DNA of 64,000 nucleotides, taken from positions 62,001-126,000 of the forward strand of contig WRFH01000003.1 in assembly GCA_009778915.1 (NCBI GenBank). The letters run 5' to 3'. This document shows, piece by piece, positions 1 through 64,000 of this stretch (positions within the stretch are counted from its first letter, which is position 1; every line of letters begins with the position of its first letter). Below the pieces are notes generated by a model, which did not search any database, was not told the origin of the DNA, and was given only the letters and a program-made list of their open reading frames with translations. Both the position numbers and the translations under genes were made by a program. The stretch comes from Elusimicrobiota bacterium (GTDB lineage: Bacteria > Elusimicrobiota > Elusimicrobia > Elusimicrobiales > Elusimicrobiaceae).

Positions 1-1242
1 CTTCTCAATCAAATCTTTTTTCTCCGTTCCTTTGTCGTGCAGAAGACGTATGATGGCGGTTTCGGTCGGGTCCCCTATGGCTTTTTCCCCGCCGTCGCTT
101 TTTTCTATGACGGCGTCGTTTGCAAGGCTTAAGATTGTCAGAAGATGATTTTCGGCGGCGTCAAATTTATCGTCCGCTTTTTTAGGCTCATGCCCCGCGG
201 CCCAGACGGCTTTTATAGTCATTTTATTCTGCGTAAGAGTGCCGGTTTTATCGGAGCATATGACGGAGGTGTTGCCAAGCGTTTCCACCGCGTTTATTTT
301 GCGCACGACGGCGTTTTTCTTTGCCATATTTTGAATGCCGTATACTAAAGTTATAGTAACCACAACCATCAGTATTTCCGGCACCGCCGCGACGGCAAGA
401 GCGACCGCCAGCATAAACATATCCATCAGCTGCTCTCCGCGCATCAGGCCCATAACTAAAAGCAAAGCCGCGGACAATAAAGCAACAATCGTCATTACTT
501 TGCCTGTGGCGTGGAGTCTTTTTTGCAGAGGAGTTTTTGCTTTTTTTGTCTTTCCAAGCATGCCGGCTATTTTGCCGACTTCGGTGTTCATGCCCGTATT
601 GACGACGACGGCCTCCGCCCTGCCGTTTGTTATAAGACAGCTTGAAAACAGCATGTTAAGCCTGTCGCCCAAAGGCGCGTGTTCGTCAACTTTCGCGGCG
701 GCGTCTTTTTCCACGGGCACGCTTTCGCCCGTTAAAATTGATTCGTCTACTTTCAAACCGGCACTTGTTATTATTCTTGCGTCGGCGGGGATTTTGTCGC
801 CGGCTTCAAGCACAAGTATATCGCCGGGCACAAGCTGTTTTACGTCAAGCTTTTCTTTGGCGCCGTTTCTTATCACGACGGTTGTGTCGGCGTTCATTTT
901 TCTGAGGGCTTCAAGCGCCTTTTCCGCTCCCATTTCCTGACGCAGACTTAATATGGAATTTATTATGACGATAGCCAGAATTACAACGGGCTCCAGATAA
1001 CCTTCGTCCGTGGTTACGGCTAAAAAACCGGAAATGCCGGCGGCAACCAACAGTATTATCGTGGTGAGGTCAGACAATGAATGAAGTATTTTTACAAAAA
1101 TGCTGTCTTTTTTTTCTTCGTCAAACTCATTAAAACCTTTTTCCTGCTGGAGCTCCGCCGCCTGTTTGCTCGTCAGCCCTTTATACCGGTCCGTGTATAA
1201 AGTTTTAAAAATATCTTCCGGTTTTTCCTGTGTCCAGTTCAT
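1..1242 (-). CDS. P2-type cation-transporting ATPase, N-terminal part (runs off the window)
   Basis: Membrane pump that hydrolyses ATP to move a cation, probably Ca2+. Only the first 414 residues are present; the 3' end lies beyond base 1. Visible are an N-terminal cation-ATPase domain, the first membrane helices (about residues 58-100), the actuator TGES motif at 171-174, and the phosphorylation motif DKTGT with Asp331. The fourth-helix motif reads PEILM (288-292) where P2 pumps usually have PEGLP; the ion-ligand Glu289 is kept. The start is the ATG at 1242, preceded by GAGAGG. It lies 12 bases after the stop of the upstream hydrolase gene, so the two are probably co-transcribed. The exact ion cannot be decided because the C-terminal helices are missing. 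Confidence 0.9.
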   Translation of the reverse strand, partial: MNWTQEKPEDIFKTLYTDRYKGLTSKQAAELQQEKGFNEFDEEKKDSIFVKILHSLSDLTTIILLVAAGISGFLAVTTDEGYLEPVVILAIVIINSILSLRQEMGAEKALEALRKMNADTTVVIRNGAKEKLDVKQLVPGDILVLEAGDKIPADARIITSAGLKVDESILTGESVPVEKDAAAKVDEHAPLGDRLNMLFSSCLITNGRAEAVVVNTGMNTEVGKIAGMLGKTKKAKTPLQKRLHATGKVMTIVALLSAALLLVMGLMRGEQLMDMFMLAVALAVAAVPEILMVVVTITLVYGIQNMAKKNAVVRKINAVETLGNTSVICSDKTGTLTQNKMTIKAVWAAGHEPKKADDKFDAAENHLLTILSLANDAVIEKSDGGEKAIGDPTETAIIRLLHDKGTEKKDLIEK

Positions 1243-1253
1243 TGTATTGCCTC

Positions 1254-2831
1254 TCAAAACGGGCCGCCGTTATAATCTATATCCTGCACAATGGTGTCAT
1301 ATTCTCCTTCGGTAATTTTGGATTTAGTGTCCGCGTATTCCCGCGTGCTAGATTTTTCCGGCGGCGAGGAAGGTCCGGCTATCCCGTTTAAACGCTCCGC
1401 GATATAAGCGAACAGAGGATTTGACGAAATTCTGAAAAACAGATTTGTGTTGATTTCCAAAACACTGCGCTCCCCCTGGGCGTTTGAGATAAGGCCCAGA
1501 TTCAAGCCGAATTCATCCTTCGTCCCAGTGTCCGGCGAAGAGCCGTACAGGGCGTCGCTCTCGGGAAAAGGCAGTGAAATGTGCGAAAGGGAAAAAACGT
1601 CATGCGGATATACCAGCCCCAGCTTTCTAGTCTTAGACTCTTTGCCGCCCGGCGGGACGCTCTGCTCCGCTACGACGGCGTCGCCCGCGGCAGCGTTGCC
1701 GATTACAGTTATTCTGTAACGCTGCGGCAAATCCGGCAGCATCTTTGTAGCCATATTTATAAAAACCGGGCGGACCAGCGGCAGGAACTCCGTATCACGG
1801 TTGATGTCAAACAGCACCAGTTCGCTTCCGTTGTCCGGCAGGTAGGCGAAAAAGTCATTTATCAGCGCCGGCGTGCTGACTGTATAATCCGTGATTGACT
1901 GGAACGCTATGACGGGCGGGAACTCTTGTAGCCGGCCGTTTTTATACATCTTTATGATTTGCCGGCGCATCTCCGCGATAAGCAGGCGCGCCTGTTTAAC
2001 CGCGTTTATCGGGAACGAGTTATATTTGAAAGGATTAAATTCCGGAATAATGCTGAGCCACGCGGCTTTTTCAAACCCCGGGATATGAGAAGGTATGCCG
2101 ATTATTTCCGCCAGTTTTGAAAACCGCGTAATTCCTATCATCGGGGAAATTAAGACCAGCTTGTCCGGGCGGCTGAGGTTATCATTATCGAGTGAGTCCA
2201 ACGCGTATTTTACCGCAAGCGCGCCGCCCTGCGAAAAACCGACTATATGCAAAGGCGTTCCTTCCGGGCTCAGTTTTCTTGCTTCTCTTACCGCAAGACG
2301 CGCGGCCGCCGTCCACTGCTGCCAGGTAATCGCGGTAAGCGCGCCGGGCACGGTGCCGTGTCCCGGCGTCCTCAGCCCGACTACGACAAAACCTTTCTGA
2401 TAATATAACCGCGCGATATGCCGCAGACTGTACGGTGAATCAGTCAGACCGTGCAGCAAAACGACGGCTCCTTTCGGTTTATCCGGGACCAGCAGATAAG
2501 AGCGGTTCCAGTCTTCTTTGAAATGCGGCGGATATATGCGGCTGCCTTCATAGTATCTGTTGATTAAATCTTTGTCGCTTGACGGCGTTTTCAGAACCAC
2601 TTTATTGTAAACATCGTCAAATATTTTGTTCTCGCGGTCAATATAGTCCTGCCAAGAAGCTTTATCCAGTTCCGCGGCCGTGAGTTCTGACGGGACGAAG
2701 GTATGCCACGGCTGCAGCTTGGGGACGTATAACAGGCGCAAACCTGCGCCCGCAATAAGCAGAAACAATAATATCAGAAAAATTATTAGCGTATACTTGG
2801 TAAGCCTAAAAAACATTTTCTTCATTTTCAT
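1254..2831 (-). CDS. membrane-anchored alpha/beta hydrolase (lysophospholipase/esterase-like)
   Basis: Predicted serine hydrolase held in the membrane by one N-terminal helix (about residues 12-32), with the catalytic part most likely on the outer face. The oxyanion-side motif LLHGLTDSPYS lies near residue 125, the nucleophile elbow GFSQGG has its Ser near 200, an acid residue sits in QSITDYTV, and a candidate catalytic His lies in HDVFSLSHISLP. This is the serine aminopeptidase S33/monoglyceride lipase type of fold; the substrate is unknown. The C-terminal 120 residues are longer than in a minimal hydrolase. The start is ATG 2831 or 2825; AAGGAT at 2833-2838 suits 2825 slightly better. An upstream in-frame extension to 2885 lacks a ribosome site. 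It is followed closely by the P-type ATPase gene. Confidence 0.85.
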   Translation of the reverse strand: MKMKKMFFRLTKYTLIIFLILLFLLIAGAGLRLLYVPKLQPWHTFVPSELTAAELDKASWQDYIDRENKIFDDVYNKVVLKTPSSDKDLINRYYEGSRIYPPHFKEDWNRSYLLVPDKPKGAVVLLHGLTDSPYSLRHIARLYYQKGFVVVGLRTPGHGTVPGALTAITWQQWTAAARLAVREARKLSPEGTPLHIVGFSQGGALAVKYALDSLDNDNLSRPDKLVLISPMIGITRFSKLAEIIGIPSHIPGFEKAAWLSIIPEFNPFKYNSFPINAVKQARLLIAEMRRQIIKMYKNGRLQEFPPVIAFQSITDYTVSTPALINDFFAYLPDNGSELVLFDINRDTEFLPLVRPVFINMATKMLPDLPQRYRITVIGNAAAGDAVVAEQSVPPGGKESKTRKLGLVYPHDVFSLSHISLPFPESDALYGSSPDTGTKDEFGLNLGLISNAQGERSVLEINTNLFFRISSNPLFAYIAERLNGIAGPSSPPEKSSTREYADTKSKITEGEYDTIVQDIDYNGGPF

Positions 2832-2920
2832 ATCCTTATTTTTTAGGTTAAAACACATGAAGCCGGAGACAGCGGGAACGCACAAACGGCGGATACGATA
2901 ATACTATCCGATTAAAGTTT

Positions 2921-3490
2921 TTATTTCAACCTGTTTATCTCCGCCAAATCGTCTTGCTGTCGCTGGTACAGCGCGTCAAGCTCCGCCTTTTGGGCCGCCA
3001 CTTTTTTTTCTAATTCAATCTGTTCAGGGGACTTTGGTCCTACTCCCATCATAGATATTAATTTAGAGGAATCCGCATTCCATTCCTTAAGCAAACTGAC
3101 GTATTTTGTGGTTGCGTCCCCATAATCGTTATACAACTGTTTAAGACGCGCGTCTTTTGCCGCTTGCTGCTGCTGTTGTATTGTCGGAGTATTATTTACA
3201 ACCGGAGTATAATTATTAACCACCGGGCAGCTGCTTGCCGTAGTCACGCTGATGATGGCATTCATTTGAGAAACCGTAACAAGTTTTTCTTCCTGCTCTC
3301 TGGTGCCGGCGCAATTCTTTTTAAAAGAATAAATCATACTTCCGTTTTGCGCCTGATAGCTAGAAGTGGGCACGCCGTTTGACGCTACATATTGGTCAAA
3401 ATTTTGTCCTATCCACGACGGCGCCGGTGCCGGCGTTACGCATGCCGCGATAAGCGCGGGAAATAATAAAGCAAGTAAATTTTTTTTCAT
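2921..3490 (-). CDS. putative lipoprotein with C-terminal coiled coil
   Basis: 189-residue protein with a signal peptide and the lipobox LIAAC, so it is probably lipid-anchored. The segment after the anchor (WIGQNFDQYVASNGVP...MIYSFKK) resembles the short 'Trp-Ile-Gly plus Gly-x-Pro' domain found in many small lipoproteins that pair with outer-membrane machinery; that likeness is only a pattern. A Gln-rich stretch and a charged heptad-like C-terminus (about residues 145-189) suggest a coiled coil. The start at 3490 is chosen because GGAGGA lies eight bases upstream. No specific function can be assigned. Confidence 0.75.
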   Translation of the reverse strand: MKKNLLALLFPALIAACVTPAPAPSWIGQNFDQYVASNGVPTSSYQAQNGSMIYSFKKNCAGTREQEEKLVTVSQMNAIISVTTASSCPVVNNYTPVVNNTPTIQQQQQAAKDARLKQLYNDYGDATTKYVSLLKEWNADSSKLISMMGVGPKSPEQIELEKKVAAQKAELDALYQRQQDDLAEINRLK

Positions 3491-3610
3491 AAGAATTATC
3501 CTCCGTAATTGTTTAGATTTTAGCAAATTCTATATGCTAATTTGTTTAAACTTTTGGCATTACCGTTAATTTGCTATAATTTTTTAACTAAAAAGTACTG
3601 GGGATTTTTA

Positions 3611-6496
3611 ATGTTTTTCTATGCGGATTTGCACATACACTCTAAATATTCGCGCGCGACAAGCAAAACCTGTAATCTGGAAGAACTTGCCGTATGGGCT
3701 GAAAAGAAAGGTTTGGGCCTTATTTCAACCGGCGACTTTACCCACCCGGCCTGGTTTAACGAAATAAAAGAAAAACTTGTCCCCGCCGGCCCCGGCGTTT
3801 TTAAGCTGAAGGACGGAAATCACCAAAACGTCAGATTCCTGTTGTCAGTTGAAATCTCAACCATATATAAAAAAGGCGATAAAACTAGAAAAGTCCATCA
3901 CGTCGTATTTGTGCCGGATTTAAAAAGCGCCGAGAATCTCAGGCAAAAACTTTCCGCGATAGGAAATATATCTTCAGACGGCCGCCCGATACTCGGGCTG
4001 GATTCAAGAAATCTGCTTGAAATAGTTCTTGAGTCCGGCGAAGGCTCGTATATAATTCCGGCGCATATATGGACGCCGTGGTTTTCGGTATTAGGCTCGC
4101 GCTCGGGATTTGATTCCATAAAAGATTGTTACGGCGACCTTGCGGATTATATATTCGCGGTAGAGACGGGATTGTCGTCAGATCCGGAAATGAACTGGCG
4201 GGTTTCATTTCTTGATAAATACAGGCTGGTGTCAAATTCCGACGCGCACTCCCCCTCCAAACTTGCTCGCGAAGCTACGGTTTTTGACACGGAGCCGGAT
4301 TACTTTTCTGTCAGACAAGCGCTGCAAACCGGAAAAGGCTATGTCGGCACGGTGGAATTTTTCCCGGAAGAAGGAAAATACCACGAAGACGGACACAGAA
4401 AATGTGATATTTGTCTGAGCCCCGAAGAAACGGTAAAATTAAATAACATTTGTCCCGTATGCGGCAAACCTCTGACGATAGGCGTTATGCACAGGGTTAA
4501 CGAACTGGCCGACCGCAAAGGTAAAGATTTGGTAATCCCGCAAACCGCGGGAAAAGTATTCAGTCTTGTGCCTTTAGAGGAAATTCTTTCTGAAATTATG
4601 CAGACCGGAGTCGCCAGCAATACGGTAACCAACGCGTATGAAAATTTAATAAAAAAATTAGGTCCGGAATTATCTATATTAAGAGATATCCCGATAGAAG
4701 AAATAACAAAACACCATTCTTCGCTGCTAGGGGAAGCGATATCGCGGTTAAGAAAAGGCAAAGTTATAAAACAAGCCGGCTTTGACGGCGAATACGGAGT
4801 AATAAAATTATTTGAACCGCAGGAATTGGAAAGCACTAATCTGTTGTTTGATATGGGCGCTCCCGCGAAACCGGTGAAAAAAGAGGTAAAACCCGTCAGT
4901 CGGATTGAAGAAGATATATATTACCAAAATCATAATGGCGAAACACCCGCCGCGCCGGTTACAATCCTGTCCGGCCTTGACGAGTATCAATTAAACGCGG
5001 TAAAAAACACACGGAAGCAGCTTTTAATAATAGCCGGTCCGGGCTCCGGAAAGACGACGGTACTCACTAAACGCATTGCATATTTGGTTTCGGAAAATAA
5101 TATCCCTCCTGAGAACTGCCTTGCCATAACTTTTACGCGCAGGGCCGCCGATGAAATGCGCGACAGGCTTAAACTGCTGCTTCCCAAAAATTCAAATATT
5201 AACGTTCATACTTTCCACTCTTTATGTTTTTCAATTTTAAAGGAAAATGCCGCCAAAGCGGGACTGAACGACGACTTCAAAGTGGCAAGTAAAGAAGAAA
5301 TAAATTTATCCGAATCGGACAACACGCTGAGTTTTGACGATTTGATAACTTTTACTTTAAAACTTCTGTCTGATAATCCGGACATCGCCAAATTATATCG
5401 GGACCGTTTCAAATATATTTCCGTGGACGAATATCAGGATATAGACGAAAATCAGTATAAATTAATCAGACTGCTTGCTCTTTCCGACGGTAATCTGTGC
5501 GTAATAGGTGATCCCAACCAGGCGATTTACGGGTTCAGGGGAGGCGATTCAAAATTTTTCAATAACTTTGCCAAAGATTACCCTGACGCCGAGACAATTA
5601 ACTTAAAAAATAACTACCGCTCCACCGGGACTATCGTCAACGCTTCAAACCAAATAGTTGATTCATTCAACATAACCGCGAAATATGACAGGCCACATGA
5701 AAAAATTACCATACACACGGCTCCGACGGAAAAAGCAGAGGCCGAATTTGTCGTAAGCGCTATAGAAAATCTGATTGGCGGGCATACTTTCTTTTCGCTT
5801 GACACAAACAGGTCCGCCGGGGAAGAAAGCAATTTTTCATTTTCGGATTTTGCCGTTTTATACCGCAGTTCGTCGCAGTTGGAACCTCTGCTAGAGGCGT
5901 TTAAAAGGTCCGGTATGCCTTATGTAAAGTTATCGGACGATTTATTATGCGGTAAGAAACCGGTTATAAAATTGTTAAGCTTGTTGACGGATTTAGAGCC
6001 GGTCGCCGCGCAGCTTAGCAGGCTCAGCAAAGAATTTTCGGAGCAGATAGATGAAAATATTTTGCAATACTTCACAAAACTTGCGCAAACTCATAAAACG
6101 AAGAACGAATTTATCCATGAAGTATCTATGCTCTCCGAAATAGACACTCTTGATAAAAGGGCGGACAGAATTTCATTGCTGACGTTACATTCTTCAAAAG
6201 GCTTGGAATTTAAATGTGTTTTCATAGTCGGTCTTGAAGAGGGCATTATTCCTTTTTACCGCGCAAAAGAGCAAAGCGAAATAGAAGAAGAAAAGCGTTT
6301 ATTATACGTCGGCATGACAAGGGCCGAGAGGGTATTATTCCTCACCCGCTCTCTCAAAAGAAAACAGTTCGGGACCTATAAGAAACCGGCCCCGTCGCCG
6401 TTCTTAGAAAAAATAGAAAACGACCTGTTAAAACTCAGCAAACCCGAAAAAGTTTTCAAATCAAAAGAAGACTCCCGCCAGCTTGACCTGTTTTAA
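3611..6496 (+). CDS. Endonuclease Q-like PHP nuclease fused to UvrD/PcrA-type helicase, with C-terminal clamp-binding motif
   Basis: 961-residue fusion. Residues 1 to about 395 match the EndoQ family, whose members nick DNA 5' of deaminated bases: a PHP metal site (DLHIHSKYSRATS at 5-17, TGDFTHPAW near 40-48, SDAHSPSKL near 210) and the family zinc site CDIC...CPVCG near 265-282. After a linker, residues from about 455 form a superfamily 1A helicase: GPGSGKTT (near 476), FTRRAADEMR, VDEYQDIDE (near 603), GDPNQAIYGFRGG, KNNYRST, HSSKGLEF and LLYVGMTRAE. At roughly 500 residues the helicase is short, so the 2B region is probably reduced. The last five residues, QLDLF, are a canonical beta-clamp binding motif. 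The start ATG 3611 opens directly into the PHP strand; an upstream in-frame extension is not family-like. Inferred role: clamp-guided repair of deaminated DNA with strand unwinding. Confidence 0.9.
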   Translation: MFFYADLHIHSKYSRATSKTCNLEELAVWAEKKGLGLISTGDFTHPAWFNEIKEKLVPAGPGVFKLKDGNHQNVRFLLSVEISTIYKKGDKTRKVHHVVFVPDLKSAENLRQKLSAIGNISSDGRPILGLDSRNLLEIVLESGEGSYIIPAHIWTPWFSVLGSRSGFDSIKDCYGDLADYIFAVETGLSSDPEMNWRVSFLDKYRLVSNSDAHSPSKLAREATVFDTEPDYFSVRQALQTGKGYVGTVEFFPEEGKYHEDGHRKCDICLSPEETVKLNNICPVCGKPLTIGVMHRVNELADRKGKDLVIPQTAGKVFSLVPLEEILSEIMQTGVASNTVTNAYENLIKKLGPELSILRDIPIEEITKHHSSLLGEAISRLRKGKVIKQAGFDGEYGVIKLFEPQELESTNLLFDMGAPAKPVKKEVKPVSRIEEDIYYQNHNGETPAAPVTILSGLDEYQLNAVKNTRKQLLIIAGPGSGKTTVLTKRIAYLVSENNIPPENCLAITFTRRAADEMRDRLKLLLPKNSNINVHTFHSLCFSILKENAAKAGLNDDFKVASKEEINLSESDNTLSFDDLITFTLKLLSDNPDIAKLYRDRFKYISVDEYQDIDENQYKLIRLLALSDGNLCVIGDPNQAIYGFRGGDSKFFNNFAKDYPDAETINLKNNYRSTGTIVNASNQIVDSFNITAKYDRPHEKITIHTAPTEKAEAEFVVSAIENLIGGHTFFSLDTNRSAGEESNFSFSDFAVLYRSSSQLEPLLEAFKRSGMPYVKLSDDLLCGKKPVIKLLSLLTDLEPVAAQLSRLSKEFSEQIDENILQYFTKLAQTHKTKNEFIHEVSMLSEIDTLDKRADRISLLTLHSSKGLEFKCVFIVGLEEGIIPFYRAKEQSEIEEEKRLLYVGMTRAERVLFLTRSLKRKQFGTYKKPAPSPFLEKIENDLLKLSKPEKVFKSKEDSRQLDLF

Positions 6497-6518
6497 CCGC
6501 GGTAAAAAATTTTTTCAT

Positions 6519-9500
6519 TTAGAACTTCCACGCCGCGCCGGCTCTTAAGCCGTAATCGTTACCGCGGTTTGTTTTGAAAACGGCCTTGGCCCATACGCTG
6601 AATCTCCGCGAGAAGATTTTTGAAACTCCCGCGCCGTATTCCAGATAATTTTGTTCTGTCTCAAGCGCTGGCAACTCAATATCGCCCGCTTTGCCGGAAA
6701 CTCTGCCGCCCATATTGAACATATAACTGCCGCTCAGAAGAAAATTCCACGTCCTCAGCCCGTATATCAGATTCATTCCGGGCGCGACGTTAAAACCGTT
6801 CATATAATCCGTCTGCATCGCTATATTCCCGTAGGATGAATCCCAATTCTGCTGTCCGTAAATATTATAAGAAGCAAGCACGCCCGGCTGGATTACAAAA
6901 TTATCAAGATACATATTGTAAGCGCTTTTAACGGCAACGCCGGCGAACCAGTTATTAAGAGAATCGTTGTAGCCCGCTAAACTTATCCTGTTATTATATC
7001 CGCCGCCGTAAATCATACCGGACGTGGTAAAATCGTCTTTCATCAGAGACGCCATAAAACCCAGCTGCAAAGCGTCCTGCATCGTATCCACATTGTCAAA
7101 CGACTGCTGCGCGCCGTTATAACCCGCGTATAAAGTCGGCATAAAATACGCGTCGCTGCCGATATCGCTGGTAGGGAAATCAATGCCCATAAGATAGCCG
7201 TACATATCATTTTTAATATCTAAACCGTTGCCGAGCGGCACGGAGCCGTTTTCGTAATAAGTTTTTGCCCAGAGATTTTTACTTCTGTTTTCTTTGAGAA
7301 ACTGCGACGGGATAAAGCGGTAACCGCATTTATCGTCGTCCATAAGCATAACGTTGCTGTCAAAAAACACGTGGTCGAACAAAGTATCGTTGGCAAGCAA
7401 TTGGGAGTTCAGCATAGACCTGACGGCAGCCTGCCCGTCGCCGGTGGAAGGGGCAAGCGATTGCAGACTTAGCATATACCACCCCTGCTGCGCCATAGGC
7501 GCAAAACCGTAAGTGCCCAGCGGCGTCTGCACCTGCGTAACATTGGACGCAAAAGTTATGCCGCTTATTGTGCCGCCCGCGCTGAAAACCTGCAAAGGTA
7601 TTTGCCGGACAGCCGGCGCGTTCAGCAGATTTATATTGCTTATGTTTATAGTCCCTGGGTCAATATTTAAGGCAAAGTTAAATGAGTCCGAAATTTTATT
7701 TTTAGCGTCAATATCAATCGCGAAATTGGCGCTTGAACCGCCGACGGTCAGGCCGCCGGCAAAGTTATTTGAATTGATGACTCCGTCCATCGCGTTGATG
7801 GTTGAGTTGCTGTTCATATACAAATTGCCGCCGTTATTCATCAGATTAAGCGCGACGCCGTTGGTATTTATGCGCGCGCTGCTGGCTGAGTCGCCCAGCG
7901 TAATATCGCCGCCGGTAATTACGGAATTGCCGCCCAGCGTCAGAACGGAATTATTTATAAGTGTCAGTTCGCCGCCGCTTTGCGAATAATTGCTGTTATA
8001 GAGGTTCTGCAAGCCGTCCATCGTAGTATTGCCCGCGCTCATGCTGACGCTGCCCAGCCACGTGTCCTGCGTGCCGAGATATAACTGCGCGCCGGGCGCC
8101 TCAACGCTTATTGCCGAATCTGAATCCAGAAAAATTGTATTGCTGCCGTCAACAGAGTCAGCGTTATTATTAAGAGCCAGCGTTGAGCCTTGGGAAATCC
8201 ACAACAGGCTGTTGGTAACGTTTAAAGAAGACAGCGCGCCGTCTTTCTGGGCCGTATCCACGCCGGTATTAACCCAGAAAAGAGTGCCGCCGGTAATTGT
8301 GTTTGTGCCGTTGAACAAATTTGTTCCCACATATAATGTACCGGCGTCCTGGGTATAAGTTCCGTTAAAGATGTTATTTTTGTTGGAGCCTAAGAGGTAA
8401 ACCGAGCCTTCGCCGGTTTTTTCAATCGCGCCCGTGCCCGAAATACCGTCCGCGAACAAAACGGCAAAATTGCCGCCGAACGCTATCGTGCCTCCGTCGT
8501 TATAAATATCGTTTGCGCCGGTGCTGTCTGAATTTGAAACAAAAGTCGAGTCGCCGGAGTTAGAATTAAAAGTCAAAGTAACGCCCGGGCCGTTGTATAT
8601 AGCCCCGCCCAAGCCGCCGTTGGCAGCGTTTACCGCGCCGGCGGTAAAACTTGCGTTGTTTTCCACAAATATCATATTGCCGTAAAGGGTGAGGCCGTCC
8701 GCGTTATTATAAATCGCGCCGCCGTTGTTGTATGCCGTATTATAGGCAAACACGCTGCCCGAAACCGGGGCCGATATATCCATTGTGCCGCCGATATGGC
8801 TTATGGCGCCGCCGTTGCCGATATTTACGCCGGTTCCGTTGGTAACGTCCGCGCTGTTGCTGTAAAACTGTTGTATATCCTGTATCGTTACGGTCCCGCC
8901 GTTTTGGTTAATGGCTCCGCCGTTGCCGTTAGCGGCGCGGTTGGAGGAAAAACCAACAAGTTCATAATCCGTAGAACTAAGCGGCGTCGTGGGGTTGGAG
9001 CTGGCAATGCCCGCTGTTCCGCCGTCCACGTTAATAGCTCCGCCGTTGCCGCCGGCCGCGGTGTCAGTACAGTTGCCGGTCGCGGGATCGCACAACTGGC
9101 CGGAGGAGTTGCCGGTAAAACTTGTCAGAACAGTGTTTAAATTTCCGGCTTCAATATTAAACGCGCCGCCGTTGTTTTCCGCGTAGCTGTTAAATATATG
9201 CGTATACCTGAAATCCGCCGTGGAACCCGTGTCATTCATTTCCAGCACCGCGCCGCTGTTAGCTGTCCAGGCGTCGCGCACGGACATATCGTGCATGCTG
9301 AAATCAACTGTTCCGCCGGCAAGAGCTGTTGTGTCAATATCGAACAGCGAGCGTCTGTCCAGAACCGCGCCCGGCCCTGGGTTCGGATTTGCGCTGAAGT
9401 CACCGCTCAGTACCGACGACAAATCGTCCGGGATAGAACCGTATACGTTGAAAGTCCCAGCGGCCATGGTTTGAAAGCCGTTTGCCGTATTGGGGTCGTC

Positions 9501-12107
9501 TTCAGGGGTTGTATAATAATTCCAATAATAGGTACCCGCGTCTATCTGCCAGTTTCTGGCAGAGGACGTAGTCATGCCGTAATCCCCGGCGGTAGTCGTA
9601 AGAGCGTTCGCGTCGTTTAAGTCAAGCGGCGGCAGCGTCGCGGTAACCGGGTTAAAAATAATACCGTGCGCATCAGAGGTAAGCCCTAAGGTATAAACGT
9701 TTCTGCTGGTAACAATAAAAGTGTTTGGATTGTCAAGCGTAAGCGTTAAGTCCGCGGAACCAGCCTGAGGGTAAATAATCTGCACCGGGCCGGAAAGCGT
9801 CCCGAAATCATAAATATATAATTTGCTAAGGTTTATTTGCTGCCCGCTGCCCGGGGCGAGATTTACTGACAGCGAATCGGCGATAAAATTTGTGTCGGTA
9901 GGAGCGGCGTTAGTGCCCGCGCCGACTACTTTTACATACAGCTGCGATAAATTGGTTGTGTCCGTATAAAAGCTGTTAAACGTGAACTGGTTTACCGTCG
10001 CTTTTATGGCCGGCATAGTCGTAATATCATTAAGGTTCACGTTCGACGGCAGATTGGAGTAAGCCAGAAAAAGAGCCGAACTGTCCGTAAAACTGTACGT
10101 CGTGCCGCCTGTGAAATTTGTTACCGGATTTCCGTTATTATCTATGAAAACGACGAGCATGTTATCAAAATTAATCGTGTTTTGCTGCCCGTTGCTGATA
10201 TCCGCCGACAGGTGCAAATCCGCAATAGTGCCGCTTCCGTTGTAAAAATTAACCGTGGAACCGCTGCCCATAAAATTCAGTCCCGGCGCGCCGACGCCAG
10301 AGGAAGGCGCAAGCGTGAATATAGACGAAGTCGTTACCGTATGGTTCAGCAGCGTGTTGGAAAACATATTGGCGTTATAATAAAAAGAGCTGTTGGAAGC
10401 AAAAACATTGACAATACTGTCACCGAAGGCCCCGACGGTAGTAATATCCCCGCTTGCGGCGTTTGGGGCGTTATATATATTGTTTACGCCGCCGAACATC
10501 TGGCCGAACATATCCGTCTCCCCGTAAAATTGATTAAATATGCCGGTGAAATTAGAACTGTTTGAAGAAGCCGCGAAACAAAGCGAACCCGGCGAACACG
10601 GAGCCGGCGTTATAATAATTGACTGCGCCGTTCCGCCTGAGCCGTATTTGTTTACCGTGCCGGCCCCCTGTATGCCGCCGTCGAGAGAAATAACACCGTC
10701 TGTAAAGAAATTGATAACGCCGTTTTGGGTTTGGAAAATATCATTAGGAGTAAGATTAGGGCTGCCGGGTATCGCAATGGTGTTGCCGGTAAACGTTATT
10801 CCCGTCCCGGCGGAATTAAAGTTGACTACGCCCCAGCCGTCGTTATAAACCGCGCCGCCGGACATCGCGGCGTTGTTTATAAACTGCGTGCCGTCGGCAA
10901 TATTAAGCTGGGGAATTGTGGAGTATGCGTTAGAATAGTTTTGCGCGTAGTTATAAATAGCGCCGCCGTTGCCGTCCGCCGCGCTGTTGCCTGAAAAGAC
11001 AACGTTAATTCCCAGGTTTGTCGCGCCCGCCTCTCCGCCGGCATTTATATAATTGTAAATCGCGCCGCCGCTGCCGTTTAAGGCGATATTATTATTAAAA
11101 GAAGAGACGCCCGTCAAATCAAAAATATTGGAGCCGCCGTAAGGTGCGTTGCCGCTCAGGCCGACATAATTTGCAACCGCGCCGCCGTTCTGCATAGCGA
11201 CGTTGCCGGTAAAAGAACCCGCAAGCGTAAAATTGTCAACGCCGTTGCCGCCTTCAACCTGATTTACAACAGCGCCGCCGTAAGAGGCATTGTTGCCATT
11301 AAAGACGCCGTACACGTCAAACGCGTTTATGCCGCCGCCGGACGGATTATTTACAAAATTATAAATTGCGCCGCCGTAGCCTGTCGGCGCGCTGTTGTTT
11401 GTAAACGGCATCAGTACGCCGGACGAGCCTATAACAAAACTATTATTCAAACTTGAGCCGCTGCCGTAATTGGAAACATTGTAAACAGCGCCGCCGCTGC
11501 CGCTTACCGCAGAATTTGCGGTAAAGTAGCATATCAAAGGATTAGAACAGGTTATAGAAAATTCAACGGGAAGCTGGGAATTGTTGGAAGCATTATACAA
11601 AGCGCCGCCGTTTGCGGCCGTGTTATAGGTAAAAATATTATCGGTAAAAGTATAAGTTCTTGTACTGCCGGCTACCTGCGCCTGCGCATGGCTGTAAACC
11701 GCGCCGCCGTTGTTAGGGGATGTATTACCGGTAAAAGTTGAATTCGTTATTATATAGGTATGGTTATTCTGTCCGTCGCCGTTAAATTCAACCGCGCCGT
11801 TTACAGCGCCGTTGATGGTTATATTTTGTATCGTCGCGTTAAGACCGTCATTCCAGTTAGGCAAAAATATGAGTGTGTTGTTATTAAGCGTAAGAGTGTA
11901 GCCCAAACCGTCAATGGTAAGGTCCGCCGAACGCGGTACGCCGAGAGTATCAGTTAAATTTATATCCTGCTGCAAATTTATCAGCGGGATATTTGTGTTT
12001 ATCCAATGCTCATAAAAAGCCTGAGAACTCCCCGCCCCCGCCGCGTTTAAAATGCCCGCGCAAAAAATACAAACGGCAACTGCATAAATCAGACAATATT
12101 TTTTCAT
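6519..12107 (-). CDS. giant autotransporter adhesin with Pmp-like GGAI/FxxN beta-helix repeats
   Basis: 1862-residue type V-secreted surface protein. It has a signal peptide (about residues 1-26). The beta-helix passenger carries at least fifteen GGA-[IVFL] turns, nine between about residues 135 and 425 and six between about 980 and 1170, many preceded by FxxN (FTGN, FSGN). GGAI plus FxxN is the hallmark of Chlamydia polymorphic membrane proteins. The middle and late passenger is richer in Asn, Ser and Thr beta-strand repeats. The last roughly 270 residues form an autotransporter barrel with alternating aromatic strands, ending AGAAWKF with a terminal aromatic. A GGGGGA ribosome site precedes ATG 12107. 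An AT-rich promoter region with TATAAT lies upstream. Adhesion is inferred from the architecture. Confidence 0.92.
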   Translation of the reverse strand: MKKYCLIYAVAVCIFCAGILNAAGAGSSQAFYEHWINTNIPLINLQQDINLTDTLGVPRSADLTIDGLGYTLTLNNNTLIFLPNWNDGLNATIQNITINGAVNGAVEFNGDGQNNHTYIITNSTFTGNTSPNNGGAVYSHAQAQVAGSTRTYTFTDNIFTYNTAANGGALYNASNNSQLPVEFSITCSNPLICYFTANSAVSGSGGAVYNVSNYGSGSSLNNSFVIGSSGVLMPFTNNSAPTGYGGAIYNFVNNPSGGGINAFDVYGVFNGNNASYGGAVVNQVEGGNGVDNFTLAGSFTGNVAMQNGGAVANYVGLSGNAPYGGSNIFDLTGVSSFNNNIALNGSGGAIYNYINAGGEAGATNLGINVVFSGNSAADGNGGAIYNYAQNYSNAYSTIPQLNIADGTQFINNAAMSGGAVYNDGWGVVNFNSAGTGITFTGNTIAIPGSPNLTPNDIFQTQNGVINFFTDGVISLDGGIQGAGTVNKYGSGGTAQSIIITPAPCSPGSLCFAASSNSSNFTGIFNQFYGETDMFGQMFGGVNNIYNAPNAASGDITTVGAFGDSIVNVFASNSSFYYNANMFSNTLLNHTVTTSSIFTLAPSSGVGAPGLNFMGSGSTVNFYNGSGTIADLHLSADISNGQQNTINFDNMLVVFIDNNGNPVTNFTGGTTYSFTDSSALFLAYSNLPSNVNLNDITTMPAIKATVNQFTFNSFYTDTTNLSQLYVKVVGAGTNAAPTDTNFIADSLSVNLAPGSGQQINLSKLYIYDFGTLSGPVQIIYPQAGSADLTLTLDNPNTFIVTSRNVYTLGLTSDAHGIIFNPVTATLPPLDLNDANALTTTAGDYGMTTSSARNWQIDAGTYYWNYYTTPEDDPNTANGFQTMAAGTFNVYGSIPDDLSSVLSGDFSANPNPGPGAVLDRRSLFDIDTTALAGGTVDFSMHDMSVRDAWTANSGAVLEMNDTGSTADFRYTHIFNSYAENNGGAFNIEAGNLNTVLTSFTGNSSGQLCDPATGNCTDTAAGGNGGAINVDGGTAGIASSNPTTPLSSTDYELVGFSSNRAANGNGGAINQNGGTVTIQDIQQFYSNSADVTNGTGVNIGNGGAISHIGGTMDISAPVSGSVFAYNTAYNNGGAIYNNADGLTLYGNMIFVENNASFTAGAVNAANGGLGGAIYNGPGVTLTFNSNSGDSTFVSNSDSTGANDIYNDGGTIAFGGNFAVLFADGISGTGAIEKTGEGSVYLLGSNKNNIFNGTYTQDAGTLYVGTNLFNGTNTITGGTLFWVNTGVDTAQKDGALSSLNVTNSLLWISQGSTLALNNNADSVDGSNTIFLDSDSAISVEAPGAQLYLGTQDTWLGSVSMSAGNTTMDGLQNLYNSNYSQSGGELTLINNSVLTLGGNSVITGGDITLGDSASSARINTNGVALNLMNNGGNLYMNSNSTINAMDGVINSNNFAGGLTVGGSSANFAIDIDAKNKISDSFNFALNIDPGTINISNINLLNAPAVRQIPLQVFSAGGTISGITFASNVTQVQTPLGTYGFAPMAQQGWYMLSLQSLAPSTGDGQAAVRSMLNSQLLANDTLFDHVFFDSNVMLMDDDKCGYRFIPSQFLKENRSKNLWAKTYYENGSVPLGNGLDIKNDMYGYLMGIDFPTSDIGSDAYFMPTLYAGYNGAQQSFDNVDTMQDALQLGFMASLMKDDFTTSGMIYGGGYNNRISLAGYNDSLNNWFAGVAVKSAYNMYLDNFVIQPGVLASYNIYGQQNWDSSYGNIAMQTDYMNGFNVAPGMNLIYGLRTWNFLLSGSYMFNMGGRVSGKAGDIELPALETEQNYLEYGAGVSKIFSRRFSVWAKAVFKTNRGNDYGLRAGAAWKF

Positions 12108-12296
12108 ATCCCCCCTTATATAACCCTTTTTATATAATTATTATAACCTATATTTATGTATTTATATAATACTATAATTAATTATATTTAGATAAGACTA
12201 TTTATAGTCCACGGGCAGAATATACTGGCGAGGGAGTTGCCCCGGGGAAAAATATTTTCGCGCAAAACTACGGAATAGGAAAAGCCGGGTGCAACG
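12108..12296. promoter_or_regulatory. AT-rich upstream region of the autotransporter gene
   Basis: Non-coding stretch between the autotransporter start and the palindrome beside tRNA-Ser. The part nearest the gene is almost pure A/T and on the minus strand contains TATAAT about 45 bases before the start codon, a plausible -10 element. A short inverted repeat, GACTAT-TT-ATAGTC, lies at 12196-12209. No coding sequence is credible here. Confidence 0.5.
12196..12209. repeat. short inverted repeat upstream of the autotransporter gene
   Basis: GACTAT and ATAGTC flank a two-base centre about 90 bases before the start codon at 12107. Related AAGAC(C)TAT half-sites occur upstream of three other secreted-protein genes in this window (near 50284-50330, 51073 and 54713-54796), so it may be an operator. 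The role is inferred. Confidence 0.4.
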
Positions 12297-12360
12297 CCGC
12301 CATATGAACCGCGGGACTAAACGAAAATACTTCCGTTTAGTCCCGCGGTTCATATGGCGG
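12297..12360. repeat. 64-bp near-perfect palindrome overlapping the 3' end of tRNA-Ser
   Basis: The 27-base arms at 12297-12323 and 12334-12360 are exact reverse complements. The central ten bases pair too, apart from two A-C mismatches, so there is essentially no loop. The right arm contains the last two acceptor bases, the discriminator and the CCA of tRNA-Ser. No T-run follows on either strand, which argues against a simple terminator. It could be a duplicated tRNA end left by an integration event, a protein-binding site or a 3'-trailer hairpin. Confidence 0.85.
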
Positions 12361-12443
12361 AGAGGGAGGGATTCGAACCCTCGATACCTTTTGGGTATAC
12401 AGTCTTTCCAGGACTGCGCCTTAAACCGCTCGGCCACCTCTCC
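12355..12443 (-). tRNA. tRNA-Ser (anticodon GGA)
   Basis: Read on the minus strand. The acceptor stem GGAGAGG pairs with CCTCTCC. The D arm contains GCCGAGCGGTTTAAGGC. The anticodon stem CAGTC/GACTG encloses the loop CTGGAAA, giving anticodon GGA. A long variable arm (TATACCC...GGTAT) is typical of serine tRNAs, and the T arm contains GGTTCGAATCC. The discriminator G and CCA are encoded (12358-12355). The 5' end abuts a T-run of a hairpin (12444-12472), and the 3' end lies inside the 64-bp palindrome. Confidence 0.95.
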
Positions 12444-12472
12444 AAAAAAGCGCCCCCGCTTTACGGAGGGCT
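12444..12472 (-). terminator. terminator-like hairpin between methyltransferase gene and tRNA-Ser
   Basis: On the minus strand an imperfect GC-rich stem (AGCCCTCCG / GCGGGGGCGCT) is followed directly by six T residues, and the next base is the tRNA 5' end. It would end the methyltransferase transcript. A TATAAT box at 12482-12487 overlaps the methyltransferase stop codon, so a tRNA transcript starting there would have to read through this hairpin. Confidence 0.55.
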
Positions 12473-12482
12473 TATATTCTAA

Positions 12483-13076
12483 TTATAACAAATCTTTAAA
12501 ACCGCTGGAAAAGAAGCCCGGGTCCCGCTCGCGCACGGAAATATTTTTAAAACCGGCGGTTTTGTAAAGCTCGTAAATTTTTTCGCCTGGCGGCAGCAAA
12601 TCTTTTTTAGTGGCGTCCCGTTTGCCGTGGGCGCGGTTAAGTTCTTCGCGCGTTAAAGAATGCGCGACGATAAAAACGCCTCCCGGTTTCAGCGCGGCGT
12701 GGGCGTTATAAAAAACGCTTTCAAAGTCCGTAAAATGCGGGAAAACGTTATACGCGACGGCCTTATCAAAATAATTCCGCGGCAAAACCGCCGTCTCAAA
12801 ATCAGCGGCCAGCGTCTGCGCGTCCGGGAATTTTTTATTAAGCTCTTCCAGCATTTTGGAAGATATGTCGATATGCAGAATTTCCTGCGGGTTATAGGAC
12901 AGCAAAAAAGGCCGCAGCACGCCGGTGCCGCAGCCGATGTCCAGCACAAAATCGTCGGGCCGTATATTTATTTTACGCACAATCTGCTCCAGCAAACCAA
13001 AAGCGCCCGGAGACTCTTTGGAATCCCAGGCGCCGGCGCTGTCGTCAAAAAAAGAAATTAACTGTTTTTTGTCCAT
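12483..13076 (-). CDS. class I SAM-dependent methyltransferase
   Basis: 197-residue Rossmann-fold methyltransferase. Motif I is VLDIGCGTGVLRPFL near residue 40, followed by an acidic beta-2 end (HIDISSKML), a DFETAVLP segment and the motif IV-like FDKAVAYNVFPHF, then LKPGGVFIVAHSL. The substrate is unknown; the fold resembles UbiE/small-molecule methyltransferases. The start codon overlaps the 3' end of the upstream membrane-protein gene by 19 bases, so translation is probably coupled. The stop codon overlaps a TATAAT box that may serve tRNA-Ser. Confidence 0.85.
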   Translation of the reverse strand: MDKKQLISFFDDSAGAWDSKESPGAFGLLEQIVRKINIRPDDFVLDIGCGTGVLRPFLLSYNPQEILHIDISSKMLEELNKKFPDAQTLAADFETAVLPRNYFDKAVAYNVFPHFTDFESVFYNAHAALKPGGVFIVAHSLTREELNRAHGKRDATKKDLLPPGEKIYELYKTAGFKNISVRERDPGFFSSGFKDLL

Positions 13077-13552
13077 CTGTAAGCTAAGACCGGCAGAATA
13101 ACAATCTGCGTCAAAAACGCGTAAACACCGGCGGATAAAAATCCTGCGCCGCCGCTTAAAACCGCGAACAAAATTTTACCGCAGATTAACGCCGCTGTTA
13201 CGCTGACAAAATAATTAAGTTTAAATTTTTCGGCGAAAATCCCGGCGGCAAAACCGTAAACGGCAAGTTCACAGACCATAATACCGAGCATGGTTCCCTC
13301 AGGCATGCCGCTGAGGCCGAAACTTATTAAAGGCGCGGCAACGCCGAGCAGCAACCCGCTTCTCCACCCGTAAACCAGACCGGCAAGCAGCACCGGCCAG
13401 TGCATGGGCAGAATTTTATTGACGGGCAGATTAAGCATGTGGCAGACTGACGGCAAGGCCAGCGCCGCAATCAGCAGCAGCGCCTGGAAAAACACCGCGC
13501 GTTTTTCCGTCCAGTTCAAAGTATTATTTTTCAATGTTAAAATATTTTGCAT
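13058..13552 (-). CDS. ECF transporter S-component-like membrane protein
   Basis: 164-residue, highly hydrophobic protein with about five or six membrane segments. The stretch LPMHWPVLLAGLVYGWRSGL followed by PLISFGLSGMP matches the pattern of energy-coupling-factor substrate-binding (S) subunits, which capture vitamins or cofactor precursors for a shared ATPase module. No EcfA/EcfT genes lie nearby, so it would be a group II S component using a module encoded elsewhere. GGAGGGG precedes the start. Coupling to the downstream methyltransferase suggests a cofactor substrate, but this is a guess. Confidence 0.65.
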   Translation of the reverse strand: MQNILTLKNNTLNWTEKRAVFFQALLLIAALALPSVCHMLNLPVNKILPMHWPVLLAGLVYGWRSGLLLGVAAPLISFGLSGMPEGTMLGIMVCELAVYGFAAGIFAEKFKLNYFVSVTAALICGKILFAVLSGGAGFLSAGVYAFLTQIVILPVLAYRWTKNS

Positions 13553-13605
13553 ATCCCCTCCATTTATTTACATGATAACAAATTTTAAAATGCTAAAATT
13601 GAAAT

Positions 13606-14316
13606 ATGACGGGAATTAAAGAAAAAATAGAGAAAGATTTGGTCGCGGCGGGTTCCAAAAAAGACGCCGTTTTTTTGCAACGGTTTTTTAAAACCGGCAA
13701 AGGACAGTACGGAGAGGGAGACATTTTTATCGGCGTCCGCGCGCCGCAAAACCGCGCCATAGCAAAAAAATATTTCAAAGAAATTTCTCTTGAAGACGCG
13801 GAAAAACTTTTGCACAGCCCAATCCATGAACACCGCGTCTGCGCGCTTTCAATGCTGCGCCTGAAATTTGAAAATTCAGATGTCAAAGAGCAGGAAAAAA
13901 TAGTAAAACTTTATCTCAAAAACACAAAACATATCAATAACTGGGATTTGGTTGACATGTCCGCCTGCTATATTCTCGGTCCGTGGTTTTACGGCAAGAA
14001 TCTGGACACAATTTACAAACTTGCCGGCTCAAAATTTTTGTGGGAAGAGCGCATCGCCGTGCTGACGTCTTTCCATTTCTTACGCCAAAAAGATTTTAAA
14101 CTGACGCTTGAATTATGCAAAAAATTTCTGACGCATAAACACGATTTAATGCACAAAGCGACCGGCTGGATGCTGCGCGAAGCAGGTAAGCGGGACGTTA
14201 AACCGCTGCTGTCATTCTTAGACGCTCACGCAGCAAAAATGCCGCGCACCATGCTGCGTTACTCCGTCGAAAAACTGCCGTCCGCGGTCAGAAAAAAATA
14301 CATGAGCGCAAAATGA
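13606..14316 (+). CDS. AlkD-like DNA alkylation repair protein
   Basis: 236-residue all-helical HEAT-repeat protein of the DNA alkylation repair family, which removes bulky or cationic alkylated bases without flipping them. Family signatures are the GQYGEGDIFIGVRAPQNR segment near residue 35 and INNWDLVDMSA near 107, which holds the conserved Trp-Asp of the active cleft. The length fits the family. The stop overlaps the start of the DMT transporter gene (ATGA), forming a two-gene unit. Confidence 0.9.
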   Translation: MTGIKEKIEKDLVAAGSKKDAVFLQRFFKTGKGQYGEGDIFIGVRAPQNRAIAKKYFKEISLEDAEKLLHSPIHEHRVCALSMLRLKFENSDVKEQEKIVKLYLKNTKHINNWDLVDMSACYILGPWFYGKNLDTIYKLAGSKFLWEERIAVLTSFHFLRQKDFKLTLELCKKFLTHKHDLMHKATGWMLREAGKRDVKPLLSFLDAHAAKMPRTMLRYSVEKLPSAVRKKYMSAK

Positions 14317-15230
14317 TTTACTTCAAACAATGTCTTGCCGTTTTCTTCTGGGGATTAACATTTTTATTTACCAAAACCGCATTACAGGAAGCAGGAATCC
14401 CGACGCTGGTCCTCGCGCGCAGCTTTTTAGGGCTGCTGACTGTGGCCCTGTTTTTAAGAGAATATAAATGGCTCAAAAATATTTCAAAAACCGACTGGCT
14501 TAAACTTACTTTTTTAAGTATTACCGGAATTTTAATACAGCAAAACGCGCAGGGCTACGCCATTTTGCACACAAGCACAAACCACGCCGGCTGGCTGACG
14601 ACGCTGAGCCCGGTCTTCGTCGCTTTTGTAATGGTCGCGTTTTTGGGCGAAAAACTGTCAAGAGACAGAATGATGGGTTTTGCCGTCTGCATTTTGGGCG
14701 TGCTGCTTGTGTTTACGTCGGAGCAGATGCTTACGAACGGCGCTACAATGCAAACGCTGAAAGGCGATTTGATTTTTATAGGCACGTCGGTAAACTGGAC
14801 TATTTACGTCATACCTATGAGCATATGGTTTAAAAATACACCGAACCTGCGCGTGACTTTCTGCATCTTTTTAATCGCGACGGTTCTTATGCTTCCCGTC
14901 GAAATTTTAACCGGCGCTTACCGCAGTCTGCCCGCTTTAAGCCCGCGCGCGGCGTGGAGCCTTGCGTATCTCGGCATATTCTGCAGCGGCCTTGCTTTTA
15001 TTTTTTATAACGAAGGGCTTGAAAAAATAGGCACGCTTAAAACCAGCGCGTTTTTATACGCGCAGCCTTTTGTGACCGTTTTCGCGGGATATTTTATTTT
15101 AGGCGAAAAAATAGGCAGGGCAACCGTCATCGGCGGAACGATGATATTGTGCGGGCTGTACATGATAAACGTCCGCCGCCGCCATATCAGAAAATTTTAT
15201 ATCACGCTTATACGTTATTTCAGAGTTTAA
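14313..15230 (+). CDS. EamA/DMT-family permease
   Basis: 305-residue inner-membrane protein with ten predicted helices arranged as two EamA repeats; the second repeat ends with FLYAQPFVTVFAGYFILGEKIG, a typical family signature. Members export amino acids, nucleotides or metabolites, and the substrate here is unknown. It overlaps the AlkD-like gene by four bases and converges with the small gene at 15220-15483, overlapping it by 11 bases. It ends with a short basic tail. Confidence 0.88.
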   Translation: MIYFKQCLAVFFWGLTFLFTKTALQEAGIPTLVLARSFLGLLTVALFLREYKWLKNISKTDWLKLTFLSITGILIQQNAQGYAILHTSTNHAGWLTTLSPVFVAFVMVAFLGEKLSRDRMMGFAVCILGVLLVFTSEQMLTNGATMQTLKGDLIFIGTSVNWTIYVIPMSIWFKNTPNLRVTFCIFLIATVLMLPVEILTGAYRSLPALSPRAAWSLAYLGIFCSGLAFIFYNEGLEKIGTLKTSAFLYAQPFVTVFAGYFILGEKIGRATVIGGTMILCGLYMINVRRRHIRKFYITLIRYFRV

Positions 15231-15483
15231 AAATTTTTACGTCGCTCTTCACAAGCCCGAACATCTTCAGGATTAACAGCGGGATAAAAATTAAAATCGC
15301 CAGCAGCGCCATAAGAAGTGAAAACAAAAACGTAAAAACCAAAATGCTTACCGCGCGGAGCGCGGTAACAAAAGCGCGCGGCGGTTTTGGCGTTTTGTCC
15401 GGCGCGCCGCCGACCGGCACGCCGTTCTCGTCCAAAACCTCCGCCTCGATAACTTCGGTTTTCACAATATCTTTATTACCCAT
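15220..15483 (-). CDS. small membrane protein of unknown function
   Basis: 87 residues: a soluble acidic N-terminus (about 1-38, with EVIEAEVLDENGVPVGG), then a long hydrophobic stretch (about 40-78) that could be one or two membrane helices, then a short basic tail. No Shine-Dalgarno sequence is visible before ATG 15483. It overlaps the DMT gene end by 11 bases and is divergent from valS. It is kept as a gene because the space between the neighbours is otherwise empty and the composition is protein-like. No family was recognised. Confidence 0.55.
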   Translation of the reverse strand: MGNKDIVKTEVIEAEVLDENGVPVGGAPDKTPKPPRAFVTALRAVSILVFTFLFSLLMALLAILIFIPLLILKMFGLVKSDVKIFKL

Positions 15484-15527
15484 ATTATTATTTTATAAAA
15501 TATATAAATGCCTTAACCGGAGAGACT

Positions 15528-18248
15528 ATGGCGGAATTACCCAAGGCTTACGAGCCTAAAGAAGTTGAAAAAAAATTTACCCGTAAATGGAAAGAAAGCG
15601 GCATTTACAAAGCCCGCGTGGTTCCGGGCAAACAGCCTTACGTCATCGTCGTGCCGCCGCCGAATATCACCGGCTCCCTGCATATGGGGCACGCGCTGAA
15701 CTGGACTCTTCAGGACGTACTTATCAGAACGCAGCGCATGCTGGGCAAAGAGGCTTTTTGGGTGCCGGGCACGGACCACGGCGGCATAGCCACGCAGAAC
15801 GTGCTTGAGAAAAAACTCGCCAAAGAGCAGCATGTCACGCGCCATGATTTGGGACGGGAAAAATTTTTGGAAATCATGTGGCAGTGGTACAAAGACTGCG
15901 GCAATATGATTTTAACGCAGGTTGAAAAAATGGGCTGGGCGCTGGATATTTCCCCTGAAAACGTGCGCTTTACAATGGACGAAAAACGCGCGGCCGCCGT
16001 CTATGAATGTTTTAAACAGTGGTGGGACAAAAAATATATTTACCGCGGCAAACGCATGATAAACTGGTGCGTGCGCTGCAACACCGCGCTGTCGGATATT
16101 GAAGTCGAACACTCAGAACAAAAAGGGAAACTCTATCATATACGTTATGCCGGCGCGGACGGCGGCAAAGGCATAGTTATAGCTACCACCAGGCCGGAAA
16201 CTATTTTTGCCGACGCAGCCGTCGCCGTAAATCCGAAAGACGACAACTATAAAAATCTCGCCGGCCAAAAAGTAAAAATACCGCTGACGGACAGAATTAT
16301 TCCGATAATCGAAGACGAAGACGTAGAACTCGGCTTCGGCACAGGCGCGTTAAAAATCACGCCGGCGCACGATCCTGTTGACTACGTCATCGGCCAACGC
16401 CACAATCTGGAAGCAATAAGCGTAATCTCAGACAAAGGCAAAATGATAAACTGCCCGGCCAAATACCTCGGCATGGACCGCGATACTTGCCGCAAAGAAA
16501 CCGTAAAAGATTTAGACGCCGCGGGTTTTTTAGTCAAAGAAGAAACACACGATAACGCCGTGGGCGTCTGCTACCGCTGCGGCAGCGCCATTGAACCTTA
16601 CCTAAGCGAACAATGGTTCGTAAAAATGGAAGAATTATGCGCGCCCGTCATAAAAGCGGCGGAAGAGGAGGAGTTAAAATTTTACCCCTCCCGTTGGAAA
16701 ACGCCGTTTTTAAACTGGCTGAAAAATATTCAGGACTGGTGCATTTCCCGACAAATCTGGTGGGGCCACAGAATACCGGTCTGGTACTGCACGTCGTGCA
16801 GCAAAGACGGCCTTACGTTTACCGCGGACAAACAGGGCAACAAACAAATCACAAAAATTTCTTTTGAACACGGCGCGAAACCGCTCGTCTCGCACGACAA
16901 ACCGGCCAAATGCCCGTCGTGCGGCGGACATGATTTTGTACAGGACCCGGATGTATTAGACACGTGGTTTTCGTCGGCGTTATGGCCGATATCGGTTTTT
17001 GACTGGCCGGAAAAAACCAAAGAACTGGAATATTTTTACCCGACGTCAACTATGGTTACCGGCTATGAAATTATTTATCTGTGGGTTGCCCGCATGGTTA
17101 TGACCGGTCTTGATTTTACCGGCAAGCTGCCGTTTAAAGACGTGTTTCTGACAAGCATTGTGCGCGACAAAACCGGCAAAAAAATGTCCAAGTCTTTGGG
17201 TAATGTAATTGACCCGCTGGATTTAACGGAAAAATACGGCACGGACGCGGTGCGTTTTTCGCTGCTGACGCAGGCCGTGCTCGGCAAAGATATCCCTTAC
17301 GCGGAAGAGTCCGTCGTGGGCTCGCGCAATTTCTGCAATAAAATTTATAACGCCAGCCGTTTTATTTTAATGAACGCAGGCGATATCAAAGGCCCCTTGA
17401 AAATGCCGGCGAAACCTAAAGAACTGGCCGACGCGTGGATTTTGGACCGTTATAATTGCGCGCTGCAAACCGCCAAAGAGCAAACGCTGAAATTCAATAT
17501 GGCCGCAGCGTCAAACGCGCTTTACCACTTTTTATGGAATGATTTTTGCGACTGGTATATAGAGCTTGCCAAGCAGCGTTTTGAGACGGACCGGGAGTAT
17601 GTCGTCAGTCTGCTTGTAAACATTTTGTACGGCACGCTCAAAGCGCTGCATCCGATGATGCCGTTTATAACTGAAGAAATCGCGGGCGTGTTAAAACCGC
17701 TGACGGGCTCGGACAAAGAATTTCTGCTGCAGGATTCTTATCCGCTGCATGACGAAACGCGTTTTAACGCGGACGCCGTAAAAAAAATGGAACTTATCAA
17801 AGGCGTAATTTCCGCCGCGCGCACCGTGCGCTCGGAATTTAACGTGCCGCCGGGCCTTAAGTTAAATATTTCTTTTAAGACGGAAGACGCCGGCGAACTT
17901 AAAATTATTACGGAGCATGCGGACTATATCAAACTGCTGTGCAAAATTGAAAATTTTTCCGCCGGCAAGACAGCTGTCAAAAAACCAAAAAGCGCGACGG
18001 CGGTCTTCTCAAACGTAACCGCGTACATCGAGCTGGAGGGAATTATCGACATAGAAAAAGAAAAAGCGCGGCTGGGAAAAAATATAATTTCCGCCAAAGC
18101 GAATATCGATAACCGCCGTGCCCGTCTGTCGGACGAGCGTTTTATAAAAAATGCCCCGCCGGAACAGATAGAAAAAGTAAAAACCGAACTGGCGGCCGAA
18201 GAACTAAAACTTTCTTCCGCCCAGTCCGCCTTAAAAGACTTGGCGTAA
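15528..18248 (+). CDS. valS: valyl-tRNA synthetase
   Basis: 906-residue class I synthetase that charges tRNA-Val in the cytoplasm. The HIGH-type motif HMGH is at residues 52-55 (PPPNITGSLHMGHALNW), and KMSKS is near 552 (GKKMSKSLGN). Between them lies the editing (CP1) domain with ATTRPETIFAD and the Cys-rich pairs WCVRC, VCYRC, WYCTSC and CPSCG that may bind zinc. The C-terminal 60 residues form the Val-arm coiled coil. The start ATG 15528 follows GGAGAG. A strong bidirectional terminator follows the stop. Confidence 0.97.
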   Translation: MAELPKAYEPKEVEKKFTRKWKESGIYKARVVPGKQPYVIVVPPPNITGSLHMGHALNWTLQDVLIRTQRMLGKEAFWVPGTDHGGIATQNVLEKKLAKEQHVTRHDLGREKFLEIMWQWYKDCGNMILTQVEKMGWALDISPENVRFTMDEKRAAAVYECFKQWWDKKYIYRGKRMINWCVRCNTALSDIEVEHSEQKGKLYHIRYAGADGGKGIVIATTRPETIFADAAVAVNPKDDNYKNLAGQKVKIPLTDRIIPIIEDEDVELGFGTGALKITPAHDPVDYVIGQRHNLEAISVISDKGKMINCPAKYLGMDRDTCRKETVKDLDAAGFLVKEETHDNAVGVCYRCGSAIEPYLSEQWFVKMEELCAPVIKAAEEEELKFYPSRWKTPFLNWLKNIQDWCISRQIWWGHRIPVWYCTSCSKDGLTFTADKQGNKQITKISFEHGAKPLVSHDKPAKCPSCGGHDFVQDPDVLDTWFSSALWPISVFDWPEKTKELEYFYPTSTMVTGYEIIYLWVARMVMTGLDFTGKLPFKDVFLTSIVRDKTGKKMSKSLGNVIDPLDLTEKYGTDAVRFSLLTQAVLGKDIPYAEESVVGSRNFCNKIYNASRFILMNAGDIKGPLKMPAKPKELADAWILDRYNCALQTAKEQTLKFNMAAASNALYHFLWNDFCDWYIELAKQRFETDREYVVSLLVNILYGTLKALHPMMPFITEEIAGVLKPLTGSDKEFLLQDSYPLHDETRFNADAVKKMELIKGVISAARTVRSEFNVPPGLKLNISFKTEDAGELKIITEHADYIKLLCKIENFSAGKTAVKKPKSATAVFSNVTAYIELEGIIDIEKEKARLGKNIISAKANIDNRRARLSDERFIKNAPPEQIEKVKTELAAEELKLSSAQSALKDLA

Positions 18249-18260
18249 TTAATATAAAAA

Positions 18261-18288
18261 AAGCCCGCTCGTTTGAGCGGGCTTTTTT
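18261..18288. terminator. bidirectional terminator between valS and TlpA-like gene
   Basis: The stem AAGCCCGCTC/GAGCGGGCTT has a GTTT loop, a T-run on the plus strand and an A-run before it, so it serves both valS and the convergent lipoprotein gene. Confidence 0.9.
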
Positions 18289-18300
18289 GTTGTTTTTTGA

Positions 18301-18768
18301 TTATAGAACTTTATTAATTTCCGCGGCGAAATTATGAACCGGACTGTAACCGGACCACGTTTTCACGATATTGTGGTTTTTGTCAAGCAGCACAAAATGC
18401 GGCACGCCGTTAACGTCAAACTGTTGCGCGACGTCACTGCCGTTGTAAAGCACGTCGTAAGTCACGCCGTAAGTTTTGGCGTACTCCGCCGGCTCGTCTT
18501 TAGTGTCATTGGCAAAAATGCCGATAACTTTAAGCCCTTTCGGGCCGTAAGTTTTTTGCACTTCCACAACCTGCGGGACTGACATTTTGCAATATCCGCA
18601 GTAAGTGGCCATGAAAGCGATAAACACCGGCTGGTTTTTCGCGTCTACGGCGCTGTCAAACGTGGTGCCGTTGATGTTAGGCAACTTAAAGCCCCCGCCC
18701 GCCGGCATGGGAGAAGTACAGGCGCCCAAAGAGAGCGCTAAAATGCTCAGTAATAATATTTTTTTCAT
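18301..18768 (-). CDS. TlpA/ResA-like thioredoxin-fold lipoprotein
   Basis: 155-residue envelope protein with signal peptide and lipobox LSLGAC (Cys17), followed by a thioredoxin fold with active site ATYCGYCKMS (Cys57, Cys60) and the cis-Pro loop GVPHFVLLD. Members reduce or exchange disulfides in the periplasm. The start is the ATG at 18768, which gives the complete signal peptide; no clear ribosome site is seen. The gene is divergent from the Cys-rich pilin at 18942, so a link to its disulfides is possible but unproven. Confidence 0.88.
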   Translation of the reverse strand: MKKILLLSILALSLGACTSPMPAGGGFKLPNINGTTFDSAVDAKNQPVFIAFMATYCGYCKMSVPQVVEVQKTYGPKGLKVIGIFANDTKDEPAEYAKTYGVTYDVLYNGSDVAQQFDVNGVPHFVLLDKNHNIVKTWSGYSPVHNFAAEINKVL

Positions 18769-18871
18769 AATTTTATTATACCTTACTTTTCCAAACAAAT
18801 GTATCCGCGCATCTCAGGAATTATTTTAAAACAATGAAAGCGGGTTTATATTATTCAGGCTATAATCCTTA

Positions 18872-18941
18872 TATATATTTTAATTTAGAGGCCTTATATG
18901 ATATTATCTATCTAAAATATATCCTATATAAGGAGCATTAA
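18872..18941 (+). promoter_or_regulatory. conserved 5' leader of Cys-rich pilin gene, copy A
   Basis: About 65 bases before the start codon match the leader of the paralogue at 34004-34070. A run including TATATGATATTATCTATCT is identical in both, followed by ATATATCCT and an AGGAGCAT ribosome site. The region probably holds the promoter and start of the mRNA; TATTAT or TATAAT could be the -10 box. Confidence 0.6.
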
Positions 18942-20378
18942 ATGCTGAATAAAAACGCAAACCGGGGTTTTACGTTGATAGAGCTGTTGGTTGTAGTGTT
19001 TATAATAGGAATACTTACGGCAATAGCATATCCCATTTATACAACCGCCGTAGACAAGGCCAGGTTCACAAATCTCATGCCGTTTGCCAAGGCTATAGTT
19101 ATCGCGCAGACAGAATATTACCTTACCACCGGGGCTTATGCCGAGGACTTTGGGGACCTCTCTATTTCTCTGGGCGACGGACAGCAGATTTCCGGGGACA
19201 CCGCTACTCTTCAAAACGGCCAAATCACATTTAAATTATCCGCGTCAGGGGATTATCTTTATGTTATGGGGCAGGACAGCAGGCTGACAAACGTTTATAA
19301 ACACTATTTCCCGAAATCCCCCCAGTTCCCCGGCGAAAGACACTGCGAAGCGCCGCAGGACAACAACAGGGCAAACAAGCTCTGCAAAGCTTTAAACGGT
19401 ACGGAAATAGGAATGAACGGGGAGAATATTGTTTACCTTCTTGACGGGACAGGCGGCAACGGTAGTTTCCAGTGTACGCCGGTGTGTACGGGCGGACGGA
19501 TTTGCTATAACGGCGCATGCCAATGCCCCTCTAATCTTCCTACCTGGGACGGTAGTAAGTGCACGGCGTTATGTACCCTGGGGCAGAGCAGCTGCCAGTG
19601 CCCGCCGAACACTCCAGTTTGGCAAGGTGGGCAGTGTACCGGAGGGTGTACTGGAGGACAGGTTGCCACAAGTTCTGGGAACCAATCAGGCTGTACCTGC
19701 CCTCAGAGCAAGCCCTACTGGGACGGCACGCAATGCACCAATCAATGTACCGGCGGACAGGTTTCTACCGGTACTGAATATATGGGCGGTTGTTCCTGCC
19801 CTCAGAATAAGCCTTACTGGGACGGCACGCAATGCACCAATCAATGTACCGGCGGACAGGTTTCTACCGGTACTGAATATATGGGCGGTTGTTCCTGCCC
19901 AAGCAATATGCCGGTCTGGGACGGAACTCAATGCTCCGCATGTCCAAGCGGAACAAACTGTTCGTGCTCTGCAAGCACACCTGTTTTTAACGGGATTGAA
20001 TGCGTTGCATGTCCAGGCGGACAAGTAGGTGTCGGCAACGGGCAATGCCGCTGCCCTTCCAGCGCACCAGTATGGAATGGTACTCAGTGCATTAATCAAT
20101 GTCCAGGCGGACAGGTAATTGCTGACGGCAGCGGGCAATGCCGCTGCCCTTCCAGCGCACCAGTATGGAATGGTACTCAGTGCATTAATCAATGTCCAGG
20201 CGGACAGGTAATTGCTGACGGCAGCGGGCAATGCCGCTGCCCTTCTGCCACTCCTATCTGGACAGGCACGGAGTGCAGAGCCTGCCCGGGCGGACAAACC
20301 ACAAACTCTTCCGGAACATGTTCCTGCCCGACGTCTCTGCCGGTCTGGGACGGGACTCAATGCGTAGCTAAAAGCTAA
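18942..20378 (+). CDS. type IV pilin-like protein with ten Cys-rich C-terminal modules (copy A)
   Basis: 478-residue prepilin-like protein. A short leader ends at Gly9, followed by FTLIELLVVV, the peptidase site with the conserved Glu5. The pilin head runs to about residue 165. Then come ten modules of the form CxCPxxxP-[WF]-[DN]-G-x-x-C, usually followed by CPGGQ or CTGGQ. Each module probably forms internal disulfides, giving a stalk or array displayed from the pilus or secretion apparatus. Two DNA segments are tandemly duplicated inside the gene, with 99-bp (from about 19721) and 93-bp (from about 20041) periods. The head is nearly identical to the protein at 34071. AGGAG lies six bases before the start. 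A terminator follows. No pilus assembly genes are adjacent. Confidence 0.88.
   Translation: MLNKNANRGFTLIELLVVVFIIGILTAIAYPIYTTAVDKARFTNLMPFAKAIVIAQTEYYLTTGAYAEDFGDLSISLGDGQQISGDTATLQNGQITFKLSASGDYLYVMGQDSRLTNVYKHYFPKSPQFPGERHCEAPQDNNRANKLCKALNGTEIGMNGENIVYLLDGTGGNGSFQCTPVCTGGRICYNGACQCPSNLPTWDGSKCTALCTLGQSSCQCPPNTPVWQGGQCTGGCTGGQVATSSGNQSGCTCPQSKPYWDGTQCTNQCTGGQVSTGTEYMGGCSCPQNKPYWDGTQCTNQCTGGQVSTGTEYMGGCSCPSNMPVWDGTQCSACPSGTNCSCSASTPVFNGIECVACPGGQVGVGNGQCRCPSSAPVWNGTQCINQCPGGQVIADGSGQCRCPSSAPVWNGTQCINQCPGGQVIADGSGQCRCPSATPIWTGTECRACPGGQTTNSSGTCSCPTSLPVWDGTQCVAKS
19721..19899 (+). repeat. 99-bp tandem repeat inside pilin copy A
   Basis: Two nearly identical copies (starting at 19721 and 19820) each encode one 33-residue Cys-rich module. 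The near identity at DNA level suggests recent slippage or recombination. Confidence 0.85.
20041..20238 (+). repeat. 93-bp tandem repeat inside pilin copy A
   Basis: A 31-codon unit starting at 20041 is repeated at 20134 and begins again at 20227. The two complete copies are almost identical and each encodes a CRCPSSAPVWNGTQC-type module. In-frame length change is expected from such repeats. Confidence 0.85.
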
Positions 20379-20390
20379 ATAAAACATATA

Positions 20391-20427
20391 AAAAATCTCC
20401 CGGCCTGTGGCCGGGAGATTTTTTTGT
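20391..20427. terminator. bidirectional terminator after pilin copy A
   Basis: The stem AATCTCCCGGCC/GGCCGGGAGATT has a TGT loop, a T-run after it and an A-run before it. It also serves the end of the minus-strand addB operon. Confidence 0.92.
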
Positions 20428-20436
20428 TAAAACCGT

Positions 20437-21711
20437 TTAGATTTGCTCCATGCAGAGATAAACGCGCGTTTTTGGAAAATATTTTTTAAGAAGCGGCAGC
20501 ATAAAGTCGTACACTTCTTTTCTCCGCGCGTCGGAATATCTGAGTTTTCCGTCAAAACCCAGTAAAAGTTCTTCATTTAAAATTGTGGTTTCGCGGTGGC
20601 GCGCCTCAATAACTTTTTTAAGTTCACGGTTAAAACGCAGCGTGCCGACGCTGAGCCAGCGCACGGCGTCCGCCGACACGACGGTGGCTATTTGTTCAAC
20701 CGTTTCCTTATAATCTTTTTCCCACCCGTCGTAAATAATCACGGGGTCAAAATGAAACGCGACGCCAAACCCCCGCGCCGCGACCTGTGCGGCCGCACGC
20801 AAACGCTCTTCCAGCGGCGGCGTCAGATATTCCTCTCCGGCGATAATACGCGGAGCATTAACGCTCCAGCCCACGACGATATTTTTGCAAGGCTTTGCCG
20901 CCAGAATATTCGCGACGTTAACGCTTTTGGTTTTAAATTCAAAATCAATATACGGCCGCACGCGGAAAAATTTAATAATCTCAGACGAGTAATTTGTAAT
21001 ATGGTCAAATAGCAAAGAATCCGTAAATTCGCCGCTGCCGAGCCGCGCGCGCTCAAAAGGCCCTTTATTTAAATCCGCGCCGTCAACACGCGCCAAAAAA
21101 TCATCCAAATTCGCGGGCAGCGTGACGGCGTGCGCGTTTTGGTACTGCTGCAAAAAACAGTAAGCGCATTCATACGCGCAGCCGAAACCGAGATTGATTA
21201 AATTATACCCGCACCCAACCGCGCCTGCGGTGCACGGACATTTTTTCAGGAAATCAAATTTTTCGTACGAGATATAAAGCGTGTCCGTACGTTTAGAATA
21301 ATCCGCGCTGCCTACCTGCCGTTTTTCAGTCAGAATTTGATAATCCGCCCCAGGAAACATTTTTTTAACCCGCGCCGCCAACTGGCTGTCCGCGGCCTGC
21401 GCGTCGACAAAAATATTTTTCGGCTCAAATTTTTTTTTGGAGTAATCCGCCGGCGGACAAAAATCCAAATTCACCTCCGGCAGATAATAAGCGTCCGCCG
21501 GAGCGGAACCGTAATTTTCAGGATAGCGTTTTTTAAGAAGTAATTTTTTCGCGGAAATAAAATTAAGATTTTTCGCCGCCGGCAAAATCCGCTCCGGCGC
21601 AATTTTGTCACGCCGCGCGATTTCAAAAACCAATCTGACAATTTCCCTGGTCTTATTCACGCCGATTTTCGGCAGCGCGGCGCGCACGTAATTTTCAATT
21701 TCTTTAACCAT
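20437..21711 (-). CDS. spore photoproduct lyase-like radical SAM protein
   Basis: 424-residue radical SAM enzyme. The cluster motif CAYECAYC (Cys178, Cys182, Cys185) sits in GFGCAYECAYCFLQQY, the arrangement of the spore photoproduct lyase family, which reverses thymine photoproducts in spore DNA. The later segments (IVVGWSVNAP, GFGVAFHFDPVI, LSVGTLRF) also fit that family. The organism shows no sign of sporulation, so the substrate may be another DNA lesion. It is the last gene of the addB operon and overlaps the aldo/keto reductase gene by eight bases. The repair context is suggestive only. Confidence 0.8.
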   Translation of the reverse strand: MVKEIENYVRAALPKIGVNKTREIVRLVFEIARRDKIAPERILPAAKNLNFISAKKLLLKKRYPENYGSAPADAYYLPEVNLDFCPPADYSKKKFEPKNIFVDAQAADSQLAARVKKMFPGADYQILTEKRQVGSADYSKRTDTLYISYEKFDFLKKCPCTAGAVGCGYNLINLGFGCAYECAYCFLQQYQNAHAVTLPANLDDFLARVDGADLNKGPFERARLGSGEFTDSLLFDHITNYSSEIIKFFRVRPYIDFEFKTKSVNVANILAAKPCKNIVVGWSVNAPRIIAGEEYLTPPLEERLRAAAQVAARGFGVAFHFDPVIIYDGWEKDYKETVEQIATVVSADAVRWLSVGTLRFNRELKKVIEARHRETTILNEELLLGFDGKLRYSDARRKEVYDFMLPLLKKYFPKTRVYLCMEQI

Positions 21712-22615
21712 TTAAAAAGCTGATGTCTTCATGTGTAAGCTTGAGCGTCAAAGCCTGCGCGTTCTGCGCTACCTGCTGCGGCGTTTTCGCGCCGGCCAGC
21801 GGCACTATAAAATCCCTCTGCTCCATAGTCCACGCGAGGGCGACCGCCGCGGCGGACGTTTTATATTTCGCCGCTGTTTTTTTAAATTTTTCGGCGGCGG
21901 CGCGCGCTTTGGCAAAAGCGTCGCCCCGATAAAATCTGTAGAAATAACTTCTGGTGTCAGATTTTGAAAAACCTGGCTCTTTATCATATTTCCCCGTCAG
22001 AATACCGCCCGCCAGCGGGCCGTAGGCAAGAAAACCAATACCGTTCTCGCGGCAGTAATCAAATACTTCGTCGCCGGGCTTGGGTTTTAAAAAAGAATAT
22101 TCGTTCTGCACGCAGGCCACCGGCGTTATTTTATCTATTTTTTCGAGCAGTTCGCCGCCGACGTTGCATACTCCCACGTGTTTAATTTTGCCCTGCTTTT
22201 TGAGACTGGCAAGCGTGCCGTAAGTTTCTTCAAGAGATACTTTGTCATCGGGCCAATGCGTCAGATAAAGGTCAATATAATCAACGCCCATACGCCGCAG
22301 AGAATGTTCCAGCTCAAAAACTATACTCGCTTCCGTCAAATTTTTTTGCGCCCTGCCGTCCGGCCACAGCAGGCCGCATTTTGTGGCTAAAAAATATTTG
22401 TCGCGTTTTCCTTTGATTGCTTTCCCGACGATTTCCTCCGCGCGGCCAAAACCGTAAAACGGCGCGGTGTCTATAAAATTTATCCCGTGTTCAAGCGCGG
22501 CGTGCACGGTGGAAATTGAATTATTATCGTCCACCGGCCCCCAGTCTTCGCCGCCCATCGCCCACGTGCCCAGCGCGACGCCGCTTACGTTCACCTTTTC
22601 TCTTTTAAACTCCAT
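21704..22615 (-). CDS. aldo/keto reductase
   Basis: 303-residue NAD(P)H-dependent oxidoreductase with a TIM-barrel fold. The catalytic tetrad is visible: Asp and Tyr in FIDTAPFYGFGRAEE, Lys in FLATKCG and His in YLTHWPDD. The C-terminal cofactor loop contains IVPLAGAKTPQQVAQN. The start is ATG 22615, which shares its A with the preceding stop (TAATG) and has GGAGG nine bases upstream; a TTG six bases earlier is less likely. The substrate is unknown. It lies in the addB operon. Confidence 0.9.
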   Translation of the reverse strand: MEFKREKVNVSGVALGTWAMGGEDWGPVDDNNSISTVHAALEHGINFIDTAPFYGFGRAEEIVGKAIKGKRDKYFLATKCGLLWPDGRAQKNLTEASIVFELEHSLRRMGVDYIDLYLTHWPDDKVSLEETYGTLASLKKQGKIKHVGVCNVGGELLEKIDKITPVACVQNEYSFLKPKPGDEVFDYCRENGIGFLAYGPLAGGILTGKYDKEPGFSKSDTRSYFYRFYRGDAFAKARAAAEKFKKTAAKYKTSAAAVALAWTMEQRDFIVPLAGAKTPQQVAQNAQALTLKLTHEDISFLNG

Positions 22616-22989
22616 TACCAATATCCTCCCCGCACCATAATGCAGGCATGTGAAGTTACCGCGACTCCGTTATTTTTTGCAAAATTTTCCGCCGCGTCGT
22701 TTTCCGCGCCCGGCTGGAACCAAATTTCTTTAACGCCCAGCTTAACGGCCTCTTCCGTGACGGGCATTGAAGCGGCAGGCGGTATGACCATTATCACCAG
22801 TTCCGGTTTTTTGGGCAGTTCGGAAAGAGATTTATAAATAGGTTCGCCCATAATTTTACCGTCTGAACGCCCCACAGCGTAAATATCCGCGCCGTCATGT
22901 TTTAAAGTCTTAAAAATTTTGCCGCCGTATTTCTCCGGGTCCGTCGAAACGCCGACAACGGCAATTACTTTATTTTTTAAATCCAGCAT
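22615..22989 (-). CDS. CoA-binding domain protein (YccU-like)
   Basis: 124-residue single-domain Rossmann protein of the CoA-binding family. It opens with KVIAVVGVSTDPEKYGGKIFKTL, contains VIMVIPPAA and KEIWFQPGAENDAA, and has the usual length. Members bind CoA or acyl-CoA; their physiological role is unclear. Its stop overlaps the start of the reductase gene. It lies 19 bases downstream of ybaB. Confidence 0.88.
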   Translation of the reverse strand: MLDLKNKVIAVVGVSTDPEKYGGKIFKTLKHDGADIYAVGRSDGKIMGEPIYKSLSELPKKPELVIMVIPPAASMPVTEEAVKLGVKEIWFQPGAENDAAENFAKNNGVAVTSHACIMVRGGYW

Positions 22990-23008
22990 ATTTCCCCCCT
23001 TTTTTACT

Positions 23009-23302
23009 TCAAGCCTCCGGCGGCGTTAATCCCGCCAGACCGCCCATAACCTGCGCGGCCATCGCCTGGGAATCTTTCATCGCTTTATTTAACCCCCGCG
23101 CCAAATCTTCCTCAATCTGCGCGTTTGTATACGCCGCCAGGTTTTTTAATATTTTAACCTCTTTAATTTCCTGCGAACCCGTTACCGTGATATCAAAAAG
23201 ACCTTCTTTGCTCTGCACTTTGATAACCATCGCGTCCAGACGTTTTTTAATTTCTTCCATCTGACCTTTCAGCTGCCACAAATCTTTTAATTTATCAAAC
23301 AT
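23009..23302 (-). CDS. ybaB: YbaB/EbfC family nucleoid-associated protein
   Basis: 97-residue small DNA-binding protein of the YbaB/EbfC family: an N-terminal helix (LKDLWQLKGQMEEIKKRLD), a beta sheet (VKSKEGLFDITVTGSQEIKEV-like, broken here by Gln) and a C-terminal helix with LNKAMKDSQ. It usually forms dimers that bind DNA and sits next to dnaX-recR; here it follows the addA gene, overlapping it by 16 bases. A role with recombination is consistent with this setting but inferred. Confidence 0.88.
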   Translation of the reverse strand: MFDKLKDLWQLKGQMEEIKKRLDAMVIKVQSKEGLFDITVTGSQEIKEVKILKNLAAYTNAQIEEDLARGLNKAMKDSQAMAAQVMGGLAGLTPPEA

Positions 23303-26300
23303 TCTTCCCCCTTTATTAAAGATATAATACCGCTTTTTACGCGCTTTGTTTTAAAAATTTCCCTGGCGGCGCGCGCGTAAGCGTCAAGCTGCGGCTTATA
23401 AATTTTTATATCTAATTTTTTATCCGTCTTATAATCAAACACAAATATATCGCCGCCGCGTTTTATAACCAAATCCATAACGCCGTTTATTATTTTGCCG
23501 CCGTCTAAAAACGTAAACGGCATTTCTTTTGCTATAACTTCGGCCGCCGTTAACATTTTGAACGCTTGCGAACCGTTAAATTGAGCAAAAATATTTTGGG
23601 CTTCTTTGATAACATTTTCAGGCGGCGCGATTTCAAGCGTTGCGGCCACGGCCGTGATGTCCGCAGGCGAAATATCCGTCTTAAAATCCCAAAGCTCAAG
23701 CATCTTGTGGCACAACTCGCCCAGAGCCAGAGCGTCTTCGCTGCCGCCGGAGCGCGGCGCGTCGTGTTCGGCAAGCGAACTGGGGGAAATGAAAACTTGA
23801 GCTTCTTTAATTTCCAAATATTTTTTTTCGCGCGCGGCCCAAATTTCCGGCCATTTTTCGTCTATTTTCTGCTCAGACGTGGATGCGGCGCGGGACGCGT
23901 AAATAAAATCTTCCGGCGGCGTGAAATTTTGATAAGTAACTTCAACAGGCAGTTTTAAATTTATTTCCTCGCAGCCGGCCTCCGGCCAGACGCCGCAGTT
24001 TATAAGGTGCCGCGCGGCGGTTTTTCTGGGTTCTTCATCCTGCCCGGAAATAAACAGTTTCTCCTTCGCGCGCGTTAAGGCGACGTATAAAACCCTCGCT
24101 TCTTCGCTGCGGCCGTGCCACAGAGACTGAATTTCCAGAAACGCCAGATTCGCGTCGGCAAAACCGCCGGCGCGCAGGCCGTGCATATTATGAAACCAGC
24201 TGTAACCGTGCGCGTTTGATTTATGCGTTTCCAGACGAAAAATATCGGCCAGAAACACAATGGGAAATTCAAGACCTTTTGATTTGTGTATCGTCATAAC
24301 GCTGACGGCGCTCTGCATCTCGTCGGCAAGCGGGCTTTCCCCTTCGCCGCGGCCGGATGAACGTATTTCTTTTAAGTCAAGCAAAAACTGGCCAAGGCTA
24401 AGCGGGTTTTGCGCGGTTTCGGCCGCTACGGCGGCGGCGAATTTATTGATGTTTGAGACAGTCTGCTCGCCGTTATAAGCGCGCTGCGTAAGTTCTATAA
24501 ATAAAGTTTCGGATAAAATTTTATGTATCAGTTCGCCCAATGTCACGCGGCCGGCGAGAGAAGCAAGACCGGCAAGCATTTTATAAAATTCCGTCACACG
24601 CTCAAACCCCGGCGCCGCACGGCGCGCAAAAATGTCAACCGCGCCGGCTTTAAAAATTTTATAAATTTTACCGTCGGTAAATCCGCCCAGCGGGCTCCTC
24701 AAAACGCCGGCAAGCGCGTTTTTATCAGACGGCGTTTCAAGCAAAGCCAGCAGATTTATAAAGTCAATAATTTCTTGCGCGGTATAAAAATTTTTGTCTT
24801 CTTCAACGGTATATTTTACGCCGTGCCTTTTAAGAGCGTCGGTAAAAATATTGAAAGAGTTTGACGTGCGCATAAGTATCGCGATATCTTTATAATCAAG
24901 CAGCCTTCCGTCCGCAAGTTCCAAAACGCCGATGTTCTCCGAAATCCATTTCGCGATATATTCCGCCTGATTATGACGGTAAGCGGCGGCGGTTTGCTTG
25001 TCCGGGCTCTTAATGATAATTTCTTCCACGCTCTTTGGCAGCGCGGCGTTTTTGTCCGAGACTAGAATCGGCACGTACGACGGCTGAAAACCGGTTTTTT
25101 CTTTTATAATGCCGCCGCCGACAGCGTTAACAAAATCTATAATTCCGCCCGCGCTTCTGAAATTTGTCTGCAAAAAACACTGCTGGCCGCCCTGCTTTAA
25201 AATCATTTCGGTAAACAGCTGGTACGCCGTGATATCCGCGCCGCGGAAACGGTAAATTGACTGTTTCGGGTCCCCGACGACAAACAGTTTACCGGTGGCG
25301 AGTTTGATATTTTTCCAATCGTCCGCCGCGCCGTTTTTCTCTTCGGACAGAAATAAAAGCAGCTCGCCCTGCACCGGGTCCGTGTCCTGGAATTCGTCAA
25401 TTAAAATAATTTCAAACTGCTCTTTAAGGAGGCTCCTGACTTTGATATTTTCTTTAAGTAAATTACGCGTTTTTACAAGCAAATCGTCAAAAGATAAAAG
25501 CCCCTGCGCGGCGTAACTTTCTCTGACGTTCTGCGTAAAATTCTTAACCAAATCATATACTTTGCCGATGAGAACCTGACGGCCGGTGTGCACGGAACGG
25601 GCAAACTCGACAATCTTCGCCGCAGTCTCAAAATTATCATCGTCCCAGCCTTTAGCTTGGTCAGCCGACGTCAGAGTTTCTGGCTCCGGATTATCGGACG
25701 GCGCGAATTTTTTTTCCTTAAAAGCAAAACCGGATTCCTGCAAAACAACGGCGGCGGACGCGAGGCTGCGCTCGATTTTTCTGCTTTTCGGCCCCTGCAA
25801 AAACGCGGTGGACATTTGTTCCGCCATGGCCGCGTTTTCAAAACAAACTTCGCTTATAAGTTTGGCGTGCGAAAACGGGTGATAACTTTCCACCTTGCCG
25901 CTGCAAATTTCAAAAGCGTAATCATAAATTTCTTCAAGAGAAATTTGTTTTAAAACTTCTTCCCATGATTTCTCGGACGGAGAGTTTGCGGTTAGTTCTT
26001 CCTCCAGCCAAATATGCCAGGCGCGGTTGAAAAGCCTGGCGCGCTGTTCGCCTTCGTCCACAACTGCCGACGGACTGAGGCCCGCTTCCACCGGATAAGA
26101 TTTTAAAATGTATGAACAAAAACTGTGAATGGTGCTTATAAAAGAACGGTCCAATTTCTCAAGCGCGGCGCGGCAACGCGAAATTATTTCCTCTTTTTCC
26201 GCGTGTTTTAAAAGCATTAAAACCGTGGCGTTCTGCGTCTCGGGAGCGTCAATCTCGTCAAGGATTTTCTGCAGCGTTAAAGCAAGCCGCAGTTTAATTT

Positions 26301-26490
26301 CCGCGGCCGCTTTTTCCGTAAAAGTCAAAGCCACAATGCGCTCCGCCGCCACGCCGCGCGCGGCTATTAAAAAGCAAAGCCGGTTGATAAGCAGCGTGGT
26401 TTTGCCTGTGCCCGCGCCGGCCTCAACGGCTATATTTCTGCCGGTTGCCGTGACAGCGTTTTCTCTGACGGAATTATCTTTAGTCGTCAT
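23287..26490 (-). CDS. addA: AddA-like helicase-nuclease
   Basis: 1067-residue subunit of an AddAB-type double-strand break resection enzyme. SF1 helicase motifs: AGAGTGKTTL at residues 24-33, LTFTEKAAAEIK, ILIDEFQDTDPVQ, VGDPKQSIYRFRGAD, TIHKSKGLEFPIVF and VLYVALTRAKEKL. The C-terminus carries a RecB-type nuclease with NGVMDLVIKRGG and the FDYKTDKK metal site. This combination in one chain, next to a second nuclease protein, defines AddA. The start overlaps the addB end by 11 bases. Confidence 0.92.
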   Translation of the reverse strand: MTTKDNSVRENAVTATGRNIAVEAGAGTGKTTLLINRLCFLIAARGVAAERIVALTFTEKAAAEIKLRLALTLQKILDEIDAPETQNATVLMLLKHAEKEEIISRCRAALEKLDRSFISTIHSFCSYILKSYPVEAGLSPSAVVDEGEQRARLFNRAWHIWLEEELTANSPSEKSWEEVLKQISLEEIYDYAFEICSGKVESYHPFSHAKLISEVCFENAAMAEQMSTAFLQGPKSRKIERSLASAAVVLQESGFAFKEKKFAPSDNPEPETLTSADQAKGWDDDNFETAAKIVEFARSVHTGRQVLIGKVYDLVKNFTQNVRESYAAQGLLSFDDLLVKTRNLLKENIKVRSLLKEQFEIILIDEFQDTDPVQGELLLFLSEEKNGAADDWKNIKLATGKLFVVGDPKQSIYRFRGADITAYQLFTEMILKQGGQQCFLQTNFRSAGGIIDFVNAVGGGIIKEKTGFQPSYVPILVSDKNAALPKSVEEIIIKSPDKQTAAAYRHNQAEYIAKWISENIGVLELADGRLLDYKDIAILMRTSNSFNIFTDALKRHGVKYTVEEDKNFYTAQEIIDFINLLALLETPSDKNALAGVLRSPLGGFTDGKIYKIFKAGAVDIFARRAAPGFERVTEFYKMLAGLASLAGRVTLGELIHKILSETLFIELTQRAYNGEQTVSNINKFAAAVAAETAQNPLSLGQFLLDLKEIRSSGRGEGESPLADEMQSAVSVMTIHKSKGLEFPIVFLADIFRLETHKSNAHGYSWFHNMHGLRAGGFADANLAFLEIQSLWHGRSEEARVLYVALTRAKEKLFISGQDEEPRKTAARHLINCGVWPEAGCEEINLKLPVEVTYQNFTPPEDFIYASRAASTSEQKIDEKWPEIWAAREKKYLEIKEAQVFISPSSLAEHDAPRSGGSEDALALGELCHKMLELWDFKTDISPADITAVAATLEIAPPENVIKEAQNIFAQFNGSQAFKMLTAAEVIAKEMPFTFLDGGKIINGVMDLVIKRGGDIFVFDYKTDKKLDIKIYKPQLDAYARAAREIFKTKRVKSGIISLIKGEECLIN

Positions 26491-29455
26491 AACTTTCCAA
26501 TTCTTTATAAAAACCGCTGGCGCGCGCGCGCGTCAACGCGGCGCCGCTGCCTTTGCGGCAAATATTTGTAAAACTGCAGTAAGGGCAGTAAGCGTCGCTT
26601 TCTTTAATAAAAAATTTGCCGTATTTTACAAAAGATAAAATCAGCTTAATTAAATTACCGAATTTTTCTTCCAGCCCTGCCAAATCTTCCGCCGTAAGTT
26701 CGCGGCGGAAATAGCCTTTTTCAATATTTAAAAAAGAAAAACTTTCAAATTTTTTGTCTTTAAAATCCGCCGCGCGCGCCGCCATCCGCGGATAAATAAA
26801 AGGCTGGGTATATTTTTTGGGGAATACGGCTTTTGTCAAATCTTTGACGGAAGACTGCGCGGTTTTATAGTCGATAATTCTGTAAGCGCCGTCCTTAACG
26901 TCCACGCGGTCAATGAAGCCGCGCAGGTTAATTTCCTCTCCGCCGTAACTGGCGCGCGTTTTAATTTCCGTTTCAAAATATTTCGGCGTAAAACCGTCCA
27001 GGCTTTCAACGTCTTTAACCAAAAAATCCGTCAGATATTCTTTCATCTTCGCGGTTATAACTTTCCACGCGACGGGATAAAGACCGTACTCTTTATAACG
27101 TTCCGGCGGCAGTTCTTCGTTAAGAATATTCTCAAGTTTCGCCAAAACGCCGGCTGCCGTAAGCGGGCTGGAAATTTCGCCGTAAACGCGCTGTAAAATT
27201 TTATGGTAAAGAGTGCCTTTTAAATTTGACGCGAGCTCCGAACGTTTTAAAGTTTCCTGCTCGTCCTCCAGCCCCAGCACGCGCGAATTATAAAAACGCT
27301 GCGGACACTGCGCCAGAATCTGCAGACTGCTGGCGGAAAAATTTTTCGCCGCCAGCGCGTTATAAATTTCCGCGCCGTCTTCCAAAACTCCGTCGTAAGC
27401 CGTAAGGCCGCCGCGGGAAGATATAGTGCCGGCGGCGGAAAAATTTTCTTTAACCGCGTCAAAATCAAAACCGGCGGATTTGTAATTTTGCTCAATATTT
27501 TCAAGCGTAGATATTTTGACGGACATTTCTTTTTTGTTCAAAAGACTGCCGTCGACCGATAAATATTTTTCAAGTTCGCGGCGCGGATAACTGAGTATAT
27601 TTTTTTCAAAATCAATACCCGCGGCGCGGCAGAGTTCCGCAAGATATAACGACGGGGAGGACGCTTTACCTTCTTCATCAGAGCGCTGGAAAGACAAAAA
27701 TAATTTTTCCCGCGCCGCCGTTACGGCTAAGAAAAACAAAAGTTTTTCCTCGTCAAACCGCTCAAGTTTCTGGCTTATCCAAAAACCCTGTACGTCGCGC
27801 AAAACGCGGCGGTAAGTATCACGCAGCAGCGGGTCCTCTCTGGCGGAAGCTGGAAAAACTTTTTCGTTTACGCCCAAAACTATCACCGCCTTAAAATTTT
27901 GTCCGCGCATACCCATTATGCCGTTAACGGTCACGCCCAGCTCCGAATTTTGCGCGCGGCTTATAACTTCGGAAAATAAAATATTTTGCAGCTCTTCCAA
28001 AAACTCGCCGCCGGCGGCCGCGCCGCGCACCAGCGAGAATTGTTTAAAATTTTCAATAAGCGAAGAAACAGAAGTAAAAATACTTTTTTCCTGTTCATTA
28101 AAAATCTCGGCGTTTGTATAAGCCGCCAAAATTTTTAACGCGTGCGCGGACAAAATATCCCACGGATAAGGTTTGTTGAGATAAGCAAGTTCCTGATTTA
28201 TTTCTTTAAGCCAGTTTAAAAAAGCGCCGTCGTATTTGCCGGCGGAGAGCAGGTTTTCCCACTGGCTTAAACCGCGCTCCGCCAGAGACTGTTTTATAAT
28301 AAATTTCCAGTTATTTTTTATTTTAAAATACGGGCTGGAAATGACGGCCTGCACCGTGCCCCTTTCAAAACCGCCGCGCGCAAGATTTAACAGATTAAAA
28401 CAAAATATCGCCAGCGGGTGCGTCATCAAAGGGAAATCAATACTAACGTTAAGCGGTATTTTATTTTCTTCAAAAACGCCAAAAATATCGTCTTTATAAT
28501 TTTCAATCCCGCGCGCGGTTACGGCGATATCTTCAAATTTATATCCTTTGTTTTCAACCAAATCAATTATCGTTTTTGCCGCCGCGAAGAGCTCGCCGCG
28601 CGCGCCGGACGCGCTTATAATCTGCGCGGCGAGTTTTCCCTGCCAAACTTCAAGCGGGTTAAAAAGCGCGGCCTCAGCGCCGTCAAGCGCCAGCTTGTCC
28701 GAATATTCCAAAGCGGCAACGTCTTTAGTCAGGCCGAGGATGTTTGTATTAAAAAATTTTTCCGCGTATTTGTAGGCCGGGTGGTTTAAATACGGGAAGA
28801 ATAATACCGCGTCAAAATTCTGGCGCACGGCGTTAAAAATTTCAAGCTGCGTGCCGGTAAAATCATAAAAACCGTAAAAAATTATTTTTTTAAAACTTTT
28901 CAGCCACGCGGAATTCGGAATATTTTCCGCCGCGGCTTTGAAAAAATCCGCGTAAGAACGGTAACCCGGCAGGGCGGACAAAGCGGCGTAATATTTTTCG
29001 TAAATATCTGCAACATACGACATATATTCATTATCTTCTTTTGAGCCGAATGCGCCCTGCGCGGCGTGGTCTTTGACGACGGACGCGTCAACAAGCGCGT
29101 CGGACAAATCCCGCAATGTTGATTTTAACGCGGTGATATAACCGCGTTTAACGGCGCCGTCACGCGCGGAAATTATATTTTTCAAAATAAAATCTTGCAG
29201 CGGCGCGCCGGAGAGCACCGGCTGGGCGGACGGCAGAAACTCTTTATCAACGCGCGCGGGCAGCGACGAAAATTTGATGAAACTGATATTTGACGTCGCG
29301 CCCAAAGCGCGCGTCAGCGCGGCCTGCAGAACGCGCGCGGCGCGGGCGGAAGGTGTGACGAGCAAGATTTTATCAACCGCGCTTTTTTTGTTTTCATTTA
29401 TAAAACGCGGCAGAAATCTCTCTAAACTTTGATAGGAACCGTATATCAATTTCAT
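26480..29455 (-). CDS. addB: AddB-like PD-(D/E)XK nuclease subunit
   Basis: About 991 residues; partner of AddA in break resection. The C-terminal nuclease carries RGFIDRVDV...RIIDYKT. The iron-sulfur Cys set is visible: one Cys in AQCPQRFYNSRVLG and the closing CPYCSFTNIC (C-x2-C-x5-C), which ties the nuclease domain together in AddB. The N-terminus (IYGSYQSLERF) lacks a Walker A GxGKT, so this subunit is probably not an active helicase, as in the alphaproteobacterial AddB type. The first gene of a six-gene operon. The start is ATG 29455 (or TTG 29458); no ribosome site is evident. Confidence 0.88.
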   Translation of the reverse strand: MKLIYGSYQSLERFLPRFINENKKSAVDKILLVTPSARAARVLQAALTRALGATSNISFIKFSSLPARVDKEFLPSAQPVLSGAPLQDFILKNIISARDGAVKRGYITALKSTLRDLSDALVDASVVKDHAAQGAFGSKEDNEYMSYVADIYEKYYAALSALPGYRSYADFFKAAAENIPNSAWLKSFKKIIFYGFYDFTGTQLEIFNAVRQNFDAVLFFPYLNHPAYKYAEKFFNTNILGLTKDVAALEYSDKLALDGAEAALFNPLEVWQGKLAAQIISASGARGELFAAAKTIIDLVENKGYKFEDIAVTARGIENYKDDIFGVFEENKIPLNVSIDFPLMTHPLAIFCFNLLNLARGGFERGTVQAVISSPYFKIKNNWKFIIKQSLAERGLSQWENLLSAGKYDGAFLNWLKEINQELAYLNKPYPWDILSAHALKILAAYTNAEIFNEQEKSIFTSVSSLIENFKQFSLVRGAAAGGEFLEELQNILFSEVISRAQNSELGVTVNGIMGMRGQNFKAVIVLGVNEKVFPASAREDPLLRDTYRRVLRDVQGFWISQKLERFDEEKLLFFLAVTAAREKLFLSFQRSDEEGKASSPSLYLAELCRAAGIDFEKNILSYPRRELEKYLSVDGSLLNKKEMSVKISTLENIEQNYKSAGFDFDAVKENFSAAGTISSRGGLTAYDGVLEDGAEIYNALAAKNFSASSLQILAQCPQRFYNSRVLGLEDEQETLKRSELASNLKGTLYHKILQRVYGEISSPLTAAGVLAKLENILNEELPPERYKEYGLYPVAWKVITAKMKEYLTDFLVKDVESLDGFTPKYFETEIKTRASYGGEEINLRGFIDRVDVKDGAYRIIDYKTAQSSVKDLTKAVFPKKYTQPFIYPRMAARAADFKDKKFESFSFLNIEKGYFRRELTAEDLAGLEEKFGNLIKLILSFVKYGKFFIKESDAYCPYCSFTNICRKGSGAALTRARASGFYKELESYDD

Positions 29456-29477
29456 CAATTAATTATATAATTTAAAT

Positions 29478-29933
29478 ATGAAAACAATAGTTTTTATGAG
29501 GCATGCAAACGCTTTAACATCGTCGCCGGACGGCGGCGATTCTTTACGGCCGCTGTCGCCTAAAGGTTTACAGGCGGCGGCGCGCGCGGCGGGCGTTTTA
29601 AAAACGCGCGGCGTTAAACCTTTCAAAATAATCACAAGCCCCAAACTGCGCGCAATGCAGACGGCGGAAACTCTTTCAAAAATACTTCAAGCGCCGATTG
29701 AAGAAAGAACGGAACTTAACGGCGCGGTAAATATTATGGAACTTTGGAATCTCTTAAAAAATGAAGCGTGCAGCGGAGTTGTGCTCGTCGTGATAGGGCA
29801 TAATCCGGACATAAGTTCACTGGTCACCGCGCTTGTCAATAACCATATCGCGCTTAACCCCGCGGAATTTGCGACTGTTAAATTTAGCGATGATTTCAGC
29901 ACGGCGGAACTGGAGCCGATTAATCCTCTATGA
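29478..29933 (+). CDS. sixA: SixA-like histidine phosphatase
   Basis: 151-residue member of the histidine phosphatase superfamily, close in length and pattern to phosphohistidine phosphatase SixA. The catalytic RHA motif (Arg8-His9) takes the place of RHG; then TSPKLRAMQTAETL and the second catalytic His in VIGHNPDISSL. SixA acts on phosphohistidine proteins. It is divergent from addB, with a 22-base gap, and its stop overlaps the uppP start (ATGA). Confidence 0.85.
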   Translation: MKTIVFMRHANALTSSPDGGDSLRPLSPKGLQAAARAAGVLKTRGVKPFKIITSPKLRAMQTAETLSKILQAPIEERTELNGAVNIMELWNLLKNEACSGVVLVVIGHNPDISSLVTALVNNHIALNPAEFATVKFSDDFSTAELEPINPL

Positions 29934-30706
29934 CAATAACATCAGCAATACTTTTAGGTTTTATTCAGGCGGCGGGAGAATTTTTGCCTATATCAAGTTC
30001 CGCCCATTTGGCTTTACTGCCGTGGCTTATGGGCGAGACTTACCAGGGGCTTACTTACGACGTAATACTGCACGCGGCCACGCTGTTCGCCGTGCTTTTT
30101 TACTTCAGAAAAGAGTGGTTTTATATCATTAAATACGGGCTGACAAAACCTAAAAGCGAAGAGGGAAAAATTTTGTGGCTTTTGGTTATCGGCACGCTCC
30201 CGGCCGCCGTCGCCGGAGTATTATTCCAAAAACAAATTGAAAACACGCTGCGCTCGCCGTATATCATGGCAGGCGCGCTGATACTTTTTGCGCTTGTGCT
30301 TTTTTACGCCGACAAAAAAGGCAGCAAAGGCGGCGCGGTAATGAATATAAAAAATATTCTGATAATCGGCTGCGCGCAGATTGTCGCGCTTATTCCCGGC
30401 GTTTCGCGTTCCGGCATAACGATAACGGCGGCGCTGCTGCTCGGCTTCGGGCGCGCGGAAAGCGCTAAAATTTCGTTTTTACTGTCAGTTCCCGTAATCG
30501 CGGGAGCGTTTTTGCTGGAAGCCAGACATATTAACCCGGCGGATATAAACGCCGCGTTTATTTTAGGTTTTCTTACGGCGTTAATATTCGGCTGGCTGTT
30601 TATAAAATTTTTGATGACATACCTGCAAAAACACAATTTCAACATTTTTGTCGTCTACAGAATAGTTTTGGGTATAGCGGTAATAATAATCGCTTTGGCA
30701 AGGTAA
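29930..30706 (+). CDS. uppP: undecaprenyl-diphosphatase
   Basis: 258-residue polytopic membrane enzyme of the UppP/BacA family, which recycles undecaprenyl pyrophosphate for peptidoglycan synthesis. The first signature reads GFIQAAGEFLPISSSAHL (family consensus EFLPVSSTGHL) and the second PGVSRSGITITAALLLGFGR; both hold the catalytic Glu, Ser and Arg. About eight membrane helices and the length fit the family. It is translationally coupled to sixA. Confidence 0.95.
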   Translation: MTITSAILLGFIQAAGEFLPISSSAHLALLPWLMGETYQGLTYDVILHAATLFAVLFYFRKEWFYIIKYGLTKPKSEEGKILWLLVIGTLPAAVAGVLFQKQIENTLRSPYIMAGALILFALVLFYADKKGSKGGAVMNIKNILIIGCAQIVALIPGVSRSGITITAALLLGFGRAESAKISFLLSVPVIAGAFLLEARHINPADINAAFILGFLTALIFGWLFIKFLMTYLQKHNFNIFVVYRIVLGIAVIIIALAR

Positions 30707-30738
30707 AGATTCTCTGAAAAATCATAACGCTCTGTCTG

Positions 30739-30757
30739 GTTAGCCCGCCTAACTTTT
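30739..30757 (+). terminator. weak terminator after uppP
   Basis: A five-base stem GTTAG/CTAAC with a five-base loop is followed by TTTTT. It is short and AT-poor only in the loop, so strength is doubtful. Confidence 0.35.
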
Positions 30758-30817
30758 TACTAATCAGTCCGGTCTATTAAAAAGTATTTTGCGTATTATC
30801 TTTTTCGTCTGAACCTA

Positions 30818-30850
30818 TTTTTGTATAGTTTCAATGTATTTATACAAAAA
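30818..30850 (+). promoter_or_regulatory. inverted repeat in the leader of the pilin gene at 30862
   Basis: TTTTTGTATA (30818-30827) and TATACAAAAA (30841-30850) are exact reverse complements separated by 13 bases and lie directly before the AGGAG ribosome site. TATAGT at 30824-30829 could be a -10 box. It may be an operator or a 5' mRNA hairpin that would hide or stabilise the ribosome site. Confidence 0.5.
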
Positions 30851-30861
30851 AGGAGCTTTTT

Positions 30862-31335
30862 ATGTTCAACAAAAAAGGTTTTACGCTTATTGAACTGCTT
30901 GTAGTCGTCCTCATCATAGGTATATTGGCCGCGATAGCCTTGCCGCAGTATACAAAAACCGTGGAAAAATCCCGCGCGTCAGAGGCCATGCTCACATTAA
31001 AATCCCTTTCCGACGCCGCGCAGAGAGTATACTTGACTGACGGTAATTATGACGCGATTACTCCTGATTTTAGTAACCTTGATATAGATGTTAACACTAT
31101 CACCCAAAACTTTTCTTACAGCACCTCTCCGGTTGCCGGGTGCAGCGGTAATATATGTACACTTATCGCGCACCGTCAAAATACCGGCCAGCCTGAAAAA
31201 TATTACATCAGCTACAATTTACAAGACGGCAAATGGGCCGCTATTTCGAGAACATGTACTCCTGTTAACGATAATACCAGCTGCAACGCTATTAACAATA
31301 TGTTTGGGGTGGTAGGAACGCCTGTAACTCCATAG
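30862..31335 (+). CDS. type IV pilin-like protein (short, PilE/PulG type)
   Basis: 157-residue prepilin-like protein. The leader MFNKKG is followed by FTLIELLVVV and a hydrophobic helix ending IALPQYTK, with the conserved Glu5. The mature head contains four Cys, two of them spaced as in a C-terminal D-region loop (CTPVNDNTSC). GGAG lies close before the start. It stands alone, convergent with rmuC. It may be a pilus subunit or a type II secretion pseudopilin; no assembly gene is nearby to decide. Confidence 0.88.
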   Translation: MFNKKGFTLIELLVVVLIIGILAAIALPQYTKTVEKSRASEAMLTLKSLSDAAQRVYLTDGNYDAITPDFSNLDIDVNTITQNFSYSTSPVAGCSGNICTLIAHRQNTGQPEKYYISYNLQDGKWAAISRTCTPVNDNTSCNAINNMFGVVGTPVTP

Positions 31336-31351
31336 CAGATACGGTTCAAAT

Positions 31352-32524
31352 TTAATCTGTTTTTTTAGGGATAGCGGCCACGGAGTTATCTAAGGCGGGC
31401 GCTATTTCTTTATCAGAAACTTTTAACTCATTGAATCTGCGCGCGCTGACTAAGACGCGGGACTCGTAAGAATTTAGAACATTATTATAATTTTTTACAG
31501 CGTTATCAAGACTGCTGCCTACCTTATAAAAATGTTCGCTCATCGTGACTATTCTTTCATAAAGCTCTTTGCCCAGCGCGGTAATCTGTTTAGCGTTTTC
31601 TTCTACGGCGACATTGCGCCAGCCATAGGCCACCGCTTTTAAAAGACTGATTAAAGTTGTCGGCGTCGCGACTATTACTTTTTCTTTGACTGCCGTCTCA
31701 ATCAACGCCGGCTCGGCCTCAAGCGCGGCGGCAAAATAACTTTCGCCGGGGATAAAAAGCACTACGAAATCCGGCGTCGGGCTGAACTGCTCCCAGTAGC
31801 TTTTGCTGCTTAAATTTTTGATGTGGTCTTTAATCTGGCCGGCGAATTCTTTGAATTTTAAAGCGCGCGCGGCGGCGTCTTTCAGTTCAACCGCTTCGAT
31901 ATATTTTGTCACCGGCGCTTTGCTGTCCACTACGATATTGCTGCCGCCGGGCAGACGGACGATAAGGTCCGGCCGCAGGCGGCCGTCTTCCGTGTTGACG
32001 CTTTCCTGCGTGTTAAAATCACAGTAGTTTAACATGCCGGAAAGTTCAACTATTTTTTTAAGTTGTATTTCCCCCCACCGCCCGCGGGAAGAGTGGGACG
32101 TCAGCGCGTTGGACAAAGTCTGCGTCGTGCCCAGCAGCACGTGCACTTGTTCGCGCAGCCCTTCGTACGCGCCTTTTCTTTCTTTTTCGATTTCGCCGAT
32201 TTTTGTTTCGAATTTTGACAGAGTTTCTCTGACGGGCTCGACAAGATTGTTGATAGCCGTCTGGCGTTTTTCCAAATCATTTTTGGCGGCGTCCTGATAT
32301 TTTTCAAAATTGGCGTTGGCAAGGTCTAAAAAAGATTTGTTGTTTAAACGCAAAGCCTCGGCGGACAAGGCCATGAAAGCGTTTTTCTCGTTCTCCGAAT
32401 TTTTCTCGCGCTCGTCAAGCTTGGCCTGTAAAACAGCCGCCCTGCGCGCCGCGGCCAGATAGCCCAACAGCAGAAATACCGCCGCCGTCACCGCCAAAAT
32501 AATGAGCCAAATTAAAGTGTTCAT
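31352..32524 (-). CDS. rmuC: DNA recombination protein RmuC-like
   Basis: 390 residues: an N-terminal membrane helix (about 4-24), a long charged coiled coil (about 30-135), then the RmuC nuclease-like domain with SSRGRWGEIQLKKIVELSGM, RLPGGSNIVVDSKAPVTKY and VVLFIPGESYFAAAL. RmuC limits rearrangements at inverted repeats in E. coli. The start overlaps the coaX stop by four bases. Confidence 0.93.
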   Translation of the reverse strand: MNTLIWLIILAVTAAVFLLLGYLAAARRAAVLQAKLDEREKNSENEKNAFMALSAEALRLNNKSFLDLANANFEKYQDAAKNDLEKRQTAINNLVEPVRETLSKFETKIGEIEKERKGAYEGLREQVHVLLGTTQTLSNALTSHSSRGRWGEIQLKKIVELSGMLNYCDFNTQESVNTEDGRLRPDLIVRLPGGSNIVVDSKAPVTKYIEAVELKDAAARALKFKEFAGQIKDHIKNLSSKSYWEQFSPTPDFVVLFIPGESYFAAALEAEPALIETAVKEKVIVATPTTLISLLKAVAYGWRNVAVEENAKQITALGKELYERIVTMSEHFYKVGSSLDNAVKNYNNVLNSYESRVLVSARRFNELKVSDKEIAPALDNSVAAIPKKTD

Positions 32525-33285
32525 CTGTTATTTTCAAGCGCGGTTTTAATGCCTATAATCACAAGGTCCGGGTTGTAAACGTCAAACGACGACGCAAACA
32601 TTCTGCCTATGCCGCCCGTGCCTATGACCTTAACGCTTTCTCCGTTAAAACATTCTTCTTTCAAACGACTGACAAATTCTTTAATCGCGCCCACGTTGCC
32701 GTAATAAAGGCCGGCCTGCAGCTGCGTTTCCGTGGTTAAACCGGCGGCACGGCCCGGATTTGATATTTCCACTTTTGAAAGCAGCGCGGCGTTGTCAACC
32801 AGCGCGTTTAACGACGCGCTCACGCCAATCTGTATCGCGCCGCCTTTATATTCTTTATTTTTGGAAACAGCGTCATAAGTGTTGGCGGTGCCGAAGTCTA
32901 CTATTATTAAATTGGTGTCCGGGTACAAGCGCATGCCGGCTATGGCGTCCGCCACGCGGTCCGCGCCCAAGTTGCCGGCGTCCTTTCCTTTTATGTTTAG
33001 ACCGGTTTTTATGCCGGGGCCTATCGAAAAAGGTTCTATATCAAAATATTTTACGCAGCAGTTGACTATTGTTCTGTTAATGTCCGGCACGACGGAAGAC
33101 AGACCTATTTCCTTAATATCCGCGGGCTCAAAGCCGTTTTCGCGCAGTACCGTTCTCAAAAATATGCCGAGTTCGTCCGACGTTATCGCGCCTTTTGAAG
33201 TTTTGCGGAAGCGCAGTTTAATTTCGTCCCCGTCAAATACTCCGCCGAAGATTTGTGTGTTGCCCACGTCTAAAGTCAAAATCAT
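32521..33285 (-). CDS. coaX: type III pantothenate kinase
   Basis: 254-residue kinase for the first step of CoA synthesis. ASKHA-fold motifs: LDVGNTQIFGGVF at residues 4-16, NLGADRVADAIAG, and IVDFGTANTYDAV with the catalytic Asp, followed by the GGAIQIGVSASL loop (usually GGAIxPG). The type III enzyme is typical of bacteria that lack coaA. It forms an operon with rmuC and is divergent from the SGNH hydrolase gene. Confidence 0.95.
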   Translation of the reverse strand: MILTLDVGNTQIFGGVFDGDEIKLRFRKTSKGAITSDELGIFLRTVLRENGFEPADIKEIGLSSVVPDINRTIVNCCVKYFDIEPFSIGPGIKTGLNIKGKDAGNLGADRVADAIAGMRLYPDTNLIIVDFGTANTYDAVSKNKEYKGGAIQIGVSASLNALVDNAALLSKVEISNPGRAAGLTTETQLQAGLYYGNVGAIKEFVSRLKEECFNGESVKVIGTGGIGRMFASSFDVYNPDLVIIGIKTALENNR

Positions 33286-33359
33286 ATTTCCTCCCTGTGC
33301 GCTGTAAAAGGCGCAGTCGCGCGGTATTTTTATTCTACCTAATTTGATACATTAATAGT

Positions 33360-33968
33360 ATGAAGAAAATTGTAACGGTTGTGGTTATATTGTGCGTGTC
33401 CTGGTTTATATTTTCAATGATTACCAAGCCGAAAATAAAAAATCTTAACAACGCGGGCTCCGCGATAGTCGCCTTCGGCGATTCGCTGACGTACGGCCAC
33501 GGCGCGGCGCAGGGGGAAGATTATCCTTCAAAACTCGCCAAAAAAGTTTCCATGCCGGTAATAAACCTGGGCGTAAGCGGGGATAAAAGCATGGATGGTC
33601 TGGCCCGCATGGACGCAATTTGGGAGCACAACCCGTATATGGTTTTAATAGAATTCGGCGGCAATGACCGCATGCAGCAAACGTCTTTCGCTCAAACGCT
33701 GTCAGCCATAGAAAAAATTGTTGACGAAACACAGGCGCACGGCGCAATAGCGGTTATAGTGGACACCGGCGGGCCTTTCATGAGCCAGTACACAAAAGCT
33801 TACAAAAAGATGGCTAAGGAAAAAGGCGCTGTTTTCGTGCCCGGAATTTTAGACGGTATTATGCTGGACCCCAAACTTAAATCAGACGCCGTGCACCCCA
33901 ACGCCGAAGGCTATTCCATAGTGGCGGACCGCGTTTACAAAGCCATAGAAAAATACCTCAAATACTGA
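33360..33968 (+). CDS. SGNH/GDSL-family hydrolase, membrane-anchored or secreted
   Basis: 202-residue TesA-like esterase. An N-terminal hydrophobic segment (about residues 4-21) acts as signal or anchor. Block I is AFGDSLTYGHG with the catalytic Ser; block II Gly is in NLGVSGDKSMDG; block III is EFGGNDRMQ; block V is SDAVHPNAEGY with the Asp-His pair. This places it among arylesterase/acyl-CoA thioesterase I relatives; the substrate is unknown. It is divergent from coaX and precedes the second Cys-rich pilin. Confidence 0.9.
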   Translation: MKKIVTVVVILCVSWFIFSMITKPKIKNLNNAGSAIVAFGDSLTYGHGAAQGEDYPSKLAKKVSMPVINLGVSGDKSMDGLARMDAIWEHNPYMVLIEFGGNDRMQQTSFAQTLSAIEKIVDETQAHGAIAVIVDTGGPFMSQYTKAYKKMAKEKGAVFVPGILDGIMLDPKLKSDAVHPNAEGYSIVADRVYKAIEKYLKY

Positions 33969-34003
33969 AGTCTCCATATTCAAATAATTGTATATAGTCC
34001 GTA

Positions 34004-34070
34004 TAAATATTTTCATTTAGAGCCTTTATATGATATTATCTATCTGAAATATATCCTACAAGGAGCATGC
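34004..34070 (+). promoter_or_regulatory. conserved 5' leader of Cys-rich pilin gene, copy B
   Basis: This is the counterpart of 18872-18941. ATTTAGAG, the block TATATGATATTATCTATCT, AATATATCCT and AGGAGCAT are shared; small gaps occur only just before the ribosome site. It probably carries a common promoter, so both genes should respond to the same signal. Confidence 0.6.
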
Positions 34071-35393
34071 ATGCCGAACAGAAATATAAAACCCGGATTT
34101 ACCCTTATAGAACTGTTAGTCGTCGTACTGATTATAGGCATACTCTCAGCCATAGCTCTGCCCATTTATTTAACCGCCGTAGACAAAAGCAGATTTACAA
34201 ATCTTATGCCGCTTGCCAAGTCTGTAGTTACCGCGCAGACGGAGTATTATCTTACAACCGGGGCTTATACCGAGGACTTTGGAGACCTAAGCATATCTCT
34301 TGGCGACGGGCAGCAGATTTCTGGGGACACGGCCACCCTTCAAGACGGTCAAATCACGTTTAAAATAAGCGCTTCCGGGGATTATCTTTATGTGAGCGCG
34401 CAGGACAGCGGGCTGGCAGATGTTTATAAGTATTATTTCCCCAAATCTCCGCAGTTCCCCGGCGAAAGGCATTGTGAAGCTCCGCAGGACAACAACAGGG
34501 CGAACAAGCTCTGCAAAGCTTTAAACGGTACGGAAATAGGAACAAACGGAGAATACACTGTTTATACTCTTGACGGCGAAGGCGGCGGGAACGGCACTTT
34601 CCAGTGTACGCCGGTATGCAGCGGCAATCAGATTTGCCAAAACGGCGCATGCAAGTGTCCTGCAAGTTTGCCGACGTGGGACGGCTCTCAATGCCAGGTA
34701 TGCACCGGCGGACAAGTATCTTCCGGCAGCGGGACCAGTAACGGCTGCATATGTCCGAAGGCAAACCCAGTTTGGGACGGACAATCGTGCCAGCCCTGCC
34801 CTGCCGGTACTAATTGTTCCTGTCCGGCATCAAATCCCGTTTTTGACGGGACACAGTGTGTACCATGTCCGGGAGGGCAGGCCGCAACTGTTGCCGGAAC
34901 TTGTGTTTGTCCGGCTTCAAAACCCGTTTGGGACGGAAATCAGTGTTTAGCATGCCCGGGAGGACAGGCTTCAACTCCTGCCGGAACTTGCGTTTGTCCG
35001 GCTTCAAACCCAGTTTGGGATGGAACTCAGTGTTCGGCATGTCCGGGAGGACAGACTGCAAACAGTGCCGGAAATTGTGTTTGTCCGGCTTCAAACCCGG
35101 TTTGGGATGGAACTCAGTGTTCGGCATGTCCGGGAGGACAGACTGCAAACAGTGCCGGAAATTGTGTTTGTCCGGCTTCAAACCCAGTTTGGGATGGAAC
35201 AAAGTGTTCAGCTTGTCCAGGAGGTCAGGTTGCCAGCGTTGCCGGAACTTGCATTTGTCCGATTTCAAAACCCATTTTTGACGGAACGCAGTGTGTTGAT
35301 TGCCCGGGAGGTCAGACTGCAGACTTAGGCGGTAACTGCTCCTGTCCAAAGGCTACGCCTATTTGGAACGGAACTCAGTGCACGGCGGCATAG
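34071..35393 (+). CDS. type IV pilin-like protein with nine Cys-rich C-terminal modules (copy B)
   Basis: 440-residue paralogue of the protein at 18942. The leader ends at Gly8 before FTLIELLVVV. The pilin head (to about residue 170) is almost the same as in copy A, including the EYYLTTGAY and FPGERHCEAPQDNNRANK segments. Nine modules follow, mostly CVCPASNPVWDGTQC joined by CPGGQTANSAGN-type linkers. An 87-bp DNA unit (from about 35014) is tandemly duplicated. Compared with copy A the head is conserved and the modules diverge in sequence and number, as expected for an exposed, variable stalk. The start is ATG 34071, five bases after AGGAG. Confidence 0.88.
   Translation: MPNRNIKPGFTLIELLVVVLIIGILSAIALPIYLTAVDKSRFTNLMPLAKSVVTAQTEYYLTTGAYTEDFGDLSISLGDGQQISGDTATLQDGQITFKISASGDYLYVSAQDSGLADVYKYYFPKSPQFPGERHCEAPQDNNRANKLCKALNGTEIGTNGEYTVYTLDGEGGGNGTFQCTPVCSGNQICQNGACKCPASLPTWDGSQCQVCTGGQVSSGSGTSNGCICPKANPVWDGQSCQPCPAGTNCSCPASNPVFDGTQCVPCPGGQAATVAGTCVCPASKPVWDGNQCLACPGGQASTPAGTCVCPASNPVWDGTQCSACPGGQTANSAGNCVCPASNPVWDGTQCSACPGGQTANSAGNCVCPASNPVWDGTKCSACPGGQVASVAGTCICPISKPIFDGTQCVDCPGGQTADLGGNCSCPKATPIWNGTQCTAA
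35014..35187 (+). repeat. 87-bp tandem repeat inside pilin copy B
   Basis: Two almost identical 29-codon units start at 35014 and 35101, and a third, more divergent unit follows. Each encodes one Cys-rich module plus linker. Confidence 0.85.
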
Positions 35394-35528
35394 AAAGCAT
35401 AATAAATATCGGGCGCGCCGGAGCGCCGCGTATGAATATCCGTGCGGTTAAGTAAATACGTTTGTGATATTTTACAACCGCGGGTTTATTTGATAAAATT
35501 TTCTAGTTGTCCTTATTTGCGATTTTTC

Positions 35529-35610
35529 GCGCGGATGGCGGAATTGGTATACGCGTGCGTTTGAGGGGCGCATGCCTTACGGCTTGAGGGTTCGAGTCCC
35601 TCTCCGCGCA
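35529..35610 (+). tRNA. tRNA-Leu (anticodon GAG)
   Basis: The acceptor GCGCGGA pairs with TCCGCGC. The D arm contains TGGCGGAATTGGTATACGC. The anticodon stem TGCGT/GCGCA encloses the loop TTGAGGG, giving GAG. A variable arm with TGCCTTACGGCT follows, and the T arm contains GGGTTCGAGTCCC. The discriminator is A, and CCA is not encoded, unlike the tRNA-Ser gene in this window. Confidence 0.95.
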
Positions 35611-35623
35611 GTATTTCTTGCAC

Positions 35624-35821
35624 AAGGTCGTAAAATGCTTCTAACCTGCCGCGCACAAAGTAATTTTTGGAAAATTTTAATTTTCTTTGCGACGAGCATA
35701 GCCGACAGGCGGAGCCTATGTAAGGAGCAAAAAAATTAAAATTTTCCAAAAATTACAAAGCCCGAAGGGTTTGCCGGTTCTTTGGCAAACGCGCGGCAGG
35801 TTAGAAGCATTTTATGACCTT
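35624..35821. repeat. 198-bp large imperfect inverted repeat after tRNA-Leu
   Basis: Outer 31-base arms at 35624-35654 and 35791-35821 pair with one G-T wobble. Inner 25-base arms at 35660-35684 and 35732-35756 pair exactly, and the pairing continues inward with TTTGC/GCAAA and CATAG/CTATG. Two small hairpins (GCC-GACA-GGC at the tip; TTTGCC/GGCAAA at 35770-35789) decorate it. It holds no gene. It could be a non-autonomous mobile palindrome, or a folded RNA read from tRNA-Leu up to the terminator at 35857. Confidence 0.85.
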
Positions 35822-35857
35822 AAAAGCCTATGCTATAATAAAGTATAGGCTTTTTTT
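35822..35857 (+). terminator. terminator after the tRNA-Leu/inverted-repeat unit
   Basis: AAAGCCTATGC and GTATAGGCTTT form a stem (with one wobble) around an AT-rich loop, followed by a T-run that ends ten bases before the next start codon. Confidence 0.8.
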
Positions 35858-35866
35858 AGTAACCTT

Positions 35867-37387
35867 ATGACCACAAATCTAATATTCATATTAATAGCAA
35901 TACTGCTGATTTTTTTAAACGCGTTCATGTGTCTGGCGGAATATTCGCTTATCCGCGTGCGTAAAACGCGGCTTAAAGAACTGTCCGAAAAGGGTAATTC
36001 CCGCGCGCGGCTGGCATTGCACGCGGGGGAGCATATTGACGACTATTTGTCCTCTATACAGCTTGCGGTGACAATGACAAGCCTCGCGCTGGGCTGGGTG
36101 GGGGAGCCGTCCGTGGGCAGGGTTTTGAGCAGCCTGCTGCCGGGCGTTTTCCCGTTTATAGCGCCGGCGCTGCAGCGCGCGATTTCTTTTACGATAGCTT
36201 TTTTGTTAATCACTTCCATACACGTGGTTTTCGGCGAACAGGTGCCTAAACTGATTGCCATCAGATTCCCGGACAGAATTTTAACTTTCGTCATTTATCC
36301 TCTGCAATGGTTTTACAAAACCACTTACTTTTTTAAAAATATTCTTATGTGGACGGCGTACTCCGTTTTAAAACTTATCGGCATTAACCCGAAAGACAAA
36401 GAAAAAATGCCGACGGAAGAAGAAATAAGAATAATTTTTGACGAGTCCCAGGACAGCGGCCAGTTTACTTTAAGCCGCAGCCTGATGTTTGAAAACCTTT
36501 TTGATTTTAAAGGCGAAACCGCGAAAAATATAATGACGCCGCGCGCGAATATAGTAGCGCTTAAACAAGATTCTTCGTGGGCGGAAAAATTTGCCATAAT
36601 AAAAAACAAAAAATTTTCCCGCTATCCGGTTTTTACAAATACCATCGACGACGCGGCGCAGTACGTCATGGTTAAAGAAATTTCGCTTGATTTTCTGACG
36701 GAAAACGCTACTCCGCCCATTGAAAAATATATGCGCCCGCTGCTGGTGTTAAAAGAGGACACGCCGGTTGAGGTTGCTCTGCGCGAATTCCAGAACCGCC
36801 GCATACACCAGGGCCTTGTAAAAAATAAAGAAAACGCCGTCACCGGCCTGTTGACTTTGGAAGACGTGCTGGAAGAACTTGTCGGGGAAATAAGGGACGA
36901 AAACGAAATTACGCCGAGTTTCACGCTCAGCCACGTCCTTGTGCCGGACGCCTGCGTGCTCAACCTTGACACCGCGGACAAATTTGAAGCCTACAATATA
37001 TTAACGGACAAACTGCACGCGGTTCTTCCTTCTTTTTCCAAGGAGCATGTTAAAGATTTAATTTCCAGCCGGGAGCGTCTGATATCATTTTATATAGGCA
37101 AAGGCGTGGCCATACCGCACGTGCGTCTGGCGTCAATAACAACGCCGGTAATATCGTTCGGCCTTTCAAAGAAGGGCATAATTTTTAACCAGGACGACAA
37201 ACGGCCGGCAAAATTTTTCTTTTTAATTCTCTCTCCCGCGAAAGACCACGGCGCGCAGCTTAAACTTCTGGCGCAAATCTCATCCTTCGTGTCTAATAAA
37301 ACAGTGCTCTCCCGTTTATCAAAAGCAAAGTCCGGCCGTGACGTCGCGGAAATAATGATAGCCTTTGAACACACCATAGCGTTGTAG
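35867..37387 (+). CDS. CNNM/CorC-type membrane protein with CBS pair fused to a PTS EIIA-like domain
   Basis: 506 residues. The N-terminal DUF21/CNNM transmembrane domain (about 1-185, with AEYSLIRVRKTRLKEL and GWVGEPSVG) is the core of CorC/HlyC-type Mg2+ exporters. A CBS pair follows (about 215-345, beginning IMTPRANIVALK and ending LLTLEDVLEELVGEIRDE). The usual C-terminal CorC_HlyC domain is replaced by an EIIA type 2 domain (about 350-500) with the phosphorylatable His near 418 in GVAIPHVRLAS and a final HGAQLKLLAQISSF segment. EIIA domains accept phosphate from HPr. Fused here, they suggest a transporter whose activity tracks phosphotransfer status. The role is inferred. Confidence 0.88.
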   Translation: MTTNLIFILIAILLIFLNAFMCLAEYSLIRVRKTRLKELSEKGNSRARLALHAGEHIDDYLSSIQLAVTMTSLALGWVGEPSVGRVLSSLLPGVFPFIAPALQRAISFTIAFLLITSIHVVFGEQVPKLIAIRFPDRILTFVIYPLQWFYKTTYFFKNILMWTAYSVLKLIGINPKDKEKMPTEEEIRIIFDESQDSGQFTLSRSLMFENLFDFKGETAKNIMTPRANIVALKQDSSWAEKFAIIKNKKFSRYPVFTNTIDDAAQYVMVKEISLDFLTENATPPIEKYMRPLLVLKEDTPVEVALREFQNRRIHQGLVKNKENAVTGLLTLEDVLEELVGEIRDENEITPSFTLSHVLVPDACVLNLDTADKFEAYNILTDKLHAVLPSFSKEHVKDLISSRERLISFYIGKGVAIPHVRLASITTPVISFGLSKKGIIFNQDDKRPAKFFFLILSPAKDHGAQLKLLAQISSFVSNKTVLSRLSKAKSGRDVAEIMIAFEHTIAL

Positions 37388-37391
37388 CATA

Positions 37392-37444
37392 TTGACAAAC
37401 ATTACTTTTAATATTAAACTAATTATGTAGCATGCATTTGCTAC
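37392..37444 (+). promoter_or_regulatory. promoter and 5' mRNA hairpin of the pilin gene at 37474
   Basis: TTGACA (37392-37397) lies 17 bases before TAAACT (37415-37420), a good sigma-70 type pair. The transcript would begin with GTAGCA-TGCATT-TGCTAC (37427-37444), a six-base-pair hairpin that may stabilise the mRNA. A GAGGAGGGG ribosome site follows. Confidence 0.65.
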
Positions 37445-37473
37445 AAAAATTACATCCCTTGAGGAGGGGAATT

Positions 37474-37962
37474 ATGAATAAGAAAGGTTTCACCTTAATT
37501 GAGCTCTTAGTCGTCGTGCTCATTATCGGTATTTTGGCCGCTATCGCGCTGCCGCAATACTTCAAAGCCGTTGAAAAATCCAGAATGGCGGAAGCCGAGA
37601 CGGTTATCGGCAACGCGGTGCTTGCCGAACAGAGATATTTTATGTCTACCGGCACGTTTACCGACAACTGGAAAAGACTGGATACCACCCCTTCAGGTAC
37701 CATCTCCCAGACCAACGCCCTCAATGATACTCTTGCGACCAAAACCTCCAACGGTTTTATCGTGCTCTTATCTCCTACCGAGATTTGGGCGAAAAGAGAC
37801 AACGCGGCTTATCCGTACTATGTCGGTAAGCCTTATAACGATACGGACAAACCGTACTGCTATACCACGGACACCGGCAAAGCTGGCGATATTTGCTTAG
37901 AATATAACGACAGCGACAGCACCACCACGCTTCCGTCCGGCGCTACAGCTCCTACTTTCTAA
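37474..37962 (+). CDS. type IV pilin-like protein, probably strongly expressed
   Basis: 162-residue prepilin. MNKKG is followed by FTLIELLVVV and IALPQYFKAVEKSRMAEA, with Glu5 present. The head holds NAVLAEQRYFMSTGTF and two C-terminal Cys (KPYCYTT and AGDICLEY) that probably close the D-region. The start ATG 37474 has GAGGAGGGG just upstream; an in-frame extension to 37432 ignores this site and the leader length rule. A consensus-like promoter, a 5' hairpin and a strong terminator frame the gene as a single highly expressed unit, so this is the best candidate for the major pilin among the four in the window. Confidence 0.9.
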   Translation: MNKKGFTLIELLVVVLIIGILAAIALPQYFKAVEKSRMAEAETVIGNAVLAEQRYFMSTGTFTDNWKRLDTTPSGTISQTNALNDTLATKTSNGFIVLLSPTEIWAKRDNAAYPYYVGKPYNDTDKPYCYTTDTGKAGDICLEYNDSDSTTTLPSGATAPTF

Positions 37963-37972
37963 TTTAACTTAG

Positions 37973-38006
37973 AAAAAAACCCCGTCTGAAAAGACGGGGT
38001 TTTTTA
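37973..38006. terminator. bidirectional terminator after the pilin gene
   Basis: ACCCCGTCT-GAAA-AGACGGGGT, a stable stem with a GAAA tetraloop, has an A-run before and a T-run after. Confidence 0.93.
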
Positions 38007-38033
38007 TTTGTAATTTTCATACTTCTTTCTTTT

Positions 38034-38072
38034 CCCCTCGCCCCACCGGGGGAGAGGGATAGGGTGAGGGGG
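38034..38072. repeat. GC-rich imperfect palindrome of the CCCTCACCCTATCCCTCTCC type
   Basis: This 39-base segment lies between the pilin terminator and the end of hypF. CCCCTC and GAGGGG close it, and the minus strand contains the run CCCTCACCCTATCCCTCTCC, a sequence type known as an interspersed intergenic repeat in many unrelated bacterial genomes. The remaining bases up to 38131 show no gene. Confidence 0.5.
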
Positions 38073-38131
38073 TAAGAACACATCATGTTCACTAATATAT
38101 AGCTGTAGAGACAAAACGGAATAACTAAATT

Positions 38132-40300
38132 TTATAGTAAAAAGTACGCCTGCCCCAGCGCGAGCCCGCTGTCGTTACAACTCACCCGCTCATTTAAATA
38201 AACTCTAAATCCCGCCTTTGTTAAAGCGCTATAAATCCCTTCAAGCAAAACTTTATTTTGAAATACTCCCCCGCTTAAAACTATTTGCTTTATCCCTATT
38301 TTTTTAGCGGTTTCCAGCGCGGCTTTAATTATAAAAGAGTGAAAACGGTTTGACACGGTTTGCGCGTCTTCGCCGCGCCGCAAAACTTCCTCAAACAGCG
38401 GTTTTGTCAAAACGGTATAAAGGCCGCCGCGTTTTTCTATTTTCACCTGGTAAGGTTTTTCCGGCGCGGTAAATTTAGCTTCCAGCTCCATAGCCGCCTG
38501 CGCCTGATATGTCACCGCCGCGCGCAGCCCGCACAAAAAAGCTACGGCGTCAAACAACCGTCCGACGCTGGAACACTTAGGGCAGTTGATATCCGCTCTT
38601 ATCATTTTAAGCGCGGTTTTTATCTTTTCCTTATCTATTTCTTCAAATAAACTGCCGCCGGCGTCTCTTGTAATTCCCAGACCGAGCCGCCAAATTTCTT
38701 TAACGCTTATATCGCCGCCGGGCAGCAAAATGCTTTCAAAAGTTCCGGCGCGGCGGTATTTTTTATTATTAAAAACCAAAAACTCGCCGCCCCAGACGGT
38801 ACCGTCGTTACCGAGCCCCATGCCGTCAAAAATTATACCCAGATATTTCCCTTTTAAATTATGTTCCGCCGCCGCGCTTAAAGCGTGCGCCGCGTGGTGC
38901 TGCACCGCGCGCGCCGAAGGTTTCAGCTGAGATGTGAAATAGTCAGGGTGCAAATCACGCGCAAAAACTTTCGGGCGCAAGCTAAAAAGTTTTCGCATTT
39001 TCGCGCTTGCGTCCAAATAAAATTTCTGGTTTTCTTCTTTATCCAAATCACCGGTATATTGCGTGAGATACGCTTTATCTCCGTCAATAAAACAGGCGGC
39101 GGCGGTTTTATTCGCGCCTAATCCGCAGACGGTTTTGGCCGCGCGGCGCACAAGCGTCAGCGGCTGAGGCGCGTAACCGCGCGCGCGGCGCATAAAACGC
39201 ATTTTGCCAAGCGCTTCAAACATTACTGAATCGTCAAGCTTATTATAAATTTCGCGGTTATGAAACAAAAAACCGTCGGCGATATTTTTTAATTTTGCCC
39301 GCGCCTCGCCGTCCAGACTGCAAAGCGCGCCGCCGGGCGCATTACCGGACGTCATCACCAGCGCGTCGGTTTTAAGCATTGAAAAAAGTATTTTATGCAG
39401 CGGCGTATACGCTGTCATCACGCCGTAATTATTTAAATTATCCGCAATGCCGCGCAGCATAATTTTTTTGCGCGCCATAACTATCGGCGCGGCGGAGGAT
39501 TGCAGCTCTTTTGCGGCAAGCTGCGTAATATGACAATATTTTTTTGCGGTTCTTAAACCATTAAACATAAGCGCGAAAGGTTTATCGAGCCTGTTCTTAC
39601 GCCGGCGCAGAAGGGATACCGCCTTAAAATTTTTCGCGTCGCAAGCCAGGTGGTAACCGCCTATGCTTTTTAAAGAGATAATTTTTCCGCCGTCAATAAA
39701 CCGCGCGGCCTTTTTTAAAGCGGCCGCCCCTTTTTCGCCTTCAAAAAAAATCTGCGGGCCGCAGACGGGGCAGCAGTCCGGTTGCGCGTGAAAACGGCGG
39801 CTGAGCGGGTTATTATATTCCGCCGCGCACGACGGGCACATTTTAAATTTACGCATAGTCGTGTTTTTGCGGTCATACGGCAGCCCGGCGGTTATGCTGA
39901 AGCGCGGCCCGCAGTCCGTACAGTTCGTAAGAGGGTAATTATAACGGCGGTCTTTCGGGTTTAAAATTTCTTTGGCGCAGTTTTTGCAAAGCGCTAAATC
40001 AGGCGGTAAAAAAGTCGTATCTTTTTCATACTTTTTACTTACCAAAATTTTAAAATTTTTTTCTTTTTTCTTTTTAATCCGTGTTATTTTTATGTTTTCT
40101 ACAAAAGCCTGTAATGGCAAATTCTTATGTATTTCTTCTTTTAGCAAATTTACGTTTTTTCCCTGGACTTCAACCTCAACGCCGCGCGAAGTGTTCCTGA
40201 CAAACCCGGCCAGCCCCAGCTTCCGCGCGGTTTTATAAATAAAAGGCCGGAATCCGACGCCCTGCACTGTACCGGTTATAAGTAATTTTTTTCTTAACAT
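38132..40300 (-). CDS. hypF: carbamoyltransferase HypF
   Basis: 722-residue [NiFe]-hydrogenase maturation factor; it makes carbamoyl-AMP and passes the carbamoyl group to HypE for the CN ligands. Domains in order: acylphosphatase (GTVQGVGFRPFIYKTA, residues 11-26), two zinc modules (CKNC...CTDCGPRFS and CPSC...CCPVCGP), a YrdC-like domain and a Kae1-like domain with VQHHAAHALSAAAEH and IVLSGGVFQN. The length fits the family. It is the last gene of the hyp operon and overlaps hypE by seven bases. Confidence 0.96.
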   Translation of the reverse strand: MLRKKLLITGTVQGVGFRPFIYKTARKLGLAGFVRNTSRGVEVEVQGKNVNLLKEEIHKNLPLQAFVENIKITRIKKKKEKNFKILVSKKYEKDTTFLPPDLALCKNCAKEILNPKDRRYNYPLTNCTDCGPRFSITAGLPYDRKNTTMRKFKMCPSCAAEYNNPLSRRFHAQPDCCPVCGPQIFFEGEKGAAALKKAARFIDGGKIISLKSIGGYHLACDAKNFKAVSLLRRRKNRLDKPFALMFNGLRTAKKYCHITQLAAKELQSSAAPIVMARKKIMLRGIADNLNNYGVMTAYTPLHKILFSMLKTDALVMTSGNAPGGALCSLDGEARAKLKNIADGFLFHNREIYNKLDDSVMFEALGKMRFMRRARGYAPQPLTLVRRAAKTVCGLGANKTAAACFIDGDKAYLTQYTGDLDKEENQKFYLDASAKMRKLFSLRPKVFARDLHPDYFTSQLKPSARAVQHHAAHALSAAAEHNLKGKYLGIIFDGMGLGNDGTVWGGEFLVFNNKKYRRAGTFESILLPGGDISVKEIWRLGLGITRDAGGSLFEEIDKEKIKTALKMIRADINCPKCSSVGRLFDAVAFLCGLRAAVTYQAQAAMELEAKFTAPEKPYQVKIEKRGGLYTVLTKPLFEEVLRRGEDAQTVSNRFHSFIIKAALETAKKIGIKQIVLSGGVFQNKVLLEGIYSALTKAGFRVYLNERVSCNDSGLALGQAYFLL

Positions 40301-41289
40301 AAACGCGGCAAGTTTTCCCCCGCGCGTTCTTTGAGCAAACGCCGAGCGCCGACGGAAGTTTTTATAAAAACTTTTTTATTTTTGGTTTTCAGCACGCGGC
40401 CTATAACGGCGGCGTGTTTACCGTATTTTTGCGCGCGCATTAATTTTAAAACTTTTTCCGCGTGCGCGGCCGGCGCAAAACAAACCAGTTTGCCCTCGTT
40501 AGCGCTTTGCAGCGGGTCCGTCCCCAGCAGCGCGCTGGCGGCTTTTACAACGGAGTCCAGCGGAATTTTGCCGGCGTCAATTTCAATGTCAAGATCACAA
40601 CTACCGGAAATTTCCGTCAGCGCGGACGTCAAACCACCCCTCGTCAAATCCCTCATCATATGAGCGTAAGGCAGAACCGCGCGGGTAATTTCGCAGAGCG
40701 GCGCGACGTCGCTTCTCAAACCTTTAAGACCGAGGTTATGCCGCGCGTTCATCACCGCCATGCCGTGCCCGCCCAAAAAACCGCTTACAATAATCACGTC
40801 CCCGGGCCTTATGTTTTCAGGCGACATTTCTTTAATAATTTCGCCGATTCCCGACGTGTTTATAAAAATTTTATCCGCCGCGCCGCGCTGTACTACTTTA
40901 GTGTCGCCGGTGACAATCTGCACGCCGGCTTCATTTGCGCGCGCGGCCATGCTTTTTAAAATACGCTCCAAATCCAGCAGTTTAAAACCTTCTTCAATAA
41001 TTAAGCCGAGCGAAATATATTTTGCCGCCGCGCCTTTGACGGACAGGTCGTTAACCGTGCCGCAAAGCGCGATGTCGCCGATATTTCTTCCGTCGAAAAA
41101 AACGGGATTCACGACATAGCTGTCCGTGGTAAAAGCGATTTTTTTTGAGCGCATAACCAGCGCGGAGGCGTCGTCCAGCCGCGCCAAAATATTATTTTTA
41201 AAATATTTGAGCACAAGTTTATTAATCAGCGCGCGGCTGGCTTCCCCGCCGGCGCCGTGTTCCAATGTTATAACCTTATCTGTTTTCAT
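40294..41289 (-). CDS. hypE: hydrogenase maturation protein HypE
   Basis: 331-residue AIR-synthase-like enzyme that dehydrates the carbamoyl thiol to a thiocyanate, the source of cyanide ligands. It opens with LEHGAGGEASRALI and contains IVTGDTKVVQRG and MRDLTRGGLTSALTEI. The C-terminus is NLPRLC; the terminal Cys is the residue that carries the CN group (family consensus PRIC). It overlaps hypD by 14 bases. Confidence 0.96.
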   Translation of the reverse strand: MKTDKVITLEHGAGGEASRALINKLVLKYFKNNILARLDDASALVMRSKKIAFTTDSYVVNPVFFDGRNIGDIALCGTVNDLSVKGAAAKYISLGLIIEEGFKLLDLERILKSMAARANEAGVQIVTGDTKVVQRGAADKIFINTSGIGEIIKEMSPENIRPGDVIIVSGFLGGHGMAVMNARHNLGLKGLRSDVAPLCEITRAVLPYAHMMRDLTRGGLTSALTEISGSCDLDIEIDAGKIPLDSVVKAASALLGTDPLQSANEGKLVCFAPAAHAEKVLKLMRAQKYGKHAAVIGRVLKTKNKKVFIKTSVGARRLLKERAGENLPRLC

Positions 41290-42313
41290 ATAAAGCGCGG
41301 CACGCGCCCTCGCCAGACACCATACACGGCCCCAAAGGTTTTTGCGGCGTGCATTTTTTGGAAAACAAATTACACTGTTTCGGCGTAATTTTGCCGGCCA
41401 GAACCGCGCCGCATTTGCAGCCGGACTGTTTTATTTTCGGCGGCGGCGGAAATTTAAATTTCGCAAGCGCGTCAAAAGCGGCAAACTCTTTTTTTATTTT
41501 AAGGCCTGAATTTTTTATTTTGCCAAGTCCACGCCAAAGCGCGCCGTACGGCGTAAAAACCTTAAACATAATCCCGCGCGCCGCCGGGTTGCCGTCAGCG
41601 CGCACCGGCGGATAAGCGTTTTCAATTTCAGCGCGCCCGCCGTTAATCTGGCTTATAATTTTTTCAAGCGCGGCCAAAATTTCTTCCGCCGCAAACCCGC
41701 CTACGACGCCGGGCTTTTTATATTCGCGCGCTATAAATTTATAAGGTTCCAAACCCAGCATCAGGCTGACGTGGCCCGGCAGCAAAAACGCGTCAATATC
41801 ATTATCCCCGTCAAGCAAAGTTTTAACCGCCGGGTTTATTAATTTGAGCATGGGGAATACGAAAAAATTTTTGAGTTTAAGTTTCGCGGCCTGCAATATT
41901 ACTGCGGCAACCGACGGAGCGGTAGTCTCAAATCCTGCGGCGATAAGCACGACGTTTTTTTTTGTTTTCCGCGCCAGGCTGACCGCGTCAAGAGGGCTGT
42001 AGACGACGCGCACGTCGGCCCCGTCAGTTTTAGCTGCTGCCAGGCTGCCGCCGCAAATGTCAGGCACGCGCAGCATATCTGCAAAAGTACAAATTATAAC
42101 GCCCGGCCTCGCCGCCAGATTAACCGCCCGCCACAAATCAATATCGCTACTAACGCAGACCGGGCAGCCGGGGCCGGAAATCAAATTTATTTTTTTGCTT
42201 AAAACTTTTTTGAGCCCCGCCCGCGCGATGGCGTTTGTATGCGTGCCGCAGACTTCCATAATATTGACGGCGTGTTTAAGCCGCGCGGCTGATTTATTGA
42301 CGGCGGCCAGCAT
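41276..42313 (-). CDS. hypD: hydrogenase maturation protein HypD
   Basis: 345-residue Fe-S scaffold on which, with HypC, the Fe(CN)2CO centre is built. VCGTHTNAIARAGL (near residue 22), SGPGCPVCVSSDID with the essential Cys pair, and GFETTAPSVAAV are family motifs. The C-terminal Cys cluster (CKCG...CNLFSKKC...GPCMVSGEGAC) binds the [4Fe-4S]. The start codon overlaps the hypC stop (TGATG). Confidence 0.96.
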   Translation of the reverse strand: MLAAVNKSAARLKHAVNIMEVCGTHTNAIARAGLKKVLSKKINLISGPGCPVCVSSDIDLWRAVNLAARPGVIICTFADMLRVPDICGGSLAAAKTDGADVRVVYSPLDAVSLARKTKKNVVLIAAGFETTAPSVAAVILQAAKLKLKNFFVFPMLKLINPAVKTLLDGDNDIDAFLLPGHVSLMLGLEPYKFIAREYKKPGVVGGFAAEEILAALEKIISQINGGRAEIENAYPPVRADGNPAARGIMFKVFTPYGALWRGLGKIKNSGLKIKKEFAAFDALAKFKFPPPPKIKQSGCKCGAVLAGKITPKQCNLFSKKCTPQKPLGPCMVSGEGACRALYENR

Positions 42314-42528
42314 CAGTCCAGCTCCGTTTCTTTAAAAAGTTTCAAGCGCTCAAGCGCGTCTTTTCGTTCCAGTATTTCCATAATAAACCCGGCGTGCACA
42401 AGCACGTAGTCGCCTTTCTTAACGTTCGGTTTAAGCGTTGTCTGCGCGGCGCGCGTCAGGCGGCCAAACTTAACCTGCGCCGTTTCGCCCGCAATGCTTA
42501 TGACTTGACCGGGTGCCGCTATGCACAT
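42313..42528 (-). CDS. hypC: hydrogenase assembly chaperone HypC
   Basis: 71-residue HypC/HupF chaperone. It begins MCIAAPGQVISI with the essential Cys2, followed by a small beta barrel (VKKGDYVLVHAGFIMEIL). It delivers the Fe centre to the hydrogenase large subunit. It is immediately downstream of the MBL-fold gene, three bases from its stop, and coupled to hypD. Confidence 0.95.
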   Translation of the reverse strand: MCIAAPGQVISIAGETAQVKFGRLTRAAQTTLKPNVKKGDYVLVHAGFIMEILERKDALERLKLFKETELD

Positions 42529-42531
42529 TTT

Positions 42532-43263
42532 TTATACCTCTAAATTGTCGCCGTCTTTAGGCGCGATAGTGTTTGAAAAAATTTCCCGCGCGGCGGTTAA
42601 AGCGTTGTCGCGCAGCGTAAAATCGGTATAATCATCCGCCTTAAAATGTATAAGCGCTAGTTTTTTCGCGCCGGCTATAAGCGCGGCTTTTGCGGCTTCC
42701 TCCGGCGTGATATGGTTATTATTCGGCTTGACGCCGGGCAAGAAAGCGCTTTCGGTTATCAGCAAATCCGCGTCTTTTGATATTTTTATAAGATTGTCGC
42801 ACCAGCCGGTGTCAAGCGCGTAAACTAAAATTTTGCCGTCTACGTTTAACCTGAAAGCCGTCGCAGGCACAGTATGCGTTAGCGGGCTGGTTTCAAGGTT
42901 AAACTCTTTAAAGTCATCTGCCTCGACAATCTCAATTTTGCTGGGCATTTTATCCAAAGCGCCCATAAAAGGCGGGCGCATAAAACTTTCCAGTTCTTTT
43001 TTCATGCCGGGGCCGGTAATAATTTTTATACCTTGTTTTAAATTAAGTTTATTTATCGTCTGCAGCCCGTCGATATGGTCAAGGTGTAAATGGCTTAAAA
43101 AAATATAAACCGGCCTTTCGTCCTTAATCAAACCGCCGGCTCTGTAAAACCCCATGCCGGCGTCAAAAATAATATACGCCGCGGAACTCTCTACAAAAAC
43201 ACATGTGCTTGCGCCGGTGGCGGTTGTATACCACCCGTTTGTGCCCAAAAAGGTAATTTTCAT
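42532..43263 (-). CDS. MBL-fold metallo-hydrolase at the head of the hyp operon
   Basis: 243-residue metallo-beta-lactamase-fold protein. The metal motif is SHLHLDHIDG (His58, His60, Asp62, His63), with further ligands in LTHTVPATAF, YALDTGWCDN and LALIHFKADD. The pattern is that of ribonuclease Z/phosphodiesterase-like or PQQB-like stand-alone hydrolases. It leads the operon with hypC-D-E-F, where a hypA or hypB might be expected; no role for it in hydrogenase maturation is known to me. It is divergent from ridA. Confidence 0.85.
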   Translation of the reverse strand: MKITFLGTNGWYTTATGASTCVFVESSAAYIIFDAGMGFYRAGGLIKDERPVYIFLSHLHLDHIDGLQTINKLNLKQGIKIITGPGMKKELESFMRPPFMGALDKMPSKIEIVEADDFKEFNLETSPLTHTVPATAFRLNVDGKILVYALDTGWCDNLIKISKDADLLITESAFLPGVKPNNNHITPEEAAKAALIAGAKKLALIHFKADDYTDFTLRDNALTAAREIFSNTIAPKDGDNLEV

Positions 43264-43326
43264 AACCCGCTTTCCCCCGTAATTTAATATACTATATTGT
43301 ATAAGTTTTTAGAGAGAGAGGAAAAC

Positions 43327-43707
43327 ATGTCAAATAAAATAATTTTATCCCCCAAAGCGCCGAAACCTATCGGGCCCTATTCTCAGGCGGTTGAAGCGCA
43401 CGGGTTTATTTTTACCTCCGGCACTATTCCTTTGGACGCGGTAACCGGCGAACTTATCGGCGGAGACGTTAAAACGCAGACTGAAGTCGTCTTAAAAAAT
43501 ATAGAGGCCGTTTTGGCCGCCGCGAAAGTTGAACTCAAGCATATTGTCAAAACCACCGTCTACATGACTGACCTAACTTATTTTGCCGAAATGAACGAAG
43601 CCTACGCCGCTTTCTTTAAAGAAAATCCGCCGGCAAGGACCGCCGTCCAGGTTTCCGGCCTGCCGAAAGGCGCGCTTATAGAAATAGAAGCCGTAGCAAG
43701 AAAATAA
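43327..43707 (+). CDS. ridA: RidA/YjgF enamine/imine deaminase
   Basis: 126-residue protein that clears reactive 2-aminoacrylate and related enamines. It starts with SPKAPKPIGPYSQAVEAHGFIFTSGTIPLD, and later has KTTVYMTDLTYFAEMNEAYAAFF and the catalytic Arg in PPARTAVQVSGLPKGALIEIEAVA. Full family length. The start ATG 43327 is preceded by AGAGAGGA; an earlier in-frame start at 43297 has none. It is one base from malQ. Confidence 0.95.
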   Translation: MSNKIILSPKAPKPIGPYSQAVEAHGFIFTSGTIPLDAVTGELIGGDVKTQTEVVLKNIEAVLAAAKVELKHIVKTTVYMTDLTYFAEMNEAYAAFFKENPPARTAVQVSGLPKGALIEIEAVARK

Positions 43708-43708
43708 T

Positions 43709-45274
43709 ATGTTACCCATTTTGGAAAGAAAAACCGCCGGTATTGTGATTCCCATGTTTTCCATGAGGAGTGACGGAGACTGGGGAACAGGCGATTTTTC
43801 TTCTCTTGAACAATGGATAAACTACTTCTCTTCCACCGGCGCGACAATACTCCAAATACTTCCCATAAACGAAATCTCTCCGTATGAAGCGGGGCCTTAC
43901 AGCGCTTTGTCGTCTTTTGCCATTGATCCCATTTATATAAGCGTTCGGGACACGGAGGACGTCATTAACAGCCCGCGCGCGCAAAAATTTATCGCTTCGA
44001 TAAAAGTATTAATTGAGATATGGCATAAGTCTGACAGGGTTTATTATAACACCGTGCGTGACGCGAAACTTAAAACGCTGCTGCTGGGTTTTTCGCACTT
44101 TCTTGAAACGCAGTGGGACAAAAATACTCCGCGCGCGCACGAGTTTAAAGCTTATATCGACGCGCAGACGCATTGGATACACGACTACGCCCGCTTCCGC
44201 GCGTTAAAAGATTTTTATAAATGGCAGACGTGGACGCAGTGGCCGGAAAATTTTAAAAACGCAGATAAAGAGACTCTGCGTATTTTTGAGGCCAACAATT
44301 TTCACCAAGTAATGTTTTTCAAATATATACAATGGGTGGCGGACGGCCAGATTGCCCGCGCCACCGCCGCCGCTAAAGCTAAAAACATGCTGCTGTTCGG
44401 CGATATACCGTTCGGCATAAATTTAGACAGCGCGGACGTTTGGGCCGAACGCGGGAATTTTAATGTTTCCATGGAAGTCGGCGCGCCGCCGGACCAGTTT
44501 TCCACGGACGGCCAGCGGTGGGGTTTGCCCGCATATGACTGGGTGGCCATGCAGAACAGCGGGTTTTCTTACTGGAAACGCAAAATACAGCGCGCCGTGC
44601 AGTTATATGATATTATCAGGCTGGACCATCTTGTCGGATTCTTCAGAACTTACGTCTATAAAGATGCCAAAGACGCCGGCCACTATGACTGGCTGGGCGA
44701 CGAAGCGCAGAAAAAGCGCGGCTATGAATTTTTAAATTTGGTAAAACAGTTTGCCGCCGGCAAAACGCTCGTCGGCGAAGATTTGGGCGTTATTCCCGAT
44801 TTTACGCGCGAAGTTATGGCCCAACTGCAAATCCCCGGTTATAAAATTTTAAGATGGGAAAAAGACCACGGCTATTACCGGGAGCCGCGCAAATTCCCGC
44901 TCATTTCGGTCGCCGCGGTTTCCACGCATGACACGGAAACTATGCGCGACTGGTGGGAATCTATGCCGTTTGAAGAACGCGCGAATATCTGGGAAATGAT
45001 TTCAACGCAAAAAACCAACGGGTTAGTCCCTTTCACGACGGAAGTACAGGAAACCGTTTTAAGACGTCTTTTACAGTCCGGCTCGTCAATAGTGATGTTG
45101 TCCGTGCAGGACATTTGCGGAACGACGGACAGAGTAAATACGCCCGGCCTCGTCTCAGACAAAAACTGGACCTACCGTTTTGACTCCTACCCGGGCACGA
45201 TAGAAAAAAATTACCCCGCCCAAATGAAGTTATTCAAAAACCTGCTGGCCGAATGCGGACGCACCAATAAATAA
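43709..45274 (+). CDS. malQ: 4-alpha-glucanotransferase (amylomaltase)
   Basis: 521-residue GH77 enzyme that transfers alpha-1,4-glucan segments and releases glucose in maltodextrin or glycogen metabolism. Family motifs include RSDGDWGTGDF near residue 20, LPINEISPYEAGPYSALSSFAIDP, the nucleophile region IRLDHLVGFFRTY, the acid/base GEDLGVIP and STHDTETMRDWW. The length is standard. It starts two bases after ridA. A glycogen-binding-like protein is encoded at 61891-62334, which would fit glycogen use. Confidence 0.95.
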   Translation: MLPILERKTAGIVIPMFSMRSDGDWGTGDFSSLEQWINYFSSTGATILQILPINEISPYEAGPYSALSSFAIDPIYISVRDTEDVINSPRAQKFIASIKVLIEIWHKSDRVYYNTVRDAKLKTLLLGFSHFLETQWDKNTPRAHEFKAYIDAQTHWIHDYARFRALKDFYKWQTWTQWPENFKNADKETLRIFEANNFHQVMFFKYIQWVADGQIARATAAAKAKNMLLFGDIPFGINLDSADVWAERGNFNVSMEVGAPPDQFSTDGQRWGLPAYDWVAMQNSGFSYWKRKIQRAVQLYDIIRLDHLVGFFRTYVYKDAKDAGHYDWLGDEAQKKRGYEFLNLVKQFAAGKTLVGEDLGVIPDFTREVMAQLQIPGYKILRWEKDHGYYREPRKFPLISVAAVSTHDTETMRDWWESMPFEERANIWEMISTQKTNGLVPFTTEVQETVLRRLLQSGSSIVMLSVQDICGTTDRVNTPGLVSDKNWTYRFDSYPGTIEKNYPAQMKLFKNLLAECGRTNK

Positions 45275-45312
45275 TTATCCGTAATGTAATAAATATATAA
45301 AAGGAGATTCTT

Positions 45313-46305
45313 ATGAAGAAATTACTATTATCAATAGGAAATGTTTATTTGTTCTCTGTTAATATTATCTCGAAAAAAATCCTGTTTCTTTTATTGCTAT
45401 TCATACCATTCTCCGCAGCAAACGGCACGGATTTTACCGCTCTGGGAAAACAATTGATAGAAGAACATAAAGAAAAATCCTTTTTAGTTGTTTACAAAAA
45501 AGACAGTAAAACTTTAATTTACCTCGTTGCCAACCATGGCGACGAAAACAATAAAAACCTTGTGAACTATGTTTTTAATAATAAACTATTTCCTCCCCCA
45601 CAGGTAGTGGTGGTGGAATGGGAGAGAAAAGACAGGGATTTTGAGTATCCAAGCACAGCGGAAGCCAATATCGCCGCTTTTTTCGCCTGGAATCATAACA
45701 TCCCGATAGTCCGCGCAGACCTTGCGACGGATGATTGGTTTGAAGTTTTAAAAAATAAATATGGTTATATCTATAGAGACTTCCAGGGATTTATTATTAT
45801 AAGGAGTATGTTCGCCGAAGACGCCGCATATAAAGACAGGAAAACCCCGGAATATTGGCTGAATGATACACAGCGGTTTTATAATCCAAAATACGGCGAC
45901 AGGCTCACGCCGGAAAGTTTTTTAGAGTGGTTTAAAGAGGCTTTCAACGGTGAAGAGTTTTATAAAATAGATTTTAGTAAATATCCTAACCCGTATGATT
46001 ATGACGGCCCGTTCATGTCAAACCGCATGAGCCTCCGCGTTTCGCAAAGTGGCCGCGAGCCTTTTATGCGAGAGAACATAAAAGCCGCCATTGAAAAGTA
46101 TGATGTCGTCTATGTAGGCACCGGTGGATTACATTATATAGCCAATATGCAAATGCTGCAAGAGATATTCGGCGAACCTAATAAGATTATACAGGATATA
46201 TCATCCGTAAAATTGCCGCCGTTGCCTAAAGCTGAAGACAAAGAAGGGCAGGCTATAAAACTTGATTTGGTAGATTTTGATAATTTCATTAATAATTTGA
46301 AGTAA
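45313..46305 (+). CDS. secreted ChaN/TraB-like protein of unknown function
   Basis: 330 residues with a long N-terminal hydrophobic region (about 21-38), probably a signal peptide. Two features recall the ChaN/TraB/EreA-like (TIKI) fold: an early His in YLVANHGDENNK followed by VVVVEWE, and a late GTGGLHY with a conserved His (VVYVGTGGLHYIANMQ). That fold is used by haem-binding ChaN and by putative metalloproteases. GGAG precedes the start. Codon and base use look more AT-rich than the synthetase genes around it. A second protein of this type lies at 53556-54689. The assignment is tentative. Confidence 0.55.
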   Translation: MKKLLLSIGNVYLFSVNIISKKILFLLLLFIPFSAANGTDFTALGKQLIEEHKEKSFLVVYKKDSKTLIYLVANHGDENNKNLVNYVFNNKLFPPPQVVVVEWERKDRDFEYPSTAEANIAAFFAWNHNIPIVRADLATDDWFEVLKNKYGYIYRDFQGFIIIRSMFAEDAAYKDRKTPEYWLNDTQRFYNPKYGDRLTPESFLEWFKEAFNGEEFYKIDFSKYPNPYDYDGPFMSNRMSLRVSQSGREPFMRENIKAAIEKYDVVYVGTGGLHYIANMQMLQEIFGEPNKIIQDISSVKLPPLPKAEDKEGQAIKLDLVDFDNFINNLK

Positions 46306-46379
46306 GATACTGGAGCGGACTCAAATCGGCAAACCGATGGCTAATCTCAAAGCCAATCTAAATAAGTTAAAATATATGT

Positions 46380-47609
46380 ATGACTAAACTGGTACGCGGG
46401 TTCAGAGATATTCTGGCGCCGCAGTCTGATTATTTTACGGAAATTGAAAGCGCGGCGCGGCGCGTGTTTAAGCTTGCCGGCGCGGATGAAATACGTATTC
46501 CCACCGTCGAACTTAAAGAACTTTTCGTAAAATCTACCGGCGACACTACCGATATCGTCCAAAAAGAAATGTATTCTTTTGAAGACGCTGGCGGCAGAAC
46601 TTTGGCTCTGCGGCCCGAAGGCACGCCCGGCGTGGTGCGCGCGTATATTGAAAATAATTTTGCCGCAAATTCACCCGTCCAGAAACTTTTTTATATAGGA
46701 AATATGTTCCGCGCGGAACGCCCTCAGGCGGGCCGTTACCGCGAATTTGAACAAATAGGTTTGGAATATATCGGCAGCGCGGCGCCGGCGGCGGACGCTG
46801 AAACTATTTTGATTTTAAAAGATATCGTCACCGCGTTCGGCATAAAAAATTATAGTGTAAAAATAAATTCCCTCGGCTGCCCGGAATGCCGCCCTGCTTA
46901 CAAACAAGAATTAGTCAAATATTTAAAAAAAGATTTTGACGCGCTTTGCGACAAGTGCAAAGAAAGGCTTGAACGTAACCCGCTACGCGTTTTGGACTGC
47001 AAAATAGACGGCCCGCGCATAGCCGCGAACGCGCCGAAACAAAAACTCTGCGCGACGTGCGTCGAACATTTTGAAGAAGTTAAAAATCTGCTTAACGGGC
47101 GGATAGATTATACCGTCGATGAAAACCTTGTCCGCGGGCTTGATTATTACACAAGAACGGTTTTTGAGTTCCAGGCGGGCGACGGCGCGCAAAACGCCAT
47201 TGCCGGCGGCGGGCGTTATGACGGCCTTGTCAAAAGTATGGGCGGACCGCAAGTTCCCGCTGTGGGTTTCGCGATGGGCGTAGAGCGGGCCATTGCCGCG
47301 CGCGGCGAAATTGCGCCTAAGACAGAAAATAAAATTTTTGTAATTTCTCTGGACAAAACGTGCAACGCCAAAGCTTTTGAAATAATGTATAGCCTGCGCG
47401 TAAAAAACATCTGCGCGGACGGCGGGCTTTTTGATAAAAACCTGAAAACGCAACTTAAAGCGGCGGACAAAGCCGGTGCTGCCTACGCGCTGCTGCTCGG
47501 GCCAGACGAACTTGCCAAAAATATTTTTACGCTGCGCGATTTTAAAACCGGCAGCCAGAAAGAAATCAAATTTGAAAACATTTATACAGAGGTTAAATCT
47601 TTATTATGA
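46380..47609 (+). CDS. hisS: histidyl-tRNA synthetase
   Basis: 409-residue class II synthetase. Motif 1 region near the N-terminus (KLVRGFRDILAPQ), motif 2 with LRPEGTPGVVRAYIENN and FRAERPQAGRYREFEQIGLE, the His-specific loop LVRGLDYYTRTVFEF, motif 3 in GFAMGVERAI, and the C-terminal anticodon domain. The stop overlaps the aspS start. The hisS-aspS pair is a common arrangement. Confidence 0.96.
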   Translation: MTKLVRGFRDILAPQSDYFTEIESAARRVFKLAGADEIRIPTVELKELFVKSTGDTTDIVQKEMYSFEDAGGRTLALRPEGTPGVVRAYIENNFAANSPVQKLFYIGNMFRAERPQAGRYREFEQIGLEYIGSAAPAADAETILILKDIVTAFGIKNYSVKINSLGCPECRPAYKQELVKYLKKDFDALCDKCKERLERNPLRVLDCKIDGPRIAANAPKQKLCATCVEHFEEVKNLLNGRIDYTVDENLVRGLDYYTRTVFEFQAGDGAQNAIAGGGRYDGLVKSMGGPQVPAVGFAMGVERAIAARGEIAPKTENKIFVISLDKTCNAKAFEIMYSLRVKNICADGGLFDKNLKTQLKAADKAGAAYALLLGPDELAKNIFTLRDFKTGSQKEIKFENIYTEVKSLL

Positions 47610-49360
47610 TGAGAACAAACTACTGCGGCCACGTTAATAAAAGTTTAGCCGGCACCGTGCAGGTGCTGTGCGGCTGGGTTAACAGCTACCGCGACCACGG
47701 CGGGCTTTTATTTTTGGATTTACGGGACAGAACGGGTTTTGTACAGGTCGTCGTGGAACCGTCGAACAAAAAAACTTTTGAGTTGGCCGCGACGTTCAGA
47801 AGCGAATACGTTATCAGAGTAACCGGCGAAGTAAAACCGCGCGCGGACATGCACGTCAAAACCGAAAACCCGACGGGTGAAATAGAAATAGTCGCGCATG
47901 AAATAGAACTTTTAAACACGTCCGTCCCGCTGCCTTTTGAAGTGGACACTACAAAAAATATTTCCGAAGAAACGCGGCTGAAATACCGCTATATCGACCT
48001 CCGCAGCCCGCGCATGGTGCGTAATCTTACCGCACGCCACCGCATAGCGCAGACTGCGCGCCGCTACTTTGACAAAAACGGTTTTTTGGAAGTGGAAACG
48101 CCAATTTTAACGCGCTCCACGCCGGAAGGCGCGCGCGATTATCTGGTGCCGTCCCGCGTGCACGAAGGCATGTTTTACGCGCTGCCGCAAAGCCCGCAGA
48201 TGTTCAAACAGACTTTAATGGCCAGCGGCATTGACCGTTATTTCCAGCTTGCCCGCGCTTTCCGCGACGAGGATTTGAGGAGCGACCGCCAGCCGGAACA
48301 CACGCAGATTGACACGGAAATGTCGTTTGTAAGCATATCGGACATTTTCCGCGTCGGCGAAGGTTTGATGAAAGAAATTTTTACCGAAATGGGCGAAGAA
48401 ATTACAACTCCGTTCATAGAAATGGGTTATGACGAAGCTATGGCCAAATACGGCTCCGACAAACCTGACCTGCGTTTTGAAATTCATATCCAGGACGTGA
48501 CGCCGCTGTTTGCCAAAAGCGCGTTCAAAGTTTTTCACGACAATATCGCCGCGGGCGGTGTTGTCCGCGCCATACGCGCGGAAAAAGCGTCGGAAAAAAT
48601 TAACCGTACCACGCTTGACAAACTGACGGATTTGGTTAAAGCTAACGGCGCAAAAGGCCTTGTCTGGTTTAAATATCTCGACGGCAGATTTGACGGCCCG
48701 TCCGCCAAATTTTTCAGCGCGGAAGAACTTGCAAAACTGCAAAGCTCTCTGTCCATCCAGGAAGGTGACATTGTTTTTATTGGCGCGGATAAAGAAAAAA
48801 CGGTTTCAAATTATCTTGGCGTTTTGAGAAAAGAATTAATAAAACTGCTGGGTTTAAAACCGCAGAAAAAATGGGCGTTTCTGTGGGTAAAAAATTTCCC
48901 GCTTCTGGAATATGTCGCCGACGAAGACCGCTGGGACGCCGCGCACAATCCTTTCACCGCGCCGGTTGAAGAAGATATTCCGCTGCTTGACACGAACCCG
49001 GGCAAAGTGCGCTCTCACCAGTTTGATTTGGTGTTAAACGGCGTGGAACTGGCCTCAGGCTCTGTGCGTAACCACAGGCGCGAACTGCAGGAGAAAATTT
49101 TAGGACTTATGAAACACAGCAAAGAGCAAGCCGCGCTGCGTTTCGGCATGCTGCTTAACGCGCTGCAATACGGCGCGCCGCCGCACGGCGGCTTCGGCAT
49201 GGGCCTTGACCGCCTGACGGCGCTTCTCTGCGGCGAGGAATCCATAAGAGAAGTAATAGCTTTCCCCAAAACGGCGACCGCATACTGCCCGCTGACGGAA
49301 AGTCCGAATGTCGTCGAAGAAAAACAGCTTAAAGAACTGCATATAAAAATAGTTAAATAA
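47606..49360 (+). CDS. aspS: aspartyl-tRNA synthetase
   Basis: 584-residue bacterial-type AspRS. Order of domains: OB-fold anticodon domain (residues 1-100, [19 protein letters not shown]), catalytic core with [44 protein letters not shown] split by the GAD insertion domain (about 280-410), and GFGMGLDRL as motif 3. Whether it also charges tRNA-Asn cannot be told here. The start may be either of two adjacent ATGs. A strong terminator follows. Confidence 0.96.
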
Positions 49361-49375
49361 AAATAACGGAATAAA

Positions 49376-49417
49376 AAAAGGAAAGGGATATTTAAACTAA
49401 ATATCCCTTTCCTTTTT
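49376..49417. terminator. bidirectional terminator after aspS
   Basis: AAAGGAAAGGGATATTTA and its complement flank a short AACT loop, with an A-run before and a T-run after. It serves aspS and the convergent secreted-protein gene. Confidence 0.92.
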
Positions 49418-49473
49418 GTTGATGTGATTAATGGATGCTGTCTTTTAACTGTTTCATTCGGGTGCTGTGGAGG

Positions 49474-50202
49474 TCAGCGTCTATTACGGAGGTCAACCTC
49501 GAGGCGCTGGTCTTCTAACAGCTTCATTTGCACGCTGTCTGAAGAATTTTCCGCCTGTTTCACCGGGATGGTGTCCAAGGGCATAGATACTTTTTTATTC
49601 ATTAGTTTAGGTTGTTTTATATTAAAATCAGGAAGAGGAGGTATGGGCTTAAAAAGTTTGGCCATAGTGAAACGGAAAAAGAAGCCTGTATATCCTTCTT
49701 CATAAGTTTTATTTGTTTCATTCTCGTAGTCATATGAAACAAATTGTATAAACGCCGCTTTCTGGTCTTTTGCCGAAAGTGATTTTTCATAGAAACTTTT
49801 AATATTGTTAAACACAGCAACCGCAACTTTATCATTTGTATCTAACTTGTCTTGTTGATACTTTTCAAGAAGGCCGGCAAAAGCGGCCGTGTCCGTATTG
49901 TTCACTTTGTCTTTAAACATGGAAAATGATATTTTCTCAAGCTTCGCAGGCCTGTTAATCATTATCATCTTAGCGGCCATCTCACCAGGATGTCGTTCTC
50001 TTTCTTCATCAAGGAATTTTTTTAATGCCTCTTTGTTCGTTTTTAATTGAATTGGTTTATCATCGGTTTTTGGAAATTCAAAAACGGAATTCTTTGTGTA
50101 GTCAGCCCATTGCTGCTGTACTTTAGCAGTATCCGGCAACAGCTGGGCAAAAAGACCGGCTGTTAACGTCATTGCGCCGAACATCATCAGTATCTTCTTC
50201 AT
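49474..50202 (-). CDS. secreted protein of unknown family, paralogue of 50370-51008
   Basis: 242 residues with a clear signal peptide (MKKILMMFGAMTLTAGLFAQ). The central and C-terminal region shares a block with its upstream neighbour: AVFNNIKSFYEKSLSAKDQKAAFIQF versus AVFKNIKTFYEKSLVAKDSKTAFLEY, followed by YDYENETNKT versus YDYCNKTDEI. The protein is mostly helical and charged, with a basic C-terminus. AAGGAG precedes the start. No known family was recognised. An inverted repeat with AAGACCTATT half-sites lies upstream. Confidence 0.75.
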   Translation of the reverse strand: MKKILMMFGAMTLTAGLFAQLLPDTAKVQQQWADYTKNSVFEFPKTDDKPIQLKTNKEALKKFLDEERERHPGEMAAKMIMINRPAKLEKISFSMFKDKVNNTDTAAFAGLLEKYQQDKLDTNDKVAVAVFNNIKSFYEKSLSAKDQKAAFIQFVSYDYENETNKTYEEGYTGFFFRFTMAKLFKPIPPLPDFNIKQPKLMNKKVSMPLDTIPVKQAENSSDSVQMKLLEDQRLEVDLRNRR

Positions 50203-50283
50203 ATTATCTCCTTATACTATGTCCTTTAATTAATTGCGTCTACCGATATTATATACTTAAAGCCAAAACCGGGCCAGGGCCGT

Positions 50284-50330
50284 AAGACCTATTCCGCGGG
50301 GTAATTTAGGCCCAAGTACAAATAGGTCTT
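50284..50330. promoter_or_regulatory. inverted repeat AAGACCTATT/AATAGGTCTT upstream of secreted-protein gene
   Basis: Perfect ten-base arms at 50284-50293 and 50321-50330, about 80-130 bases before the start at 50202. A TATAAT box for that gene lies between the repeat and the gene (near 50250). The same half-site AAGACCTA appears at 51073-51080 before the paralogue. It is a possible operator or transcript hairpin. Confidence 0.5.
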
Positions 50331-50369
50331 TAGTCCTATATTTTAATACACGGGGGTTTATATCCGGAT

Positions 50370-51008
50370 TCAGCCTTCGGGGTTTTCAGCCTTCTCCTCG
50401 GGCGCGTTTGCCGGGGCGGAAGCCTGGTCATCTGCTGCTTTGGTATTTATCTGGGCCTGTCTCAATTTAACAAACGCCGCAAAAAAGAGATTATAACTGT
50501 TCTCTGTAATCTCGTCTGTTTTATTGCAATAATCATACGCGGCATACTCCAAAAACGCGGTTTTTGAGTCCTTCGCCACAAGTGATTTCTCATAAAACGT
50601 TTTGATATTTTTAAACACGGCGGCGTCGATTTTGTTATTTTTATCTAACAGCGTTTCTTCATATTCTTTAAAAACGGCTGTAATATCGTCAGTACCTGCG
50701 CTTCTTACGGCGTTTACAAAAACGGTAAATAATTTTAATTCCGCTTCCCTCTTTAATTCTTTGTTGAGCTCCTCTAAAGCTACCGCCTGTCTAAGTGTCA
50801 TGACGGGCATAATGAATTTTTCTTCTTTAATTTTCTTTTTAAATTCCTGTTTCTGCCGCGCGGCGGATTCGCCGTTTAAATTATTTTCTAATTCCGAAAC
50901 GGCGTCTGAATAGAAAAGTCTTAGTTTAGCAAAATCCTTCGGCAGTGTTTGGGCGAAAAGGCAGGCGGACAGAAGTATTGCGGACAGCGTCATCAATATT
51001 TTATTCAC
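50370..51008 (-). CDS. secreted protein of unknown family (GTG start), paralogue of 49474-50202
   Basis: 212 residues with signal peptide (NKILMTLSAILLSACLFAQ). The start is the GTG at 51008: GAGGAG lies six bases upstream of it, whereas the ATG at 51032 would place the ribosome site inside the gene. A Cys in SAC could be read as a lipobox, but a type I site after FAQ matches the paralogue better. The shared block with the neighbour includes AVFKNIKTFYEKSL and AAYDY. The C-terminus is rich in Ala, Pro and Glu. The function is unknown; the pair arose by tandem duplication. Confidence 0.75.
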   Translation of the reverse strand: MNKILMTLSAILLSACLFAQTLPKDFAKLRLFYSDAVSELENNLNGESAARQKQEFKKKIKEEKFIMPVMTLRQAVALEELNKELKREAELKLFTVFVNAVRSAGTDDITAVFKEYEETLLDKNNKIDAAVFKNIKTFYEKSLVAKDSKTAFLEYAAYDYCNKTDEITENSYNLFFAAFVKLRQAQINTKAADDQASAPANAPEEKAENPEG

Positions 51009-51166
51009 ATATTCTCCTCGAAATATTTTCATTTAATTATAGCGGAAAAAGGAAATTAACCGCAAGGGCCATAAGACCTACGCCTCAATAAGTATTTAGA
51101 ACTATGCCGCTCTTTTCTCTGAAGTACGGAACGCCGGACATATAACTATTTTTATATAATAAAAGT

Positions 51167-53431
51167 ATGTTAAAAAAATTCTTTAAAAGCATACCACGGG
51201 GTATCGCAAAATTTTGCAACAAGCACAAAATCTTTACAAGAATAATTTTTTACGCCGCCGCTGCCGTTATAATTCTTGTCCTGGCGGCCGAACTTACGCT
51301 GCGCTACGCGCTGCCGTCCGAAAAAATTAAAAATAAAATCACGCAGACCGTCTCAGAAAAAATCAACGGGGATTTTAAAATCGACAAAATTTCCGCCGGG
51401 CTTACCGGCCTTGATTTGCGCGGCGTAACGCTTGCCGCCGGCGGGCGGCAAATTGTTTCCGTAAACCGCGTCAGGGTGCATTTTTCGCTGCTTGCGCTTT
51501 TTAAGCGGGAGCTGCGCGTAAACGCGGTCCTTGTAGACGGTCTTAACGCAAACGTAATCAAAGATAAAACGGGCAAATTTAATTTTGAGCCGCTTATCCC
51601 CCAAACCACAACCCCCGCGCCGCAGCCGCAGCCGGAAAACCAAAAAAAATCTAATCCGCTGGTTTATCCTTATATAAGGGCGCTGCAGCTTACGGACGGG
51701 AATATAACTTATAAAGACGAACAGCAGAATATAGCGCTCACCGTCAGAGATTTGGCAGTCGATATGTCCGGCATTAATTTGGAAGGTCCGTTTACGGCAG
51801 CCGTGAACGCGGCCGCGGATTTAGCTTACCAAAACATAAACGTGCAAAATATAAAACTAGGTCTGGCCGCGCGGCCGGATTTGTCCAAAGAATTTGTTGA
51901 AATCGTGACGATGGCCGCTGGTTATAAAGATTCTTCTATAAACCTGCGCGGACAGGTTTGGGATTTTGAAAACCCGAAAATATATTTTGAGACGGAAACA
52001 AAAAAACTTGTTTCTTCGTCTTTTCAGGACATTGTGCAAACGCCGGAATTTGATTTGACGTCGCTTAAAACAAACGGGGAAATATCGACGGATTTAAAAG
52101 CGCAGAAAATAACGCTGGAAAATCTTGACATAAATACGGTAGCTTCAAAAATAACCGCGAACGGCGCGGTAACGCTTGGCAAAAAATTAGTTTACAAAGC
52201 GGCAACAACGGGGACAATCGCCCTAGACAAAACTCCGCAGCTCCTGCCCCTGCTTGCCGCCTATAAACCGCAGGGAACGGCGGCATGGGATTTGGCCTCT
52301 GAAAACATGGACGTAAGCGGCACTTTAACCGCGGACAATATCGGCGCGTATACGGATGCTGCGGGCGACCTTGAAAAACTGAATACGAAAATAAATATCA
52401 AAGATATCAAACATATCGATATGCCGTCTTTAACGGCTAATCTTAACGGATATCCTTTGGAGTCAAAACTAAAAATCAGCATCGGTAAAACAAGCGGAGA
52501 AGTCAGCGCGTCTCTTAAAGCCAAACGCATATATGTAAAAACAAAACCGGCGCCGAAAGAACAAACGCCGGAACAGCCCGCCGCCGCCCCCGCCGCGCCG
52601 CCTGACAATACCACCCTCAAACAAAAACAGGAACAATGGCAGCAGGAGTTAGGTTTGCCGCCGCTCACCGTCACCGCGTCGGCCGATATAGGCAATTTTG
52701 ACAGCCAGTTTTTCAAAGCGCAGACCGTCAAATTTAATACCGATATTACCGGCCTTACCGTTATGCTGGACCAGACGCAGGGCAATTTAAATTTCTCCAC
52801 CGGCAGCGGGCAAATAAAAGATATTTACCAGCTTACAAATTCCAACGCGCTGGCGAAGGTGCTGTTTATGTCTGTCAGCGTAGTAAGCAAAGTGGTTAAC
52901 GCTTTGGACGTTTTGGACGTTCTGTCAAGTTTAGTTCCCAAACCTAAAACCGCCGAGCAAAAGCAAGCGGAAAAAGAAAACGCCGCCGCGGAAGCCCAGC
53001 AGCCCCCGCAGCAAATTAACGGCAAGCTGGACTTTGACAGTTTTGCCACCGCATTAGATTTTAAGAATGGCAAAAGCGAGATAAAACAAGGCTCTTTCGT
53101 TTCCGACTTAATGTCATTTAAGCTGAGCGGTAATATGGATTTCATTTCCCGCGCGCTTGATATGACGGTCAACGCCGCCCCGGGCAACCACCCTGAAAGC
53201 GGGAATATGCCGCTTACAATAAAAATCGGCGGCACTATAGACAACCCCCAGGGCAGCATGAGCATGCTTTCCACCTTTGCGTCTTTAATAACAGGGACCA
53301 TTCTGAATAACCCGGCGATGAAAGCGTTAAAAGCCGGCGCCACGGCCGTAACCGGAACAGGCGCAAAAGACAATACGCAGCCGGCAACCTCCCCGGCCGA
53401 CGCCCCGTCTCCGGTTCCCGCCGCGCAATAA
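51167..53431 (+). CDS. AsmA-family envelope protein
   Basis: 754 residues. A single membrane helix (about 25-45) is followed by a large periplasmic beta-rich region of AsmA/TamB type, a family that bridges inner and outer membranes and affects lipid traffic. Features include GDFKIDKISAGLTGLDLRGVTL near residue 70, repeated short strand patterns, two low-complexity Pro/Ala/Gln linkers (about 145-165 and 465-490), an AsmA C-terminal block (NGKLDFDSFATALDFKNGKSEI...SGNMDF) and a Pro/Ala-rich tail. TATAAT at 51154-51159 is a plausible -10 box. It is a stand-alone gene. Confidence 0.85.
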   Translation: MLKKFFKSIPRGIAKFCNKHKIFTRIIFYAAAAVIILVLAAELTLRYALPSEKIKNKITQTVSEKINGDFKIDKISAGLTGLDLRGVTLAAGGRQIVSVNRVRVHFSLLALFKRELRVNAVLVDGLNANVIKDKTGKFNFEPLIPQTTTPAPQPQPENQKKSNPLVYPYIRALQLTDGNITYKDEQQNIALTVRDLAVDMSGINLEGPFTAAVNAAADLAYQNINVQNIKLGLAARPDLSKEFVEIVTMAAGYKDSSINLRGQVWDFENPKIYFETETKKLVSSSFQDIVQTPEFDLTSLKTNGEISTDLKAQKITLENLDINTVASKITANGAVTLGKKLVYKAATTGTIALDKTPQLLPLLAAYKPQGTAAWDLASENMDVSGTLTADNIGAYTDAAGDLEKLNTKINIKDIKHIDMPSLTANLNGYPLESKLKISIGKTSGEVSASLKAKRIYVKTKPAPKEQTPEQPAAAPAAPPDNTTLKQKQEQWQQELGLPPLTVTASADIGNFDSQFFKAQTVKFNTDITGLTVMLDQTQGNLNFSTGSGQIKDIYQLTNSNALAKVLFMSVSVVSKVVNALDVLDVLSSLVPKPKTAEQKQAEKENAAAEAQQPPQQINGKLDFDSFATALDFKNGKSEIKQGSFVSDLMSFKLSGNMDFISRALDMTVNAAPGNHPESGNMPLTIKIGGTIDNPQGSMSMLSTFASLITGTILNNPAMKALKAGATAVTGTGAKDNTQPATSPADAPSPVPAAQ

Positions 53432-53555
53432 TAAAAAATAAAATTATCCAAAATCCTTACTCTAAAAAAATAGAATATATGCGCTCAAGTTTTCCTTGCG
53501 CACATGCAACGGGTTACAAGACAAATAAAATAAGGGACCATAGTTTCTGATTATC

Positions 53556-54689
53556 TTAACTGTTCATATCACAAAAAGCACCTATCGGATATAATACTAT
53601 ATAATCGGCCCCGGCGGCTTGTTTTTTATCCTCCGGCACTTTTATCAAGCTGCCCCACTTCCCCACCTCAACCGCCGAGCCTTCAAAATTTATAACCAAC
53701 GTATTAATTTTTGCGGCTTTAAGTCTGTCAGAAATTGATCCCGTAACGTCGCCATACCGTGTATGCGCGCCGCCGGCGTAAACAAGTATTACTCCGTCTT
53801 GTTGAAGATACGGCACTAATCTTTTCATCCAAAAAATATTTCTTGATGCCATACCCACGGGAGATATCATAAAGTCTTTCGTATCGTCCCACCTGTATTT
53901 AATCGCTCTTGTCAATTTACTTGTAAAAATAGTTTTGCTCAGTTGTTCTTCCGTATCTATTCCTAAATACTCATAGCGTATGTTCTCTAAAGGGATTATT
54001 TTCAACCCAGCCGCCGCTTTTACGGTTCTCTGGTTTTGGAGGTATCTATTACGTTGATCCAGTAAACCGTCATAGCTCCGGATATAGTTTTCGTCGCCGG
54101 TCTCATAAAATTTCTTAAGGGTGTTTTCCATGTTAGTATCCATAAACTCGCTGGCAAAATAAGATATTTTTTTCTTCGCTTTCAAATCCCGGATTATTTG
54201 TACCACAACATTTTCAACTCCGATATTATGTATTTCACCCACAAGAATAACTTTCGTATCTTCGGGAATAATGGTATCCCACTTAAAATCGCCGGTTAAG
54301 GGAGTACTCTCAAGGGTTTCTATCGCTTTTCTTGTTTTTTCAACGTAACAGTCTTCTTTAGGCTCTTTATACAAAGCCAAAAAATCATATTTCGCCAAAG
54401 TGTCATTTTTAACGCTTTGGATACACTCTTCCCTGAACTTCTGCATACTGTTTTTAATATAATCGTCAAATTGGTCATCCGACAAATCATCAATGGCCTG
54501 CAGCTGCGATTTTTTCTTTTGGGGCAATAGCAATTTTTCAATACGCGTTTTATCGGCAGGGCAGATTATTTTTATATCGGCCAATTTTTTGTAAAGCGTT
54601 GTAAAATCGCGTTCCGTCTGGGAATGCACCGCCCCGACGCACAAACATGAGAACACAAAAACCACAAAAATTTTTAACAGGCATTTCAT
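53556..54689 (-). CDS. secreted ChaN/EreA-like protein
   Basis: 377 residues with a signal peptide (LLKIFVVFVFSCLCVGAVHSQ). The N-terminal 120 residues are helical and charged. The C-terminal two thirds match the ChaN/EreA-like pattern: VILVGEIHNIGVENVVVQII with the Gly-Glu-x-His motif (near residue 155), FASEFMD, and a late VILVYAGGAHTRYGD with the second His. ChaN binds haem at the outer membrane in Campylobacter; whether this one does is unknown. The start is ATG 54689, nine bases after AGGAGG; an earlier start would lie upstream of that site. An 11-base inverted repeat lies just upstream. Confidence 0.7.
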   Translation of the reverse strand: MKCLLKIFVVFVFSCLCVGAVHSQTERDFTTLYKKLADIKIICPADKTRIEKLLLPQKKKSQLQAIDDLSDDQFDDYIKNSMQKFREECIQSVKNDTLAKYDFLALYKEPKEDCYVEKTRKAIETLESTPLTGDFKWDTIIPEDTKVILVGEIHNIGVENVVVQIIRDLKAKKKISYFASEFMDTNMENTLKKFYETGDENYIRSYDGLLDQRNRYLQNQRTVKAAAGLKIIPLENIRYEYLGIDTEEQLSKTIFTSKLTRAIKYRWDDTKDFMISPVGMASRNIFWMKRLVPYLQQDGVILVYAGGAHTRYGDVTGSISDRLKAAKINTLVINFEGSAVEVGKWGSLIKVPEDKKQAAGADYIVLYPIGAFCDMNS

Positions 54690-55205
54690 ACCAGCATTCC
54701 TCCTATACAAACAATAAGACTATCTGGCCTTTTTTGTTCATATAGTCTTATTTTAAGTGATTATCAATAAAATATCTAGAGGTTTTTTAGACCTATATAG
54801 AAAATGGGCCTTTAGGTCCCATGTTTGTTGTTCGTTTGGCAAAAAATACAAAATGCGTTCGCCAGTCCGCCGGCGATTCTAAAGCGCATATCGGGCCGCC
54901 TGTCTGTTGACTTATAGCGTTGTTTAAAATATCGGGTAAAAAATACATCAATTTCATAGACGATACTAGGGTTGTGGCCATGTGTATTGGGAATACAAGG
55001 TTACGCACGAAGAAGGATGATTAAAATTTTTTTGGGCCAAGTTATCTTCGCTCAGCAAATTTGCCTGTGAAGAATGGACTAGGAGAAAAATAGTGGGATG
55101 GGCGGAATACTAAGACTTGGATAATTTGCTACTATGTATTTATATATATATTTACAGATTTGAAAAATATTTAATCCCTTATTCAATTCTGAACCGGAGG
55201 TTTAT
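54690..55205. other. 516-bp intergenic region with inverted repeats; no credible gene
   Basis: The left end holds the leader of the minus-strand ChaN-like gene with the repeat at 54713-54752 and further AGACCTAT and GGGCCTTTAGGTCCC elements at 54788-54820. The right end, AT-rich from 55120, is the probable promoter region of the gene at 55206. In between, short open frames on both strands are broken, lack ribosome sites and look like remnants at best. Confidence 0.6.
54713..54752. promoter_or_regulatory. inverted repeat AATAAGACTAT/ATAGTCTTATT upstream of ChaN-like gene
   Basis: Perfect 11-base arms (54713-54723 and 54742-54752) with an 18-base centre, 24 bases before the start codon at 54689. 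The half-site resembles AAGACCTAT upstream of the secreted paralogues and GACTAT upstream of the autotransporter. Confidence 0.5.
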
Positions 55206-56153
55206 ATGACTGTTTGGCTGTATCGTTTATCTACTTTAGTAGCTTTCCCTTTTTTAACTTACAATTTCATTTTGTCGGATAGAAAAGGCTTTGCCGCCGG
55301 GCTTGCCTGCGCGGTAATTTTAATTTTTGTGGAAATGGTTTTCAAAAAACTGCGGCTCATTAAAATAATGATAGCGCTGTTCGGCGGCATAATGGGCTAT
55401 TTTGTTTACGCGTTCTTTGACCACGTGGCCATCAGGACAAATTTCGTGGACGTCGTGGACTGGTGGACAAAATATAATATTTACGTGCAGTTTTTCTGGG
55501 TGCTAGTCGGCGCGGTAATCAGCGTAATAAAATCAAGTGATTTGGAAGGTTTAAGCAAAGTCGGCAGCCACCTGAAAGTGCTGGATATTACTTCTTTCAT
55601 AGACGGCCGCGTTATTGATTTAATAGATACAAAATTTCTTTCCGGCGCTTTGGTTTTCCCGAAATTCGTGCTTAACGAGCTGGAAACTTTATCTAACTCA
55701 AAGGACCCGCTGGAACGCGCGAAAGGCCGCAGAGGACTGGACGTCGTCGCCAGACTGCAGGAACAGCGTGACGTTCCCATACGTATAACAACCAAAGAAA
55801 TTGAAGCGGCCACGCCGGAAGAAAAAGTGGTAAAACTCGCGCAGAACCTGAAAGGCGAAGTGGTAACTTTGGATTTTAACGTAAATAAAATCGGCGCGAT
55901 TTACGACGTGGTGGTTTTAAACATAAGCGACCTGGCCACCGCGCTCAAACCCGTCGTGCTGCCCGGCGAAACTATGTCTCTGTTCATAATGAAAGACGGA
56001 AAAGAAAAAGAACAGGGCGTCGGTTATCTGGATGACGGGACGATGGTCGTCGTCGAAGAAGGCAGAAAGCACGTAGGCAAGAGGGTGGAGGTTTCCGTCT
56101 ATTCCATTTTGCAGACGTCCGCCGGCAGAATGATTTTTGCAAAGGTTAAATAA
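55206..56153 (+). CDS. YacL-like PIN/TRAM-domain membrane protein
   Basis: 315 residues: about four N-terminal membrane helices (residues 1-115), a PIN nuclease domain (about 120-240, with KVLDITSFIDGRVIDLI, FVLNELETLSNS and LDFNVNKIGA holding the conserved Asp and Glu residues) and a C-terminal TRAM RNA-binding domain (GVGYLDDGTMVVVEEGRKHVGKRVEVSV). This is the full architecture of Bacillus YacL. GGAGG precedes ATG 55206. It is followed one base later by ispF; the yacL-isp-cysS neighbourhood is common in bacteria. Confidence 0.92.
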   Translation: MTVWLYRLSTLVAFPFLTYNFILSDRKGFAAGLACAVILIFVEMVFKKLRLIKIMIALFGGIMGYFVYAFFDHVAIRTNFVDVVDWWTKYNIYVQFFWVLVGAVISVIKSSDLEGLSKVGSHLKVLDITSFIDGRVIDLIDTKFLSGALVFPKFVLNELETLSNSKDPLERAKGRRGLDVVARLQEQRDVPIRITTKEIEAATPEEKVVKLAQNLKGEVVTLDFNVNKIGAIYDVVVLNISDLATALKPVVLPGETMSLFIMKDGKEKEQGVGYLDDGTMVVVEEGRKHVGKRVEVSVYSILQTSAGRMIFAKVK

Positions 56154-56154
56154 A

Positions 56155-56655
56155 GTGCCTAAGGACATAATTTACCGCACCGGTTTTGGTTTTGATTTGC
56201 ACCGTTTTGAAAAAAGGCGCAAACTTTTTATCGGCGGCGCGGAAATTAAATATGACAAAGGCTTTGCCGGCCACAGCGACGGGGACGTTGTGCTGCACGC
56301 CGTATGTGACGCCGCTTTGGGCGCCGTCTGCGCCGGGGACTTGGGCGTCTATTTCCCGTCGTCAAATAAAAAAATTAAAGGCATTTCCAGCGCGGCGATA
56401 GCAAAACGCGTGGTTGAAATTTTGAAAAAGAAAAAAGCGCGGGTGGTTCACATTGACGCCACTTTAATCACCGAAAGCCCCAGAATGCAACCGCATTACA
56501 AAGCCGTGCGTCAAAGCATGGACAAAATTTTCGGCATAGGTTTTGACAACATAAGTTTCAAATCCAAAAGCCATGAGGGCATAGGCGAAATAGGCCGCGG
56601 CGAAGCCGCTATGTGCCAGTGCGCCGTAACAGTAAAAATCGAGAGGAATAGTTGA
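56155..56655 (+). CDS. ispF: 2-C-methyl-D-erythritol 2,4-cyclodiphosphate synthase
   Basis: 166-residue MEP-pathway enzyme of isoprenoid synthesis. TGFGFDLHRF with the metal-binding Asp-x-His, KGFAGHSDGDVVLHAVCDAALGA, GDLGVYFP and ESPRMQPH are diagnostic. A GTG start at 56155 is chosen: it lies one base after the yacL-type stop, and upstream codons overlap that gene. No ispD is fused or adjacent in the window. Confidence 0.95.
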   Translation: MPKDIIYRTGFGFDLHRFEKRRKLFIGGAEIKYDKGFAGHSDGDVVLHAVCDAALGAVCAGDLGVYFPSSNKKIKGISSAAIAKRVVEILKKKKARVVHIDATLITESPRMQPHYKAVRQSMDKIFGIGFDNISFKSKSHEGIGEIGRGEAAMCQCAVTVKIERNS

Positions 56656-56657
56656 TT

Positions 56658-57164
56658 ATGAGAAAGTTTTTTGCAATTTTACCCGCGGTAATTCTTATGT
56701 CCGCCTGCGTGACGAGCAAAACAAACGTGACCGGCAAATCCGGCATTGATTACGAGAAATACAGAAACGTTGAAATTACCGACAGCACTCCGTCCGCGCA
56801 GCTTGACGATGCCAACGACTTTACCGGCGAAAGCCGTTTTAACACAAAAAGCGCCTACGGGGACGCGGTGGTTACCGTCGGCACCAAGAAATTTTCAATA
56901 GGCCCTACGGCAGGCGCAAAAGAAATGAGCACATTTCAGGCCAGCATTGACAAAGCTTACAGGACCGCCAAAAGCACTTATAATCCGGCCGGTTTTACTT
57001 ACGCGATGTCGCCTGCGGGCTCCATCAACCCGCTGTCCGACGTGGAAGTGCAGTGTATTTTAAGCCAGGACAGCGCGGACAACGTCGGCCAAAAAACATG
57101 CGATTTGTTTTTTAAATCTTTAAAGAGTTATTCCGCCGCGACGGATACAAATGCAGCTTTATAA
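56658..57164 (+). CDS. putative lipoprotein of unknown function
   Basis: 168 residues with a signal peptide and the lipobox LMSAC. The mature part has no recognised domain. Two Cys near the C-terminus (VQCILSQ and KTCDLFF) could form a disulfide. Segments such as FNTKSAYGDAVVTVG suggest a beta-rich core. ATG 56658 follows the ispF stop by two bases; a TTG two codons earlier overlaps that stop. The 3' end overlaps the cysS start by 14 bases. Confidence 0.75.
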   Translation: MRKFFAILPAVILMSACVTSKTNVTGKSGIDYEKYRNVEITDSTPSAQLDDANDFTGESRFNTKSAYGDAVVTVGTKKFSIGPTAGAKEMSTFQASIDKAYRTAKSTYNPAGFTYAMSPAGSINPLSDVEVQCILSQDSADNVGQKTCDLFFKSLKSYSAATDTNAAL

Positions 57165-58524
57165 CACTCTTACCAAAAAGAAACAAAATTTTACGCCTTT
57201 AAACACCGCCGGGGCGACGCTCTATACCTGCGGGCCCACCGTCTATAATTACGCGCACATAGGCAACCTTCGTACTTACATTTTTGAAGATTTGCTCGTC
57301 CGCGTTTTGCGCACGGAATTTCCCGTCAAACACGTTATGAATATTACCGACGTCGGCCATTTAACGTCGGACGCGGATTCCGGCGAAGATAAAATGGAGC
57401 TCGGTGCCGCGCGGGACGGAAAAAGCGCGTGGGATATAGCCAAATTTTACGAAAAAAAGTTTTTTGAAGATTTTGATTCTTTAAACTGCACCCGCCCGAC
57501 TATCGTCAGCCGCGCGACGGAAAATATTAAAGAGATGATAGCCCTCGTAAAAACGCTTGAAGAAAAAGGCTACACTTACAAAACCTCAGACGGCATTTAC
57601 TATGACACCTCCGAATTCCCGTCTTACTCAAACCTTGCCGGCGCGGCGCATATATCCGGCCTAAAAAGCGGCGCGCGCGTGGAATTTAACGACGAAAAGA
57701 AAAACCCGTCAGACTTCGCGCTTTGGAAATTTTCGCCTAAAAACCAAAAAAGGCAGATGGAGTGGGACAGCCCGTGGGGCGTCGGTTTCCCGGGCTGGCA
57801 TATAGAATGTTCGGCGATGGCGATGAAATATCTGGGCCCGACGATAGATATACACTGCGGCGGCGTGGACCATATCGCCGTTCACCACACCAACGAAATC
57901 GCGCAGAGCGAAGCCGCCACCGGCAAACAGTACGTCCGCTACTGGGTGCACGGCGAATTTCTGGTGCTGCACGCCGGCAAAATGTCAAAATCCGCCGGAA
58001 CGTTTTTGACTTTGGACGCGCTTAAGCAGCAGGGTTACAGCCCGCTTGACTACCGTTATCTGTGCCTCACCGCGCATTACAGAACACAGCTTGAATTTAC
58101 TTTTGAAAGCTTGGATTATGCAAGAACAAGTCTGCGCGGATTGTCAGACCGCGTTAAAAATTTGCAGGACAACGCCGTCGACAAAGCGGTACTGGCCGCG
58201 TTAAAAGAAAATTTTCTAACTGCGCTGCGCGATGACCTGAACGCGCCCAAAGCGCTGGCCCTCGTCTGGGAAACGCTTAAAGAAAATATTTCGGACGGCA
58301 CCAAAAAAGAATTGATTAAATTCGCGGACACTATTTTCGCGTTGGACATGTTCAAAACCGAAGAGGTGCAAATCCCGCCGGAAGTGCAAAAACTGCTTGA
58401 CGCGCGGGCCGCTGCAAGAAAAAATAAAGATTTCAAAAAATCCGACGAGCTGCGGGACGAAATAGCCGCGCTTGGCTACATTGTCAGAGACACTCCGCAG
58501 GGCCAGAAATTAGAGGTAAAATAA
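57151..58524 (+). CDS. cysS: cysteinyl-tRNA synthetase
   Basis: 457-residue class I synthetase. YTCGPTVYNYAHIGNLRTYIFED holds the first zinc Cys and the HIGH-like HIGN motif; further zinc ligands are in WHIECSAMAM and CGGVDHIAVHHTNEIAQSEA; KMSKSAGTF is the second signature. The C-terminal anticodon region ends with AARKNKDFKKSDELRDEIAALGY. It starts inside the lipoprotein gene and ends one base before the next gene. Confidence 0.97.
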   Translation: MQLYNTLTKKKQNFTPLNTAGATLYTCGPTVYNYAHIGNLRTYIFEDLLVRVLRTEFPVKHVMNITDVGHLTSDADSGEDKMELGAARDGKSAWDIAKFYEKKFFEDFDSLNCTRPTIVSRATENIKEMIALVKTLEEKGYTYKTSDGIYYDTSEFPSYSNLAGAAHISGLKSGARVEFNDEKKNPSDFALWKFSPKNQKRQMEWDSPWGVGFPGWHIECSAMAMKYLGPTIDIHCGGVDHIAVHHTNEIAQSEAATGKQYVRYWVHGEFLVLHAGKMSKSAGTFLTLDALKQQGYSPLDYRYLCLTAHYRTQLEFTFESLDYARTSLRGLSDRVKNLQDNAVDKAVLAALKENFLTALRDDLNAPKALALVWETLKENISDGTKKELIKFADTIFALDMFKTEEVQIPPEVQKLLDARAAARKNKDFKKSDELRDEIAALGYIVRDTPQGQKLEVK

Positions 58525-58525
58525 A

Positions 58526-59740
58526 ATGCAAATACCTTTAGAGTTCATAAAAAAAATCCCGAAGACGGATTTACATCTGCATTTAGACGGCTCGCTGCGC
58601 ATATCAACGTTAATAGACCTTGCAAAAAAAGACAATATTCCGTTGCCCGCTTACACCGAAGAAGGCCTCCGCAAAAAAGTTTTTAAATCAAAATATTCTA
58701 GCCTTGCCGAATATCTTAAAGCGTTTAATTACACAACTCTCGTCATGCAAGGCAGGCAAAATATTGAACGCATATCTTATGAGCTGGCGCAGGACAATAT
58801 TAACGAAGGCGTGCGCTATATCGAAGTGCGTTTTGCCCCGCAGCTGCATACCGCGCCCGGCCTGGGCAGCGAGGACGCGCTGCGCGCCGTTTCAAAAGGC
58901 CTTAAAAAAGCGGCGGACGAATTTAATAAAACCGCCGCGGTAAAAAACGGCGGAGATATTCCGTTTTACTTCGGCATAATAGCCTGCGCGATGAGAAATT
59001 TTAACGAAAATATGTCGCCGTATTACCGCAGGCTAATCAATGTTTTATCCCACGCGGAAAAACCCGAGATTTTTTCCGCCGCGTCAATGGAACTTGCGCG
59101 GACTATAGTCAAACTTACGGCGGAAGAAAACCTGCCGATAGTCGGTTTTGATTTGGCCGGGCAGGAAGAGGGTTTTCCTGCGGAAGACCACAAAAAAGCC
59201 TACCAGCTTGTCCATGAAAATTTTATAAGAAAAACCGTCCACGCCGGGGAGGCTTACGGCCCTGAATCAATTTTTCAGGCAATTACCGACTGCCACGCCA
59301 ACCGCATAGGCCACGGCACATTTTTGTTCGCCGAAAATATGATAAAGGACAAAAGTATAAAAAACAAAAAGAAATACATAGAAGATTTGGCGTCTTACAT
59401 AGCGAGCGAACGTATCGGCGTGGAAGTGTGTCTTACAAGCAATCTTCAGACAAACCCTAAAATAAAATCCATCAAAAACCACCCGGTTAAAGAAATGATA
59501 CGGCGCGGCCTTTCCGTCAGTCTGTGCACGGACAATCGTCTGGTATCGGACACAAATATAACAAAAGAATTAAAACTGCTGGTTGACAACATAGAACTTT
59601 CGCCCGCCGATTTCAGAAATATAGTAATAGCCGGTTTCAAAGGCTCATTTTTCCCCGGCAGTTACAACGAAAGACGCAAGTTTATAAAAAGCGCGGTGCA
59701 ACGTTATCTGGCGCTGGAAAAAGAATTCGGAGTGAATTAA
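58526..59740 (+). CDS. add: adenosine deaminase
   Basis: 404-residue amidohydrolase-fold enzyme converting adenosine to inosine. Metal and catalytic residues: KTDLHLHLDGSLR at residues 12-24, VHAGEAYGPESI (His and Glu), NRIGHGT and SLCTDNRLVSDT (the catalytic Asp). An insertion around residues 125-160 makes it longer than the 330-350 residues of typical bacterial forms, so adenine deaminase or another purine deaminase remains possible. A terminator overlaps its end. Confidence 0.88.
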   Translation: MQIPLEFIKKIPKTDLHLHLDGSLRISTLIDLAKKDNIPLPAYTEEGLRKKVFKSKYSSLAEYLKAFNYTTLVMQGRQNIERISYELAQDNINEGVRYIEVRFAPQLHTAPGLGSEDALRAVSKGLKKAADEFNKTAAVKNGGDIPFYFGIIACAMRNFNENMSPYYRRLINVLSHAEKPEIFSAASMELARTIVKLTAEENLPIVGFDLAGQEEGFPAEDHKKAYQLVHENFIRKTVHAGEAYGPESIFQAITDCHANRIGHGTFLFAENMIKDKSIKNKKKYIEDLASYIASERIGVEVCLTSNLQTNPKIKSIKNHPVKEMIRRGLSVSLCTDNRLVSDTNITKELKLLVDNIELSPADFRNIVIAGFKGSFFPGSYNERRKFIKSAVQRYLALEKEFGVN

Positions 59741-59767
59741 AAAAACCGGGCTTAGCCCGGTTTTTTA
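59741..59767. terminator. bidirectional terminator between adenosine deaminase and ClC genes
   Basis: AACCGGGC-TTA-GCCCGGTT with an A-run before and a T-run after. Its last bases are part of the ClC stop region. Confidence 0.9.
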
Positions 59768-61213
59768 TTTGTCTTCGTCTTTGAAATTCGGGAATAAATG
59801 TTTAAACATTTTAAACAGCGTCTTCTTTTCTTTTTCTTCCTGCAAAATTTTATCAACTTTGGCGTTCATTGTCCGGCGGCGGACCATTTCTTCCCTCGCG
59901 GGATTCGGGATAAGATGTCTGGCAAGTTTCATAAAAGACGCCCGCCTGCGCGGCATTTTTTTGGGCGTCTGCTGCGCGCCGGGGTTTACGTCGCAGTCTT
60001 TGTCATAAGATACTTTTTGTTTGTGGAAAACGCTTCTCTGACCGGTCATTAAAAAACTTATAACGCAGCATACCGTCGCGTACGGCGCTACCGCCGGGCC
60101 GAATAATTCTATCGCCATAATGCTTGCCGCAAGCGGCGCGTTAGTGCTGCCGGCCAAAACTGACACCACGCCGAGCGCGGCCAGCGTCTTAGCGTCCACT
60201 CCCAAAAAGCCGGAAAGCACGGCGCCCGCCTGCGAACCTATAAAAAATATAGGCGTTACAATGCCGCCAACGCCGCCGGCGGAGAAAGTGATTGCCGTCG
60301 TAATCATTTTAAAAAGCGCGCCCAGCGGGTGGCTGACGTCCGCGCCGGTCAAAACGCCGTTCGTCGTATCCATGCCCAGACCGAGATATTCCGGCGAGAG
60401 CAGCAGCCCTATCAGCACCAAAATAAAACCACCCAGAAACGCCCGCCAAAAATTAGAAGTTTTAAAAGCGATAAACCTGAAAACCACGCGGAAAAATTTC
60501 ATCAGTTCAATAAATAAAATCGACATCAGCCCGAAAAACACGCCGGCGACAAGCACCTTTATAAAAAACCCTTCGGTAAACACGGGTATGACCTGAATTG
60601 GGTGGTAAATATATTTTACGCCTAGCATGTTTGTAACTTGGTACGCCGTAATGCCGGCGACGAGCGCCGGAAACATAACCTCATAAAAAATGTAACCCAC
60701 CCACAAAATTTCCAGCCCGAATATCGCGCCGGAAACCGGCACGCCGAACACGCCCGCAAAACCCGCGCTTACGCCGCAAATCATAAGTTTGCGCCTGTCC
60801 TCCGGCGACAAATTGAACATATCGGAAAACGCGGAGGCAATACCGGCGCCGACGTCCGCGCAAGGCGCCTCTTTACCGGCGGAGCCGCCGCCCGCTATGG
60901 TAATTATCGGCAGGACAAAAGCTTTTAACGTTGATATTAAAGTTATGGGGCGGTAAGTATTAATTTTATTTATCGCGGCGTCGGTGGAAAAATCAGTATG
61001 CGTTTTTGCCGCGCGGCGCGCCAAAAGAGAAACAACCCACAAAACCAAAGGCAGCGCGGTGAAATAAAGCGGAAACTTGTTTGTCGCGGTGACGGACGCG
61101 TCCAGCAGCGCCAGAAACGCGGAAACGGCAACGCCGACGATTATGCCTATTAAAGTAGCCAGTACAAACCACTTTAGAATATTTAAAAACGGGCCCTGCC
61201 GGAGTTTTAACAT
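59765..61213 (-). CDS. ClC-family chloride channel/transporter
   Basis: 482-residue membrane protein of the ClC fold with about ten or more membrane segments. The gating segment reads GGGSAGKEAPCADVGAGIAS, keeping the gate Glu but with Ala where GREGP has Gly, and the GxFxP element appears as GGIVTPIFFIG. The N-terminal selectivity motif GSGIP is not present; the aligned region reads FSTDAAINKINTY. Ion choice may therefore differ from the standard Cl- type. The charged C-terminal tail has no CBS domains. Its start is at 61213, divergent from the radical SAM gene. Confidence 0.88.
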   Translation of the reverse strand: MLKLRQGPFLNILKWFVLATLIGIIVGVAVSAFLALLDASVTATNKFPLYFTALPLVLWVVSLLARRAAKTHTDFSTDAAINKINTYRPITLISTLKAFVLPIITIAGGGSAGKEAPCADVGAGIASAFSDMFNLSPEDRRKLMICGVSAGFAGVFGVPVSGAIFGLEILWVGYIFYEVMFPALVAGITAYQVTNMLGVKYIYHPIQVIPVFTEGFFIKVLVAGVFFGLMSILFIELMKFFRVVFRFIAFKTSNFWRAFLGGFILVLIGLLLSPEYLGLGMDTTNGVLTGADVSHPLGALFKMITTAITFSAGGVGGIVTPIFFIGSQAGAVLSGFLGVDAKTLAALGVVSVLAGSTNAPLAASIMAIELFGPAVAPYATVCCVISFLMTGQRSVFHKQKVSYDKDCDVNPGAQQTPKKMPRRRASFMKLARHLIPNPAREEMVRRRTMNAKVDKILQEEKEKKTLFKMFKHLFPNFKDEDK

Positions 61214-61274
61214 ATTTCTATCTTATCAAATTAGGATAATCCTTACGCGCGTACGTATAAGTTATAATATAAGT

Positions 61275-61898
61275 ATGGAAAATCAAATTGTTTACAGATT
61301 CAAAAATTCCCTTTATATAAACCTGACAAACAGGTGCCCGAACCTGTGCTCGTTCTGCATAAAAACAAAATGGAATATGGATTTTGACAAATATAACCTG
61401 AACCTGCAGGGCAAAGAACCGTCCGCCCGCGAAGTGCTGGACGCGCTTTACTCCGAAATGAAAAAAGCCCCCGCCGAACAGATTGTCTTCTGCGGCTACG
61501 GGGAGCCTACCCTGCGCTTGCCCGTCATGCTGGAAATCTGCGACGACCTTAAAAAAAATAAATATCCGGGCGCAATACGTCTGAACACAGTCGGCCTCAG
61601 CAATATGATTTGGAAAAAAAATATTGTTCCGCAACTTAAAGGCCGCATAGACCAGATTTATATCAGTTTAAACTCGCATATCCCGGCGCAGTGGGCCAAG
61701 CTTGTGCGCCCGGCCGCCGGCTATGAAAACGGATACGAAAGCGTCGTGCAGTTTATCAAAGAAAGTATCGGCAATTTTGACAAAGTGGTGGTTTCCACCG
61801 TCGGCAACATAGGCGTGGACACCGCGGCTATGAAAAAATTTGTAGAAAACCTGGGCGCGGAGTTTTACGTCAGGGAATTTTTAGATAAAAATGAGTGA
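61275..61898 (+). CDS. TatD-associated-type radical SAM protein
   Basis: 207-residue small radical SAM protein. The cluster motif CPNLCSFC (Cys21, Cys25, Cys28) stands in INLTNRCPNLCSFCIKTKW, followed by IVFCGYGEPTLRL (the SAM-binding GGE-like motif) and IDQIYISLNSHIPAQWAKLVRP. This layout is typical of the radical SAM proteins often encoded with or fused to TatD nucleases. No tatD is adjacent. The start is ATG 61275; the frame is open upstream but runs antisense through the ClC gene and its promoter, so it is not used. It overlaps the next gene by eight bases. Confidence 0.85.
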   Translation: MENQIVYRFKNSLYINLTNRCPNLCSFCIKTKWNMDFDKYNLNLQGKEPSAREVLDALYSEMKKAPAEQIVFCGYGEPTLRLPVMLEICDDLKKNKYPGAIRLNTVGLSNMIWKKNIVPQLKGRIDQIYISLNSHIPAQWAKLVRPAAGYENGYESVVQFIKESIGNFDKVVVSTVGNIGVDTAAMKKFVENLGAEFYVREFLDKNE

Positions 61899-62334
61899 AC
61901 AAAAAGAAGAAACAAATCCCGTTTCCATGATTTTGGCGCTGATTATTCTGGCGGCGTGCCTCGTCGTGCTTTTTAACGCCGGCAAAGATTATTATGAAAC
62001 TGTTAATTTAAAACCAGGCCCGCCGGCGGCTGTGCCGCAGCCGCAAAAACCGCAGTCTCCCACGCCTTATGACACAGAGATAAAATTCAGAAAATTTTTT
62101 ATAACCGCGCCGGGCGCAAAGCAGGTTGAACTGGCGGCTGATTTTAATAACTGGGGCGCCGCGCCGATAGTTTTAACGCCGTATACAAAAGGATATTTTG
62201 ACACCTCCGTCGCGCTGGCAGCCGGCGAATATAAATATGTTTTTCTGGTGGACGGCAAAGAAACGCTGGACCCGATTAATCAGGATATCGCCGATTTCAA
62301 CGGAAGAAAAGTCTGCGTAAAAACGGTTAAATGA
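61891..62334 (+). CDS. membrane-anchored CBM48/AMPK-type glycogen-binding domain protein
   Basis: 147 residues: one membrane helix (about 10-29), a Pro-rich linker (about 43-58) and a C-terminal E-set domain with VELAADFNNWGAAPIVL...YFDTSVALAAGEYKYVFLVDGKETLDP, the signature of carbohydrate-binding module 48 and the AMPK beta subunit. Such domains bind alpha-glucans. A stand-alone, membrane-tethered form is unusual and would place a glucan at the membrane; this is inferred. It is translationally coupled on both sides, with the radical SAM and tsaE genes. Confidence 0.8.
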   Translation: MSEQKEETNPVSMILALIILAACLVVLFNAGKDYYETVNLKPGPPAAVPQPQKPQSPTPYDTEIKFRKFFITAPGAKQVELAADFNNWGAAPIVLTPYTKGYFDTSVALAAGEYKYVFLVDGKETLDPINQDIADFNGRKVCVKTVK

Positions 62335-62804
62335 TGAACAATTATATTTCAAATTCTCCGTCGGACACGAAAAATCTGGCGGTAGCGGTTGCAAAACTGC
62401 TACGCGGCGGCGAAATTATTTTTCTGAGCGGCCCCATCGGCGCTGGCAAAACTGTTTTTGTCAAAGCTCTGGCAAAAGAAATGGGACTGAAAGGCAGCCC
62501 GGTAAGCGCCACTTTCAGCATAATTAAAGAATATAAAAGCAAAACAAAAAAATTATTCCACGTTGATTTGTTCCGTCTGGAAGAAAGGGAAATGTTTAAC
62601 CTGGGCTTTGAAGAAATGCTGGCCGACGAGAACGCGGTTATAGCCGCAGAATGGCCGGCGCCGCTTGAAAACCTAATCAATTCCCCCCGCCTGGAAATGG
62701 ATTTTATTTTGCAGGGCGGCGACAAGCGCGAAATAGTTTTGAAAGCGCGCGGTGAAAGCGCGGAAAAATTACTTAAAAATCTGACGGAGGCTTTAAATGG
62801 CTGA
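62331..62804 (+). CDS. tsaE: tRNA threonylcarbamoyladenosine biosynthesis ATPase TsaE
   Basis: 157-residue P-loop ATPase needed with TsaB and TsaD for t6A37 in tRNAs. FLSGPIGAGKTVFVKALAKEMG (Walker A near residue 35), SATFSIIKEYK, FHVDLFRLEE and VIAAEWPAPLENL are family motifs. The start is one of two adjacent ATGs. It overlaps tsaB by eight bases; tsaE-tsaB-rimI is a common gene order. Confidence 0.95.
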   Translation: MMNNYISNSPSDTKNLAVAVAKLLRGGEIIFLSGPIGAGKTVFVKALAKEMGLKGSPVSATFSIIKEYKSKTKKLFHVDLFRLEEREMFNLGFEEMLADENAVIAAEWPAPLENLINSPRLEMDFILQGGDKREIVLKARGESAEKLLKNLTEALNG

Positions 62805-63477
62805 AGAAATTATTTTGGCTTTGGACACGACTTCTTCCCCGCTGCTTGCCGCCGTCAGCCGCGCCGGAAAAACGGCGGGCGTTAAAAAGAGCGGAATTAA
62901 GCAGGAAGAATTTTTATTTCCTTCCATCAAAAAAGCGCTGGCGAAAACCGGAGCGGATTTAAAAGACGTCACAAAAGTTTTTTTCATCAAAGGCCCGGGC
63001 CGGTTTACTGGAATAAGAATAGGAATGACGACGGCCACCATGCTCCGCAGCTTAAACAACGCGGAGGCCGCCAGCGCGACGATGTTTGAAGTTCTGCGCC
63101 GCGGCGCCGAAAAATCAAGAGAATATAAAACCTGGCTGGCCAAAAATCCCGACGGTAAAATAGCCGTTGTCCTGCACGCGTTCCGGGAGGAATATTTTTT
63201 GCAGATTTTCGGCCTCACCGAGCCTATGTGGATGACCAAAGAAGATTTGTTTAAATATCTCTCCGGCGTAAAAACGCCGCTTTTTATTATAGGATTTGAC
63301 AGGGACAGAACGCCGCTTAACGAACTTTTTAAAAATTTTAACTACACGCTCGGCAGCCAAAAATTTTCCCGAGTGACTCCCGCGTTGCTCATAGAAATAG
63401 CAAAAATAAAAAGTTTTGAACCCGGCACCCTTGAACCGCTTTATTTAAAACCCGCGCGTTTTGAGCTTGGCAAATGA
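62797..63477 (+). CDS. tsaB: t6A biosynthesis protein TsaB
   Basis: 226-residue inactive ASKHA-fold partner of TsaD. It opens ILALDTTSSPLLAAVS and has FFIKGPGRFTGIRIGMTTATML, the family signature (consensus GPGSFTGLRIG). The length is usual. TsaD itself is not in the window. It overlaps rimI by four bases. Confidence 0.93.
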   Translation: MAEEIILALDTTSSPLLAAVSRAGKTAGVKKSGIKQEEFLFPSIKKALAKTGADLKDVTKVFFIKGPGRFTGIRIGMTTATMLRSLNNAEAASATMFEVLRRGAEKSREYKTWLAKNPDGKIAVVLHAFREEYFLQIFGLTEPMWMTKEDLFKYLSGVKTPLFIIGFDRDRTPLNELFKNFNYTLGSQKFSRVTPALLIEIAKIKSFEPGTLEPLYLKPARFELGK

Positions 63478-63902
63478 TAAGACATGCGGCGGCGCCGGAC
63501 CTCACGCAAATTGCCGACGTGGAAAGCGGCCAGCCGTACAGCGCGCGCTGGGGTTACGAGGGTTTAAAAAAAGAACTGGAAAATAAATTTGCTTTAACGC
63601 TGGTTTATGAGGAAGGCGGTAAAATTTTGGGTTTTATATCGGCGCGCGGAGTGGCGCCGGACTGTGAACTTTTAAATTTCGCCGTCGATAAAAATTTTAC
63701 CCGCTGCGGAATCGGCCAGAAACTGCTGGCCGCGTTAAAAGAAAATCTGTCCAACGCGGGCTTTAAAAAAATCACGCTTGAAGTAAACGAAAACAACGCT
63801 CCTGCGCTGGCTCTTTACAAAAAAAACGGGTTTAACATTATTTCCAAAAGAAAAGGGTTTTATAACGGCGAAGACGCTCTGTTGATGGAAAATATTTTAT
63901 GA
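63474..63902 (+). CDS. rimI: GNAT N-acetyltransferase RimI-like
   Basis: 142-residue N-acetyltransferase likely to modify the N-terminus of ribosomal protein S18 or other substrates. The acetyl-CoA site NFTRCGIGQKLLAALKE (Q/RxxGxG/A type) and LEVNENNAPALALYKKNGFNIISKRKGFY are typical of RimI. It follows tsaB by overlap, as in many genomes. Its stop overlaps the start of the next gene (ATGA). Confidence 0.9.
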   Translation: MIRHAAAPDLTQIADVESGQPYSARWGYEGLKKELENKFALTLVYEEGGKILGFISARGVAPDCELLNFAVDKNFTRCGIGQKLLAALKENLSNAGFKKITLEVNENNAPALALYKKNGFNIISKRKGFYNGEDALLMENIL

Positions 63903-64000
63903 AAAAATATATTTTAATTTTAGCTATGCTGCTGCCAGTTGCCGCCGCCGCGCAGGACAAAGAGCCGGGTAAAGATTTTTACCAGAATTTTATAAACGCC
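63899..64000 (+). CDS. start of a secreted protein (cut by the window end)
   Basis: The first 34 codons read MKKYILILAMLLPVAAAAQDKEPG..., a signal peptide with an Ala-x-Ala-type cleavage site, then a charged mature start. The ATG overlaps the rimI stop, so it belongs to the tsaE-tsaB-rimI operon. No function can be given from so short a part. Confidence 0.75.
   Translation, partial: MKKYILILAMLLPVAAAAQDKEPGKDFYQNFINA

What the first reader, a model, noticed from the sequence alone, without database searches (positions are those of the whole stretch)
12297..12360. 64-bp loopless palindrome that absorbs the 3' end of tRNA-Ser
The 27-base arms are perfect and the centre has only two A-C mismatches. 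The right arm includes the tRNA acceptor end and CCA, so the left arm is an inverted copy of the tRNA end and its trailer. Terminators do not look like this. Options are an inverted duplication at an integration site, a recombinase or nucleoid protein site, or a 3' processing signal. Such palindromes are normally unstable, so retention suggests a use.
Basis: partly seen in the sequence, partly recalled or inferred. Interest (0 to 1): 0.52.

Follow-up and report, generated by a model that had tools for sequence, protein, structure and literature searches.

The report
Foldback palindrome at a tRNA's end
A serine tRNA gene of a gut Elusimicrobium is followed by a near-perfect 64-base palindrome that mirrors the gene's own 3' end, one of a recurring set of such mirrored tRNA ends in this bacterial family that mostly sit beside small non-coding hairpin elements.

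Summary
In detail: 12297-12360 is a loopless palindrome, 30 of 32 pairs matched, and 6 of its bases belong to tRNA-Ser(GGA) (CCA, discriminator, two acceptor bases). It is far beyond chance. It is not an isolated oddity. In five Elusimicrobiaceae genomes, 10 of 205 tRNA genes end in such an absorbing palindrome, against none in mirrored and shuffled controls. Seven of the 10 stand beside one of two non-coding hairpin element families (called B and T here). An orthologous pair, tRNA-Arg(CCG), shows an ordinary terminator in one genome. In the other genome the same terminator is followed by an exact inverted copy of the tRNA end. The window's copy has no recognisable B, T or C element and no significant direct repeat. 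It is absent from the orthologous, syntenic tRNA of the nearest relative, so it is lineage-specific. Best explanation: copy-back (template-switch) synthesis from the tRNA trailer hairpin, tolerated because this family appears to lack the palindrome-cutting SbcCD nuclease. Origin as the head of a lost tRNA-end element is the close rival. An RNA role is possible but untested; an assembly artefact is unlikely. Most striking in passing: the T element, found in 50 of 60 family genomes, carries both inverted and direct copies of its host tRNA's 3' end.

The parts
12297..12360 (-). 64-bp loopless palindrome (27-bp perfect arms, centre with two A-C oppositions)
12355..12443 (-). tRNA-Ser(GGA) gene with encoded CCA
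12355..12360 (-). tRNA bases inside the palindrome: CCA (12355-12357), discriminator G73 (12358), last two acceptor bases (12359-12360)
   Evidence: and reading of the sequence
12334..12354 (-). tRNA trailer, proximal arm of the palindrome
12297..12323 (-). distal arm: inverted copy of trailer plus the 6-nt tRNA end
12236..12295 (-). second, weaker hairpin after the palindrome (stem GTTGC-CCCGG / CCGGGGCAAC); fold z about -2.0; no match to B, T or C models
12483..13076 (-). gene upstream of the tRNA (methyltransferase-like by its motif, recalled); the region upstream of the tRNA is 87% identical over 583 bp to the orthologous locus of G001, where the trailer is different

Best explanation
The palindrome is a tRNA-end foldback: the trailer hairpin of tRNA-Ser(GGA) whose far side was rewritten as an inverted copy of the trailer and of the last 6 bases of the tRNA. 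Shown: the structure; that the same kind of structure recurs at other tRNA 3' ends in this family, mostly beside small non-coding hairpin elements; that it is lineage-specific at this tRNA; that at tRNA-Arg(CCG) an ordinary terminator in one genome matches an absorbing palindrome in another; and that the paired arms of the orthologous Phe palindromes changed in step. Inferred: the copy was made by copy-back (template-switch) DNA synthesis, in which a strand folded at the trailer hairpin primes on itself and copies the adjacent tRNA end. The same process would keep arms perfect, and the palindrome persists because the family lacks SbcCD. In RNA it would form a helix of about 28 bp stacked on the acceptor stem that could mark the transcript's end, but this is not shown.
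For: Recurrence: 10 of 205 tRNAs in five genomes, 0 in the mirrored 5'-end control and 0 in the shuffled-downstream control. Before/after pair: G000 tRNA-Arg(CCG) has an abutting terminator. G001 has the homologous terminator followed by GCCCCGTA, the inverted tRNA end, giving a 26-bp perfect palindrome reaching 9 nt into the tRNA; upstream DNA is 83% identical over 146 bp. Phe: B-bearing orthologues share outer arms but have different inner stems, each perfectly paired (27 and 28 bp). Gln(TTG): orthologous loci (upstream 87% identical over 701 bp), both with B, but the inverted tRNA copy is 10 nt and perfect in G000 and degraded in G001. A similar palindrome at C1:330294 absorbs a protein gene's stop codon around a canonical terminator, next to a B end, so a tRNA is not required. 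SbcD over cut-off in 0 of 12 family genomes; 8 of 14 control genomes were over it. Template switching is known to create and repair perfect hairpins (PMC8794818, abstract and outline seen).
Against: No relative keeps a homologous trailer at this tRNA, so the event cannot be reconstructed here. 7 of 10 absorbing palindromes adjoin B or T elements (Fisher p about 4e-4), which suggests that element insertion, not plain replication slippage, makes them. The window palindrome has no terminator core, unlike most others. SbcD absence rests on one family model; the window genome is only 66% complete, and three family members have weak partial hits.
Confidence: 0.45

Rival explanations
1. The palindrome is the head left behind by a tRNA-3'-end-targeting non-coding element (B- or T-like) that has since been lost or decayed; the inverted tRNA copy was made by the element's insertion.
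For: 7 of 10 absorbing palindromes adjoin B or T; of the other three, the G001 Gly(GCC) one is bounded by a 16-nt direct repeat of the tRNA end and the G002 Glu(CTC) one is followed by what looks like a decayed T (by eye). The same tRNA-Ser(GGA) bears T or C in 11 of 30 relatives. A filled site in G001 against an apparently empty one in G000 at tRNA-Ala(CGC).
Against: No T, B or C match downstream of the window palindrome. The apparent direct repeat CTCCCTCGCC is not significant (112 of 1000 shuffles). Resemblance to the Ser(CGA) palindrome with its B element is not significant either (arm 125 of 2000, following sequence 1943 of 2000).
Confidence: 0.33
2. A selected RNA device: the 28-bp trailer stem stacked on the acceptor stem ends transcription or directs 3' processing, for example by RNase III.
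For: Strong fold that keeps the cloverleaf; both central oppositions are G-U on the tRNA-sense strand; no other intrinsic terminator within 110 nt of this tRNA, whereas 20 of 33 G000 tRNAs have one.
Against: No U-tract after the stem, so not an intrinsic terminator. In most other cases the inverted tRNA copy lies beyond the terminator's T-tract and would not be transcribed. Not conserved at the orthologous tRNA in G001 or G002.
Confidence: 0.13
3. Foldback assembly or amplification artefact.
For: Draft genome, 66% complete; palindromes are classic chimera products (recalled).
Against: It lies inside a 160,905-base contig. Absorbing palindromes with different sequences occur at several tRNAs of two separate genomes, and a palindrome at the Phe tRNA is present in both. 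A weaker case is in a one-contig genome (G002 Glu(CTC)).
Confidence: 0.03
4. A binding or crossover site for a site-specific recombinase or nucleoid protein.
For: tRNA 3' ends are common integrase targets (recalled); a palindrome can be a dimeric site.
Against: Arm sequences differ between tRNAs, and no arm compared resembles the window arm beyond chance. The arm occurs nowhere else in the genome. No significant direct repeat at the window.
Confidence: 0.04

Closest known systems
Template-switch (quasipalindrome) mutations that create perfect hairpins (PMC8794818, abstract and outline seen; PMC7202029, listing seen)
   Same: A reverse-complement copy of neighbouring sequence gives a perfect stem in one event; arms change together.
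   Different: Here the copies cluster at tRNA 3' ends, run into the mature tRNA, and mostly adjoin repeated elements.
REP/BIME/REPIN palindromes and RAYT transposases (PMC8266576, PMC3116915, listings seen)
   Same: Short non-coding extragenic hairpins.
   Different: Arm sequence is host-derived and different at every site; single copy for the window; no Y1 transposase found in the window genome.
Prokaryotic MITEs and small mobile sequences (PMC10969869, PMC2229807, listings seen)
   Same: The adjoining B and C elements are short, non-coding, almost all inverted repeat.
   Different: The window palindrome is single copy with no target duplication; the T element carries tRNA-end copies in both orientations.
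Intrinsic transcription terminators of tRNA genes
   Same: Hairpin directly after the tRNA; most other absorbing palindromes have a terminator as core.
   Different: No U-tract; stem of 27 bp; reaches into the tRNA.
Elements integrated at tRNA 3' ends by tyrosine integrases (recalled)
   Same: The T element often doubles about 17 nt of the tRNA 3' end.
   Different: T is about 200 bp, apparently non-coding, and fits itself to many different tRNAs; the window copy has no such repeat.

Membership tests
Intrinsic terminator | G+C-rich stem followed at once by a U-tract | tested here: not met
   none for tRNA-Ser(GGA); sequence after the stem is CGTTGCACCC
MITE / dispersed repeat | Several copies in the genome | tested here: not met
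   palindrome and following bases only at this locus, in the own genome and among the 60 genomes searched
MITE / dispersed repeat | Target-site duplication | tested here: not met
   best direct match to the tRNA end reached by 112 of 1000 shuffles
B element (this report) | Match to the B profile next to the palindrome | tested here: not met
   no B hit near 12200-12360
T element (this report) | CTGC-loop hairpin, inverted T-arm copy, GTTTTTG core, direct tRNA-end copy | tested here: not met
   no T hit near the locus; no significant direct copy
tRNA-end-absorbing palindrome (this report) | Palindrome with net pairing score at least 12, reaching at least 2 nt into the mature tRNA | tested here: met
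   score 27, starts 3 nt before the end of N73, plus the encoded CCA
Template-switch hairpin | Distal arm is a reverse-complement copy of the proximal arm | tested here: met
Template-switch hairpin | Ancestral state without the copy can be reconstructed | tested here: inconclusive
   no homologous trailer in relatives; compatible pair only at tRNA-Arg(CCG)
REP with RAYT | Y1 (RAYT) transposase in the genome | tested here: inconclusive
   none in G000 (66% complete), one each in G001 and G002
Integrase attachment site | Excision or circular product | not testable with these tools
   needs reads or PCR

The most novel reading that the evidence does not exclude
Elusimicrobiaceae carry a previously undescribed kind of mobile or copying non-coding element that settles at tRNA 3' ends and, at each settlement, copies the host tRNA's 3' end both inverted (making the absorbing palindrome) and direct (replacing or doubling the tRNA end), perhaps by self-primed copying from the tRNA trailer hairpin. 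The window palindrome is a solo product of that copying machinery.
Probability: 0.3. Interest if true: 0.78.

Novelty: new variant of a known kind. Interest (0 to 1): 0.52.

Why it matters
tRNA 3' ends are known as integration targets for large elements. Here they are the seat of repeated small inverted copies that run into the tRNA itself, with pairs of related genomes showing what look like before and after states. This offers a natural system for testing how perfect hairpins arise and stay perfect, and how palindromes survive without SbcCD. The T element would be a compact, family-wide element whose ends are made from host tRNA sequence.

Tried and rejected
Homology of the window palindrome to the tRNA-Ser(CGA) palindrome and its B element looked likely by eye and in a blast alignment dominated by the tRNA; it failed against shuffles. 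A direct repeat of the tRNA end after the second hairpin looked likely by eye; not significant. Profile searches with T, B and C models found nothing at the locus. These profiles were built from loci seen here; the C alignment includes one wrongly cut row, L080. Rfam found only tRNAs above its gathering scores, in the window and in 15 element loci; permissive searches of two long T forms gave, apart from the tRNAs, only sub-threshold matches. A Y1 transposase as mover: none in the window genome, patchy in relatives. A trailer-tRNA misfold relieved by the distal arm: the energy difference is only about 1.7 kcal/mol, not pursued. Retroviral-type priming from the tRNA was considered for T; its inverted copy runs past position 58, so the usual stop (recalled) does not fit; not pursued.

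Dropped rows: the survey left out tRNAs with under 70 nt downstream. That removed one G000 row (a His at a contig end) and one G001 row, tRNA-Arg(CCT) in L139, which does have a 26-bp absorbing palindrome at a contig end. tRNAs with under 100 nt upstream could not score in the 5' control. Searches use different thresholds, so their counts differ (G001: 10 of 42 by the looser rule, 6 of 41 by the stricter). G011 was included in the tRNA search but not surveyed. In one search some T labels come from an element of the next tRNA within 400 nt (for example Phe in L008), and some B labels fall on C-type elements (for example Lys, Ser(GCT)), since the two profiles overlap. A first Fisher test used 38 element-bearing tRNAs; corrected to 39. 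Some relatives counted had contributed rows to the T or C profile. In one search several of the 34 T cores came from loci fetched because of their tRNA.

Full report
WHAT IS THERE. The window lies in a 1.27-Mb, 66%-complete draft genome. G002 is a one-contig genome of 1,643,562 bases that I take from memory to be Elusimicrobium minutum. tRNA-Ser(GGA) lies at 12355-12443 on the minus strand, so only 6 nt of tRNA (two acceptor bases, G73, CCA) are inside. The expected number of such arms in 64 kb is about 7e-11. As RNA, tRNA and palindrome fold together without loss of the cloverleaf.

IS IT ALONE? In 460 kb of this genome (396 kb of one contig plus the window) only three hairpins have a short spacer and at least 24 matched pairs. 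Two are at tRNA 3' ends (Ser(GGA), Phe). The third, C1:330294-330366, is a canonical A-tract/T-tract terminator whose arms extend to absorb the stop codon of a protein gene, and it is followed by the end of a repeat element. Other long-stem hairpins with 30-80-nt loops look like dispersed, MITE-like families.

SURVEY OF tRNA ENDS. I surveyed tRNA genes in five genomes of the family for palindromes with a net pairing score of at least 12 that reach at least 2 nt into the mature tRNA. Counts: G000 3 of 33 (Gln(TTG), Ser(CGA), Ser(GGA)); G001 6 of 41; G002 1 of 42; G008 0 of 45; G009 0 of 44; in all 10 of 205. The mirrored 5'-end control and the shuffled-downstream control gave 0. A looser rule gave 3 of 34, 10 of 42 and 2 of 42 for the first three genomes. 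The arms are different from tRNA to tRNA and each mirrors its own tRNA.

WHAT STANDS BESIDE THEM. Two non-coding element families adjoin most of these palindromes. B (about 135-200 bp, nearly all inverted repeat, core CACACACCGTGTCCGCGCGG) occurs in G000 downstream of tRNA-Gln, Ser(CGA), Leu(CAG), Phe and Arg(TCG). It was matched in 3 of 120 genomes searched: G000 itself, G001, and a weak hit in G008. T (about 200 bp) was matched in 50 of 60 family genomes, sometimes in tandem. Of 34 T cores collected, 33 lie within 500 nt downstream of a tRNA on the same strand (some loci had been fetched because of their tRNA). T carries an inverted copy of the host tRNA's 3' end, split by a CTGC-loop hairpin, then a conserved core, then often a direct copy of the tRNA end of about 17 nt. 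On 28 aligned cores, 15 of 29 predicted pairs show changes on both sides. Seven of the 10 absorbing palindromes adjoin B or T by profile, with 39 such tRNAs among 205 (Fisher p about 4e-4; the B profile also picks up some C elements). Of the other three, G001 Gly(GCC) has a 16-nt direct tRNA-end repeat, G002 Glu(CTC) is followed by what looks like a decayed T (by eye), and the window's has nothing recognisable. T alone is not enough: G009 has T beside 14 tRNAs and no absorbing palindrome by this rule, only abutting ones.

BEFORE AND AFTER. tRNA-Arg(CCG): G000 has an ordinary abutting terminator. G001 has the homologous terminator followed directly by the inverted tRNA end, making a 26-bp perfect palindrome and leading into T; upstream DNA is 83% identical over 146 bp. 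tRNA-Ala(CGC): G000 has CCA plus a terminator. G001 has a tRNA end without CCA, a palindrome, T, and then a CCA plus terminator resembling that of G000 further on (downstream DNA alignable). tRNA-Phe: both genomes have B and a palindrome. The outer arms are alike, the inner stems different, and both are perfectly paired. tRNA-Gln(TTG): both have B, but the inverted tRNA copy is perfect in G000 and degraded in G001. So arms change in step, and the mirrored tRNA end differs between orthologous, element-bearing sites.

THE WINDOW'S OWN SITE. The locus is orthologous to that of G001 (583 bp upstream 87% identical), yet the trailers share nothing clear: G001 has another hairpin-forming sequence straight after the tRNA, and G002 has an ordinary terminator. 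The palindrome and the following bases have no match elsewhere in the genome or in the other 59 genomes searched. In 11 of 30 relatives the same tRNA is followed by a T or C element, so this tRNA end is a repeatedly used site. Tests for a hidden element here were negative: no profile hit, direct repeat not significant, resemblance to the Ser(CGA) locus not significant. There is no U-tract and no other terminator within 110 nt.

HOW IT MOST LIKELY WORKS. I favour copy-back synthesis: a strand folded at the trailer hairpin primes on itself and copies trailer and tRNA end, yielding an inverted copy whose reach into the tRNA varies (2 to 10 nt into the mature tRNA). Template switching is described as both making and repairing perfect stems (PMC8794818, abstract and outline read). 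Palindromes are normally attacked by SbcCD (recalled; PMC4245961 and PMC3315005, starts of abstracts seen in the listing). SbcD was over cut-off in 0 of 12 family genomes and 1 of 20 genomes in all; 8 of 14 control genomes were over it, though three family members had weak partial hits. Whether the copying is spontaneous, or is done by whatever moves B and T, cannot be told from this locus; I give the two readings 0.45 and 0.33.

LITERATURE. Searches for Elusimicrobium repeats, small mobile sequences, tRNA-linked repeats and palindromes showed no title or abstract start describing palindromes or small elements of this kind at tRNA 3' ends. Only one paper was opened (PMC8794818); all others were seen as listings. 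Subscription papers are mostly not held, so absence in print is not shown.

VERDICT. Real, not unique, lineage-specific, and best seen as one of a recurring family of mirrored tRNA ends; the wider phenomenon is more interesting than this copy.

Noticed in passing
L096:1501-1760, L126, L128, L045, L063 and others: T element: about 200-bp non-coding element directly downstream of many different tRNA genes, with inverted and often direct copies of the host tRNA 3' end and a covarying core; in 50 of 60 family genomes, sometimes tandem.
   Followed up: partly
L190:1154-1640 and L200:1160-1600: Longer T forms (about 440-490 bp) with an insert closed by a GGTTGGCAAG/CTTGCCAACC stem and several hairpins; longest stop-free stretch 78 aa in L190 and 147 aa in L200; no Rfam match above threshold except the tRNA.
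   Followed up: partly
L033:1632-1850 (G000:C2:132154-132372) and copies: B element: 135-200-bp inverted-repeat element found in G000 and G001, next to tRNA genes, with stems that differ between copies but stay paired.
   Followed up: partly
L007:1572-1715, L005, L080, L082, L084; L051, L052, L056 in relatives: C element: another hairpin element, after tRNA-Lys and tRNA-Ser(GCT) in the window genome and also away from tRNAs.
   Followed up: partly
window 35660-35756: 28-nt-arm inverted repeat 50 bp downstream of tRNA-Leu(GAG); its arm (GTAATTTT..GAAAATTTTAATTTT) recurs at C1:97160, 229273 and 350162, not directly at tRNAs.
   Followed up: no
L159 (G000:C1:330294-330366): 34-bp perfect terminator palindrome absorbing the stop codon of a protein gene, followed by a truncated B end.
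   Followed up: partly
L037 and L138 (G001 tRNA-Ser(GGA) and tRNA-Ser(CGA) trailers): Both trailers begin with the same hairpin sequence TCGTCTTCGCTTCGCTACGACG...GAAGCGAAGACG; a Y1 transposase gene lies about 2 kb from the second.
   Followed up: no
window 6519-12107 minus strand: 1862-aa repeat-rich ORF with a C-terminal region that reads like an autotransporter barrel (recalled, not tested); it starts about 250 bp past the tRNA end.
   Followed up: no
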